From the NCBI RefSeq assembly GCF_014230085.1, contig NZ_JACHVB010000063.1, positions 62,001 through 126,000 on the forward strand: DNA of 64,000 nt, written 5' to 3'. Positions 1 through 64,000 of this stretch are shown one piece after another. This DNA comes from Ruficoccus amylovorans. Its GTDB lineage: Bacteria; Verrucomicrobiota; Verrucomicrobiia; Opitutales; Cerasicoccaceae. Under the pieces are notes generated by a model that saw nothing but the letters and a program-made list of their open reading frames with translations, was not told the origin of the DNA and ran no database searches. The translations under genes were made by a program, and so were the position numbers. How positions within the stretch are numbered: position 1 is the stretch's first letter; every line of letters starts with the position of its first letter.

Positions 1-245
1 TGCTTCTCGTAGAGGCCGAACATGGCCTTGTAGATAAGCTGGTGGCGGACGTTGTAAAAGCACTCCGGGCGCACGCGCTCCTGCACGCAGATGGCCATCG
101 TCTCGGCTCCGCCCTCCAGGATGATCGCCCCGAGCAGCGCCTGCTCCATGTCGATGCTGTAGGGCACGCGACGGGAGGCGGCGGGCGATTCCTTGCGGCG
201 GCGAGGTTCGTCGGAGGAGGACTTGAAAGCGGCGGCTTTGGGCAT
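1..245 (-). CDS. dnaB: Replicative DNA helicase DnaB, N-terminal part (runs off the window)
   Basis: The first 81 codons of a gene that continues beyond the left edge. After a basic, low-complexity start of about 27 residues the protein reads VPYSIDMEQALLGAIILEGG, then ECFYNVRHQLIYKAMFGLYEK. This is the N-terminal helical domain of the hexameric replicative helicase that unwinds DNA at the fork and binds primase and loader. The ATPase domain lies outside the window. The ATG at 245 is the only sensible start. A TTATTCACA sequence matching the DnaA-box consensus lies about 135 bp upstream. The Ser/Arg/Lys-rich extension before the conserved domain is longer than in E. coli DnaB. Confidence 0.85.
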   Translation of the reverse strand, partial: MPKAAAFKSSSDEPRRRKESPAASRRVPYSIDMEQALLGAIILEGGAETMAICVQERVRPECFYNVRHQLIYKAMFGLYEK

Positions 246-579
246 GGCAGACAGGAAAACGCGACCAGACGGACGGCCTCAGTTCCGGCGGACGGTCCGT
301 TGTCGCGTTGAGTAAGCGAAGAGACAAACCCAATGCGGCCTCACAGGCAATGCTCTCTTCGAGAAAAAGATTCGCAAGTTATTCACAGCGTTTTGTGAAG
401 AACGGGAATAAGTCCCTTACGCAGACCGGGTTGACCAGCATTTCCCCTACATTACCGTGCCGAAACCCTGAGCCCATCCAGTATTTATCCTGATAACAGA
501 GTCCGCAAAAGTTAATGGCCCAGGCATCGGGGCCTGATAGCCGATTTTTTTTAATAAAATCCGAGAAAACCGCCCTCCC
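246..579. other. Intergenic region upstream of dnaB, no gene seen
   Basis: There is no convincing reading frame here. The stretch holds the dnaB promoter region and the 3' end of the DJ-1 family gene. TTATTCACA at 379-387 matches the DnaA-box consensus TTATNCACA, and a weaker TTATCCTGA lies at 485-493. A GGCCC/GGGCC hairpin near 517-534, followed by an A/T-rich tract, could end the minus-strand DJ-1 gene, but the stem is short. Confidence 0.4.
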
Positions 580-1209
580 CTATTCCAGCTCGATCCGGCG
601 GGCGTCGCTCTCCGGGTAGGCGTACTCCATGTGCCGTGCGGTGGCGCGGGCCAGCGGCTCCCCGAGCAGGTCGGCTACGATGGCCAGCGACATGTCGATC
701 CCGGCGGAAATCCCCGCCGACGTCCAGAGGCTGCCGTCGCGGACAAAATGCCGGTCACGCACGACTTCGGTTTCGGGGAAAAGTCCGGCCATCCAGGCCA
801 GCAACTTCCAGTGCGTGGTGGCGCGCTTACCGGCCAGCAGCCCGGCCTTCCCCAACAAGAGAGAGCCCGTGCAGACCGAGGCCAGCAGGCGAACTTCCGC
901 CGCCCGCTCGCGTATCCACGCCAGCAGGACGGGGTTCTCAAGCTCGCGCCGCGTCCCCCACCCGCCCGGCACCAGCACGATGTCCAGCCGTGGGCAATCC
1001 GCCAGCGCATGGTCCGGCCAGACCCGCATACCGCCTGATGTCGTGACGGGACCGGGCTTTTCCGCGATCAGGCGCACATCGAAGGGCGAGAGCGAGTCGC
1101 GACGGGTCGCCTCGTCAAGCCGGACGGTCGAGAACACCTCGAACGGCCCGCAATAATCGAGCACCTCCACCTCGTCAAAAATAACGATCCCCAGCGTCAG
1201 CCTGTCCAT
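580..1209 (-). CDS. DJ-1/PfpI family protein, isonitrile hydratase-like
   Basis: A 209-residue single-domain protein of the DJ-1/PfpI (GATase1-like) superfamily. The nucleophile elbow is VCTGS with Cys113. An acidic residue sits near the N-terminus (FDEVEVLDY, residues 11-19), and ATTHW at 130-134 follows the elbow, as in isonitrile (isocyanide) hydratases and the AraC-associated members of this family. The C-terminal part SAGISAGIDMSL is also typical of that subgroup. Isonitrile hydratases add water to R-NC to give N-substituted formamides, but this subgroup is poorly specific and the substrate cannot be assigned. There is no signal peptide, so it is probably cytoplasmic. The gene stands alone, with a DNA-replication gene on one side and a phosphatase on the other. 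Confidence 0.8.
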   Translation of the reverse strand: MDRLTLGIVIFDEVEVLDYCGPFEVFSTVRLDEATRRDSLSPFDVRLIAEKPGPVTTSGGMRVWPDHALADCPRLDIVLVPGGWGTRRELENPVLLAWIRERAAEVRLLASVCTGSLLLGKAGLLAGKRATTHWKLLAWMAGLFPETEVVRDRHFVRDGSLWTSAGISAGIDMSLAIVADLLGEPLARATARHMEYAYPESDARRIELE

Positions 1210-1371
1210 GCGCTTACTTTTGCCCGACGCGGGTGAGTTGTCAAAGCCCGCCTGCGGTTGGATTTGACAGACGGATCGGCACCTTGCCCCAAAACGCAGG
1301 CTAAGCCTCTCCAGAGACCGTTCGCAGCCCTGCCCGGTACAAGGAATTCCCCGGTCCCGCCACTCCCCGAC

Positions 1372-2007
1372 TTACTCCGGCGCTTGCATGAACGACAAGT
1401 CGCTCATGCAGCGGATGACGCGGCGGCCCTCGACCGTCTGGTGCAGGAACGTGACCCCGCCGCTGAGCCCGAAGAGGTCGCAGCCGTTGAGAAACTCCGG
1501 GTCCTGCCGCAGCCACATGGCATTGAAAAGCGCCAGCGTGTCGCCGTGCGAAACGATGACCGCCGTTTCCACGTCGCTTGAGAGCAGTTCATCGAAAAAG
1601 GGGTAAAGCCGGTCCCAGACATCCCGGCGCGACTCGGCGTCGGAGAAACAGCGGTCCTCAACCGTGCGCTCGGGCTGCTCGATGTTTTCCCGCAGCCAGG
1701 CCACCGACTGGCCAACCGCCGCCCCGAGGTTGCGCTCGCGCAGGCGGTCCATCGCCACCGGCATCACGTCGAGATGGCCGCTGATGATTTCCGCCGTCTG
1801 CCGCGCCCGCCGCAGGGTGGAGACGTAGAGTGCGCAACGTCGCCCCTTCAACTCGCGGGCGAGGTTGAGCCCGATATTTTCGGCCTGCTCGCGGCCCCGC
1901 TCGGTCAAGGCCCAGTCGCCCCACGAGCCCACCATGCCGTTGAGGTGGTGCTCGGACTCGGGGTGCTGGACGGTGATAATCGTCTTGGGCGTTGCGGGCG
2001 TATCCAT
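1372..2007 (-). CDS. Histidine phosphatase superfamily protein (phosphoglycerate mutase-like)
   Basis: About 211 residues from the ATG at 2007; an in-frame ATG at 2076 would add 23 residues that look non-conserved. The protein has the branch-1 histidine phosphatase layout: a VQHPESEHH motif at the N-terminus in place of the canonical RHGE/RHAE, then LYVSTLRRARQTAEI (second catalytic Arg), and VSHGD near the C-terminus (second catalytic His). The phospho-accepting His is kept, but the Arg before it is Gln, a variant also seen in some QHxxSxHH members of the superfamily. It probably hydrolyses a small phosphomonoester; the substrate is unknown. It lies downstream of the clpC terminator and has its own leader. 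Confidence 0.75.
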   Translation of the reverse strand: MDTPATPKTIITVQHPESEHHLNGMVGSWGDWALTERGREQAENIGLNLARELKGRRCALYVSTLRRARQTAEIISGHLDVMPVAMDRLRERNLGAAVGQSVAWLRENIEQPERTVEDRCFSDAESRRDVWDRLYPFFDELLSSDVETAVIVSHGDTLALFNAMWLRQDPEFLNGCDLFGLSGGVTFLHQTVEGRRVIRCMSDLSFMQAPE

Positions 2008-2357
2008 AAGCGGCAAGGTTTGCCAGCCCAAGCCCCCCGGCGTCAATGCCGATTGCGCAGGCAACGCGCCATCCATGAAATACGGTCACAAAGGACACGA
2101 AGAGCACGAAGGGTTTCGGGGTTCCGCTGGGTAAAGGCCTTTGGGGCGACTTGCGATCTCCTGCTCTCTGGAAATGTGCACTTTCGCACGACTTCGCAGG
2201 CAAAATGCGTCTCCTCGCGATAAAAAAAGCCCCCGGCGATAAGCCGGAGGCTTTGGAAGATTTTTCAGGACTGTTTGCCAGCCCTCGCCGTTGCCCGGGG
2301 TAGCCGCCTTTCTGGCGGCGATGGGGCAGAGCCCCATCATTGCTGCTCCAGCCGGAG
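2008..2357. other. Intergenic region between clpC and the phosphatase gene: hairpins and a short repeat
   Basis: No gene is seen. The stretch contains a strong minus-strand terminator (2221-2252). Two further hairpins lie next to the clpC stop: GCCGCC/GGCGGC near 2303-2319, and GATGGGGC/GCCCCATC with loop AGA at 2320-2338. Near 2080-2120 there is a GGACACGAAGAGCACGAAGG-type sequence resembling the low-complexity intergenic repeats that recur in this window. Confidence 0.5.
2221..2252 (-). terminator. Rho-independent terminator of the mcsA-mcsB-clpC unit
   Basis: On the minus strand a 10-bp stem (AGCCTCCGGC / GCCGGGGGCT, one G-T pair) with a 5-nt loop is followed directly by seven T residues. 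It lies about 105 bp after the clpC stop codon. Confidence 0.85.
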
Positions 2358-4850
2358 CTAGCCGACGGCGGTGGTCTGGGTGAAGACGAGCTTGTCGCCG
2401 TCGAGCGTGACCTGGATCGGGTCGCCAGACTTGACCTCTCCGCGCAGGATGGCCTCGGCCAGCGGGTCTTCGAGGTGGCGTTCGACCGCACGGCGCAGCG
2501 GACGCGCACCGTACTTTTCGTCGTAGCCGTTCTCGATGAGAAACTCCTTGGCCGGAGCATCCACATGGATGTGGATGTCCTGGTTCTTGAGGCGCTTCTG
2601 TACCTTGGCCAGTTCGAGGTCCACGATCTTGATCATGTGCTCCTTGGAGAGCGGGCGGAAGATCACGATCTCGGTCAGGCGGTTGAGGAACTCGGGCTTG
2701 AAGACGCGTTTGGTCTCGTCGAGGATCCGGTCCTTGGCCTTGTCGAAATCGCGCATCGTGTCGATGCCCATGTCGAAGCCCATGGCGCTGTTCTTCTGGA
2801 GAATATCGGCGCCGACGTTCGAAGTCATGATGAGGATCGTGTTGCGGAAGTCCACCGTGCGGCCGAGGCTGTCGGTCAGGCGACCGTCTTCGAGCACCTG
2901 CAGGAGGAGCTGGATAACGTCCGGGTGGGCCTTTTCGATCTCGTCAAAGAGGACACAGGAGTACGGCTTGCGGCGGACGGCCTCGGTGAGCTGGCCCCCT
3001 TCCTCGTACCCGACGTAGCCCGGAGGTGAGCCGATCAGGCGGCTGACCGCGAACTTCTCCATGTACTCGGACATGTCGATCTGGATAAGCGAATCCATGT
3101 CGCCGAACATCTGCTCGGCCAGGATCTTGGCCAGGTGAGTCTTACCCACTCCGGTCGGCCCCATGAACATGAACGAGCCAATCGGGCGGCGCGGGTCCTT
3201 GAGGTCCGCCCGTGAGCGGCGCAGGGCCTTGGCAATGACCTCGGTGGCCGGGTCCTGCCCGATGATGACCTTCTGAAGTTCACTTTCGAGGGCGAGGAGC
3301 TTCTTGCTCTCGGCCTGCTCCATGCGGGTGAGCGGGATGCCCGTCCAGTCGGAAACAACGCGGTGCAGGTCGTCGATATCGACGGTGATCTGCTTCTCCT
3401 CGCGGTTCTGTTTCCACTCTTCGATCATCTCCTCACGCTTGGCGCGAAGCTGCTTCTCGCGGTCGCGGTACTTGGCCGCTTCCTCGAAATGCTGCTTGCT
3501 GATGGCCTCTTCCTTGAGCGAGCACACGTCCTCGATTTCCTTGGCCATGTCCTCGATCTCGGGCGGGCGGTTGAGCGACTCGATGCGGGCGCGTGAACCG
3601 GCCTCGTCGAGCACGTCAATCGCCTTGTCCGGCAGGTACCGGGCGGTGATGTAGCGGTCGGAAAGCTTGGCCGCGGCTTCGAGGGCCTCGTCGGTGTAGA
3701 TAACCTTGTGGTGATCCTCGTACTTGCTGCGGATGCCCTTCAGTATCTTGACCGTGTCCTCGATGTTCGGGGCCTCGACCTTGACGGACTGGAAGCGGCG
3801 GTCCAGGGCGCTGTCCTTTTCGATGTACTTGCGGTACTCGGCCAGCGTAGTCGCGCCGATGCACTGGAGTTCGCCCCGGCTAAGGGAGGGCTTGAAGATG
3901 TTCGAGGCGTCCATGGCACCTTCGGCAGCCCCGGCCCCGACGATCGTGTGAAGCTCGTCGATGAAGATGATGATGTTCTTGGCCCGGCGGATTTCGTCCA
4001 TCACAGCCTTGATCCGCTCCTCAAACTGGCCGCGGTACTTGGTGCCGGCGACCATGAGGGCGAGGTCGAGCGTGATAACACGCTTGTCCGCGAGGAGTTC
4101 AGGCACGATACCGGAAGAAATTTCCTGCGCCAGCCCTTCGACGATGGCGGTCTTGCCGACCCCGGCTTCCCCGATGAGGACAGGGTTGTTCTTGGTGCGG
4201 CGGCAGAGGATCTGGATGACCCGGCGGATCTCCTGCTTGCGGCCAATGACCGGGTCCAGCTCGCCGTTGCGGGCCAGCTCGGTCAGGTCGCGGCCAAATG
4301 CCTTCAGCGCGGGGGTCTTGACCTCCTTCTTTTCCTCGGCGGCACTGGCCTGGGTCGGGCCGGAGCCCGCGCCGGTCGGCTCCTCGCCGGGCTCACCGGC
4401 GAAGTTCGGGTCGAGTTCGGCCAAAATGGCGTTGCGGCACTGTTCGATGTCCACGTCCAGGCTCTTGAGGACGCGGGCAGCCACGCCCTCACCCTCGCGC
4501 AAGAGGCCGAGCAGGATGTGTTCGGTGCCGATGTAGGAATGGTTGAGCGCCTTGGCTTCCTTGCCCGCGAGGGCGAGGACCTTTTTGACGCGCGGGGTAT
4601 AGGGGATGTTACCGCTGGGCTTGGTTTCAGGCCCGGTACCGACCTGCTTTTCGACGGCTGAGCGGACGGTTTCAAGGTCCAGCCCCATCTTCTGCAGGAC
4701 GTTCACGGCCACCCCCTGGCCGAGATTGATCAGGCCGAGCAGCAGGTGCTCGGTTCCGACGTAGTTGTGGTGAAAACGGTCAGCCTCCTTGCGCGCGAGC
4801 GCCAGGACCTGCTGGGCACGGGGGGTGAAGTTGTTCATTGGCTCCGGCAT
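2358..4850 (-). CDS. clpC: AAA+ protease ATPase ClpC
   Basis: An 830-residue Hsp100 unfoldase. Residues 1-145 hold two Clp-N repeats ([12 protein letters not shown] and [12 protein letters not shown]), which bind adaptors or phosphoarginine in Firmicutes. The first AAA+ module has Walker A GEAGVGKT at 227-234. A middle domain near 430-490 carries a UVR-like coiled segment, and the second AAA+ module has [11 protein letters not shown] and [13 protein letters not shown]. An MGF tripeptide in NSAMGFDMG, at the position of the [LIV]GF loop, suggests docking to ClpP. With ClpP it would degrade unfolded or marked proteins. It is the last gene of the mcsA-mcsB-clpC unit, which supports ClpC rather than ClpA or ClpB. 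The start is either ATG 4850 or the ATG at 4838; the latter aligns better with family N-termini but has a GGAG only 3 nt upstream. Confidence 0.95.
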
Positions 4851-4946
4851 GTCTTATTTTGGTGTCGTAAGGGGATCGTTTATCAATTCGCGTTATTTGT
4901 CAAAAGCATGGGACTGATACTGGGTGGGAAAGTGCCATGCTTGCTG

Positions 4947-6023
4947 TCACGTTTCAAAGTCAAGAGGCGGGATGCGGCGGGTTTCTTCCCGCAAAAGGCG
5001 GGCGCGGGCCGTGTCGCGCATGTCGCTCTCGATGGATTCGTGGGCGGCCAACTGGATGTGGCCGGGTTGCATTTCAATCAACAGGCGGTCAATCGGGCCC
5101 CGCCAGCTCTCGGCGATAAACCCGCAGTCGATGCCCAATCTCAGGAGCGACAAGTGGCTCATGGCTTCAGCAGAGCTTAAAAGATGCCCGTTTTGCAAAA
5201 TTCCGTAGGCACGCCCGATCTTGTCCCGGATTTTTTCCGGTTTACTCTCCAGCAGAAGGGCGCGGGCGTTCTTTTCCTGCTCGATGATCGAGCCGATGGC
5301 CTCGTGCTCAAGCCGGGCGATAATTTCCTGCTCGCTCTCGCCGAGGGTCTGCTGGTTGGAAATCTGGAAAATACTTCCGGTGGCGTCCGAGCCTTCGCCG
5401 AAAAGCCCGCGCACGACCATGCCCATCTGGTTGACGGCCCGGATGACTTTTTCCATGTGGTTGGCCATGACGAGGCCGGGCAGGTGCAGCATGACGGAGG
5501 CCCGCATGCCCGTGCCCAGGTTGGTCGGGCAGGCCGTGAGGTAGCCCAGTTGCGCGGTAAAGGCAAAGTCGAGCAGGGTTTCGAGCCGGTTGTCGATGGC
5601 CTCGATCACCTTCCAGATATCGTCAAAGCCGTGACCGGTCCGCAGCACCTGGATGCGCAGATGGTCCTCCTCGTTAATCATGATCGAGCAGGCCTGGTCG
5701 CGGCTGATGATGACCCCGGCGGAAGGTTCTCCCTGGGAAAGCTCGCGGCTGATGAGGTGACGCTCGACGAGCACCTGCCGCTCCAGCTCGGAAAGATCGT
5801 CCAGGCGCAGGACGGTGCCGTTCTGCATCTGGGGGAGCTGTGCCACGGCCTTCTCGCAGGCGGACAGAATTTCCCGCCGTTGCGCCTTTTTGGCCCAGCC
5901 GGGAAAGGCGCGTCCGTCGAGGTTGCGCGCGAGCCGGATGCGGGAACTCATCACGATGGGTTCCCCCGGTGCCCCGCCGCTGGTAAGCTCGGCGTTGGCG
6001 TCAAGAAGGGGTTTTATCGTCAT
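4947..6023 (-). CDS. mcsB: Protein-arginine kinase McsB
   Basis: A phosphagen-kinase-fold protein of 358 residues from the ATG at 6023; a TTG nine bases upstream is the alternative. Family signatures are SSRIRLARNL near residue 30, NEEDHLRIQ in the substrate/ATP pocket (with the catalytic Glu), and ACPTNLGTGMRASV, the conserved nucleotide-binding segment. The C-terminus has RDTARA at 336-341. This matches the RDxxRA element that in Geobacillus McsB forms the allosteric phosphoarginine-binding site, and it separates McsB from metabolic arginine kinases. In Firmicutes McsB phosphorylates arginines on damaged proteins and so targets them to ClpC-ClpP. The gene starts 13 bp after mcsA, its activator, and precedes clpC. 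Confidence 0.93.
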   Translation of the reverse strand: MTIKPLLDANAELTSGGAPGEPIVMSSRIRLARNLDGRAFPGWAKKAQRREILSACEKAVAQLPQMQNGTVLRLDDLSELERQVLVERHLISRELSQGEPSAGVIISRDQACSIMINEEDHLRIQVLRTGHGFDDIWKVIEAIDNRLETLLDFAFTAQLGYLTACPTNLGTGMRASVMLHLPGLVMANHMEKVIRAVNQMGMVVRGLFGEGSDATGSIFQISNQQTLGESEQEIIARLEHEAIGSIIEQEKNARALLLESKPEKIRDKIGRAYGILQNGHLLSSAEAMSHLSLLRLGIDCGFIAESWRGPIDRLLIEMQPGHIQLAAHESIESDMRDTARARLLREETRRIPPLDFET

Positions 6024-6035
6024 GGGAATCAAAGA

Positions 6036-6557
6036 TCATCGAGCCGGAGGCTCGGGCTGGGATTGGGATTTTAACTGGTCAAGCTCGTCGCGGTAACGCG
6101 CGGCGTCCTCGTATTTTTCCTGCTCGACGGCATGGGCGAGCTGGTCCTGCAGGCGGTTAATGGCCTTGCGCAGGCCGACGCGGTGCAGCAGTTCATGGGG
6201 GACTTTACCGGTGTGGTGGTCGCCCCGGTGCATGTTCTTGAGCATCGGCTTGATCAGGGAATCAAAGGCTTCGTAGCACTCCGGGCAGCCCAGGCGGCCC
6301 GTGCGCTTGAAGTCGCGCGGCGTGCACCCGCACGAAGGGCAGACCAGGGACGAACCCGCGACCGCGTCGGGGCCGGCGGTGGCCTCGATGTTTTTCGCCA
6401 TAAAGTCAGCCAGGGAAAAGCCTTCCGGGTCGGTGACGCCCTTTTGCTGGGCACACTCCTCGCACAGGTCCACTTTCTGGATCTGATTATTGATAATCTG
6501 CGTCAGGTGCACCGTGGCAAGCTTGCCGCAGATGTCACATACTAGCGATTCACCCAT
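6036..6557 (-). CDS. mcsA: McsA-like activator of McsB (zinc-binding, UVR motif)
   Basis: A 173-residue protein with four CxxC knuckles: C7/C10, C32/C35, C73/C76 and C91/C94. They probably bind two zinc ions. A C-terminal UVR motif follows at about 130-165 (YEDAARYRDELDQL). This is the McsA architecture: a zinc-rich adaptor that activates the McsB kinase and couples it to ClpC. First gene of a three-gene unit. The upstream region (6558-6703) has a CGGCAT/ATGCCG hairpin at 6608-6624 but no complete CtsR or CIRCE operator, and no ctsR gene is adjacent, unlike in Bacillota. Confidence 0.9.
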   Translation of the reverse strand: MGESLVCDICGKLATVHLTQIINNQIQKVDLCEECAQQKGVTDPEGFSLADFMAKNIEATAGPDAVAGSSLVCPSCGCTPRDFKRTGRLGCPECYEAFDSLIKPMLKNMHRGDHHTGKVPHELLHRVGLRKAINRLQDQLAHAVEQEKYEDAARYRDELDQLKSQSQPEPPAR

Positions 6558-6751
6558 ATCTAATACCTATCACAAGTTCGCCTATAAGGAAAGGCTGATT
6601 GATTAATCGGCATTTTTCATGCCGGTTTGATTTCTTTTTACCGGAAAGCCGGAAGTGATAGCTCAATAGTGGCCGGGCTGGGAAGTTAAAATCACCATTT
6701 ACCTTGACCCACCGCCCTGCCGGACAATCTTTTCAGGACACACCCAGCCCC

Positions 6752-8089
6752 ATGTCTCACCGCCCGATACCCGTCTTTCTCGCCCTTTTGCTCCCCCTCC
6801 TGCTGCTCGGCACACACGCGCAGGCCCAACTCCAGTCCGGACCGCTCGTCGGCTACGTGGACATGCGCGAGGCCGCCCTGTGGGCGCAGACCGACAGCGC
6901 CACGCTGGTGCAGTTCGCCTACTGGCCCGAGGGCCAGCCCGACCAGCGCGCCACCACCCCCTCCGCCCTCACCCGGCAGGAGGACGACTACGCCGTCACC
7001 CTCATCGCCGGAGGGCTCCAGCCCGGCACGAAATATCTTTACGAGCTTCTGCTCGACGGCAAAAAAGCCGCCCTCGACTACGACACGAGCTTCAGCACCC
7101 CGCCGGACTACCGGGACCGCACCCCGCCGCCGGACTTCACCGTGGCCCTCGGCGGCGGCAACTACGTCAACGACAAGCCCTTCGACCCGCCCAACCGCAT
7201 CCCCGGCGACAGCTACCACATCATGCTCGCCATCATGGCCAAGAACCCGGCCTTCATGCTCTGGCTGGGCAACAACATCACCCTGCGCGAGGCCGACTGG
7301 GGCTCGAAGTCCGGCATGCTCGCCCGCTACCACCACAACCGCGCCCTGCCCGAGCTTCAGCCGCTGGTCGCCTCCGTGCCCAGCGTCGCCACCTGGAGCA
7401 CCCACGATTTCGGCCCCGAGGGGGCGGACCGCTATTTCCTCGGGCGCAACCACGCCCGCGAAGCCTTCCGCACCTACTGGCCCAACCCGCAGTACGGGCT
7501 CGACGAAGACCTCGGCCTGGCCTGTTCGGTCCGTTGGGGCGACGCGGAATTCTTCGTTCTGGACGACCGGAGCTTCCGCGACCTGACCCCGCTCACCGCC
7601 GAGCGCCGCCAGATCCTCGGCGAAGCCCAGGCCCGCTGGCTGCTGCAATCCCTGCGCAAGAGCACCGCAACCTTCAAGGTCATCGTCATGGGCTCGCCCT
7701 TTCTCAACCCCGCCGAGCACCCCGACCACTACACCGCCGCCACCCAGGAGCGCGACAAGCTGCTCCAGCAGATCACCTGGGCCGAAATCAGCGGCCTGTT
7801 CTTTGTCAGCGGCGGCAAGGACTTCGGCGAGCTGACCAAGGTCGTCCGCGCCAGCGCCCCCGACGTTTACGAGGTCACGGTCGGCCCCATGACTGGCCGC
7901 CCCTCCGAAGACACCGGCGAGCTGAACTACTTCCGCGTCCCCAACACCACGGTCTTCGAGCGGCAGTTCGCCACCCTGCGCTTCCACGGCCCCGAGGACG
8001 CCCGCCAACTCACCACCACCCTCTACAACGCCGACGGCATCGAGCAGTGGTCCCGCACCTTCAACCGCTCCGACATGGGAGCGCAGTAG
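6752..8089 (+). CDS. Exported PhoD-like (alkaline phosphatase D family) protein lacking metal ligands
   Basis: A 445-residue protein from the ATG at 6752, with a hydrophobic signal peptide (VFLALLLPLLLLGTHAQAQ). The whole length follows the PhoD-like metallophosphatase pattern: a Fn3-like N-terminal domain, then the catalytic domain with SGMLARYHHNRALPELQP, WGDAEFFVLDDRSFRD and ILGEAQARWL. Yet the metal-binding motifs are changed. The usual GDN is GNN (173-175), the usual WDDHDFG is WSTHDFG (215-221), and the usual SGDRHxxEL is SGGKDFGEL (353-361). I infer loss of phosphoesterase activity, or a changed metal site. The gene is read divergently from mcsA. A start 16 codons upstream is possible but would bury the signal peptide. 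Confidence 0.8.
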   Translation: MSHRPIPVFLALLLPLLLLGTHAQAQLQSGPLVGYVDMREAALWAQTDSATLVQFAYWPEGQPDQRATTPSALTRQEDDYAVTLIAGGLQPGTKYLYELLLDGKKAALDYDTSFSTPPDYRDRTPPPDFTVALGGGNYVNDKPFDPPNRIPGDSYHIMLAIMAKNPAFMLWLGNNITLREADWGSKSGMLARYHHNRALPELQPLVASVPSVATWSTHDFGPEGADRYFLGRNHAREAFRTYWPNPQYGLDEDLGLACSVRWGDAEFFVLDDRSFRDLTPLTAERRQILGEAQARWLLQSLRKSTATFKVIVMGSPFLNPAEHPDHYTAATQERDKLLQQITWAEISGLFFVSGGKDFGELTKVVRASAPDVYEVTVGPMTGRPSEDTGELNYFRVPNTTVFERQFATLRFHGPEDARQLTTTLYNADGIEQWSRTFNRSDMGAQ

Positions 8090-8329
8090 GGTGGCGAGTG
8101 AATAAGTTCCGGCATGATGATTGCGGGCTTACGCAGCCCGCACCCGCGGTGCGTGTCCGCACTCGACATTTTTGATGCTGCCTATCGCAGAATCCAAGCA
8201 TCAAAAGCTGGAGACCGATTATGCTAGAAATTTAACACTCACGCTACGCCCGGCACAATCGGTATAAACAAAAAAGGCGGGCCGCAATCACGGCCCGCCC
8301 AGGAAACAACGGTCAAGCGACCGGCAGCG
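8090..8329. repeat. Intergenic hairpins between convergent genes
   Basis: No gene seen. An 8-bp stem TGCGGGCT/AGCCCGCA with a 5-nt loop lies at 8122-8142. A 10-bp inverted repeat TTTTGATGCT/AGCATCAAAA, arms at 8170-8179 and 8197-8206, surrounds 17 bases. Neither has a T-run for the plus strand. The first may still help to end the PhoD-like transcript. Confidence 0.4.
8270..8299 (-). terminator. Rho-independent terminator after the Cys-rich peptide genes
   Basis: On the minus strand a 9-bp perfect GC stem (GGCGGGCCG / CGGCCCGCC) with a 6-nt loop is followed by a run of T. It lies 30 bp after the stop of the 51-residue Cys-rich peptide. Confidence 0.85.
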
Positions 8330-8485
8330 TTACTTGCAGTCGCAGCAGCAGGATTTTTCGCTGGTGCACTTGCAGGCGTCCTTGCAGCAGCAGCTTGCCG
8401 CCGAGACGGTTGAACCGGCCGCGAAGGCCGTGGCGCTACCGATGAGAACCAGCGCGGTAACCGCGCTCAGAAGAGTCTTTTTCAT
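8330..8485 (-). CDS. Small exported cysteine-rich peptide (51 aa)
   Basis: From the ATG at 8485 the product is 51 residues. It begins with a clear signal peptide (KKTLLSAVTALVLIGSATAFAA) and ends in a 20-residue tail with nine cysteines (C32-34, 38, 40, 46-48, 50), arranged CCC-x3-CxC-x5-CCCxC and interspersed with Lys. The reading frame extends further upstream, but that part has no signal peptide, so this start is preferred. The mature peptide would lie outside the cytoplasm. Its Cys density recalls metallothioneins or other soft-metal binders; no named family is recognised. It follows another exported Cys-rich gene by 82 bp on the same strand and has a strong terminator behind it. Confidence 0.7.
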   Translation of the reverse strand: MKKTLLSAVTALVLIGSATAFAAGSTVSAASCCCKDACKCTSEKSCCCDCK

Positions 8486-8567
8486 AATAATCCAATGTGT
8501 TTTTTTGTGTCTGTTGAGTTGTTCATTGCGTGCGTGGCGGGACGGATGAGTCGCCCCATCGTCACGC

Positions 8568-8945
8568 TCAGAGCAACAGACGTACACAGCGGATTTGGTC
8601 GATCATGGACGGCCCAACCGGGGCCTCCGGCCTCCGTCCCGTGAAAAATACTTCCCCCGAACAGACTACCGCCGGTACACGCCCGGAAACACCCGGCACG
8701 CTCCCCAGCAGGGGCAGCGGGGCCGTGGCCGCATACAGCTCCAGCGGCTCGGCGTTGAGCTTGTCGCAGGCGCTGATGACGCACGCGCAGTGTTCGGCGT
8801 CCGACGCGCCGGAATCCGGCGCAGGCTCGCTACCGCAACAGCCGCAGGACTCCGCCTCGTGCGCCACGGCATGGGCCGTGCAGGTCAACGGCAGGAAGCC
8901 GAAAACCAGGGTCAGCGCGACCACTAAACTGCACAAGCCTTTCAT
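8568..8945 (-). CDS. Exported cysteine-containing protein of unknown function (125 aa)
   Basis: A 125-residue product with an N-terminal hydrophobic segment (LCSLVVALTLVFGFLPLTCTAHA) that reads as a signal peptide. The mature part starts with a His/Cys stretch (VAHEAESCGCCGSEP), followed by EHCACVISACDKLN and a C-terminal DQIRCVRLLL. The layout of a short His/Cys-rich exported protein with a proline/arginine-rich tail resembles uncharacterised proteins near heavy-metal efflux genes, but no efflux gene is adjacent here. It is probably co-transcribed with the 51-residue Cys-rich peptide downstream. Function unknown. Confidence 0.6.
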   Translation of the reverse strand: MKGLCSLVVALTLVFGFLPLTCTAHAVAHEAESCGCCGSEPAPDSGASDAEHCACVISACDKLNAEPLELYAATAPLPLLGSVPGVSGRVPAVVCSGEVFFTGRRPEAPVGPSMIDQIRCVRLLL

Positions 8946-9031
8946 CTGTTTAAACCGGGAATCTCACCTGCCAACAAGGCAGGCTGGTGGGAAAATAGAA
9001 CGGTTTTGCCCCCGCGTCAAGCGGGGCGGGC

Positions 9032-10261
9032 TCACTGCGGGTAAACAAAATCCGGCTGGGAAATCTTGTTCAGGCGACCGGAGGGCAGCTTGGTCTTTTT
9101 GCCCGTCTCGGAGTCGATCAGCCAGAGGGTTTCCTCGCCCCGGTTGGCGTTCATCGCGATCAGGTGGCGGCCGTCGTTGAGCCAGCGCGGCTGGCTGAAA
9201 CTGCCCGCCCCGCTCGTCAGGAACTGGCTCTTGCGTGTGGCCAGGTCGTAGATAGCGACCTGGTAGCCGCCCCGCGTGGAGGCGGTGAAGGCGATGTTAT
9301 TCGCGCCAGAGGAGGGGTTCCAGGCCGGTTCGGTGCAGTAGCCGCTGATGTTGGTCGGCAGGCGTGAGGGACGCCCCCCGCGCGAGGAGACGACAAAGAG
9401 CTGCGGCCCGCCGAGCTGGTCACTGGTCAGCACGAGGCGTCCGCCGTCGGGCGACCAGTCCGGGTCGCTCTCGACGCTGCGCGAGGTGCCCTGCGTCACC
9501 AGTTGCGGACGCTGCCCGTCGGCCCCGGCCACGTACACTTCGGGTGAGCCGGTCGAAGAGAGCACCATGGCGATGTTTTGCCCGGAGGGGCTGAAAACCG
9601 CCCCGGTGTTCGTCCCCTTGTAACCGGCCACGGTCGTGCGGCGGCCCGTGTCGAGGTCGATCATGAAAATATCCGGGAAACCTGTGCGGTAGTAGCCGGT
9701 GTACAGAAGCTTGCGGCCATCGGGGGACCAGCGCGGGTGCTGCGAGTAGGAATTATCCTGGGTCAGGCGGCGCACGTTACGGAAAAACAGGTCGCTGGTG
9801 TAAACCTCCTGCTTCTTGCCCTCGGAGCCGACGAAGGCCAGCTTGCCCGCGAAAAAGCCGGGCTTGCCCGTGGTGCGCAGGACAGCGAGGTCGCCCGCGC
9901 GCAGGGCGGCGTCACGCAGGCTGTTGCCGCGGACGGTTTCCTCCAACTGGGTGACCAGAGGGCGGCCCGACTGGATCTTCAGGCGGACGGCGTTCGAGCC
10001 CGCCGGTTCGACGGTAAAGGTAAAGACGCCCTCGCCGGGCTTGACCACGCGGAAACCGCCGTGCGCCGAAAAGGCGACTTCCAGCAGGCCCGCGATGTCG
10101 GCGTTGGAGCTGACGATGGAGACGGCCTTCTCGCCGGTGTTGGCAACGGTCGTCGTGATCACGCCCCCGTCGTAAGCCTGCTGGGCATGAACAGCGGGAC
10201 GGGCGGCGAAAATGAGCGCGGACAGGGAGAGGAACCAGAAAATACGGGTGGCGACTGTCAT
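9032..10261 (-). CDS. tolB: TolB-like periplasmic beta-propeller protein
   Basis: A 409-residue protein from the ATG at 10261, which is preceded by AGGAGTT; upstream in-frame codons lack a signal peptide. Residues 1-26 form a signal peptide (FWFLSLSALIFAARPAVHAQ). An N-terminal alpha/beta domain of about 130 residues precedes a six-bladed propeller with recurring WSPDGRKLLYT, FSPSGQNIAMVL, WSPDGGRLVLTS and WNPSSGANNIAFT blades. That is the TolB/WD40-like beta-propeller layout. TolB links the Tol inner-membrane complex to Pal and the outer membrane during cell constriction. No pal or tolA is adjacent, but a TolQ/TolR-type pair lies about 2.4 kb away on the same strand, so the Tol genes are dispersed. 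Confidence 0.85.
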   Translation of the reverse strand: MTVATRIFWFLSLSALIFAARPAVHAQQAYDGGVITTTVANTGEKAVSIVSSNADIAGLLEVAFSAHGGFRVVKPGEGVFTFTVEPAGSNAVRLKIQSGRPLVTQLEETVRGNSLRDAALRAGDLAVLRTTGKPGFFAGKLAFVGSEGKKQEVYTSDLFFRNVRRLTQDNSYSQHPRWSPDGRKLLYTGYYRTGFPDIFMIDLDTGRRTTVAGYKGTNTGAVFSPSGQNIAMVLSSTGSPEVYVAGADGQRPQLVTQGTSRSVESDPDWSPDGGRLVLTSDQLGGPQLFVVSSRGGRPSRLPTNISGYCTEPAWNPSSGANNIAFTASTRGGYQVAIYDLATRKSQFLTSGAGSFSQPRWLNDGRHLIAMNANRGEETLWLIDSETGKKTKLPSGRLNKISQPDFVYPQ

Positions 10262-10427
10262 AACTCCTAAAGACAAACAACTTCCCCCGCCCGTTGAAAC
10301 GAAAATCGGGCAGAAAAAACTTTTTCTACTTCCGATGCGGCCCACAGGCCGACGACTTTTTTCGCCGGACGCTCACTGGCCCTTGCCAAGCGGGATTTTT
10401 TGCGCATGCATAGAAGTCTTTACGCCC

Positions 10428-11504
10428 ATGATCGACGACAAGCTCCTCCCAGCCCTCAAGCAGGTCAAATACCCCGGATTCAGCCGGGACATCGTTTCCT
10501 TCGGACTCGTCTCCGGCGCGACCGTCGAAGGCAACCGCGCCGTCGTCGGCCTGGCCATCACCACCGCCGACGAGAGCATCCCGCTCAAGGTCAAGCAGGG
10601 CGTGGAGCAGGCGCTGGCGCAGCTCCCCGGCATCGAGGCCGCCGAGGTCACCGTCTCCGTGACCAAGCCGAAGACCCCTCCCCCGCCCGCCCCCGGCCAG
10701 AAGCGCGAAGTGAGCGGCCCGGCCCAGCAGCAGCTCCCAGGTGTGAAAAAGATCATCGCCGTGGCCAGTGGCAAGGGTGGCGTGGGTAAAAGCACCTTCG
10801 CCGTCAACCTCGCCTGCGCCATCGACAAGCTCCTCTCCGAGCAGGGCCGCCCACGCCAGGTCGGCCTGATGGACTGCGACATTTACGGCCCCTCCGTGCC
10901 CCTCATGATGGGCATCAGCGCCCGCCCCGAAGTCCGCGACAACATGCTCACGCCGCTGGAAAACTTCGGCATCCGGGTCATGTCGATGGGCTTTTTGCTC
11001 GACGAGACGACCCCGGTGGTCTGGCGCGGACCGATGATTATGAAGACGATCCAGCAGTTCGCCGCCAACGTGGACTGGGGCGAGCTGGACGTGCTCGTGG
11101 TGGACCTCCCCCCCGGCACCGGCGACGCGCAGCTCTCGCTCGTGCAGACGCTCCCGCTGGACGGGGCCGTCATCGTGACCACGCCGCAGAGCGTGGCCGT
11201 CAGCGTCACCCGGCGCGGCGCCATGATGTTCGGTAAGGTCAACGTGCCCCTGCTCGGCGTGGCCGAGAACATGAGCTACCTGCAAAACCCGGACGGCTCG
11301 AAGAACTTCATTTTCGGACAGGGCGGCGGCGAAATCGCGGCCCGCGACCTGGAGACCGAACTGCTCGGCCAGGTGCCGCTCGACCCGGCCATCGGCCAGG
11401 GCAGCGACCGGGGCATCCCCATCGTGATCGGCCACCCCGACAGCGCTGCCGGGGAAAGCTTCACTGCAATGGCGAAAAATCTCCTTCACAAGCTCAAGCT
11501 ATAG
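10428..11504 (+). CDS. mrp: Mrp/ApbC-type iron-sulfur cluster carrier ATPase
   Basis: A 358-residue protein from the ATG at 10428. An N-terminal MIP18/DUF59-like domain (about 1-80) is joined by a proline-rich linker to a P-loop ATPase with the deviant Walker A GKGGVGKS at 115-122. GLMDCDIYGPSVPLMMG and VDLPPGTGDAQLSL are hallmark Mrp motifs. Mrp proteins carry and transfer Fe-S clusters. The usual CxxC before IFGxGGG is absent; the segment reads ENMSYLQNPDGSKNFIFGQGGG. Upstream in-frame codons back to 10212 overlap tolB's start and are not conserved. It is divergent from tolB. Confidence 0.9.
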   Translation: MIDDKLLPALKQVKYPGFSRDIVSFGLVSGATVEGNRAVVGLAITTADESIPLKVKQGVEQALAQLPGIEAAEVTVSVTKPKTPPPPAPGQKREVSGPAQQQLPGVKKIIAVASGKGGVGKSTFAVNLACAIDKLLSEQGRPRQVGLMDCDIYGPSVPLMMGISARPEVRDNMLTPLENFGIRVMSMGFLLDETTPVVWRGPMIMKTIQQFAANVDWGELDVLVVDLPPGTGDAQLSLVQTLPLDGAVIVTTPQSVAVSVTRRGAMMFGKVNVPLLGVAENMSYLQNPDGSKNFIFGQGGGEIAARDLETELLGQVPLDPAIGQGSDRGIPIVIGHPDSAAGESFTAMAKNLLHKLKL

Positions 11505-11656
11505 GAAAAACCCGCCGCCGGGTGATAAATACCTGTTCCCGCGCAAGTCGCCTGCTACCGAAGCGGCTTTACAAATGCGCAACTTTGCCTAATACTTTAC
11601 CTACCTAAATGCTGATTACGCGATATTCCATCGCCCCCAGGTCAATACGGCCAGAC

Positions 11657-11881
11657 ATGAAACGCCCCATTCGCAGATCAACCACCAGCGGAAAGGATTT
11701 CGTCCAACGCTCCAGCCTCTATCAAGAATTCCTGGCTGAGCGGGAGGAGATTCTCAAGCACAAGTGGCTGGAATCCGAAAAGGCCGGACATGACATTGGG
11801 TTCGAACGAGCGCTTCTGGACTGGATCCGCAATCATCGGGACAACTGGCGCGCAGGTCGCCAGACCCAATCCAGCAATTAG
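11657..11881 (+). CDS. Small conserved-looking protein of unknown function
   Basis: About 74 residues if translation begins at the ATG at 11657 (an ATG at 11609 would add 16). The core SSLYQEFLAEREEILKHKW is followed by ESEKAGHDIGFERALLDWI and ends in NHRDNWRAGR. It is helical and charged, with no signal peptide or membrane segment. The composition and regular spacing of aromatic and Trp residues look like a real folded small domain, and I have a faint memory of similar small proteins in proteobacteria, but no name can be attached. It stands alone after mrp. Confidence 0.55.
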   Translation: MKRPIRRSTTSGKDFVQRSSLYQEFLAEREEILKHKWLESEKAGHDIGFERALLDWIRNHRDNWRAGRQTQSSN

Positions 11882-12296
11882 TCCAAAGGACGCCGACCGA
11901 CCACACCGCGGGAAATGCCATCGGCCCCGCGGCGGATGGTCTTGGGTTAAGCCCCAAAAGCAGAACAAACGGGCGCAAGATTGGGACGCGCCGCTGGACG
12001 GGCGAAGAGGTTGCCCGCGAAGGTACGCGAAGAGCCGCGAAGGGAAATTTGGAGCTCAAGGTCACCGGCAACGTGATTAAGAGAAGGCTACGGGTACCGA
12101 TTTGCTTCAGGCTCAGTCCAAGCGAGAGGCGGCCTATGATGCTCCCCGGACCTGTTCAGGTAAAAGTCGTGAAAGCTTCGCGTACCTTCGCGGGCAATCC
12201 CCTGCCCATCCCGCAGTATCGCTCTGTTCCGGACACAAAAAAACCGGCGCCATAGCGGCACCGGTTTGTACACAAAAGGATAAAAGCCCGGCGTGA
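11882..12296. repeat. Intergenic region with a 22-bp perfect inverted repeat
   Basis: No gene seen. Two exact 22-bp arms lie at 12011-12032 and 12176-12197 in opposite orientation, built on a TTCGCGTACCTTCGCGGGC core and separated by 143 bases. A related sequence with CCTTCGCGTGACTTCGCGGG occurs at about 22050-22078. These look like copies of a short, dispersed, strand-mixed intergenic repeat rather than a coding remnant. Confidence 0.6.
12236..12265 (-). terminator. Rho-independent terminator of rpmG
   Basis: Minus-strand stem ACCGGTGCC/GGCGCCGGT (9 bp, one G-T) with a 5-nt loop, followed by seven T residues. It lies about 30 bp after the rpmG stop. Confidence 0.85.
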
Positions 12297-12476
12297 TTAG
12301 TGAGCCGCGCTACGGATTTCCTTATGCACCGTGTGGCGGCGCAGGTGCGGATTAAACTTCTTCAGTTCAACCTTTTCCTGGGAAAGCTTCTTGTTGCGCG
12401 TGGTCATGTAGCGGGAGGCTTGCTTGCCTTCCTTGCGGGCTTCAGTGCATTCGATGATTACTACGTCTCTGGGCAT
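12297..12476 (-). CDS. rpmG: 50S ribosomal protein bL33
   Basis: A 59-residue basic protein from the ATG at 12476 ([17 protein letters not shown], then RYMTTRNKK and [13 protein letters not shown]). This is the bL33 signature. Only one cysteine (C10) is present, so it is the zinc-free (C-minus) type, with a short C-terminal extension. Upstream codons in the frame are not bL33-like. It is a stand-alone gene with its own terminator. Confidence 0.93.
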
Positions 12477-12626
12477 GGCTACTGGGTGTTGAAAAGCGTG
12501 CCAACTTACCCGCTCTGGCCACCGATGCAAGCAGAAAAATTACCGGCTGACCAAACCTTTGTCTCCGGGGCTCCGCGGATCGGTTTCCGCCCGTTGACTG
12601 ATACCAAAGCCGCCAGCCCCCGTACG

Positions 12627-13019
12627 CTAGCGGGTCTGCATGCGGACCTTGGTCAGCTTGGCCTTGCGCGACTGGTCCATGACGAAGGTCACGAAATGGA
12701 AGGGCACGTTTTCGTCCGCCATGAGCAGGACGGACGGTGGCTGCTGCTGCCCGGCAGCCTCGTCGAAGGCGGCAATCAACTCCTCGGCAGTCACAGGCTG
12801 GTTGTCGATGAAGTACTTGCCCTCGGTGTCGATCCCGACCATGAGCTGGATGACCTCGTCGTCCTTGCCTGCGGTTTCCATCTTGGGCGGGGTGATGTTC
12901 AAGACATCCATGTTCTTGAACTGCATCGTCATCAAAAAGAAGAAGATGAGCACAATCAGCACGTCGATCAACGGGACGATGTTGATCTCGGCCTTTTTCC
13001 TGCGCTTCTGGATATTCAT
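12627..13019 (-). CDS. ExbD/TolR family biopolymer transport protein
   Basis: A 130-residue protein with one N-terminal membrane segment (INIVPLIDVLIVLIFFFLMTMQF) that contains the conserved Asp of the ExbD/TolR proton channel (PLIDVLIVL). A small periplasmic alpha/beta domain follows. It starts 9 bp after the TolQ/ExbB-type gene, with which it would form a 5:2 proton-driven motor. Whether it powers TonB-dependent uptake or Tol-Pal cannot be told from the sequence. No tonB or tolA follows. A tolB gene nearby favours Tol. Confidence 0.88.
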   Translation of the reverse strand: MNIQKRRKKAEINIVPLIDVLIVLIFFFLMTMQFKNMDVLNITPPKMETAGKDDEVIQLMVGIDTEGKYFIDNQPVTAEELIAAFDEAAGQQQPPSVLLMADENVPFHFVTFVMDQSRKAKLTKVRMQTR

Positions 13020-13028
13020 CCGGTGACC

Positions 13029-13613
13029 TCAGGCTTTGGCGAGCTTGGACTTGGCGATGTCGATCATGCGCTCGACCCCGACGTTGATCTGGGCGCTGAG
13101 CATGTCCACCCGGCGCGTCAGGTAGCTGTTGCCGACCAGCGCGGGAATGGCGATGGACAGGCCGAGCATGGTCGTCCCCAGCGCCAGCGCGATCCCCTGC
13201 ACAAACTGCGAGGGGTCCGGCAGCCCGCTGTTGGGGTCGATCCCCTGGAAGACGTTGATCAGGCCGGCCACGGTGCCGAGCAGGCCAAGTAGCGGCGCAG
13301 CCCCGACCACGATGTCGAGGATGAACATCCCCCGCTCCAGCCGGGCGATTTCCAGCGCGGCAAAGGCCTTGAGCGCCTCCGGGTCCGGAGCGTTGAGCTT
13401 ATAGAAGAAAAGGATGCGTCCCCCGACCGAATGCGGGTCGCCTTCCAATTCCAGCACATCACCGGTCACAAAGCTGTCCACCAGGTCTTTCGGCAAAATG
13501 CGAGAACTGCGCAGCGCGATCAGGCGCTCGACAATGATGAATACCGCCAACACCGAGCACAGGCCCAGCGGGATAAGAAAGGTCAGACCAATATCGGTGA
13601 GAAAGCTCAGCAT
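13029..13613 (-). CDS. MotA/TolQ/ExbB proton channel family protein
   Basis: A 194-residue membrane protein from the ATG at 13613; a TTG at 13637 would add eight residues. There are three hydrophobic segments: near the N-terminus (LTFLIPLGLCSVLAVFIIV), in the middle (ILDIVVGAAPLLGLLGTVAGLINVF, the family signature) and near the C-terminus (GIALALGTTMLGLSIAIPALV). It forms the stator ring with the adjacent TolR/ExbD subunit and passes protons to drive envelope work. Same strand as tolB, but separated from it by rpmG and mrp. Confidence 0.9.
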   Translation of the reverse strand: MLSFLTDIGLTFLIPLGLCSVLAVFIIVERLIALRSSRILPKDLVDSFVTGDVLELEGDPHSVGGRILFFYKLNAPDPEALKAFAALEIARLERGMFILDIVVGAAPLLGLLGTVAGLINVFQGIDPNSGLPDPSQFVQGIALALGTTMLGLSIAIPALVGNSYLTRRVDMLSAQINVGVERMIDIAKSKLAKA

Positions 13614-13872
13614 AGCACGAAAGAATATCTCACTCAAGACGGGCTAAAACCCCTCCCCGCGCAAGGCTTTTCTGCACGCAAGCCACACCGAAATCGCCTG
13701 CTTCCCCCGCGCAAAGGTAAGGCTACGGCAAAATCCCGCACAACGCAGGGCTGCCCTGCCTCTGAAACCCCATCCATACGGAGTCCGGTCCCACCGTGTC
13801 GCCCCGCGATTACCAGTTTCAGCAATCGCAGGCGCAACCGGCGAAAAACACTGGAAGGCTCAAGCCCCCGCA

Positions 13873-14472
13873 CTAAACATAGTGCAGGCGGTCGGCCACG
13901 GACTCGATCTCCTCGGGCTTGTTGAGCAGGAGGGCAAGCGGGTCCCACTCGCCGGCCAGCAGGCCTTCGCGGGCGCTTTCGGCCAGCTTGATCGGGTACT
14001 CATTGCCACCGGCCGCGACGACCATCTTTTCCAGGTCGATGGTGAGCGGCTTTTCCGGGTGTGACTCGACGATCTGGGTCAGGGTGTGGAGCGTTTCGAC
14101 ATCGACGCTGACGCACGGCATCCCGAGCGTGGTGGAGTTGCCAAAAAAGATTTCTGCGTAGCTGAGCCCGATCAGGGCGCGCACGCCGAACTTGTGCAGG
14201 CTCTGCGGGGCGTGCTCGCGTGAGCTGCCGCAGCCGAAGTTCGAGCCCACCAGCATGATGGTGGCACCCTTGAAACGGTCCTCGTTGAGCGGGTGCTTCT
14301 TCTTTTTCCCCTCGGCGTCATAGCGCACGTCGTAGAAAGCGAACTCGCCCAGGCCGTCAAAGGTGACGCACTTCATGAAGCGGGCCGGGATGATCCGGTC
14401 GGTGTCCACATCGTCGCCCGGCACGGGAACGGCCCGACCGGTGACCTTGGTGATCTTTTCCAAAGCTGACAT
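13873..14472 (-). CDS. leuD: 3-isopropylmalate dehydratase small subunit
   Basis: A 199-residue swivelling-domain subunit of isopropylmalate isomerase. Marks are DVDTDRIIPARFMK near the N-terminus and GSNFGCGSSREHAPQ, which contacts the substrate. With LeuC it isomerises 2- to 3-isopropylmalate in leucine synthesis. It starts 25 bp after leuC and has an AAGGGA ribosome-binding site. No other leu gene is in the window. Confidence 0.96.
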   Translation of the reverse strand: MSALEKITKVTGRAVPVPGDDVDTDRIIPARFMKCVTFDGLGEFAFYDVRYDAEGKKKKHPLNEDRFKGATIMLVGSNFGCGSSREHAPQSLHKFGVRALIGLSYAEIFFGNSTTLGMPCVSVDVETLHTLTQIVESHPEKPLTIDLEKMVVAAGGNEYPIKLAESAREGLLAGEWDPLALLLNKPEEIESVADRLHYV

Positions 14473-14497
14473 AATCTTGATCCCTTAAGTTAAGAAG

Positions 14498-15922
14498 TTA
14501 GGCGCTGACCGTTTCGGCGAAACCGAAGACCTCGCGGGCGTCGCTGACCTCGCCGGTGACGGCGGCGGCGGCGACCATGACCGGGCTCATAAGGATGGTT
14601 CGGCCGGTGGGGCTGCCCTGACGGCCCTTGAAGTTACGGTTCGAGGAGGAGGCGCTGAGCTGGTTGCCCTTGAGCTTGTCCGGGTTCATGGCCAGGCACA
14701 TGGAGCAGCCCGCGCCACGCCATTCGAAACCGGCCTCACGGAAGACCTTGTCCAGGCCCTTTTCCTCGGCGATCTTGGCCACGACCTGTGAGCCGGGCAC
14801 GCAGATGGCGGTGACGCCGGGGGCGACGTGCTTGCCCTTGAGGTACTTGGCAACCTCGTCCAGGTCGCTCAGGCGGCCATTGGTACAGGAGCCGATAAAG
14901 GCCACGTCGATCTTCGTCCCGCGGATGGGAGCGCCGGGCGTGAGCGACATATGCTCGTAGGCTTCGGCGGCGGTGGCGCGGTCGGAGCCTTCCAACTCTT
15001 CGAGCAGGGGGAGGTTTTCATCAATGAAAACCGCCTGGCCGGGGTTGATCCCCCAGGTGACGGTCGGCTTGATGTCCTCGGCCTTGATGTTGACCACGTC
15101 GTCGTAAATGGCGTCCTTGTCGCTGGCGTAGGATTTCCATTTCTTGACCGCGTCTTCCCACTTCGCTCCGTTGGGCGAGTAGGGACGGCCCTTGAGGTAG
15201 TCGAAAGTCTTCTGGTCCGGGTTGACATAGCCGCAGCGTGCGCCGCCCTCGATGGACATGTTGCACACGGTCATGCGCTCCTCCATGGAGAAGTTGTCAA
15301 AGACCTCGCCGCCGTATTCGTAAGCGAAGCCGATCCCGCCATTGACGCCGAGCAGGCGGATGATGTGCAGGATCACGTCCTTGGCGTAAACGCCGGGGGC
15401 GAGCTTGCCGTCCACGTTGATGCGGCGAACCTTGAGTGGGCTCAACGCCATGGTCTGGGTCGCGAGCACGTCACGCACCTGGCTGGTGCCAATCCCGAAG
15501 GCAATCGCCCCGAAAGCACCGTGGGTGGCAGTGTGGCTGTCGCCGCAGGCAATGGTCGTGCCGGGCTGGGTAATCCCCTGCTCCGGGCCGACGATATGGA
15601 CGACCCCCTGCTTGCCAGTGTTGGTGTCGAAAAAGGTGATGCCGGACTCCTTCGTGTTCTTGCGCAGGGCCTCGATCATGGCCTGGGCCAGCGGGTCGCT
15701 GTACGGCTCGACCAACTCGTTGGTCGGAACAATGTGGTCCACGGTCGCGAAGGTGCGGCTCGGGTACTTGACGGTCAGTCCGAGGTCGCGAAGCATGCCA
15801 AAGGCCTGCGGCGAAGTCACCTCGTGAATGAGGTGCGTGCCGATGAACAATTGCGTCTGCCCATTGGGCAGTTTACGCACGGCGTGGTCTTCCCAGACTT
15901 TATGAAACAAGGTCTTACCCAT
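14498..15922 (-). CDS. leuC: 3-isopropylmalate dehydratase large subunit
   Basis: A 474-residue aconitase-family protein from the ATG at 15922 ([15 protein letters not shown]); eight further in-frame codons upstream are not conserved. Cluster-ligand motifs are [12 protein letters not shown], with one Cys, and [13 protein letters not shown], with two, which together hold a [4Fe-4S] cluster. [21 protein letters not shown] is the other landmark. It pairs with leuD just downstream. The tRNA-Arg gene lies on the same strand upstream, within about 150 bp. Confidence 0.97.
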
Positions 15923-16069
15923 AAGAACCGGGTAATAAATACGCACACCCGCGCCTTGTCAAAGCGGTAATCATCTTCGTTCCGGTTTTACCCGCTCCCC
16001 TCCAACGCCACCCCACCGACCTTTTTCGCCGCCCCAGCGCAACGGCGCAATCTCCCAAAAACAAACTGG

Positions 16070-16142
16070 CAGGGGCAGAGGGACTTGAACCCCCGACCAA
16101 TGGTTTAGAAAACCACTGCTCTATCCACTGAGCTATGCCCCC
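16070..16142 (-). tRNA. tRNA-Arg (anticodon UCU)
   Basis: A 73-nt cloverleaf on the minus strand. The acceptor stem GGGGGCA pairs with TGCCCCT (first pair G-T). The D arm is GCTC/GAGC. The anticodon arm has loop TTTCTAA, giving anticodon TCT. The T arm has loop TTCAAGT, and the discriminator base is G. The CCA end is not encoded. A tyrosine recombinase gene starts 91 bp from the 5' end of the tRNA. Confidence 0.93.
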
Positions 16143-16233
16143 AAGATATTATTCGATAAAGACTTACAGGAATATTCGATGGCCAAAAAATCACACTTGT
16201 CACCCATTTGTGTAACCACATAGACTTTGACAC

Positions 16234-17304
16234 ATGAGCACATCCAAGAAAGCCAGGCAACCGGGCTCCCTGAAAGTGGGTGAGTGTCTATATCGCCATG
16301 AAACATCGGGCACTTACTATGCGTTGGTGAAGTCTAACGGCAAGCAAATCCGACGCTCGCTGAAAACCAACGACTTCGCCCTCGCCAAGCGCAGATTGCG
16401 CGAATTTCGGGAAAAAATCGGACGCCTCGACCTCAGCGACGGCAAGTCCAAGATACTTTTCCCCGAACTGGCGGAAAAATGGCGCGCCACCCTTGCCCCA
16501 CACCTCAAGCCCAGTTCCACCCTCCGGCGCGATTCCAGCATTGTGCAACTAAACCGTTTCTTCGGCCAGCAGCTAGCCCGCACCGTCACCCGCGCCATGT
16601 GCGAAGACTGGGCACAAGCACGTTCCCCGCAGATTGCCGCTTCGACCTTTAACAACGAACGCGACACCCTGATCGCGATTTTCGAGTACGCCCGCCGCGA
16701 AGGCATCATTCTGGACAATCCCGCCGAAGTCCTCCCCCGCCGCAAGCAGCCCAAGCCCGCCATCCTCATCCCCACCCGCGAGCAATACGAGAGCCTCCTC
16801 AAAACCATGCGCGGAATGGACAACCGTTATTAGACTGCCGCCGATCTGGTCGAGTTGCTCGCCACCTCCGGCATGCGTAAAGGCGAAGCCAACGCCCTAC
16901 GCTGGGAAGACATCGACTGGAACCGGGGAGCTTTTACCGTGACCGGCGGCGAAGGCGGCACCAAAAACCACGAGGCCCGCATCGTCCCGCTCTTTCCGGC
17001 ACTGGAAGCCTTCCTCCGCCGTAAGCGGGCCGAATATGGGGACACCCCACCCGCCCCCGAGTCCGTCATTGTCCCGGTCAAAGACGCAAAAAAAGCCCTT
17101 GAAACCGTCTGCCAGCACAACGGCTACCCGCACTTCACCCACCATTGCCTGCGCCACTTCTTCGTCAGCAACGCCATTGAGAAAAACGTGGACTTTAAAA
17201 CCATCGCCGCCTGGGTCGGCCACAAAGACGGCGGCGTCCTCGTCGCCAAAACCTACGGACACCTCCGCGACACCCATTCCTTTGAGATGGCCAAGCGAAT
17301 GTAA
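16234..17304 (+). pseudogene. Tyrosine recombinase (phage-type integrase) interrupted by an in-frame amber codon
   Basis: The frame from ATG 16234 to 17304 is open except for one TAG at 16831-16833. Residues before it (1-199) hold an N-terminal arm-binding region and a SAM-like core-binding domain. After it, in the same frame, comes a complete catalytic domain: TSGMRKGEANALRW (Arg I), a Lys in the beta-hairpin region, HHCLRHFF (His-x-x-Arg), WVGHKDG, and KTYGHL with the Tyr nucleophile. One base change would restore a 356-residue integrase. It could be a recent nonsense mutation or, less likely, a suppressed codon. It sits next to tRNA-Arg, but on the 5' side, and no repeated tRNA end was found downstream. 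Confidence 0.85.
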
Positions 17305-17341
17305 CCTCACCGTTAGAACATAAGTTTCTTAAAAGGACTTA

Positions 17342-18070
17342 TCATGGAGCATTACCTGATAAAAAACCAGGAATAACTTTGTCCACAATCTGTAGACCTA
17401 CCCAACCAATTTGCATCAGCTGAGCCGTCCGACCAACGACATCCCAGAAACGTTGCCCTTCCTCAATAGCATCTGATGCCTTTGCCAATTCAGAGTCCGT
17501 GCACGCCGACCCGAATACAGCTTGAAGCGATTGCCGAATAGCTGAGGGTCCTAATATTTGATAGAATCGAATTGCTTCATCAAGAGACAATAAGTGCCCC
17601 ATCAGATACACCCGCAGTTCATCATGAACTGATGATTTTTTTATCTTGTTTATTAAATCTATAACATCAGTCCGTATCGTCTCCAGCTCATCAAGATCAA
17701 TCTCAGCCTCCGGAGAATAGCGTTCGAGCACATCAGATGCAATCTCAAGACCATATTCAATTTTGGAATTTATCGCTTCCGCGAAGGCGCGGACCTTCGA
17801 GCCATGGCCTACTGCAAACACCGCCCGCTCGCACTCGGGCATCCATTTCAAATAAAGGTCTGGATCATGAGACGCCAGCTTCATTGCATTCCGAATCGTT
17901 ACCGGCAGCCTCGTAAACTTGGTGAGAGCATCGTAAAATGACGGGAAGTCCTTTGGATCGAAACTAAATATTTCAGCAAAGGCCTCGGCCGAGGTAATCT
18001 CCCTCTTCTTTGAGGAACATTGCTTGAGGAGCGAGATCAGATTAAGCAGTCGTTGAGACGGATTAGACAT
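17342..18070 (-). CDS. Hypothetical protein (242 aa), AT-richer than neighbours
   Basis: A 242-residue predicted soluble, mostly helical protein with no signal peptide and no family I recognise. It has a long acidic/charged middle (SPEAEIDLDELETIRTDV) and a hydrophobic C-terminus (LMQIGWVGLQIVDKVIPGFL) that could associate with membranes. The gene is visibly AT-richer than the flanking DNA and uses codons rarely seen elsewhere in the window, which suggests recent acquisition. It lies tail-to-tail with the disrupted integrase, and upstream of it on the other strand is a toxin-antitoxin pair, so it reads as island cargo. Confidence 0.6.
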   Translation of the reverse strand: MSNPSQRLLNLISLLKQCSSKKREITSAEAFAEIFSFDPKDFPSFYDALTKFTRLPVTIRNAMKLASHDPDLYLKWMPECERAVFAVGHGSKVRAFAEAINSKIEYGLEIASDVLERYSPEAEIDLDELETIRTDVIDLINKIKKSSVHDELRVYLMGHLLSLDEAIRFYQILGPSAIRQSLQAVFGSACTDSELAKASDAIEEGQRFWDVVGRTAQLMQIGWVGLQIVDKVIPGFLSGNAP

Positions 18071-18171
18071 ATCTTGAACAAACGAGTTATTGCAGATACA
18101 GCGAATACGATTCTTTATTATTGTTTATACACGGCAATTTAAGCTGTCCAGCATGTAGCACACCCGTTAAC

Positions 18172-18206
18172 TTGACAAAACCATTACTGCAATGCAGTAT
18201 TGCAGC
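18172..18206 (+). promoter_or_regulatory. Promoter and palindromic operator of the AbrB/PIN toxin-antitoxin pair
   Basis: TTGACA at 18172-18177 is followed after 17 bp by CAGTAT at 18195-18200. Between and overlapping the -10 lies the 15-bp palindrome TACTGCAATGCAGTA (18185-18199, symmetric around the central base). Transcription predicted from this spacing would begin at about 18206-18208, at the ATG at 18207. The message may therefore be leaderless, with the palindrome as an autoregulatory operator. Confidence 0.55.
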
Positions 18207-18443
18207 ATGTCAGCAGTTCTCTCAGTCAGCAAACGCGGCACCGTGACCCTGCCGCCGGAGTATCGGCGCAAGCTGGGTCTCGACAAGCTCCCGAATCCCC
18301 TCGTGATCGTCGAGGAGAAGGACGGCAAGCTTACGCTCGAACCCGCCGCCGCTGTCCCCGTCCGCGACATCCCCGCCAAGACAATCCGCGAATGGATCGC
18401 CGATGACGAGGCCGCCATGGCCGCTTTCAAGAAAAGCAAGTGA
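18207..18443 (+). CDS. AbrB/MazE-type antitoxin
   Basis: A 78-residue protein from the ATG at 18207 (an ATG at 18192 would start inside the predicted promoter). The N-terminal half (LSVSKRGTVTLPPEYRRKLG) is a swapped-hairpin AbrB DNA-binding domain. The C-terminal half (AKTIREWIADDEAAMAAFKKS) is a helix of the kind that wraps the toxin. It is translationally coupled to the PIN gene by a 4-bp overlap (18440-18443). The expected role is to neutralise the toxin and repress the operon. Confidence 0.85.
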   Translation: MSAVLSVSKRGTVTLPPEYRRKLGLDKLPNPLVIVEEKDGKLTLEPAAAVPVRDIPAKTIREWIADDEAAMAAFKKSK

Positions 18444-18862
18444 AGCTGTTTCTGGATTCGAGCGTGCTCCTCTCGGCTTCTGCCTCGGCCAAGGGCGCAA
18501 GCCGCTACATTGTTGAGAACGCGGAATCATTGAGCTGGTCGCTCATCAGCTCGGCCTACTGTCTGGCCGAAACCCAAAAGAACCTCCCCAAGCTCGGCCC
18601 CGCTGCTGTTCAGCACTTCAAGCGTCTTGTCCGCGACAGCATCGCGTGGACCGGGGACGCGCTGTCCCCGGATAAGATTCTCATCTTCCCCAAGGCCAAA
18701 GACCGCCCCGTCGTCCTCTCCGCCCTCGCCGCAAAGGTGGACGTCCTGCTGACCCTCGACCGTCAGGACTTCATGGGCCTGCTCGGGAGCCAGGTTTACG
18801 GCGTCGCTATCCGCACCCCCGGCGATTGGTTGCTTGAATGCCGCGAGCATGGAGTGATATAG
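18440..18862 (+). CDS. PIN-domain toxin (putative ribonuclease, VapC-like)
   Basis: A 140-residue PIN-domain protein starting with GTG inside the antitoxin stop codon. The acidic catalytic set is visible: Asp6 in LFLDSSVLL, Glu in AYCLAETQKNL near residue 44, and a C-terminal Asp pair around AAKVDVLLTLDRQDF (near 93-101). PIN toxins cut tRNA or rRNA when freed from the antitoxin. The operon lies in the accessory stretch next to the integrase. Confidence 0.85.
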   Translation: MKLFLDSSVLLSASASAKGASRYIVENAESLSWSLISSAYCLAETQKNLPKLGPAAVQHFKRLVRDSIAWTGDALSPDKILIFPKAKDRPVVLSALAAKVDVLLTLDRQDFMGLLGSQVYGVAIRTPGDWLLECREHGVI

Positions 18863-19216
18863 ATAGGTACGCCCTTTCTATTGTCTATGGATACCTCAAA
18901 CCCGTTTTACGGTTTTACAGAAGAAGCATTTACCCGGTGGTACGAGCAGAGGTCGGTCGATTATCAGATCGAACGGGAATACTTCGAAGGACTCACCCCA
19001 ATGCCCTCGAAACAGGGTTTTATTAGGGGAGAGAGCCGGGGGACAGCAAGAAAATCCTCGCGGGGGGCGGAATTGGTTTCAGCGGCCGGGCGAGGGGCGG
19101 AAAAGTTGGATCGACAGCCGGTTTAACTATCCGTAAAGAGAGCAGGCAAATACCGACGAGACGGGGAACCTCCCGGAAATCGGCAACTTTAATGACTTCC
19201 TGACCGTATTTGTCCC
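18863..19216. other. Intergenic region, possible remnant reading frame
   Basis: No secure gene. A frame from ATG 18887 to 19126 begins MDTSNPFYGFTEEAFTRWY and keeps protein-like composition for about 45 residues before turning Gly/Arg/Ala-rich. It may be a small gene or the remains of one at the island edge. Confidence 0.25.
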
Positions 19217-19642
19217 ATGAAAAAAGCCTTTCTCTCTCTGCTGACCTTTTTCGTTCTCTCGACTGCCGCCCAGGCCGCCGACTCCACGCCTGAGACCGTC
19301 TTCATTGACAAAATCTGGAAGGCCGTCGAATCGCGCAAGGCCGAGTCCTTCATGCCACTGTATTACCAAGGGTTGCCGAAGGAGCTTGAGCCCACCTTCA
19401 AGGAACTGTGGAACAACCTGCTGACCCACGGAATCAACTCCGTCGCGATCAAGCCTGTGACCGAAGAAGAGGCCAAGTCCGAACCGGCCTCCGCCACCAT
19501 TAAGGACACCACCTACGTCCGCAACCCCGCGCCCTCGGCCACGCTGATACTCACCTTCAAGAGCGACAGCGCTTCGCAAGGACGTTTCCCGATCAGCCTC
19601 GTGGATGGCAAATACTACCTTTCCAGCTGGAAGGCTCAGTAA
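19217..19642 (+). CDS. Small exported protein of unknown function (141 aa)
   Basis: A 141-residue product with a typical signal peptide ([20 protein letters not shown]). The mature part is mixed alpha/beta ([20 protein letters not shown], then [13 protein letters not shown] at the end). The length, and an ending in a short GKYYL-type beta strand, recall secreted SnoaL/NTF2-like proteins, but this is only a resemblance. It is presumably periplasmic. It lies upstream of the transketolase gene with about 220 bp between them, so co-transcription is uncertain. Confidence 0.6.
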
Positions 19643-19862
19643 AAAGCGGCAACTCCGCCGACGGATATTTTACAGCGCAGTCGCGCACGCGTTGTGCCAT
19701 TCCCGTGGCGCGCCGTGGCATAACTGCAAACAATGCCCCCATACAGGTGATGGCGGACTGGCACGTCACCGCTGCGTAACAAAAGCGCGGGGATTTGATT
19801 CTCAGCGTCGAGTGGAGGAAGTTTTTCTTTCCATCGGCGAGAAAGCCCTTAGCCTGCGGGGT

Positions 19863-21869
19863 ATGTCTGTCACTGCAAATCTCGATACCGATGCGCTCGC
19901 GCGCGCCGCGCTTGAAGCCCGCGGACTGGCCATGGACGCCGTCGCCGCCTGTAATTCCGGTCACCTCGGCCTGCCGCTGGGTGCCGCCGAATGCGGAGCC
20001 GCCCTCTTCGGCCACGCGCTGCAATTTAACCCGGATGACCCCAAGTGGCTCAACCGCGACCGCTTCATCCTCTCCGCCGGGCACGGCAGCATGTTCCTGT
20101 ACAGTTGGCTGCACCTGGCCGGGTTCGACCTCTCGCTGGAGGAAGTGAAAAACTTCCGCCAACTCGGCTCGAAGACCCCCGGCCACCCCGAATACGGCGA
20201 AACCGACGGGGTCGAGGCCACCACCGGCCCGCTCGGGCAGGGCACGGGCAACATCGTCGGCTACGCCTGCTCGCAAAAAATGCTCCAGGCCAAGTTCGAC
20301 AACCCGATGGACCCGCTGTTCGACTACCACTGTGTGGCGCTGGCCGGGGACGGTTGCCTGCAGGAAGGCATCTCCGCCGAAGCCGCCGCCTACGCGGCCC
20401 GCTTCGGATTGGACAACCTGATCATGTTCTATGACAGCAACGACGTCACCCTCGACGCCATGGCTGACAAGACTCAGTCGGAGAACACCGCCGACCGCTA
20501 CGAAGCCTACGGTTGGGACGTCACCGTGCTGCCCGACGGGCACGACCTCAAGGCCATCGTCGAAGCCTTTGAAAAGGCCAAGGCCGATGACAACGGCCAC
20601 CCCAAGCTCATCATTCTCAAGACCGAAATCGGCCGCGGCATCCCCGAAGTGGCCGGGACGAACAAGGCCCACGGCGAAGCCGGGGTGAAGTTTATCCCCG
20701 AAGACCGGCTCAAGCTCGGTCTGCCCGAGGAGCGTTTCTTCGTCTCCGAGGAGACCCGCGCCTTCTTCGCCGCCCACAAGGCCGCGCAGAAAAAGAAGTA
20801 CGACGCCTGGCAGGAGAAGTTCAAAATCTGGCAGGGCTCCAACCCCGAACTGGCCCAACTCCTCGCAGACGGCGTCGCCCACAAGCACGCCACCGAGCAG
20901 GAACTGCTCAAGGTCATCCCCGAGTTTGACCCGGAAAAGAAGCTCGCCACCCGCGCCGCCGGTGAAGTCGTGCTCAACGCCATCGCCGGGGCCTGCCCGC
21001 TGCTGACCTCCGGCAGCGCCGACCTCCACGGCTCGACCAAGAACTACATCAAGGGTGTGGGCGACTTCGACGTGGACGACTACGCCGGTCGCAACTTCCA
21101 CTACGGCATCCGTGAGCACGCCATGGGCGCGATCATGAACGGCATCGCCTACGACGGCATCTTCAAGACCTCCGGGGCGACCTTCCTGACCTTCTCGGAT
21201 TACATGCGCCCGTCCGTGCGCCTGGCCGCGCTGGCCCACCTGCCCGTCTTCTACATCTGGACGCACGACTCCGTCGGCGTCGGTGAGGACGGCCCCACGC
21301 ACCAGCCGGTCGAGCACGTCACCGCCCTGCGCTGCATCCCGAACCTCGACGTTTACCGACCGGCCGACCCCGAGGAAACCGCCGCCGCCTACGCTGCCGC
21401 CGTCGAGCGCTCCGAAGGCCCGACCGCGCTCATCCTCTCGCGCCAGAACCTCCCCACCCTCAAGTGCACCCCGGCGGAAACCCGCCGTCAGGGCACGCTC
21501 AAGGGCGGCTACATTGTCAAAAAGGAAACCGCCGCGCTGGAAATCATCCTCATCGGCACCGGCAGCGAGCTTCAGCACTGTCTGGTCGCCGCCAAGGAGC
21601 TGGGTGAGGGTTGCCGCGTCGTCTCGCTGCCCTGCTGGGAACGCTTCGAGCGCCAGGACCAGAGCTACCGCGACGAAGTCCTGCCGCCCGCCTGCAAGAA
21701 GCGAGTCTCCATCGAGGCCGGGATCACCCTGGCCTGGGCGAAGTACGTCGGCCTCGAAGGCAAGGCCCTCGGCACCGACAGCTTCGGCCTCAGCGCCCCC
21801 GGCGACACCGTGATGGAGAAGTTCGGCATGGACGCCGCACACGTCATCGCCGCCGCGAAAAGTTTATAA
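19863..21869 (+). CDS. tkt: Transketolase
   Basis: A 668-residue thiamine-diphosphate enzyme from the ATG at 19863; an open frame reaches 86 codons further upstream but is not conserved. The thiamine-pyrophosphate domain carries [40 protein letters not shown] and GDGCLQEG. The pyrimidine domain has [19 protein letters not shown] and [18 protein letters not shown], and a C-terminal domain ends the protein. It moves two-carbon units between sugar phosphates in the pentose-phosphate pathway. Single gene; a strong terminator follows at about 21956-21989. Confidence 0.97.
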
Positions 21870-22210
21870 GCATCCACTTTCGCCTTCGGGTCATGACTCC
21901 GCTTCAGGCGGAGTCATCCCGATCCGAAGGATCGAGGGTCCAGGGCATGCCCTGGAAAACCGCGCTGGCAACGGCGCGGTTTTGTTTTAGGTTGATTTAT
22001 CGAACAGGAAGTCGCAGAGAGTGCGGAGAGTTTCCCGTGGCTCTTTTCGCGTTCCTTCGCGTGACTTCGCGGGCAACTCCTTCTATTTTACCATTCTCTT
22101 TTTAAACCGGTTCAGGAAAACTCCGGTTCCTGGTGCCCCCTCGTGCGCCACAGAAAAAGTCTCCCCTATCGGCGCTCCCTCCTTTATAAGAAAATCTTTC
22201 CCAACAAAAA
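21870..22210. repeat. Intergenic stretch with four consecutive hairpins and a repeat
   Basis: No gene seen. In order: ATGACTCCGC/GCGGAGTCAT (21893-21917), GATCC/GGATC (21921-21933), a perfect 18-bp palindrome TCCAGGGCATGCCCTGGA (21939-21956), and AAAACCGCGC/GCGCGGTTTT (21956-21983). A TTCGCG-rich repeat at about 22040-22080 is related to the copies near 12.0-12.2 kb. Confidence 0.65.
21956..21989 (+). terminator. Rho-independent terminator of the transketolase gene
   Basis: A 10-bp perfect stem AAAACCGCGC/GCGCGGTTTT with an 8-nt loop, followed by GTTTT. It lies 87 bp after the stop codon, and its A-rich upstream arm could serve the opposite strand too. Confidence 0.75.
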
Positions 22211-22939
22211 ATGTCCGAACTCGTACGTGTACAAAAATTTTTAGCCGACCGCGGGATGTGCTCCCGGCGGGAGGCTGAGGAGTGGATCCGCGAAGGCCGG
22301 GTCAAGGTCAACGGCGTCGTCGCCGAGCTGGGCCAGAAAGTCAATCCCGAGGCCGACCAGGTCGCGGTGAAAAACAAGAAGGTGCCCCAACTGCCCAAGC
22401 GCAAGGTCACCCTCCTGATGAACAAGCCCAAGGGCACGCTCTGCACCAACCACGACCCCAACGCAGTGCTGACCGTCTTCACCATCCTGCCCAAGGAGTA
22501 CCGCTTCGACCGTCTGTTCTGCGCCGGACGGCTCGACAAGGACAGCGAGGGCATGCTCATCCTGACCAACGACGGCGATCTGGCCAACCGCATCACCCAC
22601 CCCACCGGCGGCGTCGTCAAGCGCTATAGGGTCAAGCTACACAAGCCCTTCGACCCGGCCGTCACCCCCAAGCTGCTCAAGGGCGTGATCGACGAGGGGG
22701 AACACCTGTTCGCGAAAAAGATCATCCCCGCCACCACCGGGCCGGAGGCCGACCACCGCGTCGAAGTCCACCTCGACCAGGGCCGCAAGCGCGAAATCCG
22801 CCGCCTCTTTGAAGCCTTCGGCTACCACGTCAAAAAGCTCAAGCGCTTCCAGATGGGCAAGCTGCGCATGAAGGGCATCAGCCCCGGCGCGGTCAAGCCG
22901 TTGACCGAACGCGAGATCGAGAGCCTGTTCCAGCAGTAG
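22211..22939 (+). CDS. rluB: Pseudouridine synthase, RsuA/RluB family
   Basis: A 242-residue protein. An N-terminal S4 RNA-binding domain (VRVQKFLADRGMCSRREAEEW) is followed by the catalytic domain with GRLDKDSEGMLILTNDG, whose first Asp is the catalytic residue, and GRKREIRRLFEAFGYHV. It is most like RluB/RluE/RsuA enzymes, which convert single uridines in rRNA to pseudouridine. RluB (23S position 2605) is the best guess from the S4 domain and the length; the exact target is not proven. Confidence 0.85.
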   Translation: MSELVRVQKFLADRGMCSRREAEEWIREGRVKVNGVVAELGQKVNPEADQVAVKNKKVPQLPKRKVTLLMNKPKGTLCTNHDPNAVLTVFTILPKEYRFDRLFCAGRLDKDSEGMLILTNDGDLANRITHPTGGVVKRYRVKLHKPFDPAVTPKLLKGVIDEGEHLFAKKIIPATTGPEADHRVEVHLDQGRKREIRRLFEAFGYHVKKLKRFQMGKLRMKGISPGAVKPLTEREIESLFQQ

Positions 22940-23222
22940 AGTTTTTTTAGGCCACAGAGCACACAGAGGAGGCACAGAGCACACAGAGCGAGAAGTTTGA
23001 GAGAAGCCTTCTCCCTCTTGGTGTCATGCCCGTTGTGGCTTCTGTTACAGAGGTTTAAATAAAGTCTTAGCCGCCACAAAAAGGCCGAATGGCTAAAATG
23101 ACTAATGGTTGTTTTCTACATTCCACATCCAACCATTAACGATTGGCCATCACGCTGAGCGATTCCACTCAGTGCGCCCTGTGCCTCCTCTGTGTGCTCT
23201 GTGACCTAAAAAATAGAACGTC
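22940..23222. repeat. Intergenic inverted repeat of CACAGAG type
   Basis: No gene seen. A CACAGAGCACACAGAGGAGG-type sequence at about 22953-22980 recurs in opposite orientation at about 23178-23206, with roughly 25 bp identical. Such short, English-like CACAGAGG repeats are familiar as intergenic elements in several bacterial phyla. Between the arms lies a second, longer dispersed repeat (23054-23150). Confidence 0.6.
23054..23150 (+). repeat. Dispersed repeat, copy 1 (about 100 bp)
   Basis: This segment shares most of its length with the reverse complement of 30434-30547. Shared blocks, in order, include TTAAATAAAGT, TAGCCGCCAC, CGAATGGCT, CTACATTC, CATCCA and ATTAAC. Both copies lie outside genes, next to a minus-strand stop. 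Confidence 0.7.
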
Positions 23223-24659
23223 CTAAAAATCCACCTGGAGCTGGAGGCCGATGACGAGCGCGTCGTCGAACTGATTGGCCGCGCCGGGATTGATAACGCC
23301 CTGGATGTTCGGCTGGAGGTAGAAGTAGTTCGTCACCTGATAGCGGTAGCTCAGTTCGAGTTCGACTTCGTAGTCCTGCACAGGCTGGCCGGCGGCGCGC
23401 TGGGCATTCCCCCAACTGCTGCTGAAGTTCAGCCAGGCCGCGCCGAGAGAGAGGATGTCCTGGTCGCGTCCCGGTAGCAGCCCCCGGTAGTAGAGACCGG
23501 CGCTGGCGAAGAGGTCGGCCTGGTTCACGTCGTCGCTGAGGTTGAACTGGCCCGTGGTCCAGAAGTAGAGCCCCTGGATCTCTTCCATAAAACCTTCTGA
23601 CTGGCCCCAGACCTGACGGGCCTGCATGCGCTCGGAGTTGGGCACTTGCTCGGGCACGCCCTCGCGGTAGAGGTTCTGCTCGATGAAGTAGTAAAGCCCC
23701 CCGATGTTGTCGGTCGTGCCGCCGCTGTTCGTAGTGAAGGGTCCGGTGAACATCCACGCCCCCAGCGCGTATTTACCGGGCAGGCCGGAGGAGTATTTTG
23801 ACCAGTTGAGCTTGTAGCCCAGCTCGCCCATGATGTTCGCGCCCTGGTCGAAGTTAAAGGTGAAGTCCGTCCCGTGGTTGTCCACATTGGCCTGGTTCGA
23901 GTCCGCCCCATAGGCACCGACCATGCCGTAAAAGCCGTCATGCTGCCCGGTGGGAACGCCGCCGCGGATGAGCGCGCCCCAGGTCGTCACCGGGTAGGCC
24001 GTGAACGGTCCCATGAAAAAGAAACCGACCGGCTGCCCGTCGAAGGCGTTGTTCATATAGTAGGCGAAGGCGTCCGAATGCGAGAAGTCGTCAAACTGCG
24101 CGATGCGCCCGGCCTTGATCGAGAAGTGCCCGTCCAGCAGGACTTGTTCGAGGTAGAGGTTGACGAGGCGATAGCTCTCGTTGCCGTAAAGCTGCTGGAC
24201 GTTGATCACGTTGTGGATGTGGCTCAGCGTCAGGCTGGTGCCACTGCGCACCGACAGGCTGCTGAAAAAGCTCAGCCCCTCCAGTCCGGCCAGCTTTTCG
24301 AGGTCCACCCCGAAGTTGAGCCCCGTGCTGTTGAGCTGGGTAAAGCCCCGGCTGTCGCCACCGACAGGGTTACCCGCGAGGTTCATGGCGAAGCTCAGGT
24401 CAATCGCCAGCCCGTAATCGGCCAGGTCTTCGCGCCAGCCCCCGGTGTCGCCGAGCAGGTACTGACGCTCCTGAAGTTCATCGATCATGTCCTCCTCGGG
24501 TTGGCGGTTTTTCTCCGCTTCCGAGGAGAAGTGGGTCAGGTTCTCGTTTATTTTTTCGGTGGAGGAGTTGTAGTTGTCCACCGCGTGAAGAACGGGCGAG
24601 ACGGTCAGTCCTAGCAGGCATGCACACAGCCCGCGAGCAAGACAGGTAGGGGAAGGCAT
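23223..24659 (-). CDS. OprB-family carbohydrate-selective porin
   Basis: A 478-residue outer-membrane protein with a signal peptide (LCACLLGLTVSPVLHA) and a short coiled-coil-like stretch (residues 30-65, QPEEDMIDELQERQ). A beta-barrel follows with many alternating aromatic strands (GFYGMVGAYG, GLYYFIEQNLYREG, LYFWTTGQFNLSDD) and a C-terminal Phe (LQLQVDF). The pattern fits the OprB carbohydrate porin family, which passes sugars across the outer membrane. The final Phe is the usual signal for BAM insertion. No sugar operon is adjacent. Confidence 0.82.
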   Translation of the reverse strand: MPSPTCLARGLCACLLGLTVSPVLHAVDNYNSSTEKINENLTHFSSEAEKNRQPEEDMIDELQERQYLLGDTGGWREDLADYGLAIDLSFAMNLAGNPVGGDSRGFTQLNSTGLNFGVDLEKLAGLEGLSFFSSLSVRSGTSLTLSHIHNVINVQQLYGNESYRLVNLYLEQVLLDGHFSIKAGRIAQFDDFSHSDAFAYYMNNAFDGQPVGFFFMGPFTAYPVTTWGALIRGGVPTGQHDGFYGMVGAYGADSNQANVDNHGTDFTFNFDQGANIMGELGYKLNWSKYSSGLPGKYALGAWMFTGPFTTNSGGTTDNIGGLYYFIEQNLYREGVPEQVPNSERMQARQVWGQSEGFMEEIQGLYFWTTGQFNLSDDVNQADLFASAGLYYRGLLPGRDQDILSLGAAWLNFSSSWGNAQRAAGQPVQDYEVELELSYRYQVTNYFYLQPNIQGVINPGAANQFDDALVIGLQLQVDF

Positions 24660-24826
24660 CGGTCGTTAAGGGGTTGGGGTGAGCAAGAGACGGCACCGAC
24701 ACAGGGCATTACAAAGTCAGACGCCATCATGGGGTTATCGCATTTCATGCGCTGGCTTATAGATAAGGAGCTAACCCCTTACCAATCAAGAGAAATCGTA
24801 TCCGTCCGGCATGACAACAGCCCCCG

Positions 24827-26182
24827 CTACAGGCTGTTCGAGTGCGAGCGTACGATGAGCGGAAGCATCTGTCCGCGCCGGAAAAGCGTGACCTGCCCGC
24901 TGCTGGCCGAGACGACCAGCGCGATGCAATCCGTGGCCACAGAAATGGCGTTGGCCGCGGCGTGACGGGTCCCAAGGCCACTGGGCATTTCCTTGGGAAA
25001 GTCGGGGGCGTGAACCATGCTCCCGGCCGCTTCCAGCACGCCGTCGCCGTTGATGAGAAAGGCCCCGTCGATAAACGAAAACTCCTTCACCGTCTCGTCC
25101 ATGAACGGATTGAGGATGTTGCGCTCCTCGCGCTCGTAGCCCTGGAACGGGTTCAGCACAAGCTGCTTGGTGTAGGGCTTGATCTTCTCTGCCTCGCCGA
25201 TGACGAAAAGCGTGCCGATGGGCTTGCCCTCGCGGCCCTCGACCGAAAGCTCCGTCGCGATGCCCAGCACGCGCTCCAGCACCTCGGGCTTGACCGAACT
25301 GGGGAGCATGTCGCTCTGCCGGGTAAAGACCGACTGGAATTCCCGCTCCACATCGACCACCACGAGCGTGTCGAACTGGTTGCTCTGCGGGATGCCGCCG
25401 ACACAGCAGAGACGCTCGTTGCTTTTGATCAGGCCGCGCGTCAGGCCGATAAGCATGGCGCTGCGCAACTGCGAGAGGCGGTTGAAACCGAAGGCACGCA
25501 CCGGGATGATGGCGTTAAAGGCGCGCTTGGCCTGCGTCATCTCGGAGGCCGACTGCGTGACGAGCAGGGTCTTGAAGTCGCCAAAATCGTCCGCCGCGTC
25601 CACGCCCCCGGCAAAGGTATCTCCGAAAACCATGACCGCTGAGCACTTCGCCCCGGTGGCGATCTTGACGGCCTCGCGCAGGATGAGGCGGTTGAACTTG
25701 TTGTCCTTGGTCCGCTTCTGATCGCGGGGACGGCCAAAGGCGTCGGCCACGTTCTTGCGCAGCGTGGCCACGTCAGGCGAGGCCGTCAGGCGCTCGACCA
25801 TGGAGGGCTCCTGAAAGGTCCGGGCCAGCGAGGCGAGGACGTTCAGGTAAGACTTTTCGCGCTCGGAGGCCAGGAGGAGAAAGATCAGGCGCAGTTCCTT
25901 GTACTCGCCGTGCCCGTCGAACTCCAACCCGTCCGGGCAGCGCCCGATAGCGAAGAGGTATGGGCGCTTCATCTCGATGCGCACGTGCGGCAGGGCGATG
26001 CCGCTGCCGAGGTAGGTCGTCATCGTCTTCTCACGCTCCAGCAGTTCTTCGAGCAGCTCCTTGCGGTCAAACTTCTCTCCGCGCAGGTCACAGACCTCCA
26101 GCAGTTCCTTGAGCGCGCCTTCGAGGTCGCGGCTGACAATGTCGATGATCCGGTTTTTCGCTATGTAACGATCCAGGCGCAT
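24827..26182 (-). CDS. PTS IIA domain fused to a diadenylate cyclase (DacZ-like)
   Basis: A 451-residue protein with three parts. Residues 1-150 are a fructose/mannitol-type PTS EIIA domain with the phosphorylatable His66 in SGIALPHVRI. Residues 160-285 form a pyruvate-kinase-C-like alpha/beta domain (LILREAVKIATGAKCSAVMVFGD), as found at the front of archaeal DacZ cyclases. Residues 290-445 are a DisA_N/DAC domain with the DGA motif (372-374) and GTRHAA (404-409). DAC domains make c-di-AMP from two ATP. The RHR of DisA/CdaA is RHA here; I believe archaeal-type DACs also vary at this site. The likely role is c-di-AMP synthesis controlled by the phosphorylation state of IIA. Soluble; no membrane segments. 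Confidence 0.85.
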   Translation of the reverse strand: MRLDRYIAKNRIIDIVSRDLEGALKELLEVCDLRGEKFDRKELLEELLEREKTMTTYLGSGIALPHVRIEMKRPYLFAIGRCPDGLEFDGHGEYKELRLIFLLLASEREKSYLNVLASLARTFQEPSMVERLTASPDVATLRKNVADAFGRPRDQKRTKDNKFNRLILREAVKIATGAKCSAVMVFGDTFAGGVDAADDFGDFKTLLVTQSASEMTQAKRAFNAIIPVRAFGFNRLSQLRSAMLIGLTRGLIKSNERLCCVGGIPQSNQFDTLVVVDVEREFQSVFTRQSDMLPSSVKPEVLERVLGIATELSVEGREGKPIGTLFVIGEAEKIKPYTKQLVLNPFQGYEREERNILNPFMDETVKEFSFIDGAFLINGDGVLEAAGSMVHAPDFPKEMPSGLGTRHAAANAISVATDCIALVVSASSGQVTLFRRGQMLPLIVRSHSNSL

Positions 26183-26356
26183 GGAGAGAGAATCAGGGGT
26201 TGGCAGTGAAAACGGAGAGTTCGGACGCAGGCATCAGGATGCCGACACGCATGCGGGCGGAAGGAAGCTCAAACCAAAGCTGAGCCGGGCCCTGCCCTGT
26301 CATGCGAAAACCGTCGTTTTTTCGTCCCCGGGTATCTGCCATCCGCCAGCCTTAAG

Positions 26357-26731
26357 CTATCTCTCCCATTTCAGGCCGCCTTTTTTCATCTCATAGAGGA
26401 ACCCGACCGCGAGGATAAACAGGAAGAAAAGCACCGGGAGCAGAATCGGAATCTGCGCCACGATGAACTCGCGATAGACGAGGACCCACGGGATGAGGAA
26501 GACGACCTCCACATCGAAAAGGATGAACAGCATCGCCACCACGTAGAACTTCACCCCGAAACGCGGGTGGAACTTTCCGGTGGACACCAGGCCGCACTCG
26601 TAGGCGGCATCCTTGATGTAGTTCCCGCGGGAGCGCTGGCCGAAAATATGGCTGGCCACGATGATTGCGGACGCGATAACCACGCCCAGAATGATCTGGA
26701 TCAGGACGGGAACGTAAGCTTCGACGCTCAT
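26357..26731 (-). CDS. nuoA: NADH-quinone oxidoreductase subunit A
   Basis: A 124-residue membrane protein from the ATG at 26731 (MSVEAYVPVLIQIILGV). Three membrane segments and the loop YECGLVSTGKFHPRFGVKFYVVAMLFILFDVE give the NuoA signature. It is a proton-pumping membrane-arm subunit of complex I. No other nuo gene is next to it: downstream on the same strand is the IIA-DAC fusion, upstream is a cupin. It is therefore an orphan copy or a displaced subunit. Confidence 0.92.
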   Translation of the reverse strand: MSVEAYVPVLIQIILGVVIASAIIVASHIFGQRSRGNYIKDAAYECGLVSTGKFHPRFGVKFYVVAMLFILFDVEVVFLIPWVLVYREFIVAQIPILLPVLFFLFILAVGFLYEMKKGGLKWER

Positions 26732-26873
26732 GATTTTCAATCCATAGCAAGCGTCCGGCCTTGGCAAGTCACTTTGTTGTCAAAAAGTAAGCGTTCATGC
26801 GGGGCGGGACTGTCACGTCGGGCAGCACAACCGCCCATCGGGCAGACAAATAACCGACCGCCCTCCTCCCCCG

Positions 26874-27203
26874 TCACTGCCAGAATAGCGCCAGCCAGAT
26901 GGTGGCCTTGTCAGGAGCCGTCCACTCGACCCGGTGACGCCGGTGCGCGGGGATGAGCAAGTGGTCGCCAGGGTGCAGTTCGCGCACGGCGGGCTCATCC
27001 TTGAAGCGCAGTCCCGCCCCACCCTCGGCCAGCAATATCCATTCGTGCTCGTCCTGGTCGTACCAGAAACCGGGCGGCGAAGCCTGTCCATGCGACACAA
27101 TCCGCTCCAGGCGGAACCTTCCCGCCCCGCGCAGCAGCACGTCCGTCACCTCGTCCGGCAACGCCGGCGGTAAATCGTGCAAAAGATTCTCGCTCCGGTC
27201 CAT
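26874..27203 (-). CDS. Cupin-domain protein
   Basis: A 109-residue single cupin from the ATG at 27203 (MDRSENLLHDLPPALPDEV). DEHEWILLAEGGAGLRF (motif 1, with metal-ligand His/Glu) and HPGDHLLIPAHRRHRVEWT (motif 2) fold as a small beta-barrel. No gene-specific signature allows a substrate call. It is divergent from metF. Confidence 0.8.
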   Translation of the reverse strand: MDRSENLLHDLPPALPDEVTDVLLRGAGRFRLERIVSHGQASPPGFWYDQDEHEWILLAEGGAGLRFKDEPAVRELHPGDHLLIPAHRRHRVEWTAPDKATIWLALFWQ

Positions 27204-27284
27204 GTGGATGTGCTTATGCTTCCTGCCTGCCCCCTGACGACTGAAAAACAGGGTCAACGCCATTTATCACTTTACACATCATAA

Positions 27285-27302
27285 CATCAAGATACGTTGA
27301 TG
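27285..27302 (+). promoter_or_regulatory. Palindromic operator candidate upstream of metF
   Basis: CATCAAGATACGTTGATG, with 6-bp arms and a 6-nt spacer, ends five bases before the metF ATG and overlaps the ribosome-binding region. The ATCAA-N6-TTGAT arrangement recalls operators of ArsR-type regulators of the S-adenosylmethionine cycle (SahR/SamR), from memory and unverified. No such regulator gene is in the window. Confidence 0.45.
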
Positions 27303-27307
27303 CGTCT

Positions 27308-28207
27308 ATGAACAAACCTGGTCGCGCCATTTCCGACATGCTGACGGCGGGGGAACCCGTTTTTTCCGTCGAATTCTACCCCCCCAAGACCGAGGAGGGA
27401 GCCCGCCAGATGCTCCGCACGGCCAAGTCCCTGTCGGCCTTCCGGCCGGACTTCGTCTCGATCACCTACGGGGCCGGGGGCTCGACCCGCGAACGCACGC
27501 TCGAGTATGGCGAGCTTATGCGCGACCTGTTCCACTTCGAGGTCATGCCGCACCTGACCTGCGTCGGCCACTCGCGAGACGAGCTGGCCGCCATGCTGGA
27601 GCGTTTCCAGCAGGCAGGCTTCCGCAACATCATGACCCTGCGCGGCGACCCGCCTAAGGGCAAAACCGACTTCCAGCCCCACCCTGACGGCCTCGCCCAC
27701 GCCTCCGAGCTGGTGGCCTTCATCCGCGAACGCTTCCCGCACTTCTGCCTCGGCGTGGCGGGCTATCCCGAAAAGCATCCCGAGGCGCCCAGCCTGGAAT
27801 CGGACCTCGCGCACCTGAAGCACAAAGTCGATCAGGGGGCGGACTTCATCACGACACAGCTCTTTTTCGACAACGCCGACTACTTCGTCTTCGTGGACAA
27901 GTGCCGTGCCCTCGGCATCGAGAAGCCGATCATCCCCGGCATCCTCCCGGCCCTCTCGCTCGATCAGGTGACGAAGTTCTGCGGCTTTTGCCAGGCGAAG
28001 CTCCCGTCCGGGCTTGTCCGCCGCCTCGAAGCCGTCGCCGGAGACGAGGACGCCGAGCGCCGCGTCGGCGTGGAGTGGGCACATGAGCAGGTCAAGCAAC
28101 TGCTGGAAGCGGGCGCACCCGGCGTCCACCTCTACATCCTCAACCGTTCGGCCTCCGCCATCGACCTGGTACAGGCGCTCCACAACGACGGCATCCTTCG
28201 CGCCTGA
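27308..28207 (+). CDS. metF: Methylenetetrahydrofolate reductase
   Basis: A 299-residue TIM-barrel flavoprotein. SVEFYPPK with Glu22 (catalytic acid), SITYGAGGSTRERT, HLTCVGHSRDEL, LRGDPP and DFITTQLFFDN are family landmarks. It reduces 5,10-methylene-THF to 5-methyl-THF with NADH or FADH2 and supplies the methyl group for methionine. The gene is monocistronic, with a palindrome at its start and a terminator at 28309-28346. metX and metW lie 12-14 kb away. Confidence 0.96.
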   Translation: MNKPGRAISDMLTAGEPVFSVEFYPPKTEEGARQMLRTAKSLSAFRPDFVSITYGAGGSTRERTLEYGELMRDLFHFEVMPHLTCVGHSRDELAAMLERFQQAGFRNIMTLRGDPPKGKTDFQPHPDGLAHASELVAFIRERFPHFCLGVAGYPEKHPEAPSLESDLAHLKHKVDQGADFITTQLFFDNADYFVFVDKCRALGIEKPIIPGILPALSLDQVTKFCGFCQAKLPSGLVRRLEAVAGDEDAERRVGVEWAHEQVKQLLEAGAPGVHLYILNRSASAIDLVQALHNDGILRA

Positions 28208-28308
28208 GCAAGCCCAGCTCACGGCGGGGGGCCGGTACGCCCTTGGGAGATAGAATCCGCTCACAACCGTACCGTCTCTGTCCGTCCCATAGGCACTGGG
28301 CAGCTTTT

Positions 28309-28346
28309 CCCGGCCAGTAGCGCCCTTCTGGCCGGGCCGTTTTTTT
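28309..28346 (+). terminator. Rho-independent terminator after metF
   Basis: Stem CCCGGCCAG/CTGGCCGGG (9 bp, perfect) with a 10-nt loop, then CCG and seven T residues. It lies about 100 bp after the metF stop and 40 bp before the next start. Confidence 0.85.
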
Positions 28347-28385
28347 GTTGTTTCCGGAGCTCGCACCTGCCATCCGTAAGGGCCT

Positions 28386-29081
28386 ATGGCCAACACACCC
28401 TCACTGAATATCTACTTCGCCGGAGAGCTTTTCACCCACAAGGATCTCGCTGGCAACGCGCTGCTGGCCGAGGCGATTTCCGACCTGTCCGACCAGCGCT
28501 ATTGCAGCGTCCTGCCCCAGAATCTGGCCCGCCCGGGCAGCACCCCGCGCCAGCTTCGCGACTACAACCTGCTCAACCTGCTCGAATGCGACCTGGCCCT
28601 GTTCTGCTTCGACGGGGACGACCTGGACTCGGGCACCGTGGTCGAGTACATGATGGCCAAATTCGCCGACATCCCGACCGTCATCGTGCGCAGCGACTTC
28701 CGCACCGGCGTAGGCGACGCCAAAGACTACCCCTGGAACCTCATGGCCTGCTTCTACCCGCGCACCGAGGTCGAGATCATCGACGCCATGAGCATCTACC
28801 AGAACATTTTCAAGGAGTTCCCGCTGACCGAGGCCGCCGACATGCTGATCGAGCGCCGCAGCTCCGACGTGGCCAAGACCCTCGTACGCGTCATCGCCCA
28901 GGCGGTCGTGGACGCCTTCGACCGCGTGCTGGAAACGCCTTCGCGCATGACCCCGGATCAGGCCGAGGCCGTTTACGCCTGGCTGGTGCAGATGCCCGGC
29001 TTCGGGGAGGATATTGAACACATCCGCCAGGTCCTCAGCAACGCCCTCCAGCGCAAGCGCAAGCGCGGGCTGCTGCCGTGA
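28386..29081 (+). CDS. Nucleoside 2-deoxyribosyltransferase-like protein
   Basis: A 231-residue protein with the nucleoside 2-deoxyribosyltransferase Rossmann-like core. IYFAGELFTHKDLAGN (residues 9-24) binds the nucleoside. ECDLALFCFDGDDLDSGTVVEY (67-88) includes the DSGTxxE signature with the catalytic Glu87. Family members exchange bases between deoxynucleosides or hydrolyse the bond. The C-terminal 90 residues, rich in helices (AADMLIERRSSDVAKTL), are extra relative to the smallest members. Function probably nucleotide salvage; substrate unknown. Confidence 0.75.
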   Translation: MANTPSLNIYFAGELFTHKDLAGNALLAEAISDLSDQRYCSVLPQNLARPGSTPRQLRDYNLLNLLECDLALFCFDGDDLDSGTVVEYMMAKFADIPTVIVRSDFRTGVGDAKDYPWNLMACFYPRTEVEIIDAMSIYQNIFKEFPLTEAADMLIERRSSDVAKTLVRVIAQAVVDAFDRVLETPSRMTPDQAEAVYAWLVQMPGFGEDIEHIRQVLSNALQRKRKRGLLP

Positions 29082-29228
29082 CCAAAGAGGGCTACTTGCG
29101 CTCCCCAAAAGAGCGTTTCCCCGCGAAGTGATATATTTACTTTCAGTTACAAAACCTTACCGACCAACCCTTCTCTAAAAAGCCCACGTCGTGCAACCAG
29201 CACGGCTCCGGCGTTGTTTTCCCTCTCC

Positions 29229-30395
29229 ATGTCCACGCCCCCCGTCATGTACGACCCTCAAAAAAAGGTCTATCGCGCCAACGACACCCGCTACAGCATC
29301 ATCGACCTGCTGGCCAGCGCCATCGACCCGGAGTACATGACCAATGGCATCCCGCGCATCTCGGACTTCCACCTCAAGGTGGGCGAGCCGGTGCGCTTCC
29401 GCATGGACGAGGATTTGCACGCCATTCACGAGGGCGAAATCGTCACCCCGGAACTGAGCGAAGCCCTCATCTACCCCCTGCTCCCGGAGAACGACCGCAA
29501 GGTCATGCAGGACAACCCGATGGCCGACATCGACTGCGGTTACGGGCTGGAGACTGAGCAGGGCATTTACAGTTTTCGTATCAACGCCTTCCGCGACAAC
29601 GACGGGCTGGCCGCCGTCATCCGGCTGCTGCCCCCGCGCATCCCCGAGGTGCATGAGTGCGGCTTCCCCAGCGAGCTGGTCTGGAAGCGGATCGTGGGCA
29701 TGCGGCAAGGGTTGGTCATCGTCTCCGGGGTCACCGGCAGCGGTAAGTCCACCACCATCGCCAGCCTGATCCAGACCATCAACCGCAGCCGCTCCCAGCG
29801 CATCATCACCCTGGAAGACCCGGTCGAGTACATGTTCAAGAGCAACCGCTCGCTCATCTCGCAGCGGGAACTGGGCCGGCACGTCAACTCTTTCCCCGAG
29901 GGCCTGCGCAGCGCCCTGCGCGAAGACCCTGACATCATCCTCGTGGGCGAAATCCGCGACCTGGAAACGGCTTCGCTCGCCCTGACCGCCGCCGAAACCG
30001 GGCACCTGGTTTTTTCCACCCTGCATACCCGCGACTGTCTCGGGGCGCTGACCCGCCTGATCGACATGTTCCCGACCGCCCGCGAGCGCGAGCTGTGCAC
30101 CCAGCTCTCCTTCAGCCTGAGCTACGTGCTGAGCCAGAAGCTCATCCCCCGCGCCGACGGAAACGGCCGGCTCGTGGCGATGGAAGTCTTCCGCAACACC
30201 GCGCAGATGAGCAATTTCCTGCGCACGAACAAGCTTCACCAGATTTACTCATCCATCGAAACCGGCGGCGAACACGGCATGGTCACGATGGAACGGCGCC
30301 TGCTCAACCTCTTCGAGGATGGCCTGATCTCACGCGCCGACGCCATCATGCACGCCAATCGCGACGACATCGTTGACCGCCTCCCGCCTGCGTAG
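29229..30395 (+). CDS. PilT/PilU-like type IV pilus ATPase
   Basis: A 388-residue hexameric secretion ATPase from the ATG at 29229; an upstream TTG at 29214 is possible. An N-terminal PAS-like domain (DFHLKVGEPVRFRMDEDL) is followed by Walker A GVTGSGKST (167-175), the Asp box ITLEDPVEY, Walker B IILVGEIRDLET and the His box HLVFSTLHT. That is the PilT/PilU retraction ATPase set, not a PilB. It would power pilus retraction and twitching. No pil genes are adjacent. The AIRAGRE motif of E. coli-type PilT is replaced by LREDPDII. Confidence 0.85.
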   Translation: MSTPPVMYDPQKKVYRANDTRYSIIDLLASAIDPEYMTNGIPRISDFHLKVGEPVRFRMDEDLHAIHEGEIVTPELSEALIYPLLPENDRKVMQDNPMADIDCGYGLETEQGIYSFRINAFRDNDGLAAVIRLLPPRIPEVHECGFPSELVWKRIVGMRQGLVIVSGVTGSGKSTTIASLIQTINRSRSQRIITLEDPVEYMFKSNRSLISQRELGRHVNSFPEGLRSALREDPDIILVGEIRDLETASLALTAAETGHLVFSTLHTRDCLGALTRLIDMFPTARERELCTQLSFSLSYVLSQKLIPRADGNGRLVAMEVFRNTAQMSNFLRTNKLHQIYSSIETGGEHGMVTMERRLLNLFEDGLISRADAIMHANRDDIVDRLPPA

Positions 30396-30433
30396 GGATA
30401 AGCGTTTTAACAACTATTGTGTCCACAATAGTT

Positions 30434-30547
30434 GAATGGCTAAATGGCTGATTGTTAATTGCTGGATGCTGAATGTAGTTAACAACAATTAGCCATTTAA
30501 CCGTTAAGCCATTCGCTCTTTCAGTGGCGGCTACAACTTTATTTAAG
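30434..30547 (-). repeat. Dispersed repeat, copy 2 (about 110 bp)
   Basis: Reverse complement of the repeat at 23054-23150, with an extra 8-bp TAACGGTT-like block. Conserved pieces on the minus strand are TTAAATAAAGT, TAGCCGCCAC, GAATGGCT, CTACATTC, CATCCA and ATTAAC. It lies between the stops of the PilT-like gene and the papain-type gene. Confidence 0.7.
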
Positions 30548-30582
30548 GGGCTCTATGAGTTTGAGAGTCGGGAAATCTTGCC

Positions 30583-31719
30583 CTACTCGCAGTCGAGGAA
30601 GACCGCGCCTTGCAGGTTGTCGCGGAGGTACTTCCACGAAACCCAGCCGTAGCCGCCATTGCCCCAGCGCGGCCCCCAGGAGTTCTTGAACTGGAAAAGC
30701 GCGTCCTCGGGACGTCCCGACTCGCACTTATACCCGACGAGGGTGACGGCATGCCCGGCCCCCGCCCGCGGGCTCTGGTCGTCGATCAACGGTGAACGTG
30801 AGACCGCCGCGTAGTTCGGCCAGGCCATCCCGACCACGACCGGGACCTGGTGGTTGAGCAGGTGAAAAATCCCGTCCAGCCGCTCCTGCGGCGTACGTCC
30901 GCTGACCCAGTACGCCTCCACCCGGCGGCGGTTGCGAGCCTTTTCCACCACCTCCGCCGAAGGGTCTTCGATCTGCGCCATCGACTGGCCAAAGGTATTC
31001 GGCAACTCTTCCGCCTCGACGATTCCGTAAGCCCGCAAGGCCTGTACCACCTCCATCAGGTTAAAGCCGAGGTCGGCGTCGCCACTCATCTCCTCGCCAT
31101 CCACGATCCGGGCCTGCGCCAGACCGAGAGACTTGCGGGTGGCCCAGATCAGGTACTCCTCCGAGAGGCGGCGCGGCTCCCCGCTGTTACGCCCTTGCTG
31201 GTACTCCAGCGCGCTGACCACGGAAAAAACCGCGCAACTCGGACGGCGCCCCTGACTCTTGGCGTAAAGGCCCATCTCCTGAAATTCCGGGCGCAGGTCC
31301 ACCCGCTCCTGAAGCTGCGGACGGGTGCCAAAAAGTGGCAACATCTCATCGGCCAGTGATAACGACTTGCCAGCCGTACCCGTTTCGCGAGCTCGGGCAG
31401 CGTCCTGCTGCGCCTGCTCGCGCCGGCGGGCTTCTTCCTGCCGGGCCAACTCCTCGCGGTAGGCTTCGCCCTTGGCCGGATCGTAGCCGAAGTGCGCTTG
31501 CCAGCTCTCGGGCAGGTCCGCCATCGGCACCTTGGCAATTCCCTGCTGGTGCCGGATAATGATTGCGTCCGGCAGCACCTCCTGCACGCGCACATTGGTA
31601 TAAATTTTCCCTCCGGCCTCCAGCCTGGCGATCACCGCAGCCGCCTCCAGCACCGGAGCGGCCAGCAAACACAGCCCCAGCAGCAGGGGCCAGAGTCTGC
31701 GGAGGGAGATGCCGGTCAC
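30583..31719 (-). CDS. Exported papain-family (C1A) cysteine peptidase
   Basis: A 378-residue protein starting with GTG. The signal peptide is at residues 1-28 (LLLGLCLLAAPVLEAAA), followed by a SLA1/SH3-like strand region (IIIRHQQGIAKVPMADLP), a charged helix rich in Glu/Arg/Gln (88-112) and a papain-type domain. The catalytic set is complete: Gln156, Cys162 in RRPSCAVFS, His323 in GAGHAVTLVGY and Asn346 in FKNSWGPRWGNGGYGW. Gln lies six residues before Cys, as in papain. It should be an active exported protease; the target is unknown. The usual CGSCWAF is replaced by RPSCAVF. Confidence 0.85.
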   Translation of the reverse strand: MTGISLRRLWPLLLGLCLLAAPVLEAAAVIARLEAGGKIYTNVRVQEVLPDAIIIRHQQGIAKVPMADLPESWQAHFGYDPAKGEAYREELARQEEARRREQAQQDAARARETGTAGKSLSLADEMLPLFGTRPQLQERVDLRPEFQEMGLYAKSQGRRPSCAVFSVVSALEYQQGRNSGEPRRLSEEYLIWATRKSLGLAQARIVDGEEMSGDADLGFNLMEVVQALRAYGIVEAEELPNTFGQSMAQIEDPSAEVVEKARNRRRVEAYWVSGRTPQERLDGIFHLLNHQVPVVVGMAWPNYAAVSRSPLIDDQSPRAGAGHAVTLVGYKCESGRPEDALFQFKNSWGPRWGNGGYGWVSWKYLRDNLQGAVFLDCE

Positions 31720-31740
31720 GGGTGGGTTGGGCTAGAGAGT

Positions 31741-32427
31741 TTAAGCCGTTACCTGAGCTTCCCGCCCCTGGCGAAAAGCCGCGGCGAACTCGCGCAACGA
31801 CGGAAAAATGAACGCCGCCTGCTCACGCATCAACGCTGTCGGCGTCTGCAGGTCGGGAATCAGCACGGGCATCATTCCCGCCCGGTAAGCCCCCTCCAAC
31901 CCCGTCGGTGAATCCTCCAGCACGAGACAATCCTCCGGGGCCAGCCCGAGCAACTCCGCCGCCCGCAGGTAAATATCGGGGGCGGGCTTGCCGTTGGGCA
32001 CCTGGTCGCCACTCACGATCACGGGCAGACGCTTGATCAGCCCGGTGGCCGTGAGCTTGCTGCGGCTCAGCCCCTCGTGAGTCGAGGTGGCCACGGCGCG
32101 CGGCAGGGAAATCTCGTCCAGGTAGTCCAGCGTATCCAACAGGCCGGGGCGAATGGGCACGCCACCTTTTTCCAACAAAGCATAGTAATGCCGCCGCGCC
32201 CCCTCGATAATCTCCTCACAGGGAGCATCCGCCCCCAACCCCTCACGCATGATACGCTGGCTGGAGTCGGCGCGATGGCCGATCATGGCGGCGTAGAGCT
32301 CGTCCGGAAAGTCCACCCCGACTTCCATCGCCGCCTGCTGATAGGCCCGCCGGAACAGGCGTTCCGTGTCGAGCATGAGCCCGTCCATGTCAAAGATAAC
32401 GCCGCGGATATGCTTGAAATCTGCCAT
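31741..32427 (-). CDS. HAD-superfamily hydrolase (beta-phosphoglucomutase-like)
   Basis: A 228-residue HAD phosphatase with motif I IFDMDGLMLDTE (nucleophile Asp13, acid Asp15), motif II AVATSTHEG, a Lys in GKPAPDIYL and motif III VLEDSPTGLEGA. A helical cap between motifs I and II places it in subfamily I, with beta-phosphoglucomutase, CbbY and similar sugar or nucleotide phosphatases. Starts at the ATG at 32427. The substrate cannot be told. Confidence 0.85.
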   Translation of the reverse strand: MADFKHIRGVIFDMDGLMLDTERLFRRAYQQAAMEVGVDFPDELYAAMIGHRADSSQRIMREGLGADAPCEEIIEGARRHYYALLEKGGVPIRPGLLDTLDYLDEISLPRAVATSTHEGLSRSKLTATGLIKRLPVIVSGDQVPNGKPAPDIYLRAAELLGLAPEDCLVLEDSPTGLEGAYRAGMMPVLIPDLQTPTALMREQAAFIFPSLREFAAAFRQGREAQVTA

Positions 32428-32561
32428 GATAAAAACGCCGCCATTATCCCCCTATTCCCCCTCCGGCGCAATCCCTTTCGCCCCCGAGATGAGGCCGGGA
32501 AATTCCACTAGTGACTTTTTTTCATGGCCGGATGGGGGGACTTGCCGCTAGCGTCGGGGTC

Positions 32562-33317
32562 ATGCCTCGACTGGAAGACTTGGTAACCTTTTGTGACGAA
32601 CGCACCAACCGCTCGCAAATCACCGACTTTCCCCCGGCCATGAACGGCCTCCAAGCCGCCAATTCCGGCAAGGTGACCAAGATCGGCGCCGCCGTGGATG
32701 CCGGGTTGGTCCCTTTTGAAATGGCGGCAACGGCGGGGGTGGACTTCCTCATCGTCCACCACGGCATGAACTGGAACCCGCCCATGCCCCTGACCGGCCC
32801 CAACTACCGGAAGGTCAAACAGTTGCTCGCCGCCGACATCGCCGTTTACAGCAGCCACCTGCCGCTGGACCTGCACCGCGAGATCGGCAACAACGCCTGC
32901 ATCGCCCGGCGACTGGGGCTGGAAATCACCGACTGGTTCCTGCCCTACGAGGGCAACAGCATCGGTGCGATCATCGAAAACGTCCCCCTGCGCCCCGTCC
33001 TGCACCAGCGCATCCAGGAGCTTTTCCCTCACACCTTCACGGCGATTGAGGCTGGCCCCGAGCAGCCCCGGCGCATGGGCCTGCTCTCCGGCAGCGGCCA
33101 GTCCGCCATTGCCCACCTCCGGGCCGCCGGGATCGACACCTTCCTCACCGGCGAGCTCAAGCAGGAGCATTTCAACATCGCCCAGGAGCAGAGCCTGAAC
33201 CTCTATCTCGGCGGCCACTACGCGACCGAAGTCTTCGGCGTCATGGCGCTCGCCGCTGAGGCCGCCGAAAAATTCGGCCTGGAGTGGGAATTTCTCCCCA
33301 CCGGCTGCCCGCTTTAA
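32562..33317 (+). CDS. Nif3-like dinuclear metal centre protein
   Basis: A 251-residue Nif3/GTP-cyclohydrolase-I-type-2 family protein from the ATG at 32562. Metal-site motifs are FLIVHHGMNW near 67-76, AVYSSHLPLDLHREIGNN in the middle and GGHYATEVFGV near the C-terminus. Known members form toroidal hexamers with two metals, and their role remains unclear. Divergent from the HAD gene and upstream of aroQ. Confidence 0.85.
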   Translation: MPRLEDLVTFCDERTNRSQITDFPPAMNGLQAANSGKVTKIGAAVDAGLVPFEMAATAGVDFLIVHHGMNWNPPMPLTGPNYRKVKQLLAADIAVYSSHLPLDLHREIGNNACIARRLGLEITDWFLPYEGNSIGAIIENVPLRPVLHQRIQELFPHTFTAIEAGPEQPRRMGLLSGSGQSAIAHLRAAGIDTFLTGELKQEHFNIAQEQSLNLYLGGHYATEVFGVMALAAEAAEKFGLEWEFLPTGCPL

Positions 33318-33415
33318 AAAAAAGCGCCAACGGGGCCACGGCACTTCCGTGCCCTCCGGCGGGCCGTGATTTCTGGCTCCCCTTTCGCGGATTTCTCCTG
33401 TAGAAGCCTTGCCCC

Positions 33416-33847
33416 ATGAAGCAAATCGGCATCCTCAACGGCCCCAACCTGAACCGGCTAGGCAAACGCGAGCCCGACATCTACGGCCATGCCACCCTCG
33501 ACGACCTCCACGCCCAACTGCGTAAGGAGGCGACGGCCGACGGGATCGAGCTCGACTGCTTCCAGTCCAACCACGAGGGCGAACTGATCGACAAGCTCGC
33601 CGCCTGGGCCGATGGCGGATTCGTCGGCGCGGTCATCAACCCCGGCGCCTTCACCCATACCAGCGTGGCCCTGCGCGACGCCATCGCGGGGACCGGCCTG
33701 CGCTGCGTCGAGGTGCATATCTCAAACATCTACCGTCGCGAAGAATTTCGCCACAAGAGCTTGACCGCACCCGTTTGCGAAGCCGTCATCTCCGGCCTCG
33801 GCCTGCACGGCTACAGCGCCGCCCTCGCCTTTCTAGCGCGGGAATAG
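33416..33847 (+). CDS. aroQ: 3-dehydroquinate dehydratase, type II
   Basis: A 143-residue flavodoxin-like enzyme: ILNGPNLNRLGKREPDIYG at the N-terminus (with the active-site Tyr), CFQSNHEGELIDKL, GAVINPGAFTHTSVALRDA and EVHISNIYRREEFRH. It catalyses dehydroquinate to dehydroshikimate in the shikimate pathway, as a dodecamer. It starts 98 bp after the Nif3-like gene. Confidence 0.96.
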   Translation: MKQIGILNGPNLNRLGKREPDIYGHATLDDLHAQLRKEATADGIELDCFQSNHEGELIDKLAAWADGGFVGAVINPGAFTHTSVALRDAIAGTGLRCVEVHISNIYRREEFRHKSLTAPVCEAVISGLGLHGYSAALAFLARE

Positions 33848-34001
33848 AACACCTTCAGCAAAGCTGCCACACCGGCAGACCGGCGATTCTACGCTTTTGT
33901 GTTTCTGGCGGTTTTTTTAAAACCACAGAGGACGAAGGAATGAAGTTCCGTCTAAAAAGCTTTCCTCAAAGCAACATGGAATCAGAACCACTCCCGCGCA
34001 C

Positions 34002-34727
34002 CTACTTCTTGTGGCGGGCGGCGGCGGCCAGACGGGCGTAGCGACGGCTTTTCCAGCCGATCAGCCAGAAGGCGGCCGCCCCGATCAGTGCGGTCACGGT
34101 CCACTTGAACGCATCGGTCCAGATCTGGCGCAACCGGGCACTGAGCGAAGACTCGGCTCGCTCGATATTGCCCGTATTGATCTCATTGAAACGCTCAGCC
34201 AGATTGCCCTTGAGCACTTGCAGGTCGGGCTCGAAAAACATGTTCTCATCCAGCGGGAGCGGCTGCACAAAGGCGACCACATCCTCGCGGGACCGCTTGT
34301 CATTGAGCTTGCCGATGGCCCCCTGGGTCATTTGCTCCTGCTTTTCCACCCACGCGGTCGTCTGCTTGTCCAGAGCCCGGTGGATACGGATACCACTGAT
34401 CAGCACAAAGGGGACCAACGCCAGGTTCAGCACCGCCAGCAGCAGGCTAAGCTTGCCCAGGCGGGCGCGGGCACGAGCTTCGGCCGGGGTGAATTTGTCG
34501 CCCGCCGGGATCAGCAGGAGCAACACCCCAAGCAGAGGCAGGAGCACGTGTTCGGCCAGACGGCCCGCGGTACGCATTTCGGAAACCGGATTCATCCAAT
34601 CCGTTCCGAGCAAGATATAGGCATAGTCGATCAGCCCCAGTACAAGCAGAGCCCAACCGACAATACGCAGATAACTGCGCGCAGTTGTCCGGTCGTCCGG
34701 AGGTAGCGACAGCAAGCTGGATGACAT
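34002..34727 (-). CDS. HpsJ-like integral membrane protein
   Basis: A 241-residue protein with about four membrane segments: YLRIVGWALLVLGLIDYAYI, HVLLPLLGVLLLLI, LLLAVLNLALVPFVLI and a C-terminal WTVTALIGAAAFWLIG. The order of LR-IVGWALLVLG, MNPVSEMRTAGRLAEHVLLPLLG and a central loop resembles the cyanobacterial HpsJ family (hormogonium polysaccharide/exosortase-associated proteins). This is a pattern match from memory. A charged extracytoplasmic loop (about 110-200) contains DKRSREDVVAFVQP. It lies 46 bp after, and on the same strand as, a secreted protein with a C-terminal sorting-like tail. Confidence 0.55.
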   Translation of the reverse strand: MSSSLLSLPPDDRTTARSYLRIVGWALLVLGLIDYAYILLGTDWMNPVSEMRTAGRLAEHVLLPLLGVLLLLIPAGDKFTPAEARARARLGKLSLLLAVLNLALVPFVLISGIRIHRALDKQTTAWVEKQEQMTQGAIGKLNDKRSREDVVAFVQPLPLDENMFFEPDLQVLKGNLAERFNEINTGNIERAESSLSARLRQIWTDAFKWTVTALIGAAAFWLIGWKSRRYARLAAAARHKK

Positions 34728-34773
34728 AGAGAGGCGGAAGCGAGCGGAGAGATTAGAGGGAGCCGTGAAACAC

Positions 34774-35664
34774 TTACGCCACGGTCTTTTCGCTCAGGCG
34801 GCGCTTGAAGCGGCGCCAGGCGAACCACCCGACAAAGGCCATGCCGAGACCAGCACCCGGATCAAAGGGCACGGCCGCCGGGCTCATGCCACCGATGGCT
34901 TCACCGAAGTTGTCCGTGGTGGTAAAGTTATCAATCAGCACGGTCGTTCCGTGGTCGAGATTGGCGGAGCGGAAGCCCAGGCGGGTCAACTCGTCAATAT
35001 AGCTGGCCCCGGTATAGGTAACATCGGCATTGTTCTCATCCCAGGCATCCGGATTGATCCAGAGGCTGAAAGTGTCGTACAGGTCGCCGTTAGCACCGCT
35101 GGCCTCGAACTTGGCCACGACCAGATAAGTCTCCCCGAGATTGACGTCACCGGCATAGCCGGCGTTGGTCCCATCGTGGTAGGGGCGGATGAAGAAGTCT
35201 TCCGTACCGGCGCCGTCGCCGTTGTTGGCCTTGAACCCGGTCGAGGGGCCGGGGTTGGTCGAGGCGGTACCGGGGTTGTTCAGCCACATGCTGGCAAAGT
35301 CGTTGTTCTCAATCGTGGTCCCCTCCACCCGCATCAGGTAGCTGATGTAAATCGCGCCGGTCTGCGCACTGGACAGATCCCGATAGGCAGCGTACTCGGA
35401 GGTACCGGAAAGTTGAAGAGACTTTCCCCCGCCGGTGACCGTGTTCCCGCCGTTGACGGTGTAGGAGAGCGGGTTGGCCGAAGTATCTACCACATTCTGG
35501 CCGCCACTGCCGGTCCAGGCGCCACTCCAACCGGTGCCGCCGTTGTTACCGTTGATCGAGCCCAGAGAGTAGGATTCAAAATCATCCACGGCGTAGGTCA
35601 CGCCGGAAGCAAAGGGAGCGGCGATAAGCAGAGAGAGGCCGCTCGCAAGGAGAGTTAACTTCAT
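34774..35664 (-). CDS. Secreted protein with a C-terminal VPFDP sorting-type tail
   Basis: A 296-residue protein from the ATG at 35664, with a signal peptide (KLTLLASGLSLLIAAPFASG). The mature part is Gly/Asn/Thr-rich, with beta strands like surface or lectin-like proteins (DDFESYSLGSINGNNGGTGW). The C-terminus is a short motif VPFDP, a hydrophobic helix (GAGLGMAFVGWFAW) and a basic cluster (RRFKRR): the tripartite plan of exosortase-type sorting signals (PEP-CTERM and variants). It would be anchored or processed at the envelope. No exosortase gene is in the window. An HpsJ-like membrane gene follows directly. Confidence 0.8.
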   Translation of the reverse strand: MKLTLLASGLSLLIAAPFASGVTYAVDDFESYSLGSINGNNGGTGWSGAWTGSGGQNVVDTSANPLSYTVNGGNTVTGGGKSLQLSGTSEYAAYRDLSSAQTGAIYISYLMRVEGTTIENNDFASMWLNNPGTASTNPGPSTGFKANNGDGAGTEDFFIRPYHDGTNAGYAGDVNLGETYLVVAKFEASGANGDLYDTFSLWINPDAWDENNADVTYTGASYIDELTRLGFRSANLDHGTTVLIDNFTTTDNFGEAIGGMSPAAVPFDPGAGLGMAFVGWFAWRRFKRRLSEKTVA

Positions 35665-35979
35665 GGTATGCATATCAGTACAAATGATGTGAACAGGCCT
35701 ATCGGCAGAAATTCCCGGTTATTTAGAAAAAACTTCAGCCTTTTTTTACCGACGCCTCGAAAAATATCAAGAATCATAACGGACAGCCCAAAGTTAAGCA
35801 TTTCCCGAACCATGATTGGCATTTGGGCAAATTTCACTCATAAAACCCCACTCTCCGTGAACAGGCACGGGCTTCTGAGCGGACAGAAGAGGATTCCTGC
35901 CCGGCAAAGCTTGACTCGCGTCAAAAAAACGCTTTTCTCAGGCGGTTTCGCAATTTTCCAACCTTAACCCGTAACAATC
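35665..35979. other. Intergenic region upstream of rpmH and of the VPFDP gene
   Basis: No gene seen. AT-rich divergent regulatory stretch. TTGACT at 35911-35916 may be a -35 element for rpmH, but no good -10 is evident. No DnaA box was found, and dnaA is not adjacent. Confidence 0.35.
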
Positions 35980-36117
35980 ATGCAACCAACCTATCGTCCG
36001 CACCGCGTGAAGCGCGTCCGCAAGTTCGGCTTTCGCGCCCGTATGAAGACCCGTGGGGGCCGCATGGTCCTCGCCGCCCGTCGCGCCAAGGGCCGCAAGC
36101 GCCTGACTCAGGTCTGA
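35980..36117 (+). CDS. rpmH: 50S ribosomal protein bL34
   Basis: A 45-residue, extremely basic protein: [18 protein letters not shown], then RAKGRKRL. This is the standard bL34, binding 23S rRNA near the exit tunnel. First of the conserved rpmH-rnpA-yidD-yidC block; it is followed after 13 bp by rnpA. Confidence 0.95.
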
Positions 36118-36130
36118 GCCGCCCACGCAG

Positions 36131-36481
36131 ATGCGCTACCGGGCCGCTCAGCACCTGCGCACGCGGGCTGATTTCGACCGGTCGCGCCGCGAAGGCTTCC
36201 GGGCCGACAACGGCGCTTTTATCATGCGCATCTATCCTCCCCGCGAGGGCACACCGCCAGGCCAGCGCCGTTTTGGCGTGATCGCCTCGCGCCGGGTGGG
36301 CAACGCCGTCAAGCGCAACCGGGCCAAACGCCAGATGCGCGAGATTTTCCGGCTCAACCAGCACTGCCTGCCGCCGGAATGCGACGTGCTCATCATTGTC
36401 CGTTCCCAATTTGACCAACTGACTTTCGACGAATTGCAGGAGCGATACCTGCGTTCGGCGAAAAAATGCCGCCTTTCGTGA
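36131..36481 (+). CDS. rnpA: Ribonuclease P protein component
   Basis: A 116-residue basic protein. [23 protein letters not shown] is the RNR motif with the conserved arginines that bind RNase P RNA. The RNA component was not found in this window. It overlaps yidD by 16 bp. Confidence 0.95.
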
Positions 36482-36777
36482 ACCCTTCAGCCAGCCTGCC
36501 CGCCCGCGCGGCGGCCGCCCTCGTGGTGGTCTATCAGCTCGTGTTTTCTCCCATGAAACGCATGCTGCTCGGGCCGAACGCAGGCTGCCGTTTTCACCCG
36601 ACCTGCTCGGAGTATGCCCGTATAAGCCTGTTGCGCTTCGGGCTGTGGCGCGGAAGCTGGATGGCGCTGCTGCGGATTTTCCGCTGCCATCCCTTTCACC
36701 CAGGCGGCCACGACCCGGTACCGGAAAAAACCGGCCGATCTACCCTGCTGATGCGCAGTGGAGCTATGAAACGCTAG
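36466..36777 (+). CDS. yidD: Membrane protein insertion efficiency factor YidD
   Basis: A 103-residue Yid[34 protein letters not shown] with the conserved Cys pair, followed by a positively charged tail (GGHDPVPEK). It starts inside rnpA and helps YidC insert membrane proteins. Confidence 0.93.
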
Positions 36778-36778
36778 C

Positions 36779-38749
36779 ATGGATAAAAAGAACCTCGTCC
36801 TCGGCCTGCTATTTTTAGGCGGCGCCTTCTTCACAATCTTCTGGCAGGGGCGCCAAGCCCAGGAACGCGCCCTCCAGCAGCAGCTTAACCAGCCCGCCGC
36901 CCAGAAGGTCCAAACCGCCGAAGCCGGCGCAACGGAGGAAGCTCCCGCCACCGCGGCCAAACCCGCGACACCCGCGGGCAAGCCCGCTCCCGGCGACACC
37001 ACGCGCGACTTTTTCCTCCAGTCCGAGAACAACGCCCAGGACATCGAACCGGTCCATGCCGAGGCACCGGAGGAGCTGATCACGCTGGAGAACGAGGCCA
37101 TCCGCGTCACTTTCACCACCCGGGGCGGGGCCATCAAGCACGTCGAGTTCGTGGCCATCGGCCATGACGGCGAGCTGAAGTTCCCGGCCACCATCGACTC
37201 CGAGCAGCCCTACGTCTTCAATGCCGGAGGCATCCTTCCGGCGCTGGCCATCAGCTTTGACATGGACGGCGACGGCGTGCCCGACGAGTTTGCGCCCCAG
37301 TACAAGGTCAGCTACCACTCCAACGATGAAGGCCGCGTCAACTTCGAGCTGGTGACCGACTACGGCCTGCGCATCAAGCGCGGCTACCAGCTTCAGGGCT
37401 CGGGCACCGACAAGGACCCCTACGTCATCCAGCACACCATCGCCTTTGTCAACGAGTCCGGCTCCAGCTTCAACCAGAACGACATTTTCGTCAACGTCGG
37501 CACCGCTCCTCCCACCGAGGGCGACGTGTGGGGCGAATACCTGAACTTCGGCTACTACAACGGAGACAGCGCCGAGTTCATCAAGATGAAGAAGTTCAAG
37601 GGCAGCAAGGGCTTCCTGGGCATCGGCAAGAAGTCCCCTGTTTCCGTCGTCGAGGAAAGCGTCGCCGACGTGCAGTGGGGCGCGATCAAGAACCAGTTCT
37701 TCACCGGCGTACTCACCCCCACCGAGCCCGGCATCGGCATCTACGCCAAGCCCGCTCCGCTGGGCCAGGCCATTGACGACCCCGAAGCCGAGGAAGGCAT
37801 GACCGGGGCCATCCGTTTCCGCCTCGACGCGCTCCCGCAGGGCGAGCAGCAGCTCTTCCACATGCAGTATTATGTCGGCCCCAAGGAGTACACCCGCCTG
37901 GCCGACCTCGGGGACCGCCAGGACCTGGTCATGCAGTTCGGCTTCTTCGGCGCGATCAGCAAGGTCCTGCTCTACGCCATGATCTGGATCCACGGCGTCA
38001 TCGTGCACGTCGCGCCGACCTGGGGCTGGGGCTTCACCATCATCATCGTCACGGTCATCATCAAGACCCTGCTCTACCCGCTCACGCAGGTGCAGGTGCG
38101 CTCGGCCAAGCGTATGTCGAAGATCCAGCCGCTGATGCAGGAGATCCGCGAAAAGTACAAGGACCAGCCGCAGGAGCTCCAGAAGCGCACGATGGAGCTG
38201 TTCAAGGAGCACCGCGTGAATCCGGCCGCCGGCTGCCTGCCGCTGCTGCTTCAGATCCCGATCTTCTTCTCGTTCTACTTCATGCTGCGCACGGCCTCGG
38301 AGCTGCGTTTCGCGCCGTTCCTGTGGATTCCGGACCTTTCGATCCCGGACACGGTGGGCTACATCGCGGGCTTCCCGATCAATCCGCTGCCGCTGCTCAT
38401 GGGCATCACGATGTTCTTCCAGATGCAGATGACCCCGACGCCGACCACGGACAACATGCAGCGCACGCTGTTCAAGTTCATGCCGTTGGTCTTCCTGTTC
38501 TTCTGCTATAACTTCCCGGCCGGCCTCGTCCTGTACTGGACCTGCCAAAACCTCTTCACCATCGGCCAGCAGTGGATCACCAACCGCCGCAAGGACGACG
38601 AGGAAGAGACCGGTACCGACAAGCCCGCCAGCGGCCCGAAAAAGCCGACCTTCACCGACCGGGTGAAGGCCGCCCGCGAAGAGCAGCAGGCCGCCAAGCG
38701 CCGTCTCACCGGCAAGGGCCTGCCCCAGCAGAAAAAGAAAAAACGCTAA
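36779..38749 (+). CDS. yidC: Membrane protein insertase YidC/Oxa1
   Basis: A 656-residue insertase of the Gram-negative type. N-terminal signal anchor (LVLGLLFLGGAFFTIFW), an Ala/Pro-rich linker, a large periplasmic P1 domain (about 100-380) and a five-segment C-terminal core with WGWGFTIIIVTVIIKTLLYPL and FMPLVFLFFCYNFPAGLVLYW. The cytoplasmic tail is Lys-rich (QQKKKKR). It inserts proteins alone or with SecYEG. It starts 1 bp after yidD, so the four-gene block is one unit, and a terminator follows. Confidence 0.96.
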   Translation: MDKKNLVLGLLFLGGAFFTIFWQGRQAQERALQQQLNQPAAQKVQTAEAGATEEAPATAAKPATPAGKPAPGDTTRDFFLQSENNAQDIEPVHAEAPEELITLENEAIRVTFTTRGGAIKHVEFVAIGHDGELKFPATIDSEQPYVFNAGGILPALAISFDMDGDGVPDEFAPQYKVSYHSNDEGRVNFELVTDYGLRIKRGYQLQGSGTDKDPYVIQHTIAFVNESGSSFNQNDIFVNVGTAPPTEGDVWGEYLNFGYYNGDSAEFIKMKKFKGSKGFLGIGKKSPVSVVEESVADVQWGAIKNQFFTGVLTPTEPGIGIYAKPAPLGQAIDDPEAEEGMTGAIRFRLDALPQGEQQLFHMQYYVGPKEYTRLADLGDRQDLVMQFGFFGAISKVLLYAMIWIHGVIVHVAPTWGWGFTIIIVTVIIKTLLYPLTQVQVRSAKRMSKIQPLMQEIREKYKDQPQELQKRTMELFKEHRVNPAAGCLPLLLQIPIFFSFYFMLRTASELRFAPFLWIPDLSIPDTVGYIAGFPINPLPLLMGITMFFQMQMTPTPTTDNMQRTLFKFMPLVFLFFCYNFPAGLVLYWTCQNLFTIGQQWITNRRKDDEEETGTDKPASGPKKPTFTDRVKAAREEQQAAKRRLTGKGLPQQKKKKR

Positions 38750-38778
38750 GCGAGCGCCCAATCAGCCTTTAACACCAC

Positions 38779-38813
38779 AGCCGGGGAGTGCCAGACGCTC
38801 CCCGGCTTTTTTT
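38779..38813 (+). terminator. Rho-independent terminator of the yidC operon
   Basis: Stem AGCCGGGGAG/CTCCCCGGCT (10 bp, perfect) with a 9-nt loop and a T7 tail, 30 bp after the yidC stop. Confidence 0.9.
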
Positions 38814-38967
38814 ATCGCCCCATGCGGCAAAAAATGCCCCCAGCGGGCGCTTTGGAGCCAAACCGGCCCGTTTTTCTATCGACATGGGACCCGGAGGCCC
38901 AAAAATCTCCTTTTACCCGCGTTGTTCACACTTGACGACGCGCAAACCCCTTCATTGAGATTTTCGC

Positions 38968-39708
38968 ATGTCCGGACACAGCAAATGGGCCACCATCAAG
39001 CGCGCTAAAGCGGCGGTTGACGCCAAGCGCGGCAAAATTTTCAGCGTCCTTTCCAAGGAACTGACCATCGCCGCCCGCGAAGGCGGTGGTGACCCGAACT
39101 TCAACCCCCGGCTGCGCACCTGCATGCTCAAGGCCAAGGCGGCCAACATGCCCGCCGACAACATCGACAAGGCCATCAAAAAGGGCACCGGCGAACTGCC
39201 CGGCATCAGCTACGAGGAACTCGTTTACGAAGGCTACGCCCCGGGCGGAGTCGGCATCATCGTCGAAGTCACCACCGACAACAAAAACCGCAGCGCCTCC
39301 GAAGTCCGCAGCACCTTCACCAAGTGCAACGGCAACCTCGCCGGGGCCGGGGCGCTCGCCTTCAATTTCCAGAAAAAAGGGCAGTTCATCATCGCGGGCG
39401 ATGCCACCGACGAGGACACCCTGATGGAAGTCGTCCTTGAGGCCGGGGCCGAGGATGTCGAAAACGCCGGCGACCACTTCGAAGTCACCTGTGAGATCGG
39501 CGAGTACCACACCATTTCCAAGGCACTGGAGGAAAAGGGCATCGCCTGCGAATCCTCCGAAATCGCCTACCTGCCCAATAACGAGGTCACCGTCACCGAC
39601 AAGGACATCGCCAAACAGATCCTGCGACTGGTGGACATGCTCGAAGACCTCGAAGACGTCAAAGCCGTCCACAGCAACTTCGATATCGACGAGTCTCTGC
39701 TGGGTTGA
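38968..39708 (+). CDS. yebC: YebC/PmpR family protein
   Basis: A 246-residue protein beginning MSGHSKWATIKRAKAAVDAKRGKIFS, the standard YebC start. Three domains follow, with EGYAPGGVGIIVEVTTDNKNR, the acidic residues of the middle domain, and a C-terminal DIDESLLG. Described as a transcription regulator in some species and more recently as a factor helping ribosomes through polyproline stretches. A single gene with its own promoter. Confidence 0.95.
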   Translation: MSGHSKWATIKRAKAAVDAKRGKIFSVLSKELTIAAREGGGDPNFNPRLRTCMLKAKAANMPADNIDKAIKKGTGELPGISYEELVYEGYAPGGVGIIVEVTTDNKNRSASEVRSTFTKCNGNLAGAGALAFNFQKKGQFIIAGDATDEDTLMEVVLEAGAEDVENAGDHFEVTCEIGEYHTISKALEEKGIACESSEIAYLPNNEVTVTDKDIAKQILRLVDMLEDLEDVKAVHSNFDIDESLLG

Positions 39709-39870
39709 GGCCAGAGGGCATCGCCCCCCTCCCGCCGTCGCACAGGCATTACCGCTCCGGTGGGATGGGACTTTGTTCGCCGGGCTGGGAAGCCCTCCGC
39801 CCCCGCTGTATCCGCCGCCCGAGTAAAAATATCCGTGCCATCCGCGTAATCCGTGGTTAACTAGCTCTCC
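39709..39870. repeat. Intergenic region upstream of metX with a dispersed-repeat motif
   Basis: No gene seen. Positions 39829-39859 read as an ATCCGTGCCATCCGCGTAAT-type sequence running into CCGTGGTTAA. This motif is familiar as an abundant intergenic repeat in several phyla. Confidence 0.4.
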
Positions 39871-41049
39871 ATGAATGATGCCGAAGCAGCGCCCGCGCTT
39901 GACGAGGGCGAAGTCGGGCTGGTTGACCACCACGACTTTGTGTGCCAGGAGCCGTTCACCTTCGAGGAGGGCGGGCAGCTCCCGGGCTTTACCCTGCGCT
40001 ACGAGACCTACGGCAAGCTCAACGCCGCCCGCGACAACGCTATTTTCATCTTTCACGCCCTCAGCGGCGACCACCACTGCGCCGGGGTTTACTCCCTCCA
40101 GGACCCCAAGCCCGGCTGGTGGAACAACATGATCGGCCCCGGCAAGCCCATCGACACCAGCAAGTACTTCGTCGTGGGCAGCAACTGCCTCGGCGGCTGC
40201 CAAGGCTCGACCGGCCCCTCCTCGCTCAACCCCGAGACGGGCAAACGCTACGGCCTCTCCTTCCCCCAAGTCAGCATTCGCGACATGGTGCGCGCCCAGC
40301 GCCGCCTGCTCGACCATCTCGGCATCGAGAAGCTCCACTGCGTCATCGGCGGCTCCATGGGCGGCATGCAGGCTCTCCAGTGGGCCATCGAGTACCCCGA
40401 GCGGGTCAACTCCGTCATCGCCATGGCCACCACTTCGCGCCAGCGGGCGCAGTCCATCGCGTTCAACGAGGTGGGCCGCAGCGCCATCGTGCAGGACCCC
40501 GGCTGGCACGAGGGCGACTACGAGCCGGGCAAGGGCCCGAATGTCGGCCTGGCCGTCGCCCGCATGATGGCCCACATCACCTACCTTTCCGACGAGGGAC
40601 TGGAGCGCAAGTTCGGGCGCGAGCGCAAGCGCGTCCGCGAGGCCGCCCCCGCCACGGGCGGGTTTTTCGACGTGGAGTTCGAGGTCGAGAGCTACCTGCG
40701 CTATCAGGGCAAGAGCTTCGTCAACCGCTTCGACGCGAACACCTACCTGTACTTCACCAAGGCGCTCGACCGCTTCGATCTGGGCCAGGGCGGCCCGCTG
40801 GAGGATGTGCTGCAAAAGATGCAGGCCCGTGCGCTCGTGGTCGGGTTTACCTCGGACTGGCTCTTCCCGCCCGAGCAGAACCGCGACATCGTCCACGCCA
40901 TGCTCCGCTGCGGCAAAAACGCCAGCTACGCCGAAGTCAACATGGACCTCGGGCACGACTCCTTTCTCATCAAGGCCCCCGAACTATACGAGCTGGTCAG
41001 CGGCTTCCTTTCCGCCGACGAGGGCCACCACCACCCTCACCGCCACTAG
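39871..41049 (+). CDS. metX: Homoserine O-acetyltransferase
   Basis: A 392-residue alpha/beta hydrolase. The nucleophile elbow is GGSMGG with Ser162, with Asp329 in SDWLFP and His362 in MDLGHDSFL. NCLGGCQGSTGPSS and FHALSGDHHCAG are MetX signatures. It activates homoserine with acetyl-CoA for methionine synthesis by sulfhydrylation. The C-terminus is a His-rich tail (GHHHPHRH), unusual and possibly metal-binding. rlmH starts four bases after it. Confidence 0.92.
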   Translation: MNDAEAAPALDEGEVGLVDHHDFVCQEPFTFEEGGQLPGFTLRYETYGKLNAARDNAIFIFHALSGDHHCAGVYSLQDPKPGWWNNMIGPGKPIDTSKYFVVGSNCLGGCQGSTGPSSLNPETGKRYGLSFPQVSIRDMVRAQRRLLDHLGIEKLHCVIGGSMGGMQALQWAIEYPERVNSVIAMATTSRQRAQSIAFNEVGRSAIVQDPGWHEGDYEPGKGPNVGLAVARMMAHITYLSDEGLERKFGRERKRVREAAPATGGFFDVEFEVESYLRYQGKSFVNRFDANTYLYFTKALDRFDLGQGGPLEDVLQKMQARALVVGFTSDWLFPPEQNRDIVHAMLRCGKNASYAEVNMDLGHDSFLIKAPELYELVSGFLSADEGHHHPHRH

Positions 41050-41053
41050 GCCG

Positions 41054-41494
41054 ATGCGCGTCAACCTCCTCGTCGTCGGCAAGCTCAAGGAACCCTCCTG
41101 GCGGGAACGAGCCGAAGAGTACGCCAAGCGCCTGCGCCCCTACGTGACGCTCGACATCACCGAGCTTCGCGACGCCGACGCCACGCGCGAGGGCGAGCGC
41201 ATCCTCAAGGCGCTGGAAAAAGGCCACGGGCAGGTCTTCGCGCTGGCCGAAGAGGGCAAATGCCGCCCCTCCGCCGCCCTCGCCCAGACCCTCGGGGAAC
41301 TTCGCGACGGCGGGCAGGATGCCACCTTTATCATCGGGGGTGCCTACGGACTGAGCGACGCGGTCAAGGCCCGCGCCGATGCCCTCCTCTCGCTTTCCCC
41401 CATGACTTTTACCCACGAAATGGCCCGCGTTGTCCTGCTGGAGCAGATTTACCGCGCCTTCACAATTCTCGCCGGCACCGGCTACCACCATTAA
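41054..41494 (+). CDS. rlmH: 23S rRNA (pseudouridine-1915-N3)-methyltransferase
   Basis: A 146-residue SPOUT-class methyltransferase starting at the ATG at 41054. RVNLLVVGKLKEPSW, then the trefoil-knot SAM site FIIGGAYGLSD and SLSPMTFTHEMARVVLLEQIYRA. It methylates position 1915 of helix 69. The C-terminal residues GTGYHH are typical. It sits between metX and metW in the same direction. Confidence 0.94.
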   Translation: MRVNLLVVGKLKEPSWRERAEEYAKRLRPYVTLDITELRDADATREGERILKALEKGHGQVFALAEEGKCRPSAALAQTLGELRDGGQDATFIIGGAYGLSDAVKARADALLSLSPMTFTHEMARVVLLEQIYRAFTILAGTGYHH

Positions 41495-41501
41495 AAATAT
41501 A

Positions 41502-41608
41502 AGTTTGAGAGTTTGAAGGTTTCAGAGTTTGAAAGTTGTTTTCAACCGTCGGCCCGCTAAACTCCTATCGCTTCGCCCCCCACTCTCAAACCTTCAAACT
41601 CTCAAACT
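41502..41608. repeat. Inverted repeat of TTTGAGAG type upstream of metW
   Basis: Arms at 41502-41522 and 41588-41608 are exact reverse complements over 21 bp, built from AGTTTGA/TCAAACT units, with further TTTGAAAG/CTCAAACT copies alongside. The right arm ends 11 bp before the metW ATG. It may be a structured leader, or a short dispersed repeat. Confidence 0.6.
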
Positions 41609-41619
41609 CTCAAACTTTA

Positions 41620-42258
41620 ATGAAACGTTCGGCCATCAAGCGCGAAGTCGATTTGCAGATCCTCGGCGACTGGGTCAGCGAAGGCGCGCGCGTGCTCGAC
41701 CTTGGCTGCGGGCGGGGGATCTTCCTCGAATACCTGCGCCAGACCAAGCACACCTGGGGCGTCGGCGTCGACAACCAGATCGACAAGGTCAACGGCTGCA
41801 TCAAGCGCGGAGTCAGCGTCTATCAGGGCGACATCGAGCAGGCCCTGCGGCAGTTTCCGGACGGGTTCTTCGACTGGGTGCTGTGCTCGCGCACAATTCA
41901 AGAGCTGAGCCGCCCGCAGGACATCATCCACGCGTCCCTGCGCGTGGGCAAGCGCTTCGCGGTCGGCTTCGCCAACCACGGCTACTGGCGCAACCGTCTG
42001 CACCTGCTCTGGCACGGCCGCCGCATCATCAACGAGGTCTTCCCCGAGGGTTGGGGCGAAAGCCGCCGCCTGAACCCCATCGCGGTCGGCGATTTCGAGG
42101 ACTTCTGCGCCCGCGAAGGGCTGACCATCACCCGCCGGGCCTACCTGCGCGGCGATTGGCACACGCCCTGCAAATTCCTCCCCGGCCTCTTCGCCGGGTA
42201 TGTGTTGTACGAGATATCCCGTCCGCAGGTTCCTTCCGCCGAGTCACCGCTCTCCTGA
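41620..42258 (+). CDS. metW: MetW-like methyltransferase-fold protein
   Basis: A 212-residue protein from the ATG at 41620 (MKRSAIKREVDLQILGDWV). The SAM-binding loop is VLDLGCGRGIFLEYL, and CSRTIQELSRPQDIIHASLRVGKRFAVGFANHGYW matches MetW. MetW works with MetX, activating homoserine acetylation in several bacteria. Here rlmH separates the two genes. Codons upstream of 41620 lie within the inverted repeat and are unlikely to be translated. Confidence 0.88.
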   Translation: MKRSAIKREVDLQILGDWVSEGARVLDLGCGRGIFLEYLRQTKHTWGVGVDNQIDKVNGCIKRGVSVYQGDIEQALRQFPDGFFDWVLCSRTIQELSRPQDIIHASLRVGKRFAVGFANHGYWRNRLHLLWHGRRIINEVFPEGWGESRRLNPIAVGDFEDFCAREGLTITRRAYLRGDWHTPCKFLPGLFAGYVLYEISRPQVPSAESPLS

Positions 42259-42378
42259 GATCGTCTCATCCCGATCAGCTTATCCGACGGCAATTCCGCC
42301 CTGGCTTTTTTCGGCAGTTGTGCAAAATCGCACTTGCAATCTATACGATTTTTATAAACATTAGAAAAATAACCACTG

Positions 42379-42951
42379 ATGAACTTAACCCGTAAAGGCG
42401 AATACGCGCTGCGCTCTCTCATCAAGCTCGGCATTGCCCACGAGATGGGAAAGACGCACCTGTCTGTCTCCGAACTGGCGCAGAGCGAAAAGCTCCCGCT
42501 GAAGTTCCTGGAACAGGTGCTCTTCCATCTGCGCGGCGCGGGCTACATCGAGACCAAGCGGGGCAAGTTCGGCGGTTACTTCCTGGCACTGCCCATGAAC
42601 GAGATCCGCATCGGCGACATCGTCCGCCTGATCGACGGCAAGCTCGCCCCCATCGCCTGCGCCAGCCTCACCGCGTACGAGAAATGCTCGTGCCCGGACG
42701 AAACCCACTGTGGCCTGCGCATGCTCATGATCGACGTGCGCAATGCCATCGCCAACATCCTCGACCGCTACAGCCTGGCCGATGTCGTCGAGGTCACCAT
42801 GCGCAAACTCCGCCGCGACGGCGTGGCGCTGCCCTTTGAACCGGGCGACGGCACTGCCCCCGCCGTGGAGCTGCCGGAAGACTTCAACCCGGTCGATCCC
42901 CGCGACGGCCTCATGGCCGAACTGGCCAGCAAACACGGAGGCAAGCCATGA
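42379..42951 (+). CDS. Rrf2-family transcription regulator with a Cys cluster
   Basis: A 190-residue winged-helix Rrf2 protein. N-terminal helix-turn-helix (HLSVSELAQSEKLPLKFLEQVL) and wing (GYIETKRGKFGGYFLALP), then four cysteines (C94, C103, C105, C111), similar but not identical to the three-Cys Fe-S site of IscR. A proline-rich tail of about 40 residues is extra. It overlaps the YezD-like gene by 4 bp and heads the sulfate-uptake block. It probably senses Fe-S status or sulfur supply, like the sulfur regulator CymR. Confidence 0.82.
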   Translation: MNLTRKGEYALRSLIKLGIAHEMGKTHLSVSELAQSEKLPLKFLEQVLFHLRGAGYIETKRGKFGGYFLALPMNEIRIGDIVRLIDGKLAPIACASLTAYEKCSCPDETHCGLRMLMIDVRNAIANILDRYSLADVVEVTMRKLRRDGVALPFEPGDGTAPAVELPEDFNPVDPRDGLMAELASKHGGKP

Positions 42952-43133
42952 ACCGCACCGCCACCTCTCCCTCCGACACTCAGTCCTGGCAGCACCTCGT
43001 GATCGAGAAAGTCGCCAGCCTGCGCTTCGGAGTCGTCCAGATCGTCGTCCACAACGGCAAAGTCACCCAGGTCGAATGCACGGAAAAAACGCGCTTCGAC
43101 GACTCCGCCGACACCCGCCGGGTATCCCGGTAA
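42948..43133 (+). CDS. YezD-family small protein
   Basis: A 61-residue protein whose core VASLRFGVVQIVVHNGKVTQ matches the YezD/DUF2292 family. Members are commonly found beside sulfur-assimilation genes; the molecular role is unknown. The ATGA overlap with the Rrf2 gene implies coupled translation. The context supports a role in sulfate/cysteine metabolism. Confidence 0.75.
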   Translation: MNRTATSPSDTQSWQHLVIEKVASLRFGVVQIVVHNGKVTQVECTEKTRFDDSADTRRVSR

Positions 43134-43146
43134 ATTTATAGCTCAA

Positions 43147-43233
43147 GGCCATCCGCACAAGCGGACGCCACCCTTTTCACCACACCACGCATCCACGCGG
43201 CTGACCGGTCAACCGGAGGTTTCGTTCCCGAAA
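43147..43233 (+). promoter_or_regulatory. Hairpin-rich leader of the sulfate-transport genes (candidate structured RNA)
   Basis: Between the YezD stop and the sulfate-binding-protein start (43134-43247) three stem-loops follow each other: TCCGC/GCGGA with loop ACAA (43152-43165, extended outside by GGC/GCC), CCGG/CCGG with loop TCAA (43205-43216) and TTTCG/CGAAA with loop TTCC (43220-43233). It matches no riboswitch I know (no SAM-I or SAM-II core seen). It could be a regulatory leader or simple stem-loops that stabilise the message. Confidence 0.4.
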
Positions 43234-43247
43234 GGAAAGAACCCACC

Positions 43248-44267
43248 ATGCACCGCATCAAACAGCTCAGGCGGGCACTCGCCCTGATGCTGGCCAGCAT
43301 CTTTGCCCTCAGCCCGGCCACCGCCCTGGCCGCCAAAAAACTCCTCAACGTGTCCTACGACCCGACGCGTGAGTTTTACAGCGACTACAACAAATACTTT
43401 GAAAAGTACTGGCAGGACAAGACCGGTGAAAAGGTCACCATCCGCCAGTCTCACGGCGGCGCGGGCAAGCAGGCTCGCTCCGTCATCGACGGGCTCAACG
43501 CCGATGTCGTAACCCTCGCGCTGGCCTACGACATCGACGCCATCGCCGAGCGCACGGGCAAGATCCCGGCCGACTGGCAGACCCGCCTGCCCAACGCCAG
43601 CTCGCCCTACACCTCGACTATCGTCTTCCTCGTCCGCAAGGGCAACCCGAAGCAGATAAAGGACTGGGGCGATCTCACCCGCGAGGGCGTCGAGGTCATC
43701 ACCCCCAACCCGAAGACCTCCGGCGGCGCGCGCTGGAACTTCCTCGCCGCCTGGGCCTGGGCGCTCGATCACTACGACGGCGACGAGGACAAGGCTCGGA
43801 AATTTGCCACCCAGCTCATCCGGCACGTGCCCGTGCTCGACAGCGGAGCGCGCGGAGCGACCACAACCTTCGTCCAGCGCGGCATCGGCGATGTCCTGCT
43901 GGCCTGGGAAAACGAGGCCTTCCTCGCCCTGGAGGAACTCGGTCCCGGCAACTTCGACATCGTCGTGCCCTCGGTCAGCATCCTGGCCCAGCCGCCCGTG
44001 ACCGTCGTCAACGGCAACGCCGAAAAGAACGGCAACCTCGAACTGGCCACTGCCTACCTGGAGCAGCTCTACTCGCCCACCGGCCAGAAGCTCGCGGCCA
44101 AACACTTCTACCGCCCCAGCGAGCCGCAGTACGCCGACCCCTCCGACCTGGCCCGCTTCCCCGAGGTCAAGCTCGTCACCGTGGACGAGGCCTTCGGCGG
44201 CTGGCAGGCCGCGCAAAAGCGCTTCTTCGCCGACGGCGGTATCTTTGATCAGATCTACATCCGATAA
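43248..44267 (+). CDS. Sulfate ABC transporter, substrate-binding protein
   Basis: A 339-residue periplasmic binding protein (Sbp/CysP family). Signal peptide residues 1-28 ([16 protein letters not shown]), then [46 protein letters not shown] and [16 protein letters not shown], all family hallmarks that wrap the sulfate ion. It delivers sulfate to the CysT/CysW/CysA complex encoded 1.8 kb downstream in the same direction. Two M14-like genes intervene. Sbp and CysP cannot be separated from sequence alone, though SHGGAG favours sulfate over thiosulfate. Confidence 0.93.
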
Positions 44268-44303
44268 GCGTATCCATTTTCAACTACACTAAAGCCACCT
44301 ACC

Positions 44304-45032
44304 ATGAACAGAACCCTCGATCCCAAACACCGCGCGGCCATGCGCCGCCTTGTGCTCGGAGCCGTCGAGCACTGCGAGATCTCCCGCCACCTCATCGGGA
44401 GTATCGCGCAGACCTTTACCCATGACGGCGTCAAATACGGCATCCCGGCCTTCACCTTTTTCGGCCCGCAGGAGAACGACGTGGAGACCCGGTTCGTCGG
44501 CCTCATGGCCGGGCGGAGGGCCGGTGACGGGCTCAGCGCCGAGGTCACCCTCCAGCTCATGGAGCGGCTGCTGCTCCAGCCGGGCTTCGCCGCCGGGCTG
44601 TGGCTGCGCACGCTGCCGATCATAAATCCGGTCGGACTGGAAGACCCCGAGTCACTCGCTCCCGCCTATGAACCGGCAGTCCTTCGGCTTAACCTGGAAT
44701 GCCCCGACGGTGTGATCGAAGTCTCCTCCACCCGGCGCAAACGCCTCGTCATCGGCATGCGCAGCGACTGGAGCGGGCGCGGCGGCGCGCTCGCCGCCGC
44801 CGACGACATGAACCGTCTTAGCGCGGAACTCGGCGGCATTGAGCGTGAGGAAATCCCTCCCACCCAACTTCCGTACAACGCCCGCAGCCCGTGGCATCTG
44901 TACCTCGGCTTCCCGGAGACCTGGAGCTCCAACCAGGCCACCCACCTCGCCAGCCAGTACCTGCTGTGCTTCTTCCGGCGCTGGCGCGAGCTTTCGCTGA
45001 CCGAGCAGAGCCGCGCGTCGGGCCGGCACTGA
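44304..45032 (+). CDS. Degenerate M14 peptidase-like protein (242 aa)
   Basis: A 242-residue cytoplasmic protein. It appears to be a distant paralogue of the next gene: GIPAFTFFGPQEND (47-59) aligns with that protein's metal-binding FHGNEPGG, and LRTLPIINPVGLED with its LHLYPASNPWGLL. The zinc-ligand His of HxxE is missing (Gly54 in its place), while Glu57 is kept, so classical carboxypeptidase activity is unlikely. The C-terminal half is Trp/Pro-rich (SPWHLYLGFPETWSS). It lies between the sulfate-binding protein and the permease genes. Role unknown; possibly a partner of the neighbouring M14-like protein. Confidence 0.55.
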   Translation: MNRTLDPKHRAAMRRLVLGAVEHCEISRHLIGSIAQTFTHDGVKYGIPAFTFFGPQENDVETRFVGLMAGRRAGDGLSAEVTLQLMERLLLQPGFAAGLWLRTLPIINPVGLEDPESLAPAYEPAVLRLNLECPDGVIEVSSTRRKRLVIGMRSDWSGRGGALAAADDMNRLSAELGGIEREEIPPTQLPYNARSPWHLYLGFPETWSSNQATHLASQYLLCFFRRWRELSLTEQSRASGRH

Positions 45033-45084
45033 CCTGCCCCGCGAAAGCATTTTCACATTCCCCTTTTAAAGACACTTCAACGCC

Positions 45085-46032
45085 ATGCCATTCACGCTGT
45101 TTAAATCCGACCGCAAGGTCCGGTCTCTTGCCGACCCGCTGGCACCGCTTCTCACGAAGCCGCGTCCGGCGAGCACGACCACAGTCCCCTCCCGCCAGCA
45201 CTCATCATCCTCACTGCCAGATGCCCAGCCCGCCACCGGTGACGACGGCAGGCTGGGCGCGGCAGGCCCGAACCTGACCTTCACTATGCAGGAAGGCGTC
45301 TTCACCGCCCGGCTCGGGCGGGCCGAGGACGCACACCCCGGCCTTAGCCGCCACCGGATCGGCACGGTCGAGGCCGACGGGCTCACCTTCGCACTGGAGA
45401 AAACTGTCCTCCGCGGCCCGTCCAAAGAGGGCGCCCCGCACCGGCGCATTGCCCTCGTCACGGGGTTCCACGGCAATGAACCCGGCGGCCCCCTGGCCTG
45501 CGGACGCCTTTACACTGACTTCCTCCGCGATGCCACCCGCTTCGCCGGACTTGAGCTCCATCTCTACCCAGCCAGCAACCCGTGGGGCCTGCTCTTCAGC
45601 CACCGGGGCAATGCAGCCGGGCACGACCTGGCCGGTGACTTTGGCCAGGGTTCACAAGAGCCCGAAACCCGCGCACTTGAGGAAGATTTCGTCCGCGAAC
45701 AATTCGACACCTTGATTACACTCTTTACGGATGTCGCCTCGCACGGCCTTTACGCATACACAAGTGAAAAAGCATTTTGTCATGATTTTCTGATACAGGC
45801 GATAGAAAGCGCCCGACTAGATTTTTCCCTGCCTCCCGGATTAACTTTCGACGGATTCCACCAATCTCCCATTAACCCGTCCGAAGCCTTTCCCGGCAGC
45901 CCGAAGCTCCCGGCGAACATATTGAAGCAACCCGGCGAGATATTACTTGAGTTGCCCGGACGCGCCAGCCGTCAGCTTCAAGGTAAAGCCGCCGCCACCA
46001 TCGTCCATGCCATACTCGAACGGTTGGCCTGA
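45085..46032 (+). CDS. M14-family metallocarboxypeptidase-like protein (315 aa)
   Basis: A 315-residue protein with the start of an M14/succinylglutamate desuccinylase-like domain. GFHGNEPGG (127-135) supplies His129 and Glu132 of the zinc site, LYPASNPWGL (160-169) is the following strand, and RGNAAGHDLAGDFG is a variant of the NARGVDLNRNF motif, with the Asn-Arg pair replaced. The expected third ligand in LHED-type motifs is Phe214, but His220 lies in SHGLYAY. Thus it may be an altered but active metal site. The N-terminal 60 residues are disordered. Neighbours are sulfate-uptake genes. Possible substrates are amide or acyl conjugates; unproven. Confidence 0.6.
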   Translation: MPFTLFKSDRKVRSLADPLAPLLTKPRPASTTTVPSRQHSSSSLPDAQPATGDDGRLGAAGPNLTFTMQEGVFTARLGRAEDAHPGLSRHRIGTVEADGLTFALEKTVLRGPSKEGAPHRRIALVTGFHGNEPGGPLACGRLYTDFLRDATRFAGLELHLYPASNPWGLLFSHRGNAAGHDLAGDFGQGSQEPETRALEEDFVREQFDTLITLFTDVASHGLYAYTSEKAFCHDFLIQAIESARLDFSLPPGLTFDGFHQSPINPSEAFPGSPKLPANILKQPGEILLELPGRASRQLQGKAAATIVHAILERLA

Positions 46033-46071
46033 GGCAACCTTGCCAACACCGCCTTCAGAAAGCACACAGCG

Positions 46072-46974
46072 ATGAGCCTCGTCATCAATTCGCTCTTCTT
46101 CGACCGCAGGCGGCGTAAGCAACTGCGGGAAGGCAAGCTCTCCGCTTGGGCGCGACCGCACCGGGTCTTGCCCGGCTTCGCGCTCACCATGGGTATCACC
46201 GTGACGACGCTCTCGCTCGTCGTGCTGCTGCCGCTGGCCGCCGCTTTTGTCATGGCCGGGGGCATGAGTTGGGCGGGGTTTTCGGAGGCTGCCTTCTCCC
46301 CCCGCGTCATGGCCTCGTACCGGTTGACCTTTGGTGTAGCCTTCGCGGCGGCAGCAGTCAATGCGGTCTTCGGACTGCTTGTGGCGTGGGTGCTCACGCG
46401 TTACCGCTTCCCGGGGCACAAGTTGATTGACGCTCTGGTGGATCTTCCCTTCGCGCTCCCGACTGCCGTAGCGGGGATTTCACTCACGGCCATCTACTCG
46501 CGCAACGGGTGGATGGGTTTGTGGTTGGAAGAACTCGGCATCAAGGTCGCCTTCACCCCGCTGGGTATCGCTGTCGCCCTTGTCTTCATCGGTTTGCCCT
46601 TCGTCGTGCGCACACTCCAGCCCGTCATTGAGGAGCTTGACCGCGAACTGGAGGAAGCCTCCAGCACGCTCGGGGCGGGGCGCTTCACGACTTTTCGCCG
46701 GGTGATATTTCCGCTGCTGCTGCCGCCGCTGCTGACCGGGTTCGCCCTGGCCTTCGCGCGTGGCATCGGTGAGTACGGTTCGGTCGTCTTCATCTCGGGC
46801 AACATGCCCTTGCGCACCGAAATCGCTCCGCTGCTCATCGTGACCAAACTCGAACAATACGACACGCCCGGAGCCACCGCCATCGCCGTGGTCATGCTCG
46901 CGATTTCCTTCGCCCTGCTCCTGGGCATAAACCTCCTGCACCGCTGGAGCCGCAAGCGGCTCGGCGACCATTAA
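46072..46974 (+). CDS. cysT: Sulfate ABC transporter permease CysT
   Basis: A 300-residue inner-membrane permease with about six segments ([41 protein letters not shown] and others). The EAA loop is [21 protein letters not shown], through which CysA couples. It pairs with CysW, which starts six bases later. The N-terminal ~25 residues ([14 protein letters not shown]) are a basic cytoplasmic extension. Confidence 0.93.
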
Positions 46975-46980
46975 ACTACT

Positions 46981-47907
46981 ATGGCTGGCACCACACAATC
47001 CAGGCTCGGGCGTATCCAAAAATCGATACAGGGCGGCCTCGAACCCTCCTGGCCGCTGCGAGCACTCTTGATCGGAGGAGCACTGCTCTTTCTCGCCGTG
47101 ATGCTTCTACTCCCGCTGGCTGCGGTGTTCTTCGAAGCGCTTCGGCGCGGGCTGGAAGCGTTTATGGACAGCTTCGCCGACGAGGACGCGCAGCACGCGA
47201 TCAAGCTAACCCTGTTGGTTGCAGGCATCGCGATCCCGTTTAACACGCTGTTCGGCCTGTGCGCATCGTGGGCCATCGCCAAGTATGACTTCCCCGGCAA
47301 GAGCGTCCTGCTTACGTTGATCGACCTGCCCTTCGCGGTCTCACCCGTCATTGCGGGCCTGATCTACGTACTCCTGTTCGGGGCGCAGGGCTGGCTCGGC
47401 CCGTGGCTGGCGGAGCATAACATTCAGATCATCTTCGCCGTACCGGGCATCGTGCTGGCCACGGTCTTCGTCACCTTCCCCTTCGTCGCCCGCGAGTTGA
47501 TCCCGGCTATGCAGGCGCAGGGCAACGACGAGGAGTTGGCCGCGCTCACCCTCGGCGCCTCCGGCTGGCAGACCTTCCGACGCGTAACCTTGCCGAACAT
47601 TCGCTGGCCGCTGTTTTACGGTGTGGTTCTGTGCAACGCGCGGGCCATGGGAGAGTTCGGCGCGGTCTCCGTCGTCTCCGGCCACATCCGGGGCGAGACC
47701 AACACAGTCCCTCTCTACGTAGAGATTCTCTATAACGAGTACAACTTCGTGGCGGCCTTTGCCATGGCTTCGCTGCTGGCGCTGCTGGCGCTGGTCACGC
47801 TCGCCGCCAAGTCCTTCATCGAATGGCGTGTCCAGCGGGCCGACCGCGCCCGCACTGGCGAGCGCCTGCCGGACAATACGCCCGTCCACAAACTTCAGCA
47901 CTCATGA
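46981..47907 (+). CDS. cysW: Sulfate ABC transporter permease CysW
   Basis: A 308-residue permease with six predicted membrane segments ([43 protein letters not shown] and others) and EAA-type loop [23 protein letters not shown]. It is the second channel subunit of the sulfate importer. The stop overlaps the cysA start by 4 bp. Confidence 0.93.
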
Positions 47908-48980
47908 GCATCCTCGCCACTAACATTTCCAAGCACTTCGGCCCGACCGCAGCGCTCGACGACGTGACGCTCGAAGTCGAAAGCGGCCAACTCGTCGCGC
48001 TCGTCGGCCCCTCCGGCTCGGGCAAAACCACGCTCCTGCGCATTCTCGCCGGACTCGAAACCCCCGACCCCGGCAGCGGCGAAATCCGCTTCCACGGAGA
48101 GAATGTCAGTGGCCTGCCCGTACAAAAGCGCCAGGTTGGTATGGTCTTCCAACACTACGCTCTTTTCCGCCACCTCAGTGTTGAGCAAAACATCGCCTTC
48201 GGCCTGACGGTAAAAAAACGCGTCGAGCGCCCCACCCGCACGGCCATCCGCGCCAAGGTCGATGAGCTGCTCCACCTCGTCCAGCTTGACGGCCTGGGCA
48301 AGCGGCTGCCCTCGCAGCTTTCCGGCGGGCAGCGCCAACGTGTCGCCCTGGCCCGCGCCCTCGCCATCGAGCCGCGCATCCTGCTGCTGGACGAGCCCTT
48401 TGGTGCGCTCGACGCCAAGGTCCGGAAGGACCTGCGCCGCTGGTTACGACACTTCCATGAGTCGATTAAACTGACCACGGTCTTTGTCACCCATGACCAG
48501 GAGGAAGCCCTCGAACTGGCCGACGAGGTCGTCGTCATGAACCGTGCGCGTATCGCCCAGGTCGGCCCGCCGCAGGCGGTTTTCGACCGGCCCGAGTCGC
48601 CGTTCGTGATCGAGTTCATGGGCAACGTCAACCGGCTGGAAGCCGGGATGGCAGCTAACGGTAGCCGCCCTCATGACCAGCTCTACGTACGCCCGCATGA
48701 TGTCGAGATCCGCCCACAGGGCGAGCACGGCACCCTTCCGGCACGCGTGCTGCACATTTTCTCAGCCGGGAGTGCCGGGCGCCTTACCCTGGAGCGCCTG
48801 ACCAACCGCGAGCTGATCGAGGCCGAAATTTCCCGCGCCGAGCTGGACGAGCTTCAACTGAGCGCAGGGCAGGAAGTCGGCATCCGCTTCCGGCACATCC
48901 GGCTCTTTGCCAAGACGGCCGAAGGTCGACAGGAACTGGTCGAAAACGACGAGCTGGCCCACTCACTCAACCAGGGCTGA
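47904..48980 (+). CDS. cysA: Sulfate ABC transporter ATP-binding protein CysA
   Basis: A 358-residue ATPase from the ATG at 47904. Walker A is GPSGSGKTT, the signature is LSGGQRQRV, Walker B is [12 protein letters not shown], and the H-loop is [11 protein letters not shown]-terminal TOBE-like domain (about 230-358, [12 protein letters not shown]) follows, as usual for CysA. An open frame extends upstream within cysW but is not conserved. It closes the sulfate-uptake block. Confidence 0.95.
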
Positions 48981-49116
48981 CAAGCTTCCCGCACCTGGCT
49001 TGACAAACAAGGGTTTTAGCAGGAAGGGCTGCAAGGTCGTTAGGTGGGCTAACTCATCCGACGGTTCCTCGGCTATGTTTCCATGCCGTCAGTTTACTCT
49101 CCTCCCCAAAAGGACG

Positions 49117-49212
49117 TTTCTGGCCGCGCAGGGAACGGGGGCCCGTTGCTACGGGCGTAGCGCGGTATGTGGGTCAGCCTTTACGAACCCCCGCTCCCTG
49201 CGCGGCCAGAAA
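49117..49212. repeat. 25-bp near-perfect inverted repeat between cysA and the efflux genes
   Basis: Arms at 49117-49141 and 49188-49212 pair over 25 bp with one mismatch (core TCTGGCCGCGCAGGGA), separated by 46 bases that also contain a CCCGTTGCTACGGG hairpin. No target-site duplication or transposase is seen. It lies between two convergent genes, so it could serve as a two-way terminator, or it could be a small mobile or MITE-like element. Confidence 0.65.
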
Positions 49213-49237
49213 TTATGTATTCAAGAATAACTACAGA

Positions 49238-50692
49238 TCAGTTCACAACGGCGTCGGATTCGCCGCCGCCGGGCTCATCCAGTGGCTGCCAACCGCCACC
49301 GAGCACGGCGTAGAGCTTTACCTGGTTGCTCAGGCGGACCAATTCAAGCGAGACCAGCTCAAGCTGGGCGGCATAGAGCTCACGCTCGGAGTCGAGCACG
49401 CTCAGGTAGCTGTCGAGTCCACGCACGTAGCGCACGTTCGAGAGGCGGTTGACCTCCGACTCGGACTGTACGAACTCCCGCTGTGCCTCCAACTGCTGGA
49501 GGATGGTCCCCCGCACGGCCAGCGCGTCGGCTACCTCGCGGAAGCTTGACTGAATAACCTGCTCGTACTGGGCGATGGCTATCTTCTTATCCGCCTCGCT
49601 CACGCGGACGGCGGCCCAGGTGCGCGGATCGAAAATCGGCATCGTGATCTGAGCGCCGTAGGCCCACATGCCCTGACCAGACTTGAACAAACCGGAAAGG
49701 TCACTGCTGGCGGTACCGGCGGCAGCGGTCAATGAGATGCGCGGAAAAAAGGCGGCACGGGCCGCGCCGATGTTGGCGTTGGCGGCCATGAGCTTGTGCT
49801 CGGCTTCGATGATATCGGGGCGGTTGAGCAGCACGAGCGAGGAAACCCCGGCGGAGATCGGCGCGGGCGGCTCGATCGAGTCGAGGTCGCCGGGCAGGAG
49901 ATCGGCGGGCACAGTCGTACCGGCCAGCAGGTTGAGCGCGTTTTTATCCACCGCGATCAACTGAACAAACGTCACCAACGAAACCTGCGCGGCATCCACC
50001 TGAGCCTGCGCCCGGTGCACATCAAGCAGCGGGCTCAGGCCACGGTCGTAGCGGCGCGTCACGAGGTCGAGCGCATCCTCCCGTGTCTTCAGCGTGGTCT
50101 TGGCCAGTTCGAGCCGGGCCTGGTCGGCGGCCAGTGTCAGGTACGCGGTGGCAACCTGCGAGACCAGCATGGTCTGCACACTACGGCTGGCCTGCTCGGT
50201 GGCGAAGTACTCCTGCAAGGCAGCATCGGACATACTGCGAATGCGCCCGAACAAATCCAGCTCCCACGAGGCGAAGCCGAAGTCCGCGCTGTATTGAGAA
50301 GCTGTGACAGAGGTATTCGAGTAGGAGAGGTCCGCCGGAGTGCGGGCACGGTCTGCACTGGCTCCGGCGTTGACCGTGGGCAGCAGCGCCGAGCGCTCGA
50401 TGTTGTAGAGCGCGCGCATGCGTTCGATGTTGAGCGTCGCCACCCGCAGGTCGCGGTTGTTTTCCAGCGACAGGGTGATGACTTCGCGCAGCTTGGAGTC
50501 GGTGTAGAACTCCGCCCAGGGCAGGTGCCCTGCCGCAGGAGCGGAGGAAACGGCGTCGTCGGCCTGGTAGGCCCCTCCCTCCGGGAAGTCAGCCGGGATG
50601 GGCGCTGGCGGGCGTTCGTAGTCCGGGGCCATGCTGCACCCGGTCAGGAGTGCGGCGGTCGCGGCGGTCAGGAAATATACGTGCTTGTTCAT
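49238..50692 (-). CDS. Outer-membrane efflux lipoprotein (OprM/NodT family)
   Basis: A 484-residue TolC-like lipoprotein. The lipobox is LLTGCSMAPDYERP with Cys19. Two repeats of the outer membrane efflux protein fold carry ELDLFGRIRS and VSEADKKIAIAQYEQVIQSSFREVADALA. It forms the trimeric outer-membrane duct of the pump encoded upstream. Starts 25 bp after the RND gene. Confidence 0.92.
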   Translation of the reverse strand: MNKHVYFLTAATAALLTGCSMAPDYERPPAPIPADFPEGGAYQADDAVSSAPAAGHLPWAEFYTDSKLREVITLSLENNRDLRVATLNIERMRALYNIERSALLPTVNAGASADRARTPADLSYSNTSVTASQYSADFGFASWELDLFGRIRSMSDAALQEYFATEQASRSVQTMLVSQVATAYLTLAADQARLELAKTTLKTREDALDLVTRRYDRGLSPLLDVHRAQAQVDAAQVSLVTFVQLIAVDKNALNLLAGTTVPADLLPGDLDSIEPPAPISAGVSSLVLLNRPDIIEAEHKLMAANANIGAARAAFFPRISLTAAAGTASSDLSGLFKSGQGMWAYGAQITMPIFDPRTWAAVRVSEADKKIAIAQYEQVIQSSFREVADALAVRGTILQQLEAQREFVQSESEVNRLSNVRYVRGLDSYLSVLDSERELYAAQLELVSLELVRLSNQVKLYAVLGGGWQPLDEPGGGESDAVVN

Positions 50693-50716
50693 GGAACTGA
50701 GCGTTGGAAGGCCATT

Positions 50717-53700
50717 CTAGGAAGCGGGCTGCTGCTTACTGGCAGACTCCTGATTACGGGCGGCCTGTTCCCGTTTCTTTTTGCTGAAGCGCCGACCAAA
50801 GCGTTCCACGATCACGTAGAACAGCGGCGCGAAAATTGTGACAAGGAAGGTCGAGGTCACCACCCCACCGATGACGCTCGTGCCGATCGCCATCTGCGCT
50901 CCGGCTCCGGCCCCGCTGGCCATGGCCAGCGGCAGCACACCGAAGCCGAAAGCGAGCGAAGTCATCAGGATCGGGCGCAGACGCAGCTTGGCCGCCTCCA
51001 GCGTGGCGTCAAAGACCCGCATACCGTCGTCCAGCCGCTGCTTGGCAAACTGCACGATCAGGATGGCGTTCTTTGTGGTCAGTCCGAGCGTGGTCAGAAG
51101 ACCGATCTGGAAGTACACGTCGTTGGGCAGACCGCGAAGGGACGAGGCGATCACGCCCCCGATGACCCCCAGCGGCAGCGCCAGCAGGACGGAGACCGGG
51201 ATGGTCCAGCTCTCATAGAGCGCGGCCAGGCAGAGGAAGATGACCAGAATCGAGAAGGCGTACAACGGCCCGGTCTGCGAACCGGCCTGCCGCTCCTGAT
51301 AGGACAGGCCGTTCCAGTCGAAGCCGATGCCCTCGGGCAACTGATCGACAAAGCTCTCCATCTTCGCCATCGCGTCCCCCGAACTGCTGCCGGGGCTGGG
51401 CTCGCCCAGGATGTTGATCGAAGGGAAGGCGTTGTAGCGCTCCAGCTTGGGCGAACCGTAGGACCAGTAACCCGTCGCGAAGGAGGAGAACGGCACCATC
51501 TTGCCCTGCGTGTTGCGCACGTAGAGTCTTTCCAGATCCTCAGGCTGCATGCGGAAGGGTGCGTCGGCCTGCACATAGACACGCTTGACGCGGCCGGCCT
51601 GGATGAAGTCGTTCACATAGGCGCTGCCGAAGCTGGCCGAAATCGTGTTGTGGATGGCGTCGATGGGCACGCCGAGCGAACCGGCCTTTTCCCAGTCCAC
51701 ATCAATGCGGTATTCGGGCACGTCTTCGAGGCCGTTGGGACGGACCTTCATCAGTGTCGGGTCCTGCGCGGCCATGCCCAGAAGCTGGTTGCGGGCCTCC
51801 ATCAGCTTTTCGTGGCCGAGACCGCCCCGGTCGAGCAACTGGAAGTCAAAGCCCTTGGCGTGTCCCAACTCAAGTACCGCCGGGGGCGGGAAGGCAAAGA
51901 CAAGGCCGTTGCGGATGGTCGCAAAGTGCTCGGTGGCACGGGCGGCCACGCTGTTGACATCGAGGCCGGGCTTGTCGCGGTCTTTCCAGTCACGCAGCTT
52001 GATAAAGGCCAGACCGGAGTTCTGCCCGCGACCGGAAAAGCTCTGGCCGGAGATCGCCATACAGGATTCGACCGCGTCGGCTTCGTCCTCGGTGAAGTAG
52101 CGCGAGACCTCGCGCATGATTTCACGGGTCTGCTCCAGCGTGGAGTTACCCGGCAGCATGGCCTGCACCATGAGCACGCCCTGGTCCTCATTCGGGAGGT
52201 AGGCAGTGGGCATGCGGACAAAGAGCCAGCCCATCGCCACCGTGATCAGGATAAAGGCGAAGACATAGCGCAACTGCTTGCGCAGAGCCTGTCCGACCAC
52301 GCGCAGGTACAGGTCACGCGAGCGGAAAAAGATCTTGTCGAACCAGACGAAGAACGGACGGAACAACTTGAAACCGGACTCCGCTGCTTCGTGTCCCTTT
52401 TCCACCGGCTTGAGCAGTGAAACGCATAGCACCGGGGTCAGCACAAGGGCGACGACCACGGACAGCAACATGGCCGCGATGATCGTGACGGAGAACTGCC
52501 GGTAGATCACCCCCGTCGATCCGGCGAAGAACGCCATCGGCCCGAACACCGCCGAGAGCACCAGGCCGATACCAATCAGAGCCGGGGTGATTTCGTCCAT
52601 CGACTTGCGGGTGGCTTCGAAGGGCGGCAAGCCCTCCTCGGTCATGATACGCTCGACGTTTTCCACCACCACGATGGCGTCGTCCACCAGCAGGCCGATG
52701 GCCAGCACCATGGCGAACATGGTCAGCATGTTGATCGAGAACCCGAACAGTCCGAGCACGGCAAACGTCCCCAGGATAACCACCGGCACGGCGATGGTCG
52801 GGATGAGCGTGGCGCGCATGTTACCCATGAACAGGTACATGACGAGGAAGACGAGGATGATCGCCTCGAAGAGCGTCTTGACCACTTCTTCAATGGCCAC
52901 CTCGACAAAGGGTGTAGTGTCGTACGGATACACGACCTGAAGCCCGGAAGGGAAAAAGTGGCTCATCTCGTCCAGACGAGTGCGAATGTTATTGGCCGTC
53001 TCCAGCGCGTTCGCCCCGGCAGCCTGACGGACGGCCAGCGCGGCGGCGGGCAGGCCGTTGTACTCGTTCTCGACATCGTAGGACTCCGCCCCAAGCTCGG
53101 TCCGGGCCACATCACTGATTCGCACGATGGAGCCGTCCGGGTTGATTCGCAGCGGGATCTGCGCGAACTCCTCCGGCGTCTTCAGCAGGCTCTGCACGAT
53201 GATGGCGGCATTGAGCCGCTGGCCCTCCACGGACGGAGTGGCCCCGAACTGCCCGGCCGAAATCTCGACGTTGTAGGACTGCAAACCGTTAATCACATCC
53301 TGCACCGTCATCTGATATTCGGTCAGCCGATCGGGGTCCACCCAGATACGCATGGAGTACTGCGTGCCGAAGACTTCGACTTCGCCGACGCCGGGCACAC
53401 GAGAAAGGACTTTTTCGAGATTGGACTGGGCGTAGTCACGCAGGTCGTTGCCGTCCATGCTCCCGTCTTCCGAGACCAGGCCGACGATCATCAGGTAGTT
53501 CCGGGTAGACTTGCTGACCTTGACCCCCTGGCGCTGCACCACTTCGGGCAAGCTGGCCATGGCGAGCTGAAGCTTGTTCTGCACCTGAGACCAGGCCATG
53601 TCGGGATCGACACCGGGCGCGAAGGTCAGCTCGATACGCGAACTGCCCGAGGAGTCGCTCGTCGCGCTCATGTACAGCAACTGGTCGAAGCCGGTCATCT

Positions 53701-53905
53701 TCTGCTCGATGATCTGGGTGACGCTGTTCTCCACCGTCTCGGCGGATGCCCCCGGATAAAACGCGGTGATCGCGATGGAGGGTGGCGCGATCGGCGGGTA
53801 CTGCGAAATCGGCAGGATGTAAATGCCGAGCAGACCGGCCACCATGAGGATGATGGCGATGACCCAGGCGAAAACGGGACGGACTAGAAAGAATCTTGAT
53901 AACAT
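50717..53905 (-). CDS. RND multidrug efflux transporter (HAE1, AcrB/MexB type)
   Basis: A 1062-residue inner-membrane antiporter, normal for AcrB. The twelve-segment layout and two large periplasmic loops are evident. GLLVDDAIVVVENVERIM holds the paired Asp of the proton relay, and the C-terminal half has GLTTKNAILIVQFAKQ with the conserved Lys. It exports drugs, bile salts or similar compounds, driven by protons. Middle gene of the pump operon, between the periplasmic adaptor and the outer-membrane factor. Confidence 0.95.
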   Translation of the reverse strand: MLSRFFLVRPVFAWVIAIILMVAGLLGIYILPISQYPPIAPPSIAITAFYPGASAETVENSVTQIIEQKMTGFDQLLYMSATSDSSGSSRIELTFAPGVDPDMAWSQVQNKLQLAMASLPEVVQRQGVKVSKSTRNYLMIVGLVSEDGSMDGNDLRDYAQSNLEKVLSRVPGVGEVEVFGTQYSMRIWVDPDRLTEYQMTVQDVINGLQSYNVEISAGQFGATPSVEGQRLNAAIIVQSLLKTPEEFAQIPLRINPDGSIVRISDVARTELGAESYDVENEYNGLPAAALAVRQAAGANALETANNIRTRLDEMSHFFPSGLQVVYPYDTTPFVEVAIEEVVKTLFEAIILVFLVMYLFMGNMRATLIPTIAVPVVILGTFAVLGLFGFSINMLTMFAMVLAIGLLVDDAIVVVENVERIMTEEGLPPFEATRKSMDEITPALIGIGLVLSAVFGPMAFFAGSTGVIYRQFSVTIIAAMLLSVVVALVLTPVLCVSLLKPVEKGHEAAESGFKLFRPFFVWFDKIFFRSRDLYLRVVGQALRKQLRYVFAFILITVAMGWLFVRMPTAYLPNEDQGVLMVQAMLPGNSTLEQTREIMREVSRYFTEDEADAVESCMAISGQSFSGRGQNSGLAFIKLRDWKDRDKPGLDVNSVAARATEHFATIRNGLVFAFPPPAVLELGHAKGFDFQLLDRGGLGHEKLMEARNQLLGMAAQDPTLMKVRPNGLEDVPEYRIDVDWEKAGSLGVPIDAIHNTISASFGSAYVNDFIQAGRVKRVYVQADAPFRMQPEDLERLYVRNTQGKMVPFSSFATGYWSYGSPKLERYNAFPSINILGEPSPGSSSGDAMAKMESFVDQLPEGIGFDWNGLSYQERQAGSQTGPLYAFSILVIFLCLAALYESWTIPVSVLLALPLGVIGGVIASSLRGLPNDVYFQIGLLTTLGLTTKNAILIVQFAKQRLDDGMRVFDATLEAAKLRLRPILMTSLAFGFGVLPLAMASGAGAGAQMAIGTSVIGGVVTSTFLVTIFAPLFYVIVERFGRRFSKKKREQAARNQESASKQQPAS

Positions 53906-53982
53906 GACGGCAATTCGTGTTTGGCCTGGCGGAAGCGCCCCCGTCTGGGAGCGCCCAACCGCGGCCCGCTATTGGCAAACGT

Positions 53983-55242
53983 TTACTCGGCAGCCGGGGC
54001 GGTCTTCTCCGTGGATGAGTCCTCCTGCGCGGCGGGAGCCGGAGCGGTCGCGGGCCCGGCATTCGGATCAAAGGCGATGGTCTTGACTTCGGCGCCGGGG
54101 CGAACCTTCTGCGAGCCTTCGACGATGACCCGGTCCCCCGCCTTCAGGCCCGAAGTGACCAGCCAACGCCCGTCGATTGAGCGGTCGATCTCCAGCAGCC
54201 GCTGGATGACGGTGCCCGATTCATCCACCACCAGCGCGACGGCCTCGCCTTTTGGGTTACGGGCCACGCCCTGTTGGGTGATGAGGACAGCCTTGTCGTT
54301 GACACCCTCCTTAACCTCGACGCGCACGTACATCCCCGGCAGCAGGAGACCCTCGGGATTCGGAAAAACCATCCGCAGGATAACCGATCCGGTGCTCGGA
54401 TCGACCGTCACTTCCTGAAACTGGAGCGTGCCCTTGTGCGGGTAACGGGTGCCGTCTTCAAAGATGAGCTCAACCTCGCTGAGCGTTTCGCCCGAGCGGT
54501 CGAGATTTCCCGCGTCCAGATGACGACGAAGGGCCAGCAGTTCGCTGGTAGACTGCGGCACGTCCACGTAAATCGGGTCAATCTGCTGGACTGAAGCCAG
54601 CGCCTGCGCCTGATAGGCCATCACAATCGCGCCGTCGGTGACCGAGGAGCGCCCAATGCGACCGGCGATGGGGGCGCGAATCTTCGTGTAGTCCAGATTG
54701 ATCTGCGCGGTCAACAACGCGGCCTTGGCCTGCTCAATGGCGGCCTCTGCCGCCAGCACCGAAGCCTGCGCCACATCGTAGTCCGTCGCGGCCTGGTCAC
54801 GCTCGGAGGCGGCCACCGCCTTCTCCTCATAAAGCGCACCGTAGCGCTCCTCATTGATCTTGGCCAGGGCGAGTGTGGCCCGTGCCTGGTCGGCGGCCTT
54901 TTCCGCAGCGGCCAGATTTGCTTTCGCGCTGGCCACCTCGGCCTCGAACGGGGCCGCGTCAATCTGATAAAGCACCTCGCCCGCCTCAACGTCGGCCCCT
55001 TCGGTAAAGAGCCGCTTCTGCAACAGGCCACTGACCTGCGGACGGATTTCCGCCACCCGGTAGCTGGCCGTACGCCCCGGCAACTCCGTCCTCAGGACTA
55101 CTGTCTCCGGTTCGAGTGTCACCGTGGTTACGAGCGGCTTGGGGGCGGCGGCTGGAGCCTGCTCGCCACTGTCGCAGCCAGCCAGCAAAAGGCAAACGGC
55201 GGCAGCGCCGGCAGGTATAAAAATGCGGAAAGAATTCTTCAT
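53983..55242 (-). CDS. RND efflux periplasmic adaptor (MFP, AcrA type)
   Basis: A 419-residue lipoprotein from the ATG at 55242. The lipobox is LLLAGCDSGEQ. Barrel-sandwich and hairpin domains follow: VAEIRPQVSGLLQKRLFTEG, a long coiled coil (EVASAKANLAAAEKAADQARATL) and RIGRSSVTDGAIV. It links the RND pump to the outer-membrane duct. Frames further upstream lack a signal. Head gene of the operon, divergent from the TetR regulator. Confidence 0.93.
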   Translation of the reverse strand: MKNSFRIFIPAGAAAVCLLLAGCDSGEQAPAAAPKPLVTTVTLEPETVVLRTELPGRTASYRVAEIRPQVSGLLQKRLFTEGADVEAGEVLYQIDAAPFEAEVASAKANLAAAEKAADQARATLALAKINEERYGALYEEKAVAASERDQAATDYDVAQASVLAAEAAIEQAKAALLTAQINLDYTKIRAPIAGRIGRSSVTDGAIVMAYQAQALASVQQIDPIYVDVPQSTSELLALRRHLDAGNLDRSGETLSEVELIFEDGTRYPHKGTLQFQEVTVDPSTGSVILRMVFPNPEGLLLPGMYVRVEVKEGVNDKAVLITQQGVARNPKGEAVALVVDESGTVIQRLLEIDRSIDGRWLVTSGLKAGDRVIVEGSQKVRPGAEVKTIAFDPNAGPATAPAPAAQEDSSTEKTAPAAE

Positions 55243-55341
55243 AGCTGAAAAAAAAGGAACGGTGGTGGAAAGTTCGCCCGCCGAGAGACAACCCGACGGG
55301 CGAATGATCGAGCCGGGCCAGCCGACTACTTGCACCATTGA

Positions 55342-55409
55342 TTATTCAAATACGAATTTCATTTATCGCTTGCGCTGTCAAGCGATTACTCTTAATTAAA
55401 TTTGAATAA
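55342..55409. promoter_or_regulatory. Two inverted TTATTCAAAT sites between tetR and the pump operon
   Basis: TTATTCAAAT at 55342-55351 recurs as ATTTGAATAA at 55400-55409 in the AT-rich gap that separates the divergent genes. Adjacent GAATTT and AATTAA extend the resemblance. Plausible operator for the regulator, though no binding motif is known for this protein. Confidence 0.4.
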
Positions 55410-55475
55410 TTGCAAAAAACTTTACCTCGCACTCTGTTCCAGTTAACAGGAGACTACCCCATTACTCGCTAACCC

Positions 55476-56141
55476 GTGGCCAATACAAAAAACAACGCCT
55501 CCACCCAGGAAACCCGCCGCAAACTAATTGAAGCAGCAGGCGAGATATTCGCCGAACGCGGGCTGCACGCAGCGACGATCAAGGAGATCACGACACGTGC
55601 AGGCGTCAACTGCGCGGCGATCAACTACCACTTCAGCGATAAATTTGAGCTGTATGCAGCCGTCATCCGCTATGCCGTCGCCAACAGCCCCTGCACCATC
55701 CCCCCGGCCGAGCCCGGCGCCACGGCCGAAGAGCGTCTGCGCGCCTACATCGGCATGCAGATCGATGATGTGTACTCACGTGCACGACCGAGCTGGCATA
55801 CCACTCTCGTCGCCCACGAGCTGGCCCAGCCGACCGCTGCACTTGACGCGGTGATGGAGGATCTCATCCGGCCACGAATCGTCGTCATGAACGAAATCAT
55901 CAACGAAATTCTGGGGCCGGGCGCGACGGAAAAGGAACTCGCGTACGCCGGCATGAGCATCGGAGGGCAAAACTTCCTGCACGTCTACCACCAGGAAGTC
56001 CTTCAACGCGTGCACCCCAAGCTGGCCAACCAGCACAAGCGCGAAGAAATCATCGACCACATCCTGAAGTTCTCGCTCGACGGCCTCTACGGAATGCGGG
56101 ACAAAATCCGCGCCCGTAACAAGGGCAAGGGCACCGACTAA
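55476..56141 (+). CDS. TetR-family regulator (CecR-like)
   Basis: A 221-residue TetR protein starting with GTG. The N-terminal DNA-binding part is TRRKLIEAAGEIFAERGLHAATIKEI, followed by AGVNCAAINYHFSDKFELY, the usual helix-turn-helix. The C-terminal domain (PSWHTTLVAHELAQPTAAL) matches the DUF1956/CecR group, known to regulate efflux genes. It probably represses the divergent pump operon and releases it on ligand binding. Confidence 0.88.
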   Translation: MANTKNNASTQETRRKLIEAAGEIFAERGLHAATIKEITTRAGVNCAAINYHFSDKFELYAAVIRYAVANSPCTIPPAEPGATAEERLRAYIGMQIDDVYSRARPSWHTTLVAHELAQPTAALDAVMEDLIRPRIVVMNEIINEILGPGATEKELAYAGMSIGGQNFLHVYHQEVLQRVHPKLANQHKREEIIDHILKFSLDGLYGMRDKIRARNKGKGTD

Positions 56142-56233
56142 GAGCCTGTTTCAAAATTCGTCTCAGGGCTCGCGCACAGCCCAGCCACCGGGGTGAAGCC
56201 ACATCGCCCCCACCCCGGCCGACATGCAATTGC

Positions 56234-59395
<3,162 letters not shown>

Positions 59396-59423
59396 CTACA
59401 CTCATGTAAAATCTGATTAAACT

Positions 59424-60308
59424 ATGAGCACACTCAAACGCTGGTTGATCGAGGATGCCATTTTCCGGGGTTCTCCCGGAAGGCCCTTCCATCAAACCCT
59501 CAGCTGCGGATTTTTGAATAAAAACGGGCTACGGACCGATGTGACAGACGAGCGCTATGGCCGTTTCGCCATGATCTATCTGATCAGGGGCAAGGGCCAC
59601 TACAGCGACAGCTTCGGGCAGCAGGCCGGCTTACGCGCCGGGGATGTCTTTTTTCGCTGCCCGGACCGGCGGCACACCAACGAGGTCGACCCCGCCAGCG
59701 GCTGGCACGAGGCCTTCGTCTCCGTTCGCAGCGACTGGTACGAGCTGTTCCGGCGCATGGAGATTTTCCCCGCCGCCTCCGTCCACTTCCACCTGGGAAC
59801 GGTGCCCCATATCCCCGAGCAGATCCACGCGCTGATGCAACGCCTGCGCACGGCCGACACCCCCGGTGACAACGCTCATGTCGAGTTCGACATCGCCGCG
59901 CTCATGCGCTGGACACTTACTCAGGCATTGGAAAGCCGGGGTGCCAGCTCATTCCAGCTCGAACAGCTCAAGCTGGCCCGCGAGCGCATCCGCTCACACG
60001 CCTCGACCCGGCTCGACCTGGAGAAGTTACTGGATGGTATTGGGCTGAGCTACTCGCGCCTGCGCAGCCTGTTTCGGGAGGCCTACGGCACCAGCCCCGG
60101 CGAATACCGGGTGCAGGTGCGCATCGACCAGGCTTGCTCCCTGCTTGAGGCGACCGGGCTTGAATTGAAGGAAATCGCCGACCAACTCGGCTACAGCGAC
60201 GCCTTCGCGTTTTCCAAGCAGTTCAAGCAGCGCGTCGGCGTCTCCCCCAGTACCTTTCGCGAACGCCGTTTGCCGCGCCGCAAATTGAATCTGCTCGCTG
60301 AATCCTGA
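59424..60308 (+). CDS. AraC-family transcription regulator
   Basis: A 294-residue AraC protein: an N-terminal cupin-like sensor (RGKGHYSDSFGQQAGLRAGDVFF), then a C-terminal double helix-turn-helix of about 100 residues (RLRSLFREAYGTSPGEYRVQVRIDQA and IADQLGYSDAFAFSKQFKQRVGVSPSTFRE). Divergent from lacZ. It is likely the galactoside-responsive activator of that gene. Confidence 0.9.
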   Translation: MSTLKRWLIEDAIFRGSPGRPFHQTLSCGFLNKNGLRTDVTDERYGRFAMIYLIRGKGHYSDSFGQQAGLRAGDVFFRCPDRRHTNEVDPASGWHEAFVSVRSDWYELFRRMEIFPAASVHFHLGTVPHIPEQIHALMQRLRTADTPGDNAHVEFDIAALMRWTLTQALESRGASSFQLEQLKLARERIRSHASTRLDLEKLLDGIGLSYSRLRSLFREAYGTSPGEYRVQVRIDQACSLLEATGLELKEIADQLGYSDAFAFSKQFKQRVGVSPSTFRERRLPRRKLNLLAES

Positions 60309-60379
60309 AAATTGCAATCGCCAGTCGGCGCGGAAAGTCACATGCTCGGAGAACAGTCACGGCTTCCACCCCCACCCCC

Positions 60380-61291
60380 ATGTTCAAGACGGAAAAACGG
60401 GCCCTGAAAACCAACATCGCGGCAAACGCGCTCTTCGCCATCGGCGGGTTTCTTTTTGCCTTGAGCACACGTTCCGAAGCGATCCTGCTGGACGGGGTTT
60501 ACTCGCTGGTCACACTTATTTTCGCCGTCGTAACCTGGCACGTGGCTGACCTGGTCATGCTGCCGGACTCCGACAAGTACCCTTTCGGCTACGTCGTGTA
60601 CGAGCCGCTGGTCAACCTGTTCAAAGGGCTGCTGTTGTTCACTGTGGCGGTGTACGCGCTCTTCAGCGCCATTGCGGGTCTGATGGCCGGGGGCACGGAG
60701 ATTCATACAAAGATGGCATTCCTTTACGCCATCGTGGCCACCGCCGGATGCGCCGGGATGGCCGCCTATTTCAAACGTGTTGCCGTGCGTACACACTCCA
60801 CCCTGGTGGAGACCGACGCGCGCAACTGGGTCATCGACACGATCCTGAGCGCCGCCGTCGCCGTGGCCTTCGGGCTGAGCTGGGTGCTCTCGCTCAGCGG
60901 ACACACGCACTACCTCCGCTACGTGGACCCGCTGGTGGTGGCATTTCTCTCTCTCGTGGTGATGCCAGTCCCGGCGCGCATCATCCGTGACAACTGGGCC
61001 CAAATCGTAGCCCGCGCCCCGGCGGATGAGCTGATTGCCGAAATCGAAGGTCTGCTGGAGCAAGCAGCCCCCGTCAGCCAGTGGCCCGAGCGGGAAATCC
61101 GCATCCAGCAGCACGGACGGCTCATCACCGTGCATGTCTATTTCATCGTCAACAGCGGTACCGTACAGATGTTCGACCAGTGCCGCGCCACCATCGACAA
61201 AACGCTCAAGAAGCACTTCCCCTACGTCGCACTCGACGTAGCCTTTGTCAGTGACGAGTACTGGGCCCGCCGCGCTTCCGGTGACGACTAG
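60380..61291 (+). CDS. Cation diffusion facilitator (CDF) family transporter
   Basis: A 303-residue membrane protein: an N-terminal domain with about six segments, a DGVYSLVTLIFAVVTWHVAD segment with the first metal Asp and PFGYVVYEPLVNLFKG, then a helical TVHVYFIVNSGT-type cytoplasmic domain. The transporter fold exports Zn2+, Mn2+ or Fe2+ in exchange for protons. The usual HxxxD metal pair in helix 2 is varied (LLDGVYS), so the ion is uncertain. Separated from the AraC gene by 71 bp and co-directional. Confidence 0.78.
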   Translation: MFKTEKRALKTNIAANALFAIGGFLFALSTRSEAILLDGVYSLVTLIFAVVTWHVADLVMLPDSDKYPFGYVVYEPLVNLFKGLLLFTVAVYALFSAIAGLMAGGTEIHTKMAFLYAIVATAGCAGMAAYFKRVAVRTHSTLVETDARNWVIDTILSAAVAVAFGLSWVLSLSGHTHYLRYVDPLVVAFLSLVVMPVPARIIRDNWAQIVARAPADELIAEIEGLLEQAAPVSQWPEREIRIQQHGRLITVHVYFIVNSGTVQMFDQCRATIDKTLKKHFPYVALDVAFVSDEYWARRASGDD

Positions 61292-61461
61292 GGTGTGTGC
61301 GTGACCGCGACGGACAATGAGGCCACACCACCTCAGCCCCAGCCCGGCGGTGACTGACGCTGATAACTGGACCACAAATAACGGGAATGTTTGCGGCCAC
61401 GTCCCTTTGCCCAGACTTTTCACCGTAACGCATCTTTTCAGCCCCTCACGTCAGATTTCTT

Positions 61462-62361
61462 ATGAGCCCAAAAACAGTTCGCAGGTTTCTCTGCCTGCTC
61501 ACCTTCGCCAGCCTGGCCGGACTCCTGCCAGCAACAGCCCTTGCCCGCGAATCCTACCTGCGCAACAGCCAGCTTCGCATCGGGGTGGACCTCGACATGG
61601 GCGGAGGCATCTCGTACTTTAGCGAAGCCCGCAGCCGGACCAACCTGCTCAACACTTTCGACGAGGGCCGCCTCATCCAGCAGTCCTATTACGGTCAGAA
61701 GGACGGCTCGCACTGGGGCGACAAGCCCTGGCGGTGGAACCCGGTTCAGGGCGGTGACTACCGGGGCAACGAGGCCGAGATACTGGAATGGAAAAACGAC
61801 GGCACCACCCTGTACGTCAAAACCCGCCCCCGGCACTGGGCCAGCGGCGAGCTGCTTCAGGATGTTGTCATGGAGGAAACGATCACGCTTGAGGGCGATG
61901 TGGCCGTCATCCATTTCTCTTGCACCTACTCGGGAGATACCATCCACCCAGTCACCCACCAGGAAACACCCGCCGTTTTTATCAACGCGGAATTCCCGCA
62001 CCTCTACTACTACGGCGGCGACAGGCCCTGGAGCGGCGGCGAACTGACCACCCTCGACCCCGGTTGGCCCAACGAATACTACGACATCACCGAGCATTGG
62101 GCCGCCTTCGTCAACAAACGGGGCTGGGGCGTAGGCGTCTATGTGCCCGAGGCCGACCAAATCACGACCTACCGCTACGAGGGCTCAGGCCGCACCGGCA
62201 CCAAGGGAGACGCCTGCTCCTATTTCGCACCGATCCGCAGCTTCGCCTTCGACCGGCCCATGACCTTCGAGTACACGGCCTACCTCACCCTCGGCAGTAT
62301 TGAGGAAATCCGCACGCGCTTCCAGGCTATCGCCGACTCAAGCCAGGAAGATCAGCCGTAG
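61462..62361 (+). CDS. Exported protein of unknown function (299 aa)
   Basis: A 299-residue protein with a signal peptide (FLCLLTFASLAGLLPATALA) and an aromatic, beta-rich mature part: IGVDLDMGGGISYFSEARSRTN, LIQQSYYGQKDGSHWG, WNPVQGGDYRG and GDRPWSGGELTTLDPGW. The pattern (GGGISY..NLLNTFDEGR..QQSYYG..WNPVQGGDYRG) is one I have seen in secreted proteins of Bacteroidota and actinobacteria. It resembles a carbohydrate-binding or mutarotase-like fold. No catalytic assignment. Confidence 0.55.
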   Translation: MSPKTVRRFLCLLTFASLAGLLPATALARESYLRNSQLRIGVDLDMGGGISYFSEARSRTNLLNTFDEGRLIQQSYYGQKDGSHWGDKPWRWNPVQGGDYRGNEAEILEWKNDGTTLYVKTRPRHWASGELLQDVVMEETITLEGDVAVIHFSCTYSGDTIHPVTHQETPAVFINAEFPHLYYYGGDRPWSGGELTTLDPGWPNEYYDITEHWAAFVNKRGWGVGVYVPEADQITTYRYEGSGRTGTKGDACSYFAPIRSFAFDRPMTFEYTAYLTLGSIEEIRTRFQAIADSSQEDQP

Positions 62362-62400
62362 CAGGGCTCAGCGGCGAACTCGCCGCGCGATCAAGCAATC

Positions 62401-62706
62401 CTACCGCAGCGGACGCAACTCCACCCACGTCGCGCCCCAGGAGCCTGCCGACTCGTCGGCCAGACGAAAACCTGCCACGTAATCGACTTGGCGCAGGCGC
62501 GCATGGACCGTCTCGCGCAGCGTGCCCGTACCCTTGCCGTGGATAATGCGCACGCGCAGCAGACCCTTTTCACGGCAGGCTTCGAGGTAGGCCGGGAGCA
62601 GCTCACCAACATCCTGTGGACGGAAAGTGTGCAGGTCGAGTTGATCGGTGATCGGCACTTCAACCGGCTCGTCGTCCATGTGAGGGCTGTCCGGGCTGGA
62701 GTTCAT
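62401..62706 (-). CDS. Smr-domain protein
   Basis: A 101-residue protein from the ATG at 62706, or 92 from 62679. LDLHTFRPQDVGELLPAYLE is the Smr start, and VRIIHGKGTGTLRETV contains the HGxGxG signature, as in the C-terminal nuclease/RNA-binding domain of MutS2 and stand-alone SmrA/B. It may nick DNA or RNA, or rescue ribosomes. The frame continues upstream into a proline-rich stretch with no conserved start. Confidence 0.85.
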   Translation of the reverse strand: MNSSPDSPHMDDEPVEVPITDQLDLHTFRPQDVGELLPAYLEACREKGLLRVRIIHGKGTGTLRETVHARLRQVDYVAGFRLADESAGSWGATWVELRPLR

Positions 62707-62752
62707 CAGGGTTGATGGTAAAGAGGGAAAAAACAGTGGGCGTGGTCTGCGG

Positions 62753-64000
62753 TCAGGCTTTATCTTCGGAGGAGGTGGGCGAATCGTCGGGCGCGGGCTT
62801 GGCCGCGGCCGGAGATGCGCCTTCGGCGGTAGACCCGCGCTCAGAGGAGTCATCAGAGGTGCCGCTCGCCAGACCGTCCTCGGGGAGTCGAAGCTCGTCG
62901 GCGAGCGGTTCGCGCAGGACTCTTTCCACCGGCTGGGAGTCGGGGATATCCTTGTCGGCGGAGACGTGGAGATCCTTGAAGCGGCGGGCGGTCACGAGCA
63001 CGCGCGTCTCCATCGAGGCGACGGCCTTGTTGTAGGCGTCACCGGCACGTTCGAGGCCCTTGCGCAGTTCGTCAAAGTACCCGGCCAGCGTGCCCAGGCG
63101 GCTGTAAAGGTCGCGGCCCAGTTCGCTGATGGCGCGGGCTTCGCGGGCGATTTCCTCCTGCCGCCAGCCGTAGGCCACGGCCTTGAGCAGGGCGATGAGC
63201 GTCGTCGGCGTGGCGAGAATGACGCGCTGCTCGCTGCCGTACTCGATCAGGCTACTATCCTGCTCCAGAGCCGCGCTGAAAAACGACTCCGTCGGCAGGA
63301 ACAGCACGACGAACTCCGGCGTCGGCTCGAATTGCCGCCAGTAGGCTTTTTCGCTCAGCTTTTTCAACTGGTCGCGCACCTGGCGGGCATGCTTCTGAAG
63401 AAGCTCCTTCTGGCGGTCGGGGTCGTCGGTCAGGATCGCCTCGCCGAAAGCGTCAAAGGTCATCTTCGCATCCACGACGATCTGGCGTCCGTTAGGCAGA
63501 CGGACAATCATGTCCGGACGCAGGCGGCCCTCTTCAGTGGTCACGTTTTCCTGCTCGGAAAAATCGCAGTGTGCCACCATCCCGGCAAACTCCACACAAC
63601 GGCGCAACTGCATCTCGCCCCAGCGCCCGCGCACCTGCGGGGCGCGCAGGGCTCGCACGAGATTGCCGGTCTCGGTGTGGAGGTGGCGCTGAGTCTCCAT
63701 CAGGCCGCGCACCTGTTCATGCAGCCCCTCGTAGGCGGCGACACGGGCTTTTTCCAACTGGTGGATTTTCTCGTCCACTTTTTGCAGGGACTCCTTCACC
63801 GGCTGGACAAGTTGGTTGATGGCCACCTGGCGTTTTTCCAAATCCCCCTGCGCCCCTTGCTGGAATTTCTCCAGCGACTCCCTGGCCAGCTTGAGGAAGC
63901 TCTCGTTGTTGCTGCGCAGAGCGTCGGCGGAGAGCGCCTTGAAGGCTTCGCGCAACTGTTTCTCGGCCTGGTCGAGCACGGCGAGCTTCTCCTGCGCGGC
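62753..64000 (-). CDS. rmuC: DNA recombination protein RmuC (5' part outside the window)
   Basis: At least 415 residues, frame open at the right edge. The N-terminal part here is a coiled coil (EKQLREAFKALSADALRSNNESFL and VAINQLVQPVKESLQKVDEKIH), followed by the RmuC domain: RGRWGEMQLRRCVEFAGM, VDAKMTFDAFGEAILTDDPDRQ and TPTTLIALLKAVAYGWRQEE. An acidic, Ser/Ala-rich tail of about 55 residues follows. RmuC limits inversions at short inverted repeats, which this window has in some number. It lies 46 bp upstream of the Smr gene on the same strand. Confidence 0.93.
   Translation of the reverse strand, partial: AAQEKLAVLDQAEKQLREAFKALSADALRSNNESFLKLARESLEKFQQGAQGDLEKRQVAINQLVQPVKESLQKVDEKIHQLEKARVAAYEGLHEQVRGLMETQRHLHTETGNLVRALRAPQVRGRWGEMQLRRCVEFAGMVAHCDFSEQENVTTEEGRLRPDMIVRLPNGRQIVVDAKMTFDAFGEAILTDDPDRQKELLQKHARQVRDQLKKLSEKAYWRQFEPTPEFVVLFLPTESFFSAALEQDSSLIEYGSEQRVILATPTTLIALLKAVAYGWRQEEIAREARAISELGRDLYSRLGTLAGYFDELRKGLERAGDAYNKAVASMETRVLVTARRFKDLHVSADKDIPDSQPVERVLREPLADELRLPEDGLASGTSDDSSERGSTAEGASPAAAKPAPDDSPTSSEDKA

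Follow-up and report, generated by a model that had tools for sequence, protein, structure and literature searches.

A DacD-type diadenylate cyclase with a built-in EIIA domain in Opitutales and its possible phosphotransfer input

An EIIA-linked cyclase of a named class

The signals that control the c-di-AMP synthases are poorly known. Among the named classes of these enzymes, DacD is said to have been defined by Corrigan and Gruendling, in 2013, by its EIIA domain, and we take the EIIA fusion to be the defining feature of the class; the PK_C-related domains of the DacZ superfamily are reportedly treated by Galperin in the 2023 survey "All DACs in a row". Representatives of DacD from Lacunisphaera limnophila, Puniceicoccaceae, Coraliomargarita and Opitutae are named in a legend of PMC6741144, and the available part of the same paper gives DisA, CdaA, CdaS, CdaM and DacY/CdaZ as the classes characterised by then. 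The literature searched on DacD, on EIIA-linked diadenylate cyclases, on HPr in combination with c-di-AMP and on c-di-AMP in Opitutae yielded no experimental work on this class. A second point of comparison is PTS-Ntr, in which, according to the available part of a 2026 review (PMC13104625), unphosphorylated PtsN binds TrkA, YcgO and KdpD, and K+ homeostasis is a principal function; the main text of the review makes no mention of c-di-AMP.

The gene described here lies in a window of 64,000 nucleotides (the whole stretch of DNA analysed) from Ruficoccus amylovorans and encodes a protein that combines, from the N-terminus to the C-terminus, an EIIA domain, a DacZ_P domain and a DAC domain (Table 1). 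All three exceed the Pfam gathering cut-offs, the DAC match (PF02457) reaching 71.1 bits against a curated cut-off of 27 and the DacZ_P match 67.2 bits against 27.4, and the generic PK_C model matches weakly (0.23 in Pfam). An AlphaFold2 model of the fusion protein, built from a 40-sequence input (pLDDT 77, pTM 0.55), aligns with EIIA-Ntr (1a6j; Z 17.9, 145 residues, 2.4 A), through residues 158-284 with the C-terminal domain of pyruvate kinase (5wrp; Z 13.7, 123 residues, 3.2 A), and with CdaA (8c4n; Z 15.1, 131 residues, 2.7 A). The trio of IIA, pyruvate-kinase-C-like and DAC domains that the original prediction had read from the sequence is thus borne out by both kinds of match, and the position proposed for the phosphorylatable residue of the IIA domain, His66, is correct as well: it sits within the motif ALPHVR, where phosphorylation is predicted from the sequence. 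The start residue M1 is common to the 40 aligned sequences, themselves cut at the start of the match.

Table 1. Coordinates of the cyclase gene, its domains and motifs, and the upstream neighbour, numbered from the first letter of the window
Feature	Position	Strand	Evidence and remarks
nuoA (complex I subunit A)	26357..26767	-	PF00507, 6.9e-29; upstream, same strand, 174 nt gap
EIIA-DacZ_P-DAC fusion gene (DacD-type diadenylate cyclase)	24827..26182	-	451 aa; ORF list and Pfam
PTS_EIIA_2 domain, residues 15-140	25763..26140	-	Pfam 3.9e-20; EIIA-Ntr fold, Z 17.9
His66 codon, predicted phosphorylation site	25985..25987	-	H in 84/110 aligned homologues, a count that takes in paralogues and EIIA-less rows
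DacZ_P / pyruvate-kinase-C-like domain, residues 162-283	25334..25699	-	Pfam 1.4e-18; fold Z 13.7
DAC domain, residues 313-438	24869..25246	-	Pfam 7.7e-20; CdaA fold, Z 15.1
DGA motif, residues 372-374	25061..25069	-	D and G in 110/110 homologues
RHA motif, residues 406-408 (CdaA: RHR)	24959..24967	-	R and H in 110/110; third position varies

The protein agrees with DacD in the definition taken here, a PTS_EIIA_2 domain N-terminal to DAC, and in host range, being found in Opitutae; its homologues come from organisms also named for that class (Lacunisphaera, Coraliomargarita, Puniceicoccaceae), and, on this comparison by organism and definition, there is no known difference between the two. The sensor arrangement, which the original prediction did not know from characterised DisA, CdaA or CdaS enzymes, is accordingly not without precedent; the fusion is real and well conserved and belongs to a class that has a name (PMC6741144, legend) but seems not to have been studied, so that the architecture itself is no discovery. 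The archaeal DacZ/DacY (CdaZ) enzymes likewise have a PK_C-like domain followed by a DacZ-type DAC domain with an RHx motif, but lack the N-terminal EIIA domain of the fusion. With its PK_C-like domain N-terminal to DAC, the protein belongs to the DacZ/PK_C superfamily, and among the NCBIfam models the DAC half is closest to DacZ (NF041371, 1.1e-31); however, it is not a DacZ orthologue because the score is 110 bits against an equivalog cut-off of 430. The EIIA domain falls in the fru/mtl/Ntr superfamily (PF00359), with a match above the cut-off, the histidine of the LPH motif, and EI and HPr encoded in the genome, and is about equidistant from FruA and PtsN in NCBIfam. The fusion shares with PTS-Ntr the EIIA-Ntr fold and the set of EI, HPr and EIIA unaccompanied by any permease of the tested families, but here EIIA is built into the cyclase and scores 49.4 bits in the PtsN equivalog model (TIGR01419), below the cut-off of 138.7. 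With CdaA/DacA, DisA, CdaS and CdaM, the protein has in common the DAC fold and the DGA and RH motifs; those enzymes differ in the N-terminal sensor part, which in the fusion consists of EIIA and DacZ_P.

Phosphotransfer partners and the fate of His66

Full-length homologues with 43-94% identity occur throughout the order, so the fused reading frame is not a product of chance. Among named relatives, Verrucomicrobiota bacterium JB024 comes closest (94%), followed by two Cerasicoccus species (74-75%), and the rest of the best 80 of 372 records bear the labels Opitutae, Opitutia, Opitutales, Opitutaceae, Puniceicoccaceae, Coraliomargarita, Pelagicoccus or, less exactly, Verrucomicrobia, apart from a single one labelled Pseudomonadales; the homologue set includes a Coraliomargarita protein (L183). 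A survey of 103 genomes of the order found DacZ_P in 88 (84 above the cut-off), EIIA_2 in 86 (85 above the cut-off), and the complete EIIA-DacZ_P-DAC fusion in 82. Two genomes (G293 and G355) were counted as carriers of the fusion by alignment, the DacZ_P model having missed both. Beyond the order, full-length homologues with 30-35% identity were found in four genomes of two families of the same phylum (f18 and f24). Phages gave two weak matches, to EIIA only, and none of the eight plasmid records with DAC-type matches spans 80% of the query. Some DacZ-DAC proteins are shorter, at about 300-320 aa, and have no EIIA (L153, L145, L149 and L139); they are second copies in three genomes (G172, G335 and G364) and the sole copy found in another (G323).

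The genome of R. amylovorans encodes one DAC domain and one EIIA_2 domain, both within the fusion gene. The search for HPr and EI that had been proposed as a check found both, the genes for EI (614 aa) and HPr lying about 2 kb apart on a contig other than that of the fusion. This HPr carries the motifs GIHARPA and GKSIMGL, which we take to be those named for His15 and Ser46, respectively. A second HPr-like protein of 86 aa is encoded on a contig different from that of EI (L072:7577-7837, minus strand). A genome-wide profile search detected neither EIIA-man nor a PTS_EIIC of PF02378. Across the order, EI is present in 80 and HPr in 87 of the 103 genomes, and EIIA-man in one; no association was detected between the cyclase and EI (p 0.48) or HPr (p 1.0). 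At 17 PTS-region loci, a simple pattern, as distinct from an HPrK search proper, picked up no HPrK motif. The fusion is the sole EIIA_2 in 53 of the 82 genomes that have it; 40 of these 53 possess both EI and HPr, and within this group of 40, His66 is retained in 37.

Whether His66 is lost where EI or HPr is absent was a question fixed before the residues were inspected. In the 88 genomes of the order that were scored, His66 is kept in 62 of the 70 with EI, and the 18 without EI comprise seven with His66, seven with Tyr or Cys in its place, and four (family f80) devoid of the EIIA domain, although the absence of EI or HPr was called partly from draft genomes and single cases (for EI, G299, G315 and G364) may reflect incompleteness. 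These counts leave out G297, whose gene is truncated by the end of its contig, as well as four proteins that have no EIIA, namely, that of G323 and the second copies of G172, G335 and G364; two partial matches (G114 and G244) were further excluded from the cyclase tree. On this tree, a quick build with several long branches, the rate of His66 loss is about 9 times higher without EI (one-degree-of-freedom test, p 0.014, 88 rows); the same test gives p 0.007 once four uncertain absences of EI are scored as presences, 0.012 in the 77 genomes of at least 90% completeness, and 0.053 when f80 is omitted. The four-degree-of-freedom Pagel test of correlated evolution yields p 0.096 for EI and 0.095 for HPr, and an independent-pairs test of EI against His66 had too few informative pairs, for which reasons we put little weight on the one-degree-of-freedom tests. 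Nor is His66 singled out because, without f80, five of 20 control EIIA columns (L116, Y112, L27, L47 and Arg68) have p values below 0.05 and lower than that of His66. General relaxation in small genomes devoid of EI is a confounder of His66 loss. In the 14 EI-less rows that retain EIIA, both EIIA and DacZ_P diverge more than DAC (p 0.001 each), as if, without EI, the sensor half relaxes as a unit; many of these genomes are reduced. Nine HPr genes were examined in EI-less genomes: the three from family f82 all lack the Arg that stands two residues past the presumed active His, although the Ser motif is kept, and the other six retain that Arg.

Two families run counter to the expectation and were not foreseen: f64 (five genomes, with Tyr) and f4 (three genomes, with Ser or Cys) have lost His66 but kept EI and HPr, so that His66 is not indispensable. 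In two of the five f64 genomes and one of the three f4 genomes (G311, G333 and G349), the fusion is still the sole EIIA_2, and EI and HPr must have another role there because His66 is gone and no other EIIA_2 exists. Given that these families also keep the EIIA domain itself, and that EIIA-Ntr acts unphosphorylated by binding TrkA, YcgO and KdpD (PMC13104625, available part), EIIA could be a docking or ligand-sensing module that steers the cyclase with no need for phosphorylation of His66. We regard this as unlikely, albeit a serious contender, considering the retention of His66 in the great majority of the genomes with EI and the behaviour of the adjacent Arg68, which is conserved along with EI and relaxed in the EI-less rows. 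Replacement of His66 by Tyr is seen in three separate lineages of the tree (f64, f82 and G355), of which f64 keeps EI and HPr.

A lesser contender, and an improbable one, is that EIIA chiefly hands phosphate on to a transport system or some other target and is joined to the cyclase without regulatory effect. Some relatives do own sugar EIIs, with an EIIC (PF02378) above the cut-off in eight of the 103 genomes of the order and in 12 at E values up to 0.01. However, all eight genomes with EIIC above the cut-off carry additional EIIA_2 genes, and none of the 53 genomes in which the fusion is the sole EIIA_2, nor that of R. amylovorans, has such an EIIC.

The coupling of phosphotransfer to c-di-AMP production, suggested by the original prediction, is not proven, with f64 and f4 as the exceptions, but is how the genomic evidence is best read because the fusion contains the only EIIA_2 and the only DAC of its genome, EI and HPr are present, and His66 or the entire EIIA domain decays in many EI-less genomes. 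The idea is plausible and better founded than before, and in this genome the fusion looks like the chief outlet of a relay for which no sugar transporter of the tested families came to light.

Cyclase integrity and the presumed c-di-AMP output

The original prediction held that cyclase activity needed proof on account of RHA in place of RHR, the motif found in solved CdaA-type enzymes (five alignments shown). This doubt is weakened by comparison across the family. Asp372, Gly373, Arg406 and His407 are identical in all 110 aligned homologues, whereas Ala occupies position 374 in 98 and position 408 in 84 of them, the latter position being variable in the rest; a haloarchaeal protein annotated as dacZ reads RHH, and DacZ of Haloferax volcanii is reported to be active with manganese (PMC6741144, available part). 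On these grounds, RHA is the normal state of the family, with no sign of decay, and the enzyme is predicted to be active. That the cyclase is degenerate and the protein merely a PTS component, as the contrast with the RHR enzymes might suggest, is the least credible of the explanations, being at odds with the invariant residues, the family-wide variation of the third position, the RHH motif and manganese-dependent report for DacZ, the co-occurrence with PgpH described below, and the retention of DAC where EIIA is gone: the DAC motifs are never lost in the scored genomes of the order, including those without His66 or the EIIA domain.

A PgpH-type protein with 7TMR-HDED, 7TM and HD domains is encoded in this genome, and the 7TMR-HDED domain of PgpH is found in 91 of the 103 genomes of the order. 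Both the cyclase and PgpH are present in 85 genomes, the cyclase only in five, PgpH only in six, and neither in seven (p 5e-5, in a test that ignores kinship). As for the c-di-AMP receptors that were to be looked for, riboswitches searched with strict filters are absent from this genome and present in three of the 103 genomes of the order (L175, L174 and L176), where they precede genes for a TrkH transporter, an amino-acid permease and a Band_7 protein, a placement that fits K+ or osmotic control.

Returning to phosphotransfer coupling, the account that we favour, on balance and with some reserve, is that the protein is a soluble diadenylate cyclase whose sensor half, EIIA-Ntr-like and DacZ_P, reads a PEP relay and tunes the cyclase. 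Phosphate derived from PEP would pass from EI to HPr and on to His66, the charge of which would mirror the PEP/pyruvate balance, there being no permease of the tested families to drain it; the EIIA and DacZ_P half would then adjust DAC, acting through the DacZ_P domain, which may bind a metabolite too. PgpH would degrade the c-di-AMP produced, and c-di-AMP would control K+ transport, as the riboswitches in a few relatives hint. Phosphorylation is more likely to be a modulator, and then more likely a brake, than an on-switch because lineages without His66, or without the whole of EIIA, keep an intact cyclase.

A wider scenario, which we put forward as a possibility and would not insist on, is that, in most Opitutales, the PTS lost sugar transport or never had it, and that its EIIA, conserved and often the sole one, is welded to the c-di-AMP synthase, the entire PEP relay thereby serving as a metabolic input to c-di-AMP and, by way of it, to K+ or osmotic control, such that a single protein does the job that PtsN performs by binding K+ transporters in Proteobacteria, with the conserved pairing of nuoA and dacD as a link to respiration. 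With its EIIA domain built in, the cyclase points to a specific input that is open to biochemical study, namely, PEP by way of EI and HPr. The natural variants, with His kept, replaced by Tyr, Ser or Cys, or EIIA lost altogether, are ready-made comparisons. If true, the coupling would provide a function for a PTS without detected permeases in a large bacterial order.

Gene neighbourhood

The gene for complex I subunit A is a recurrent neighbour of the cyclase. It lies directly upstream, on the same strand and at a distance of 1-196 nt (median 68), in 65 of the 78 named relatives with upstream DNA; in the others, nuoA is missing from the flank (12) or located downstream (one). The adjacency extends to distant members of the family, such as those in G149 and G301. 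No terminator-like site was detected between positions 24600 and 26900 of the window. In R. amylovorans, nuoA stands without any other nuo gene adjoining it.

Directly downstream of the cyclase gene, there is a gene for an OprB-type carbohydrate porin (23223-24659, minus strand). We rejected it as a conserved partner; it occurs near the cyclase gene in four of 80 relatives, namely, in Cerasicoccus and the two nearest ones. Farther away, at 18192-18862 on the plus strand, an AbrB-like frame of 83 aa overlaps a PIN-like frame of 140 aa, a pair that, by eye, has the look of a toxin-antitoxin module. The sole RNA detected in the window, by the Rfam gathering score and ARAGORN, is a tRNA-Arg (tct) at 16067-16142 on the minus strand.
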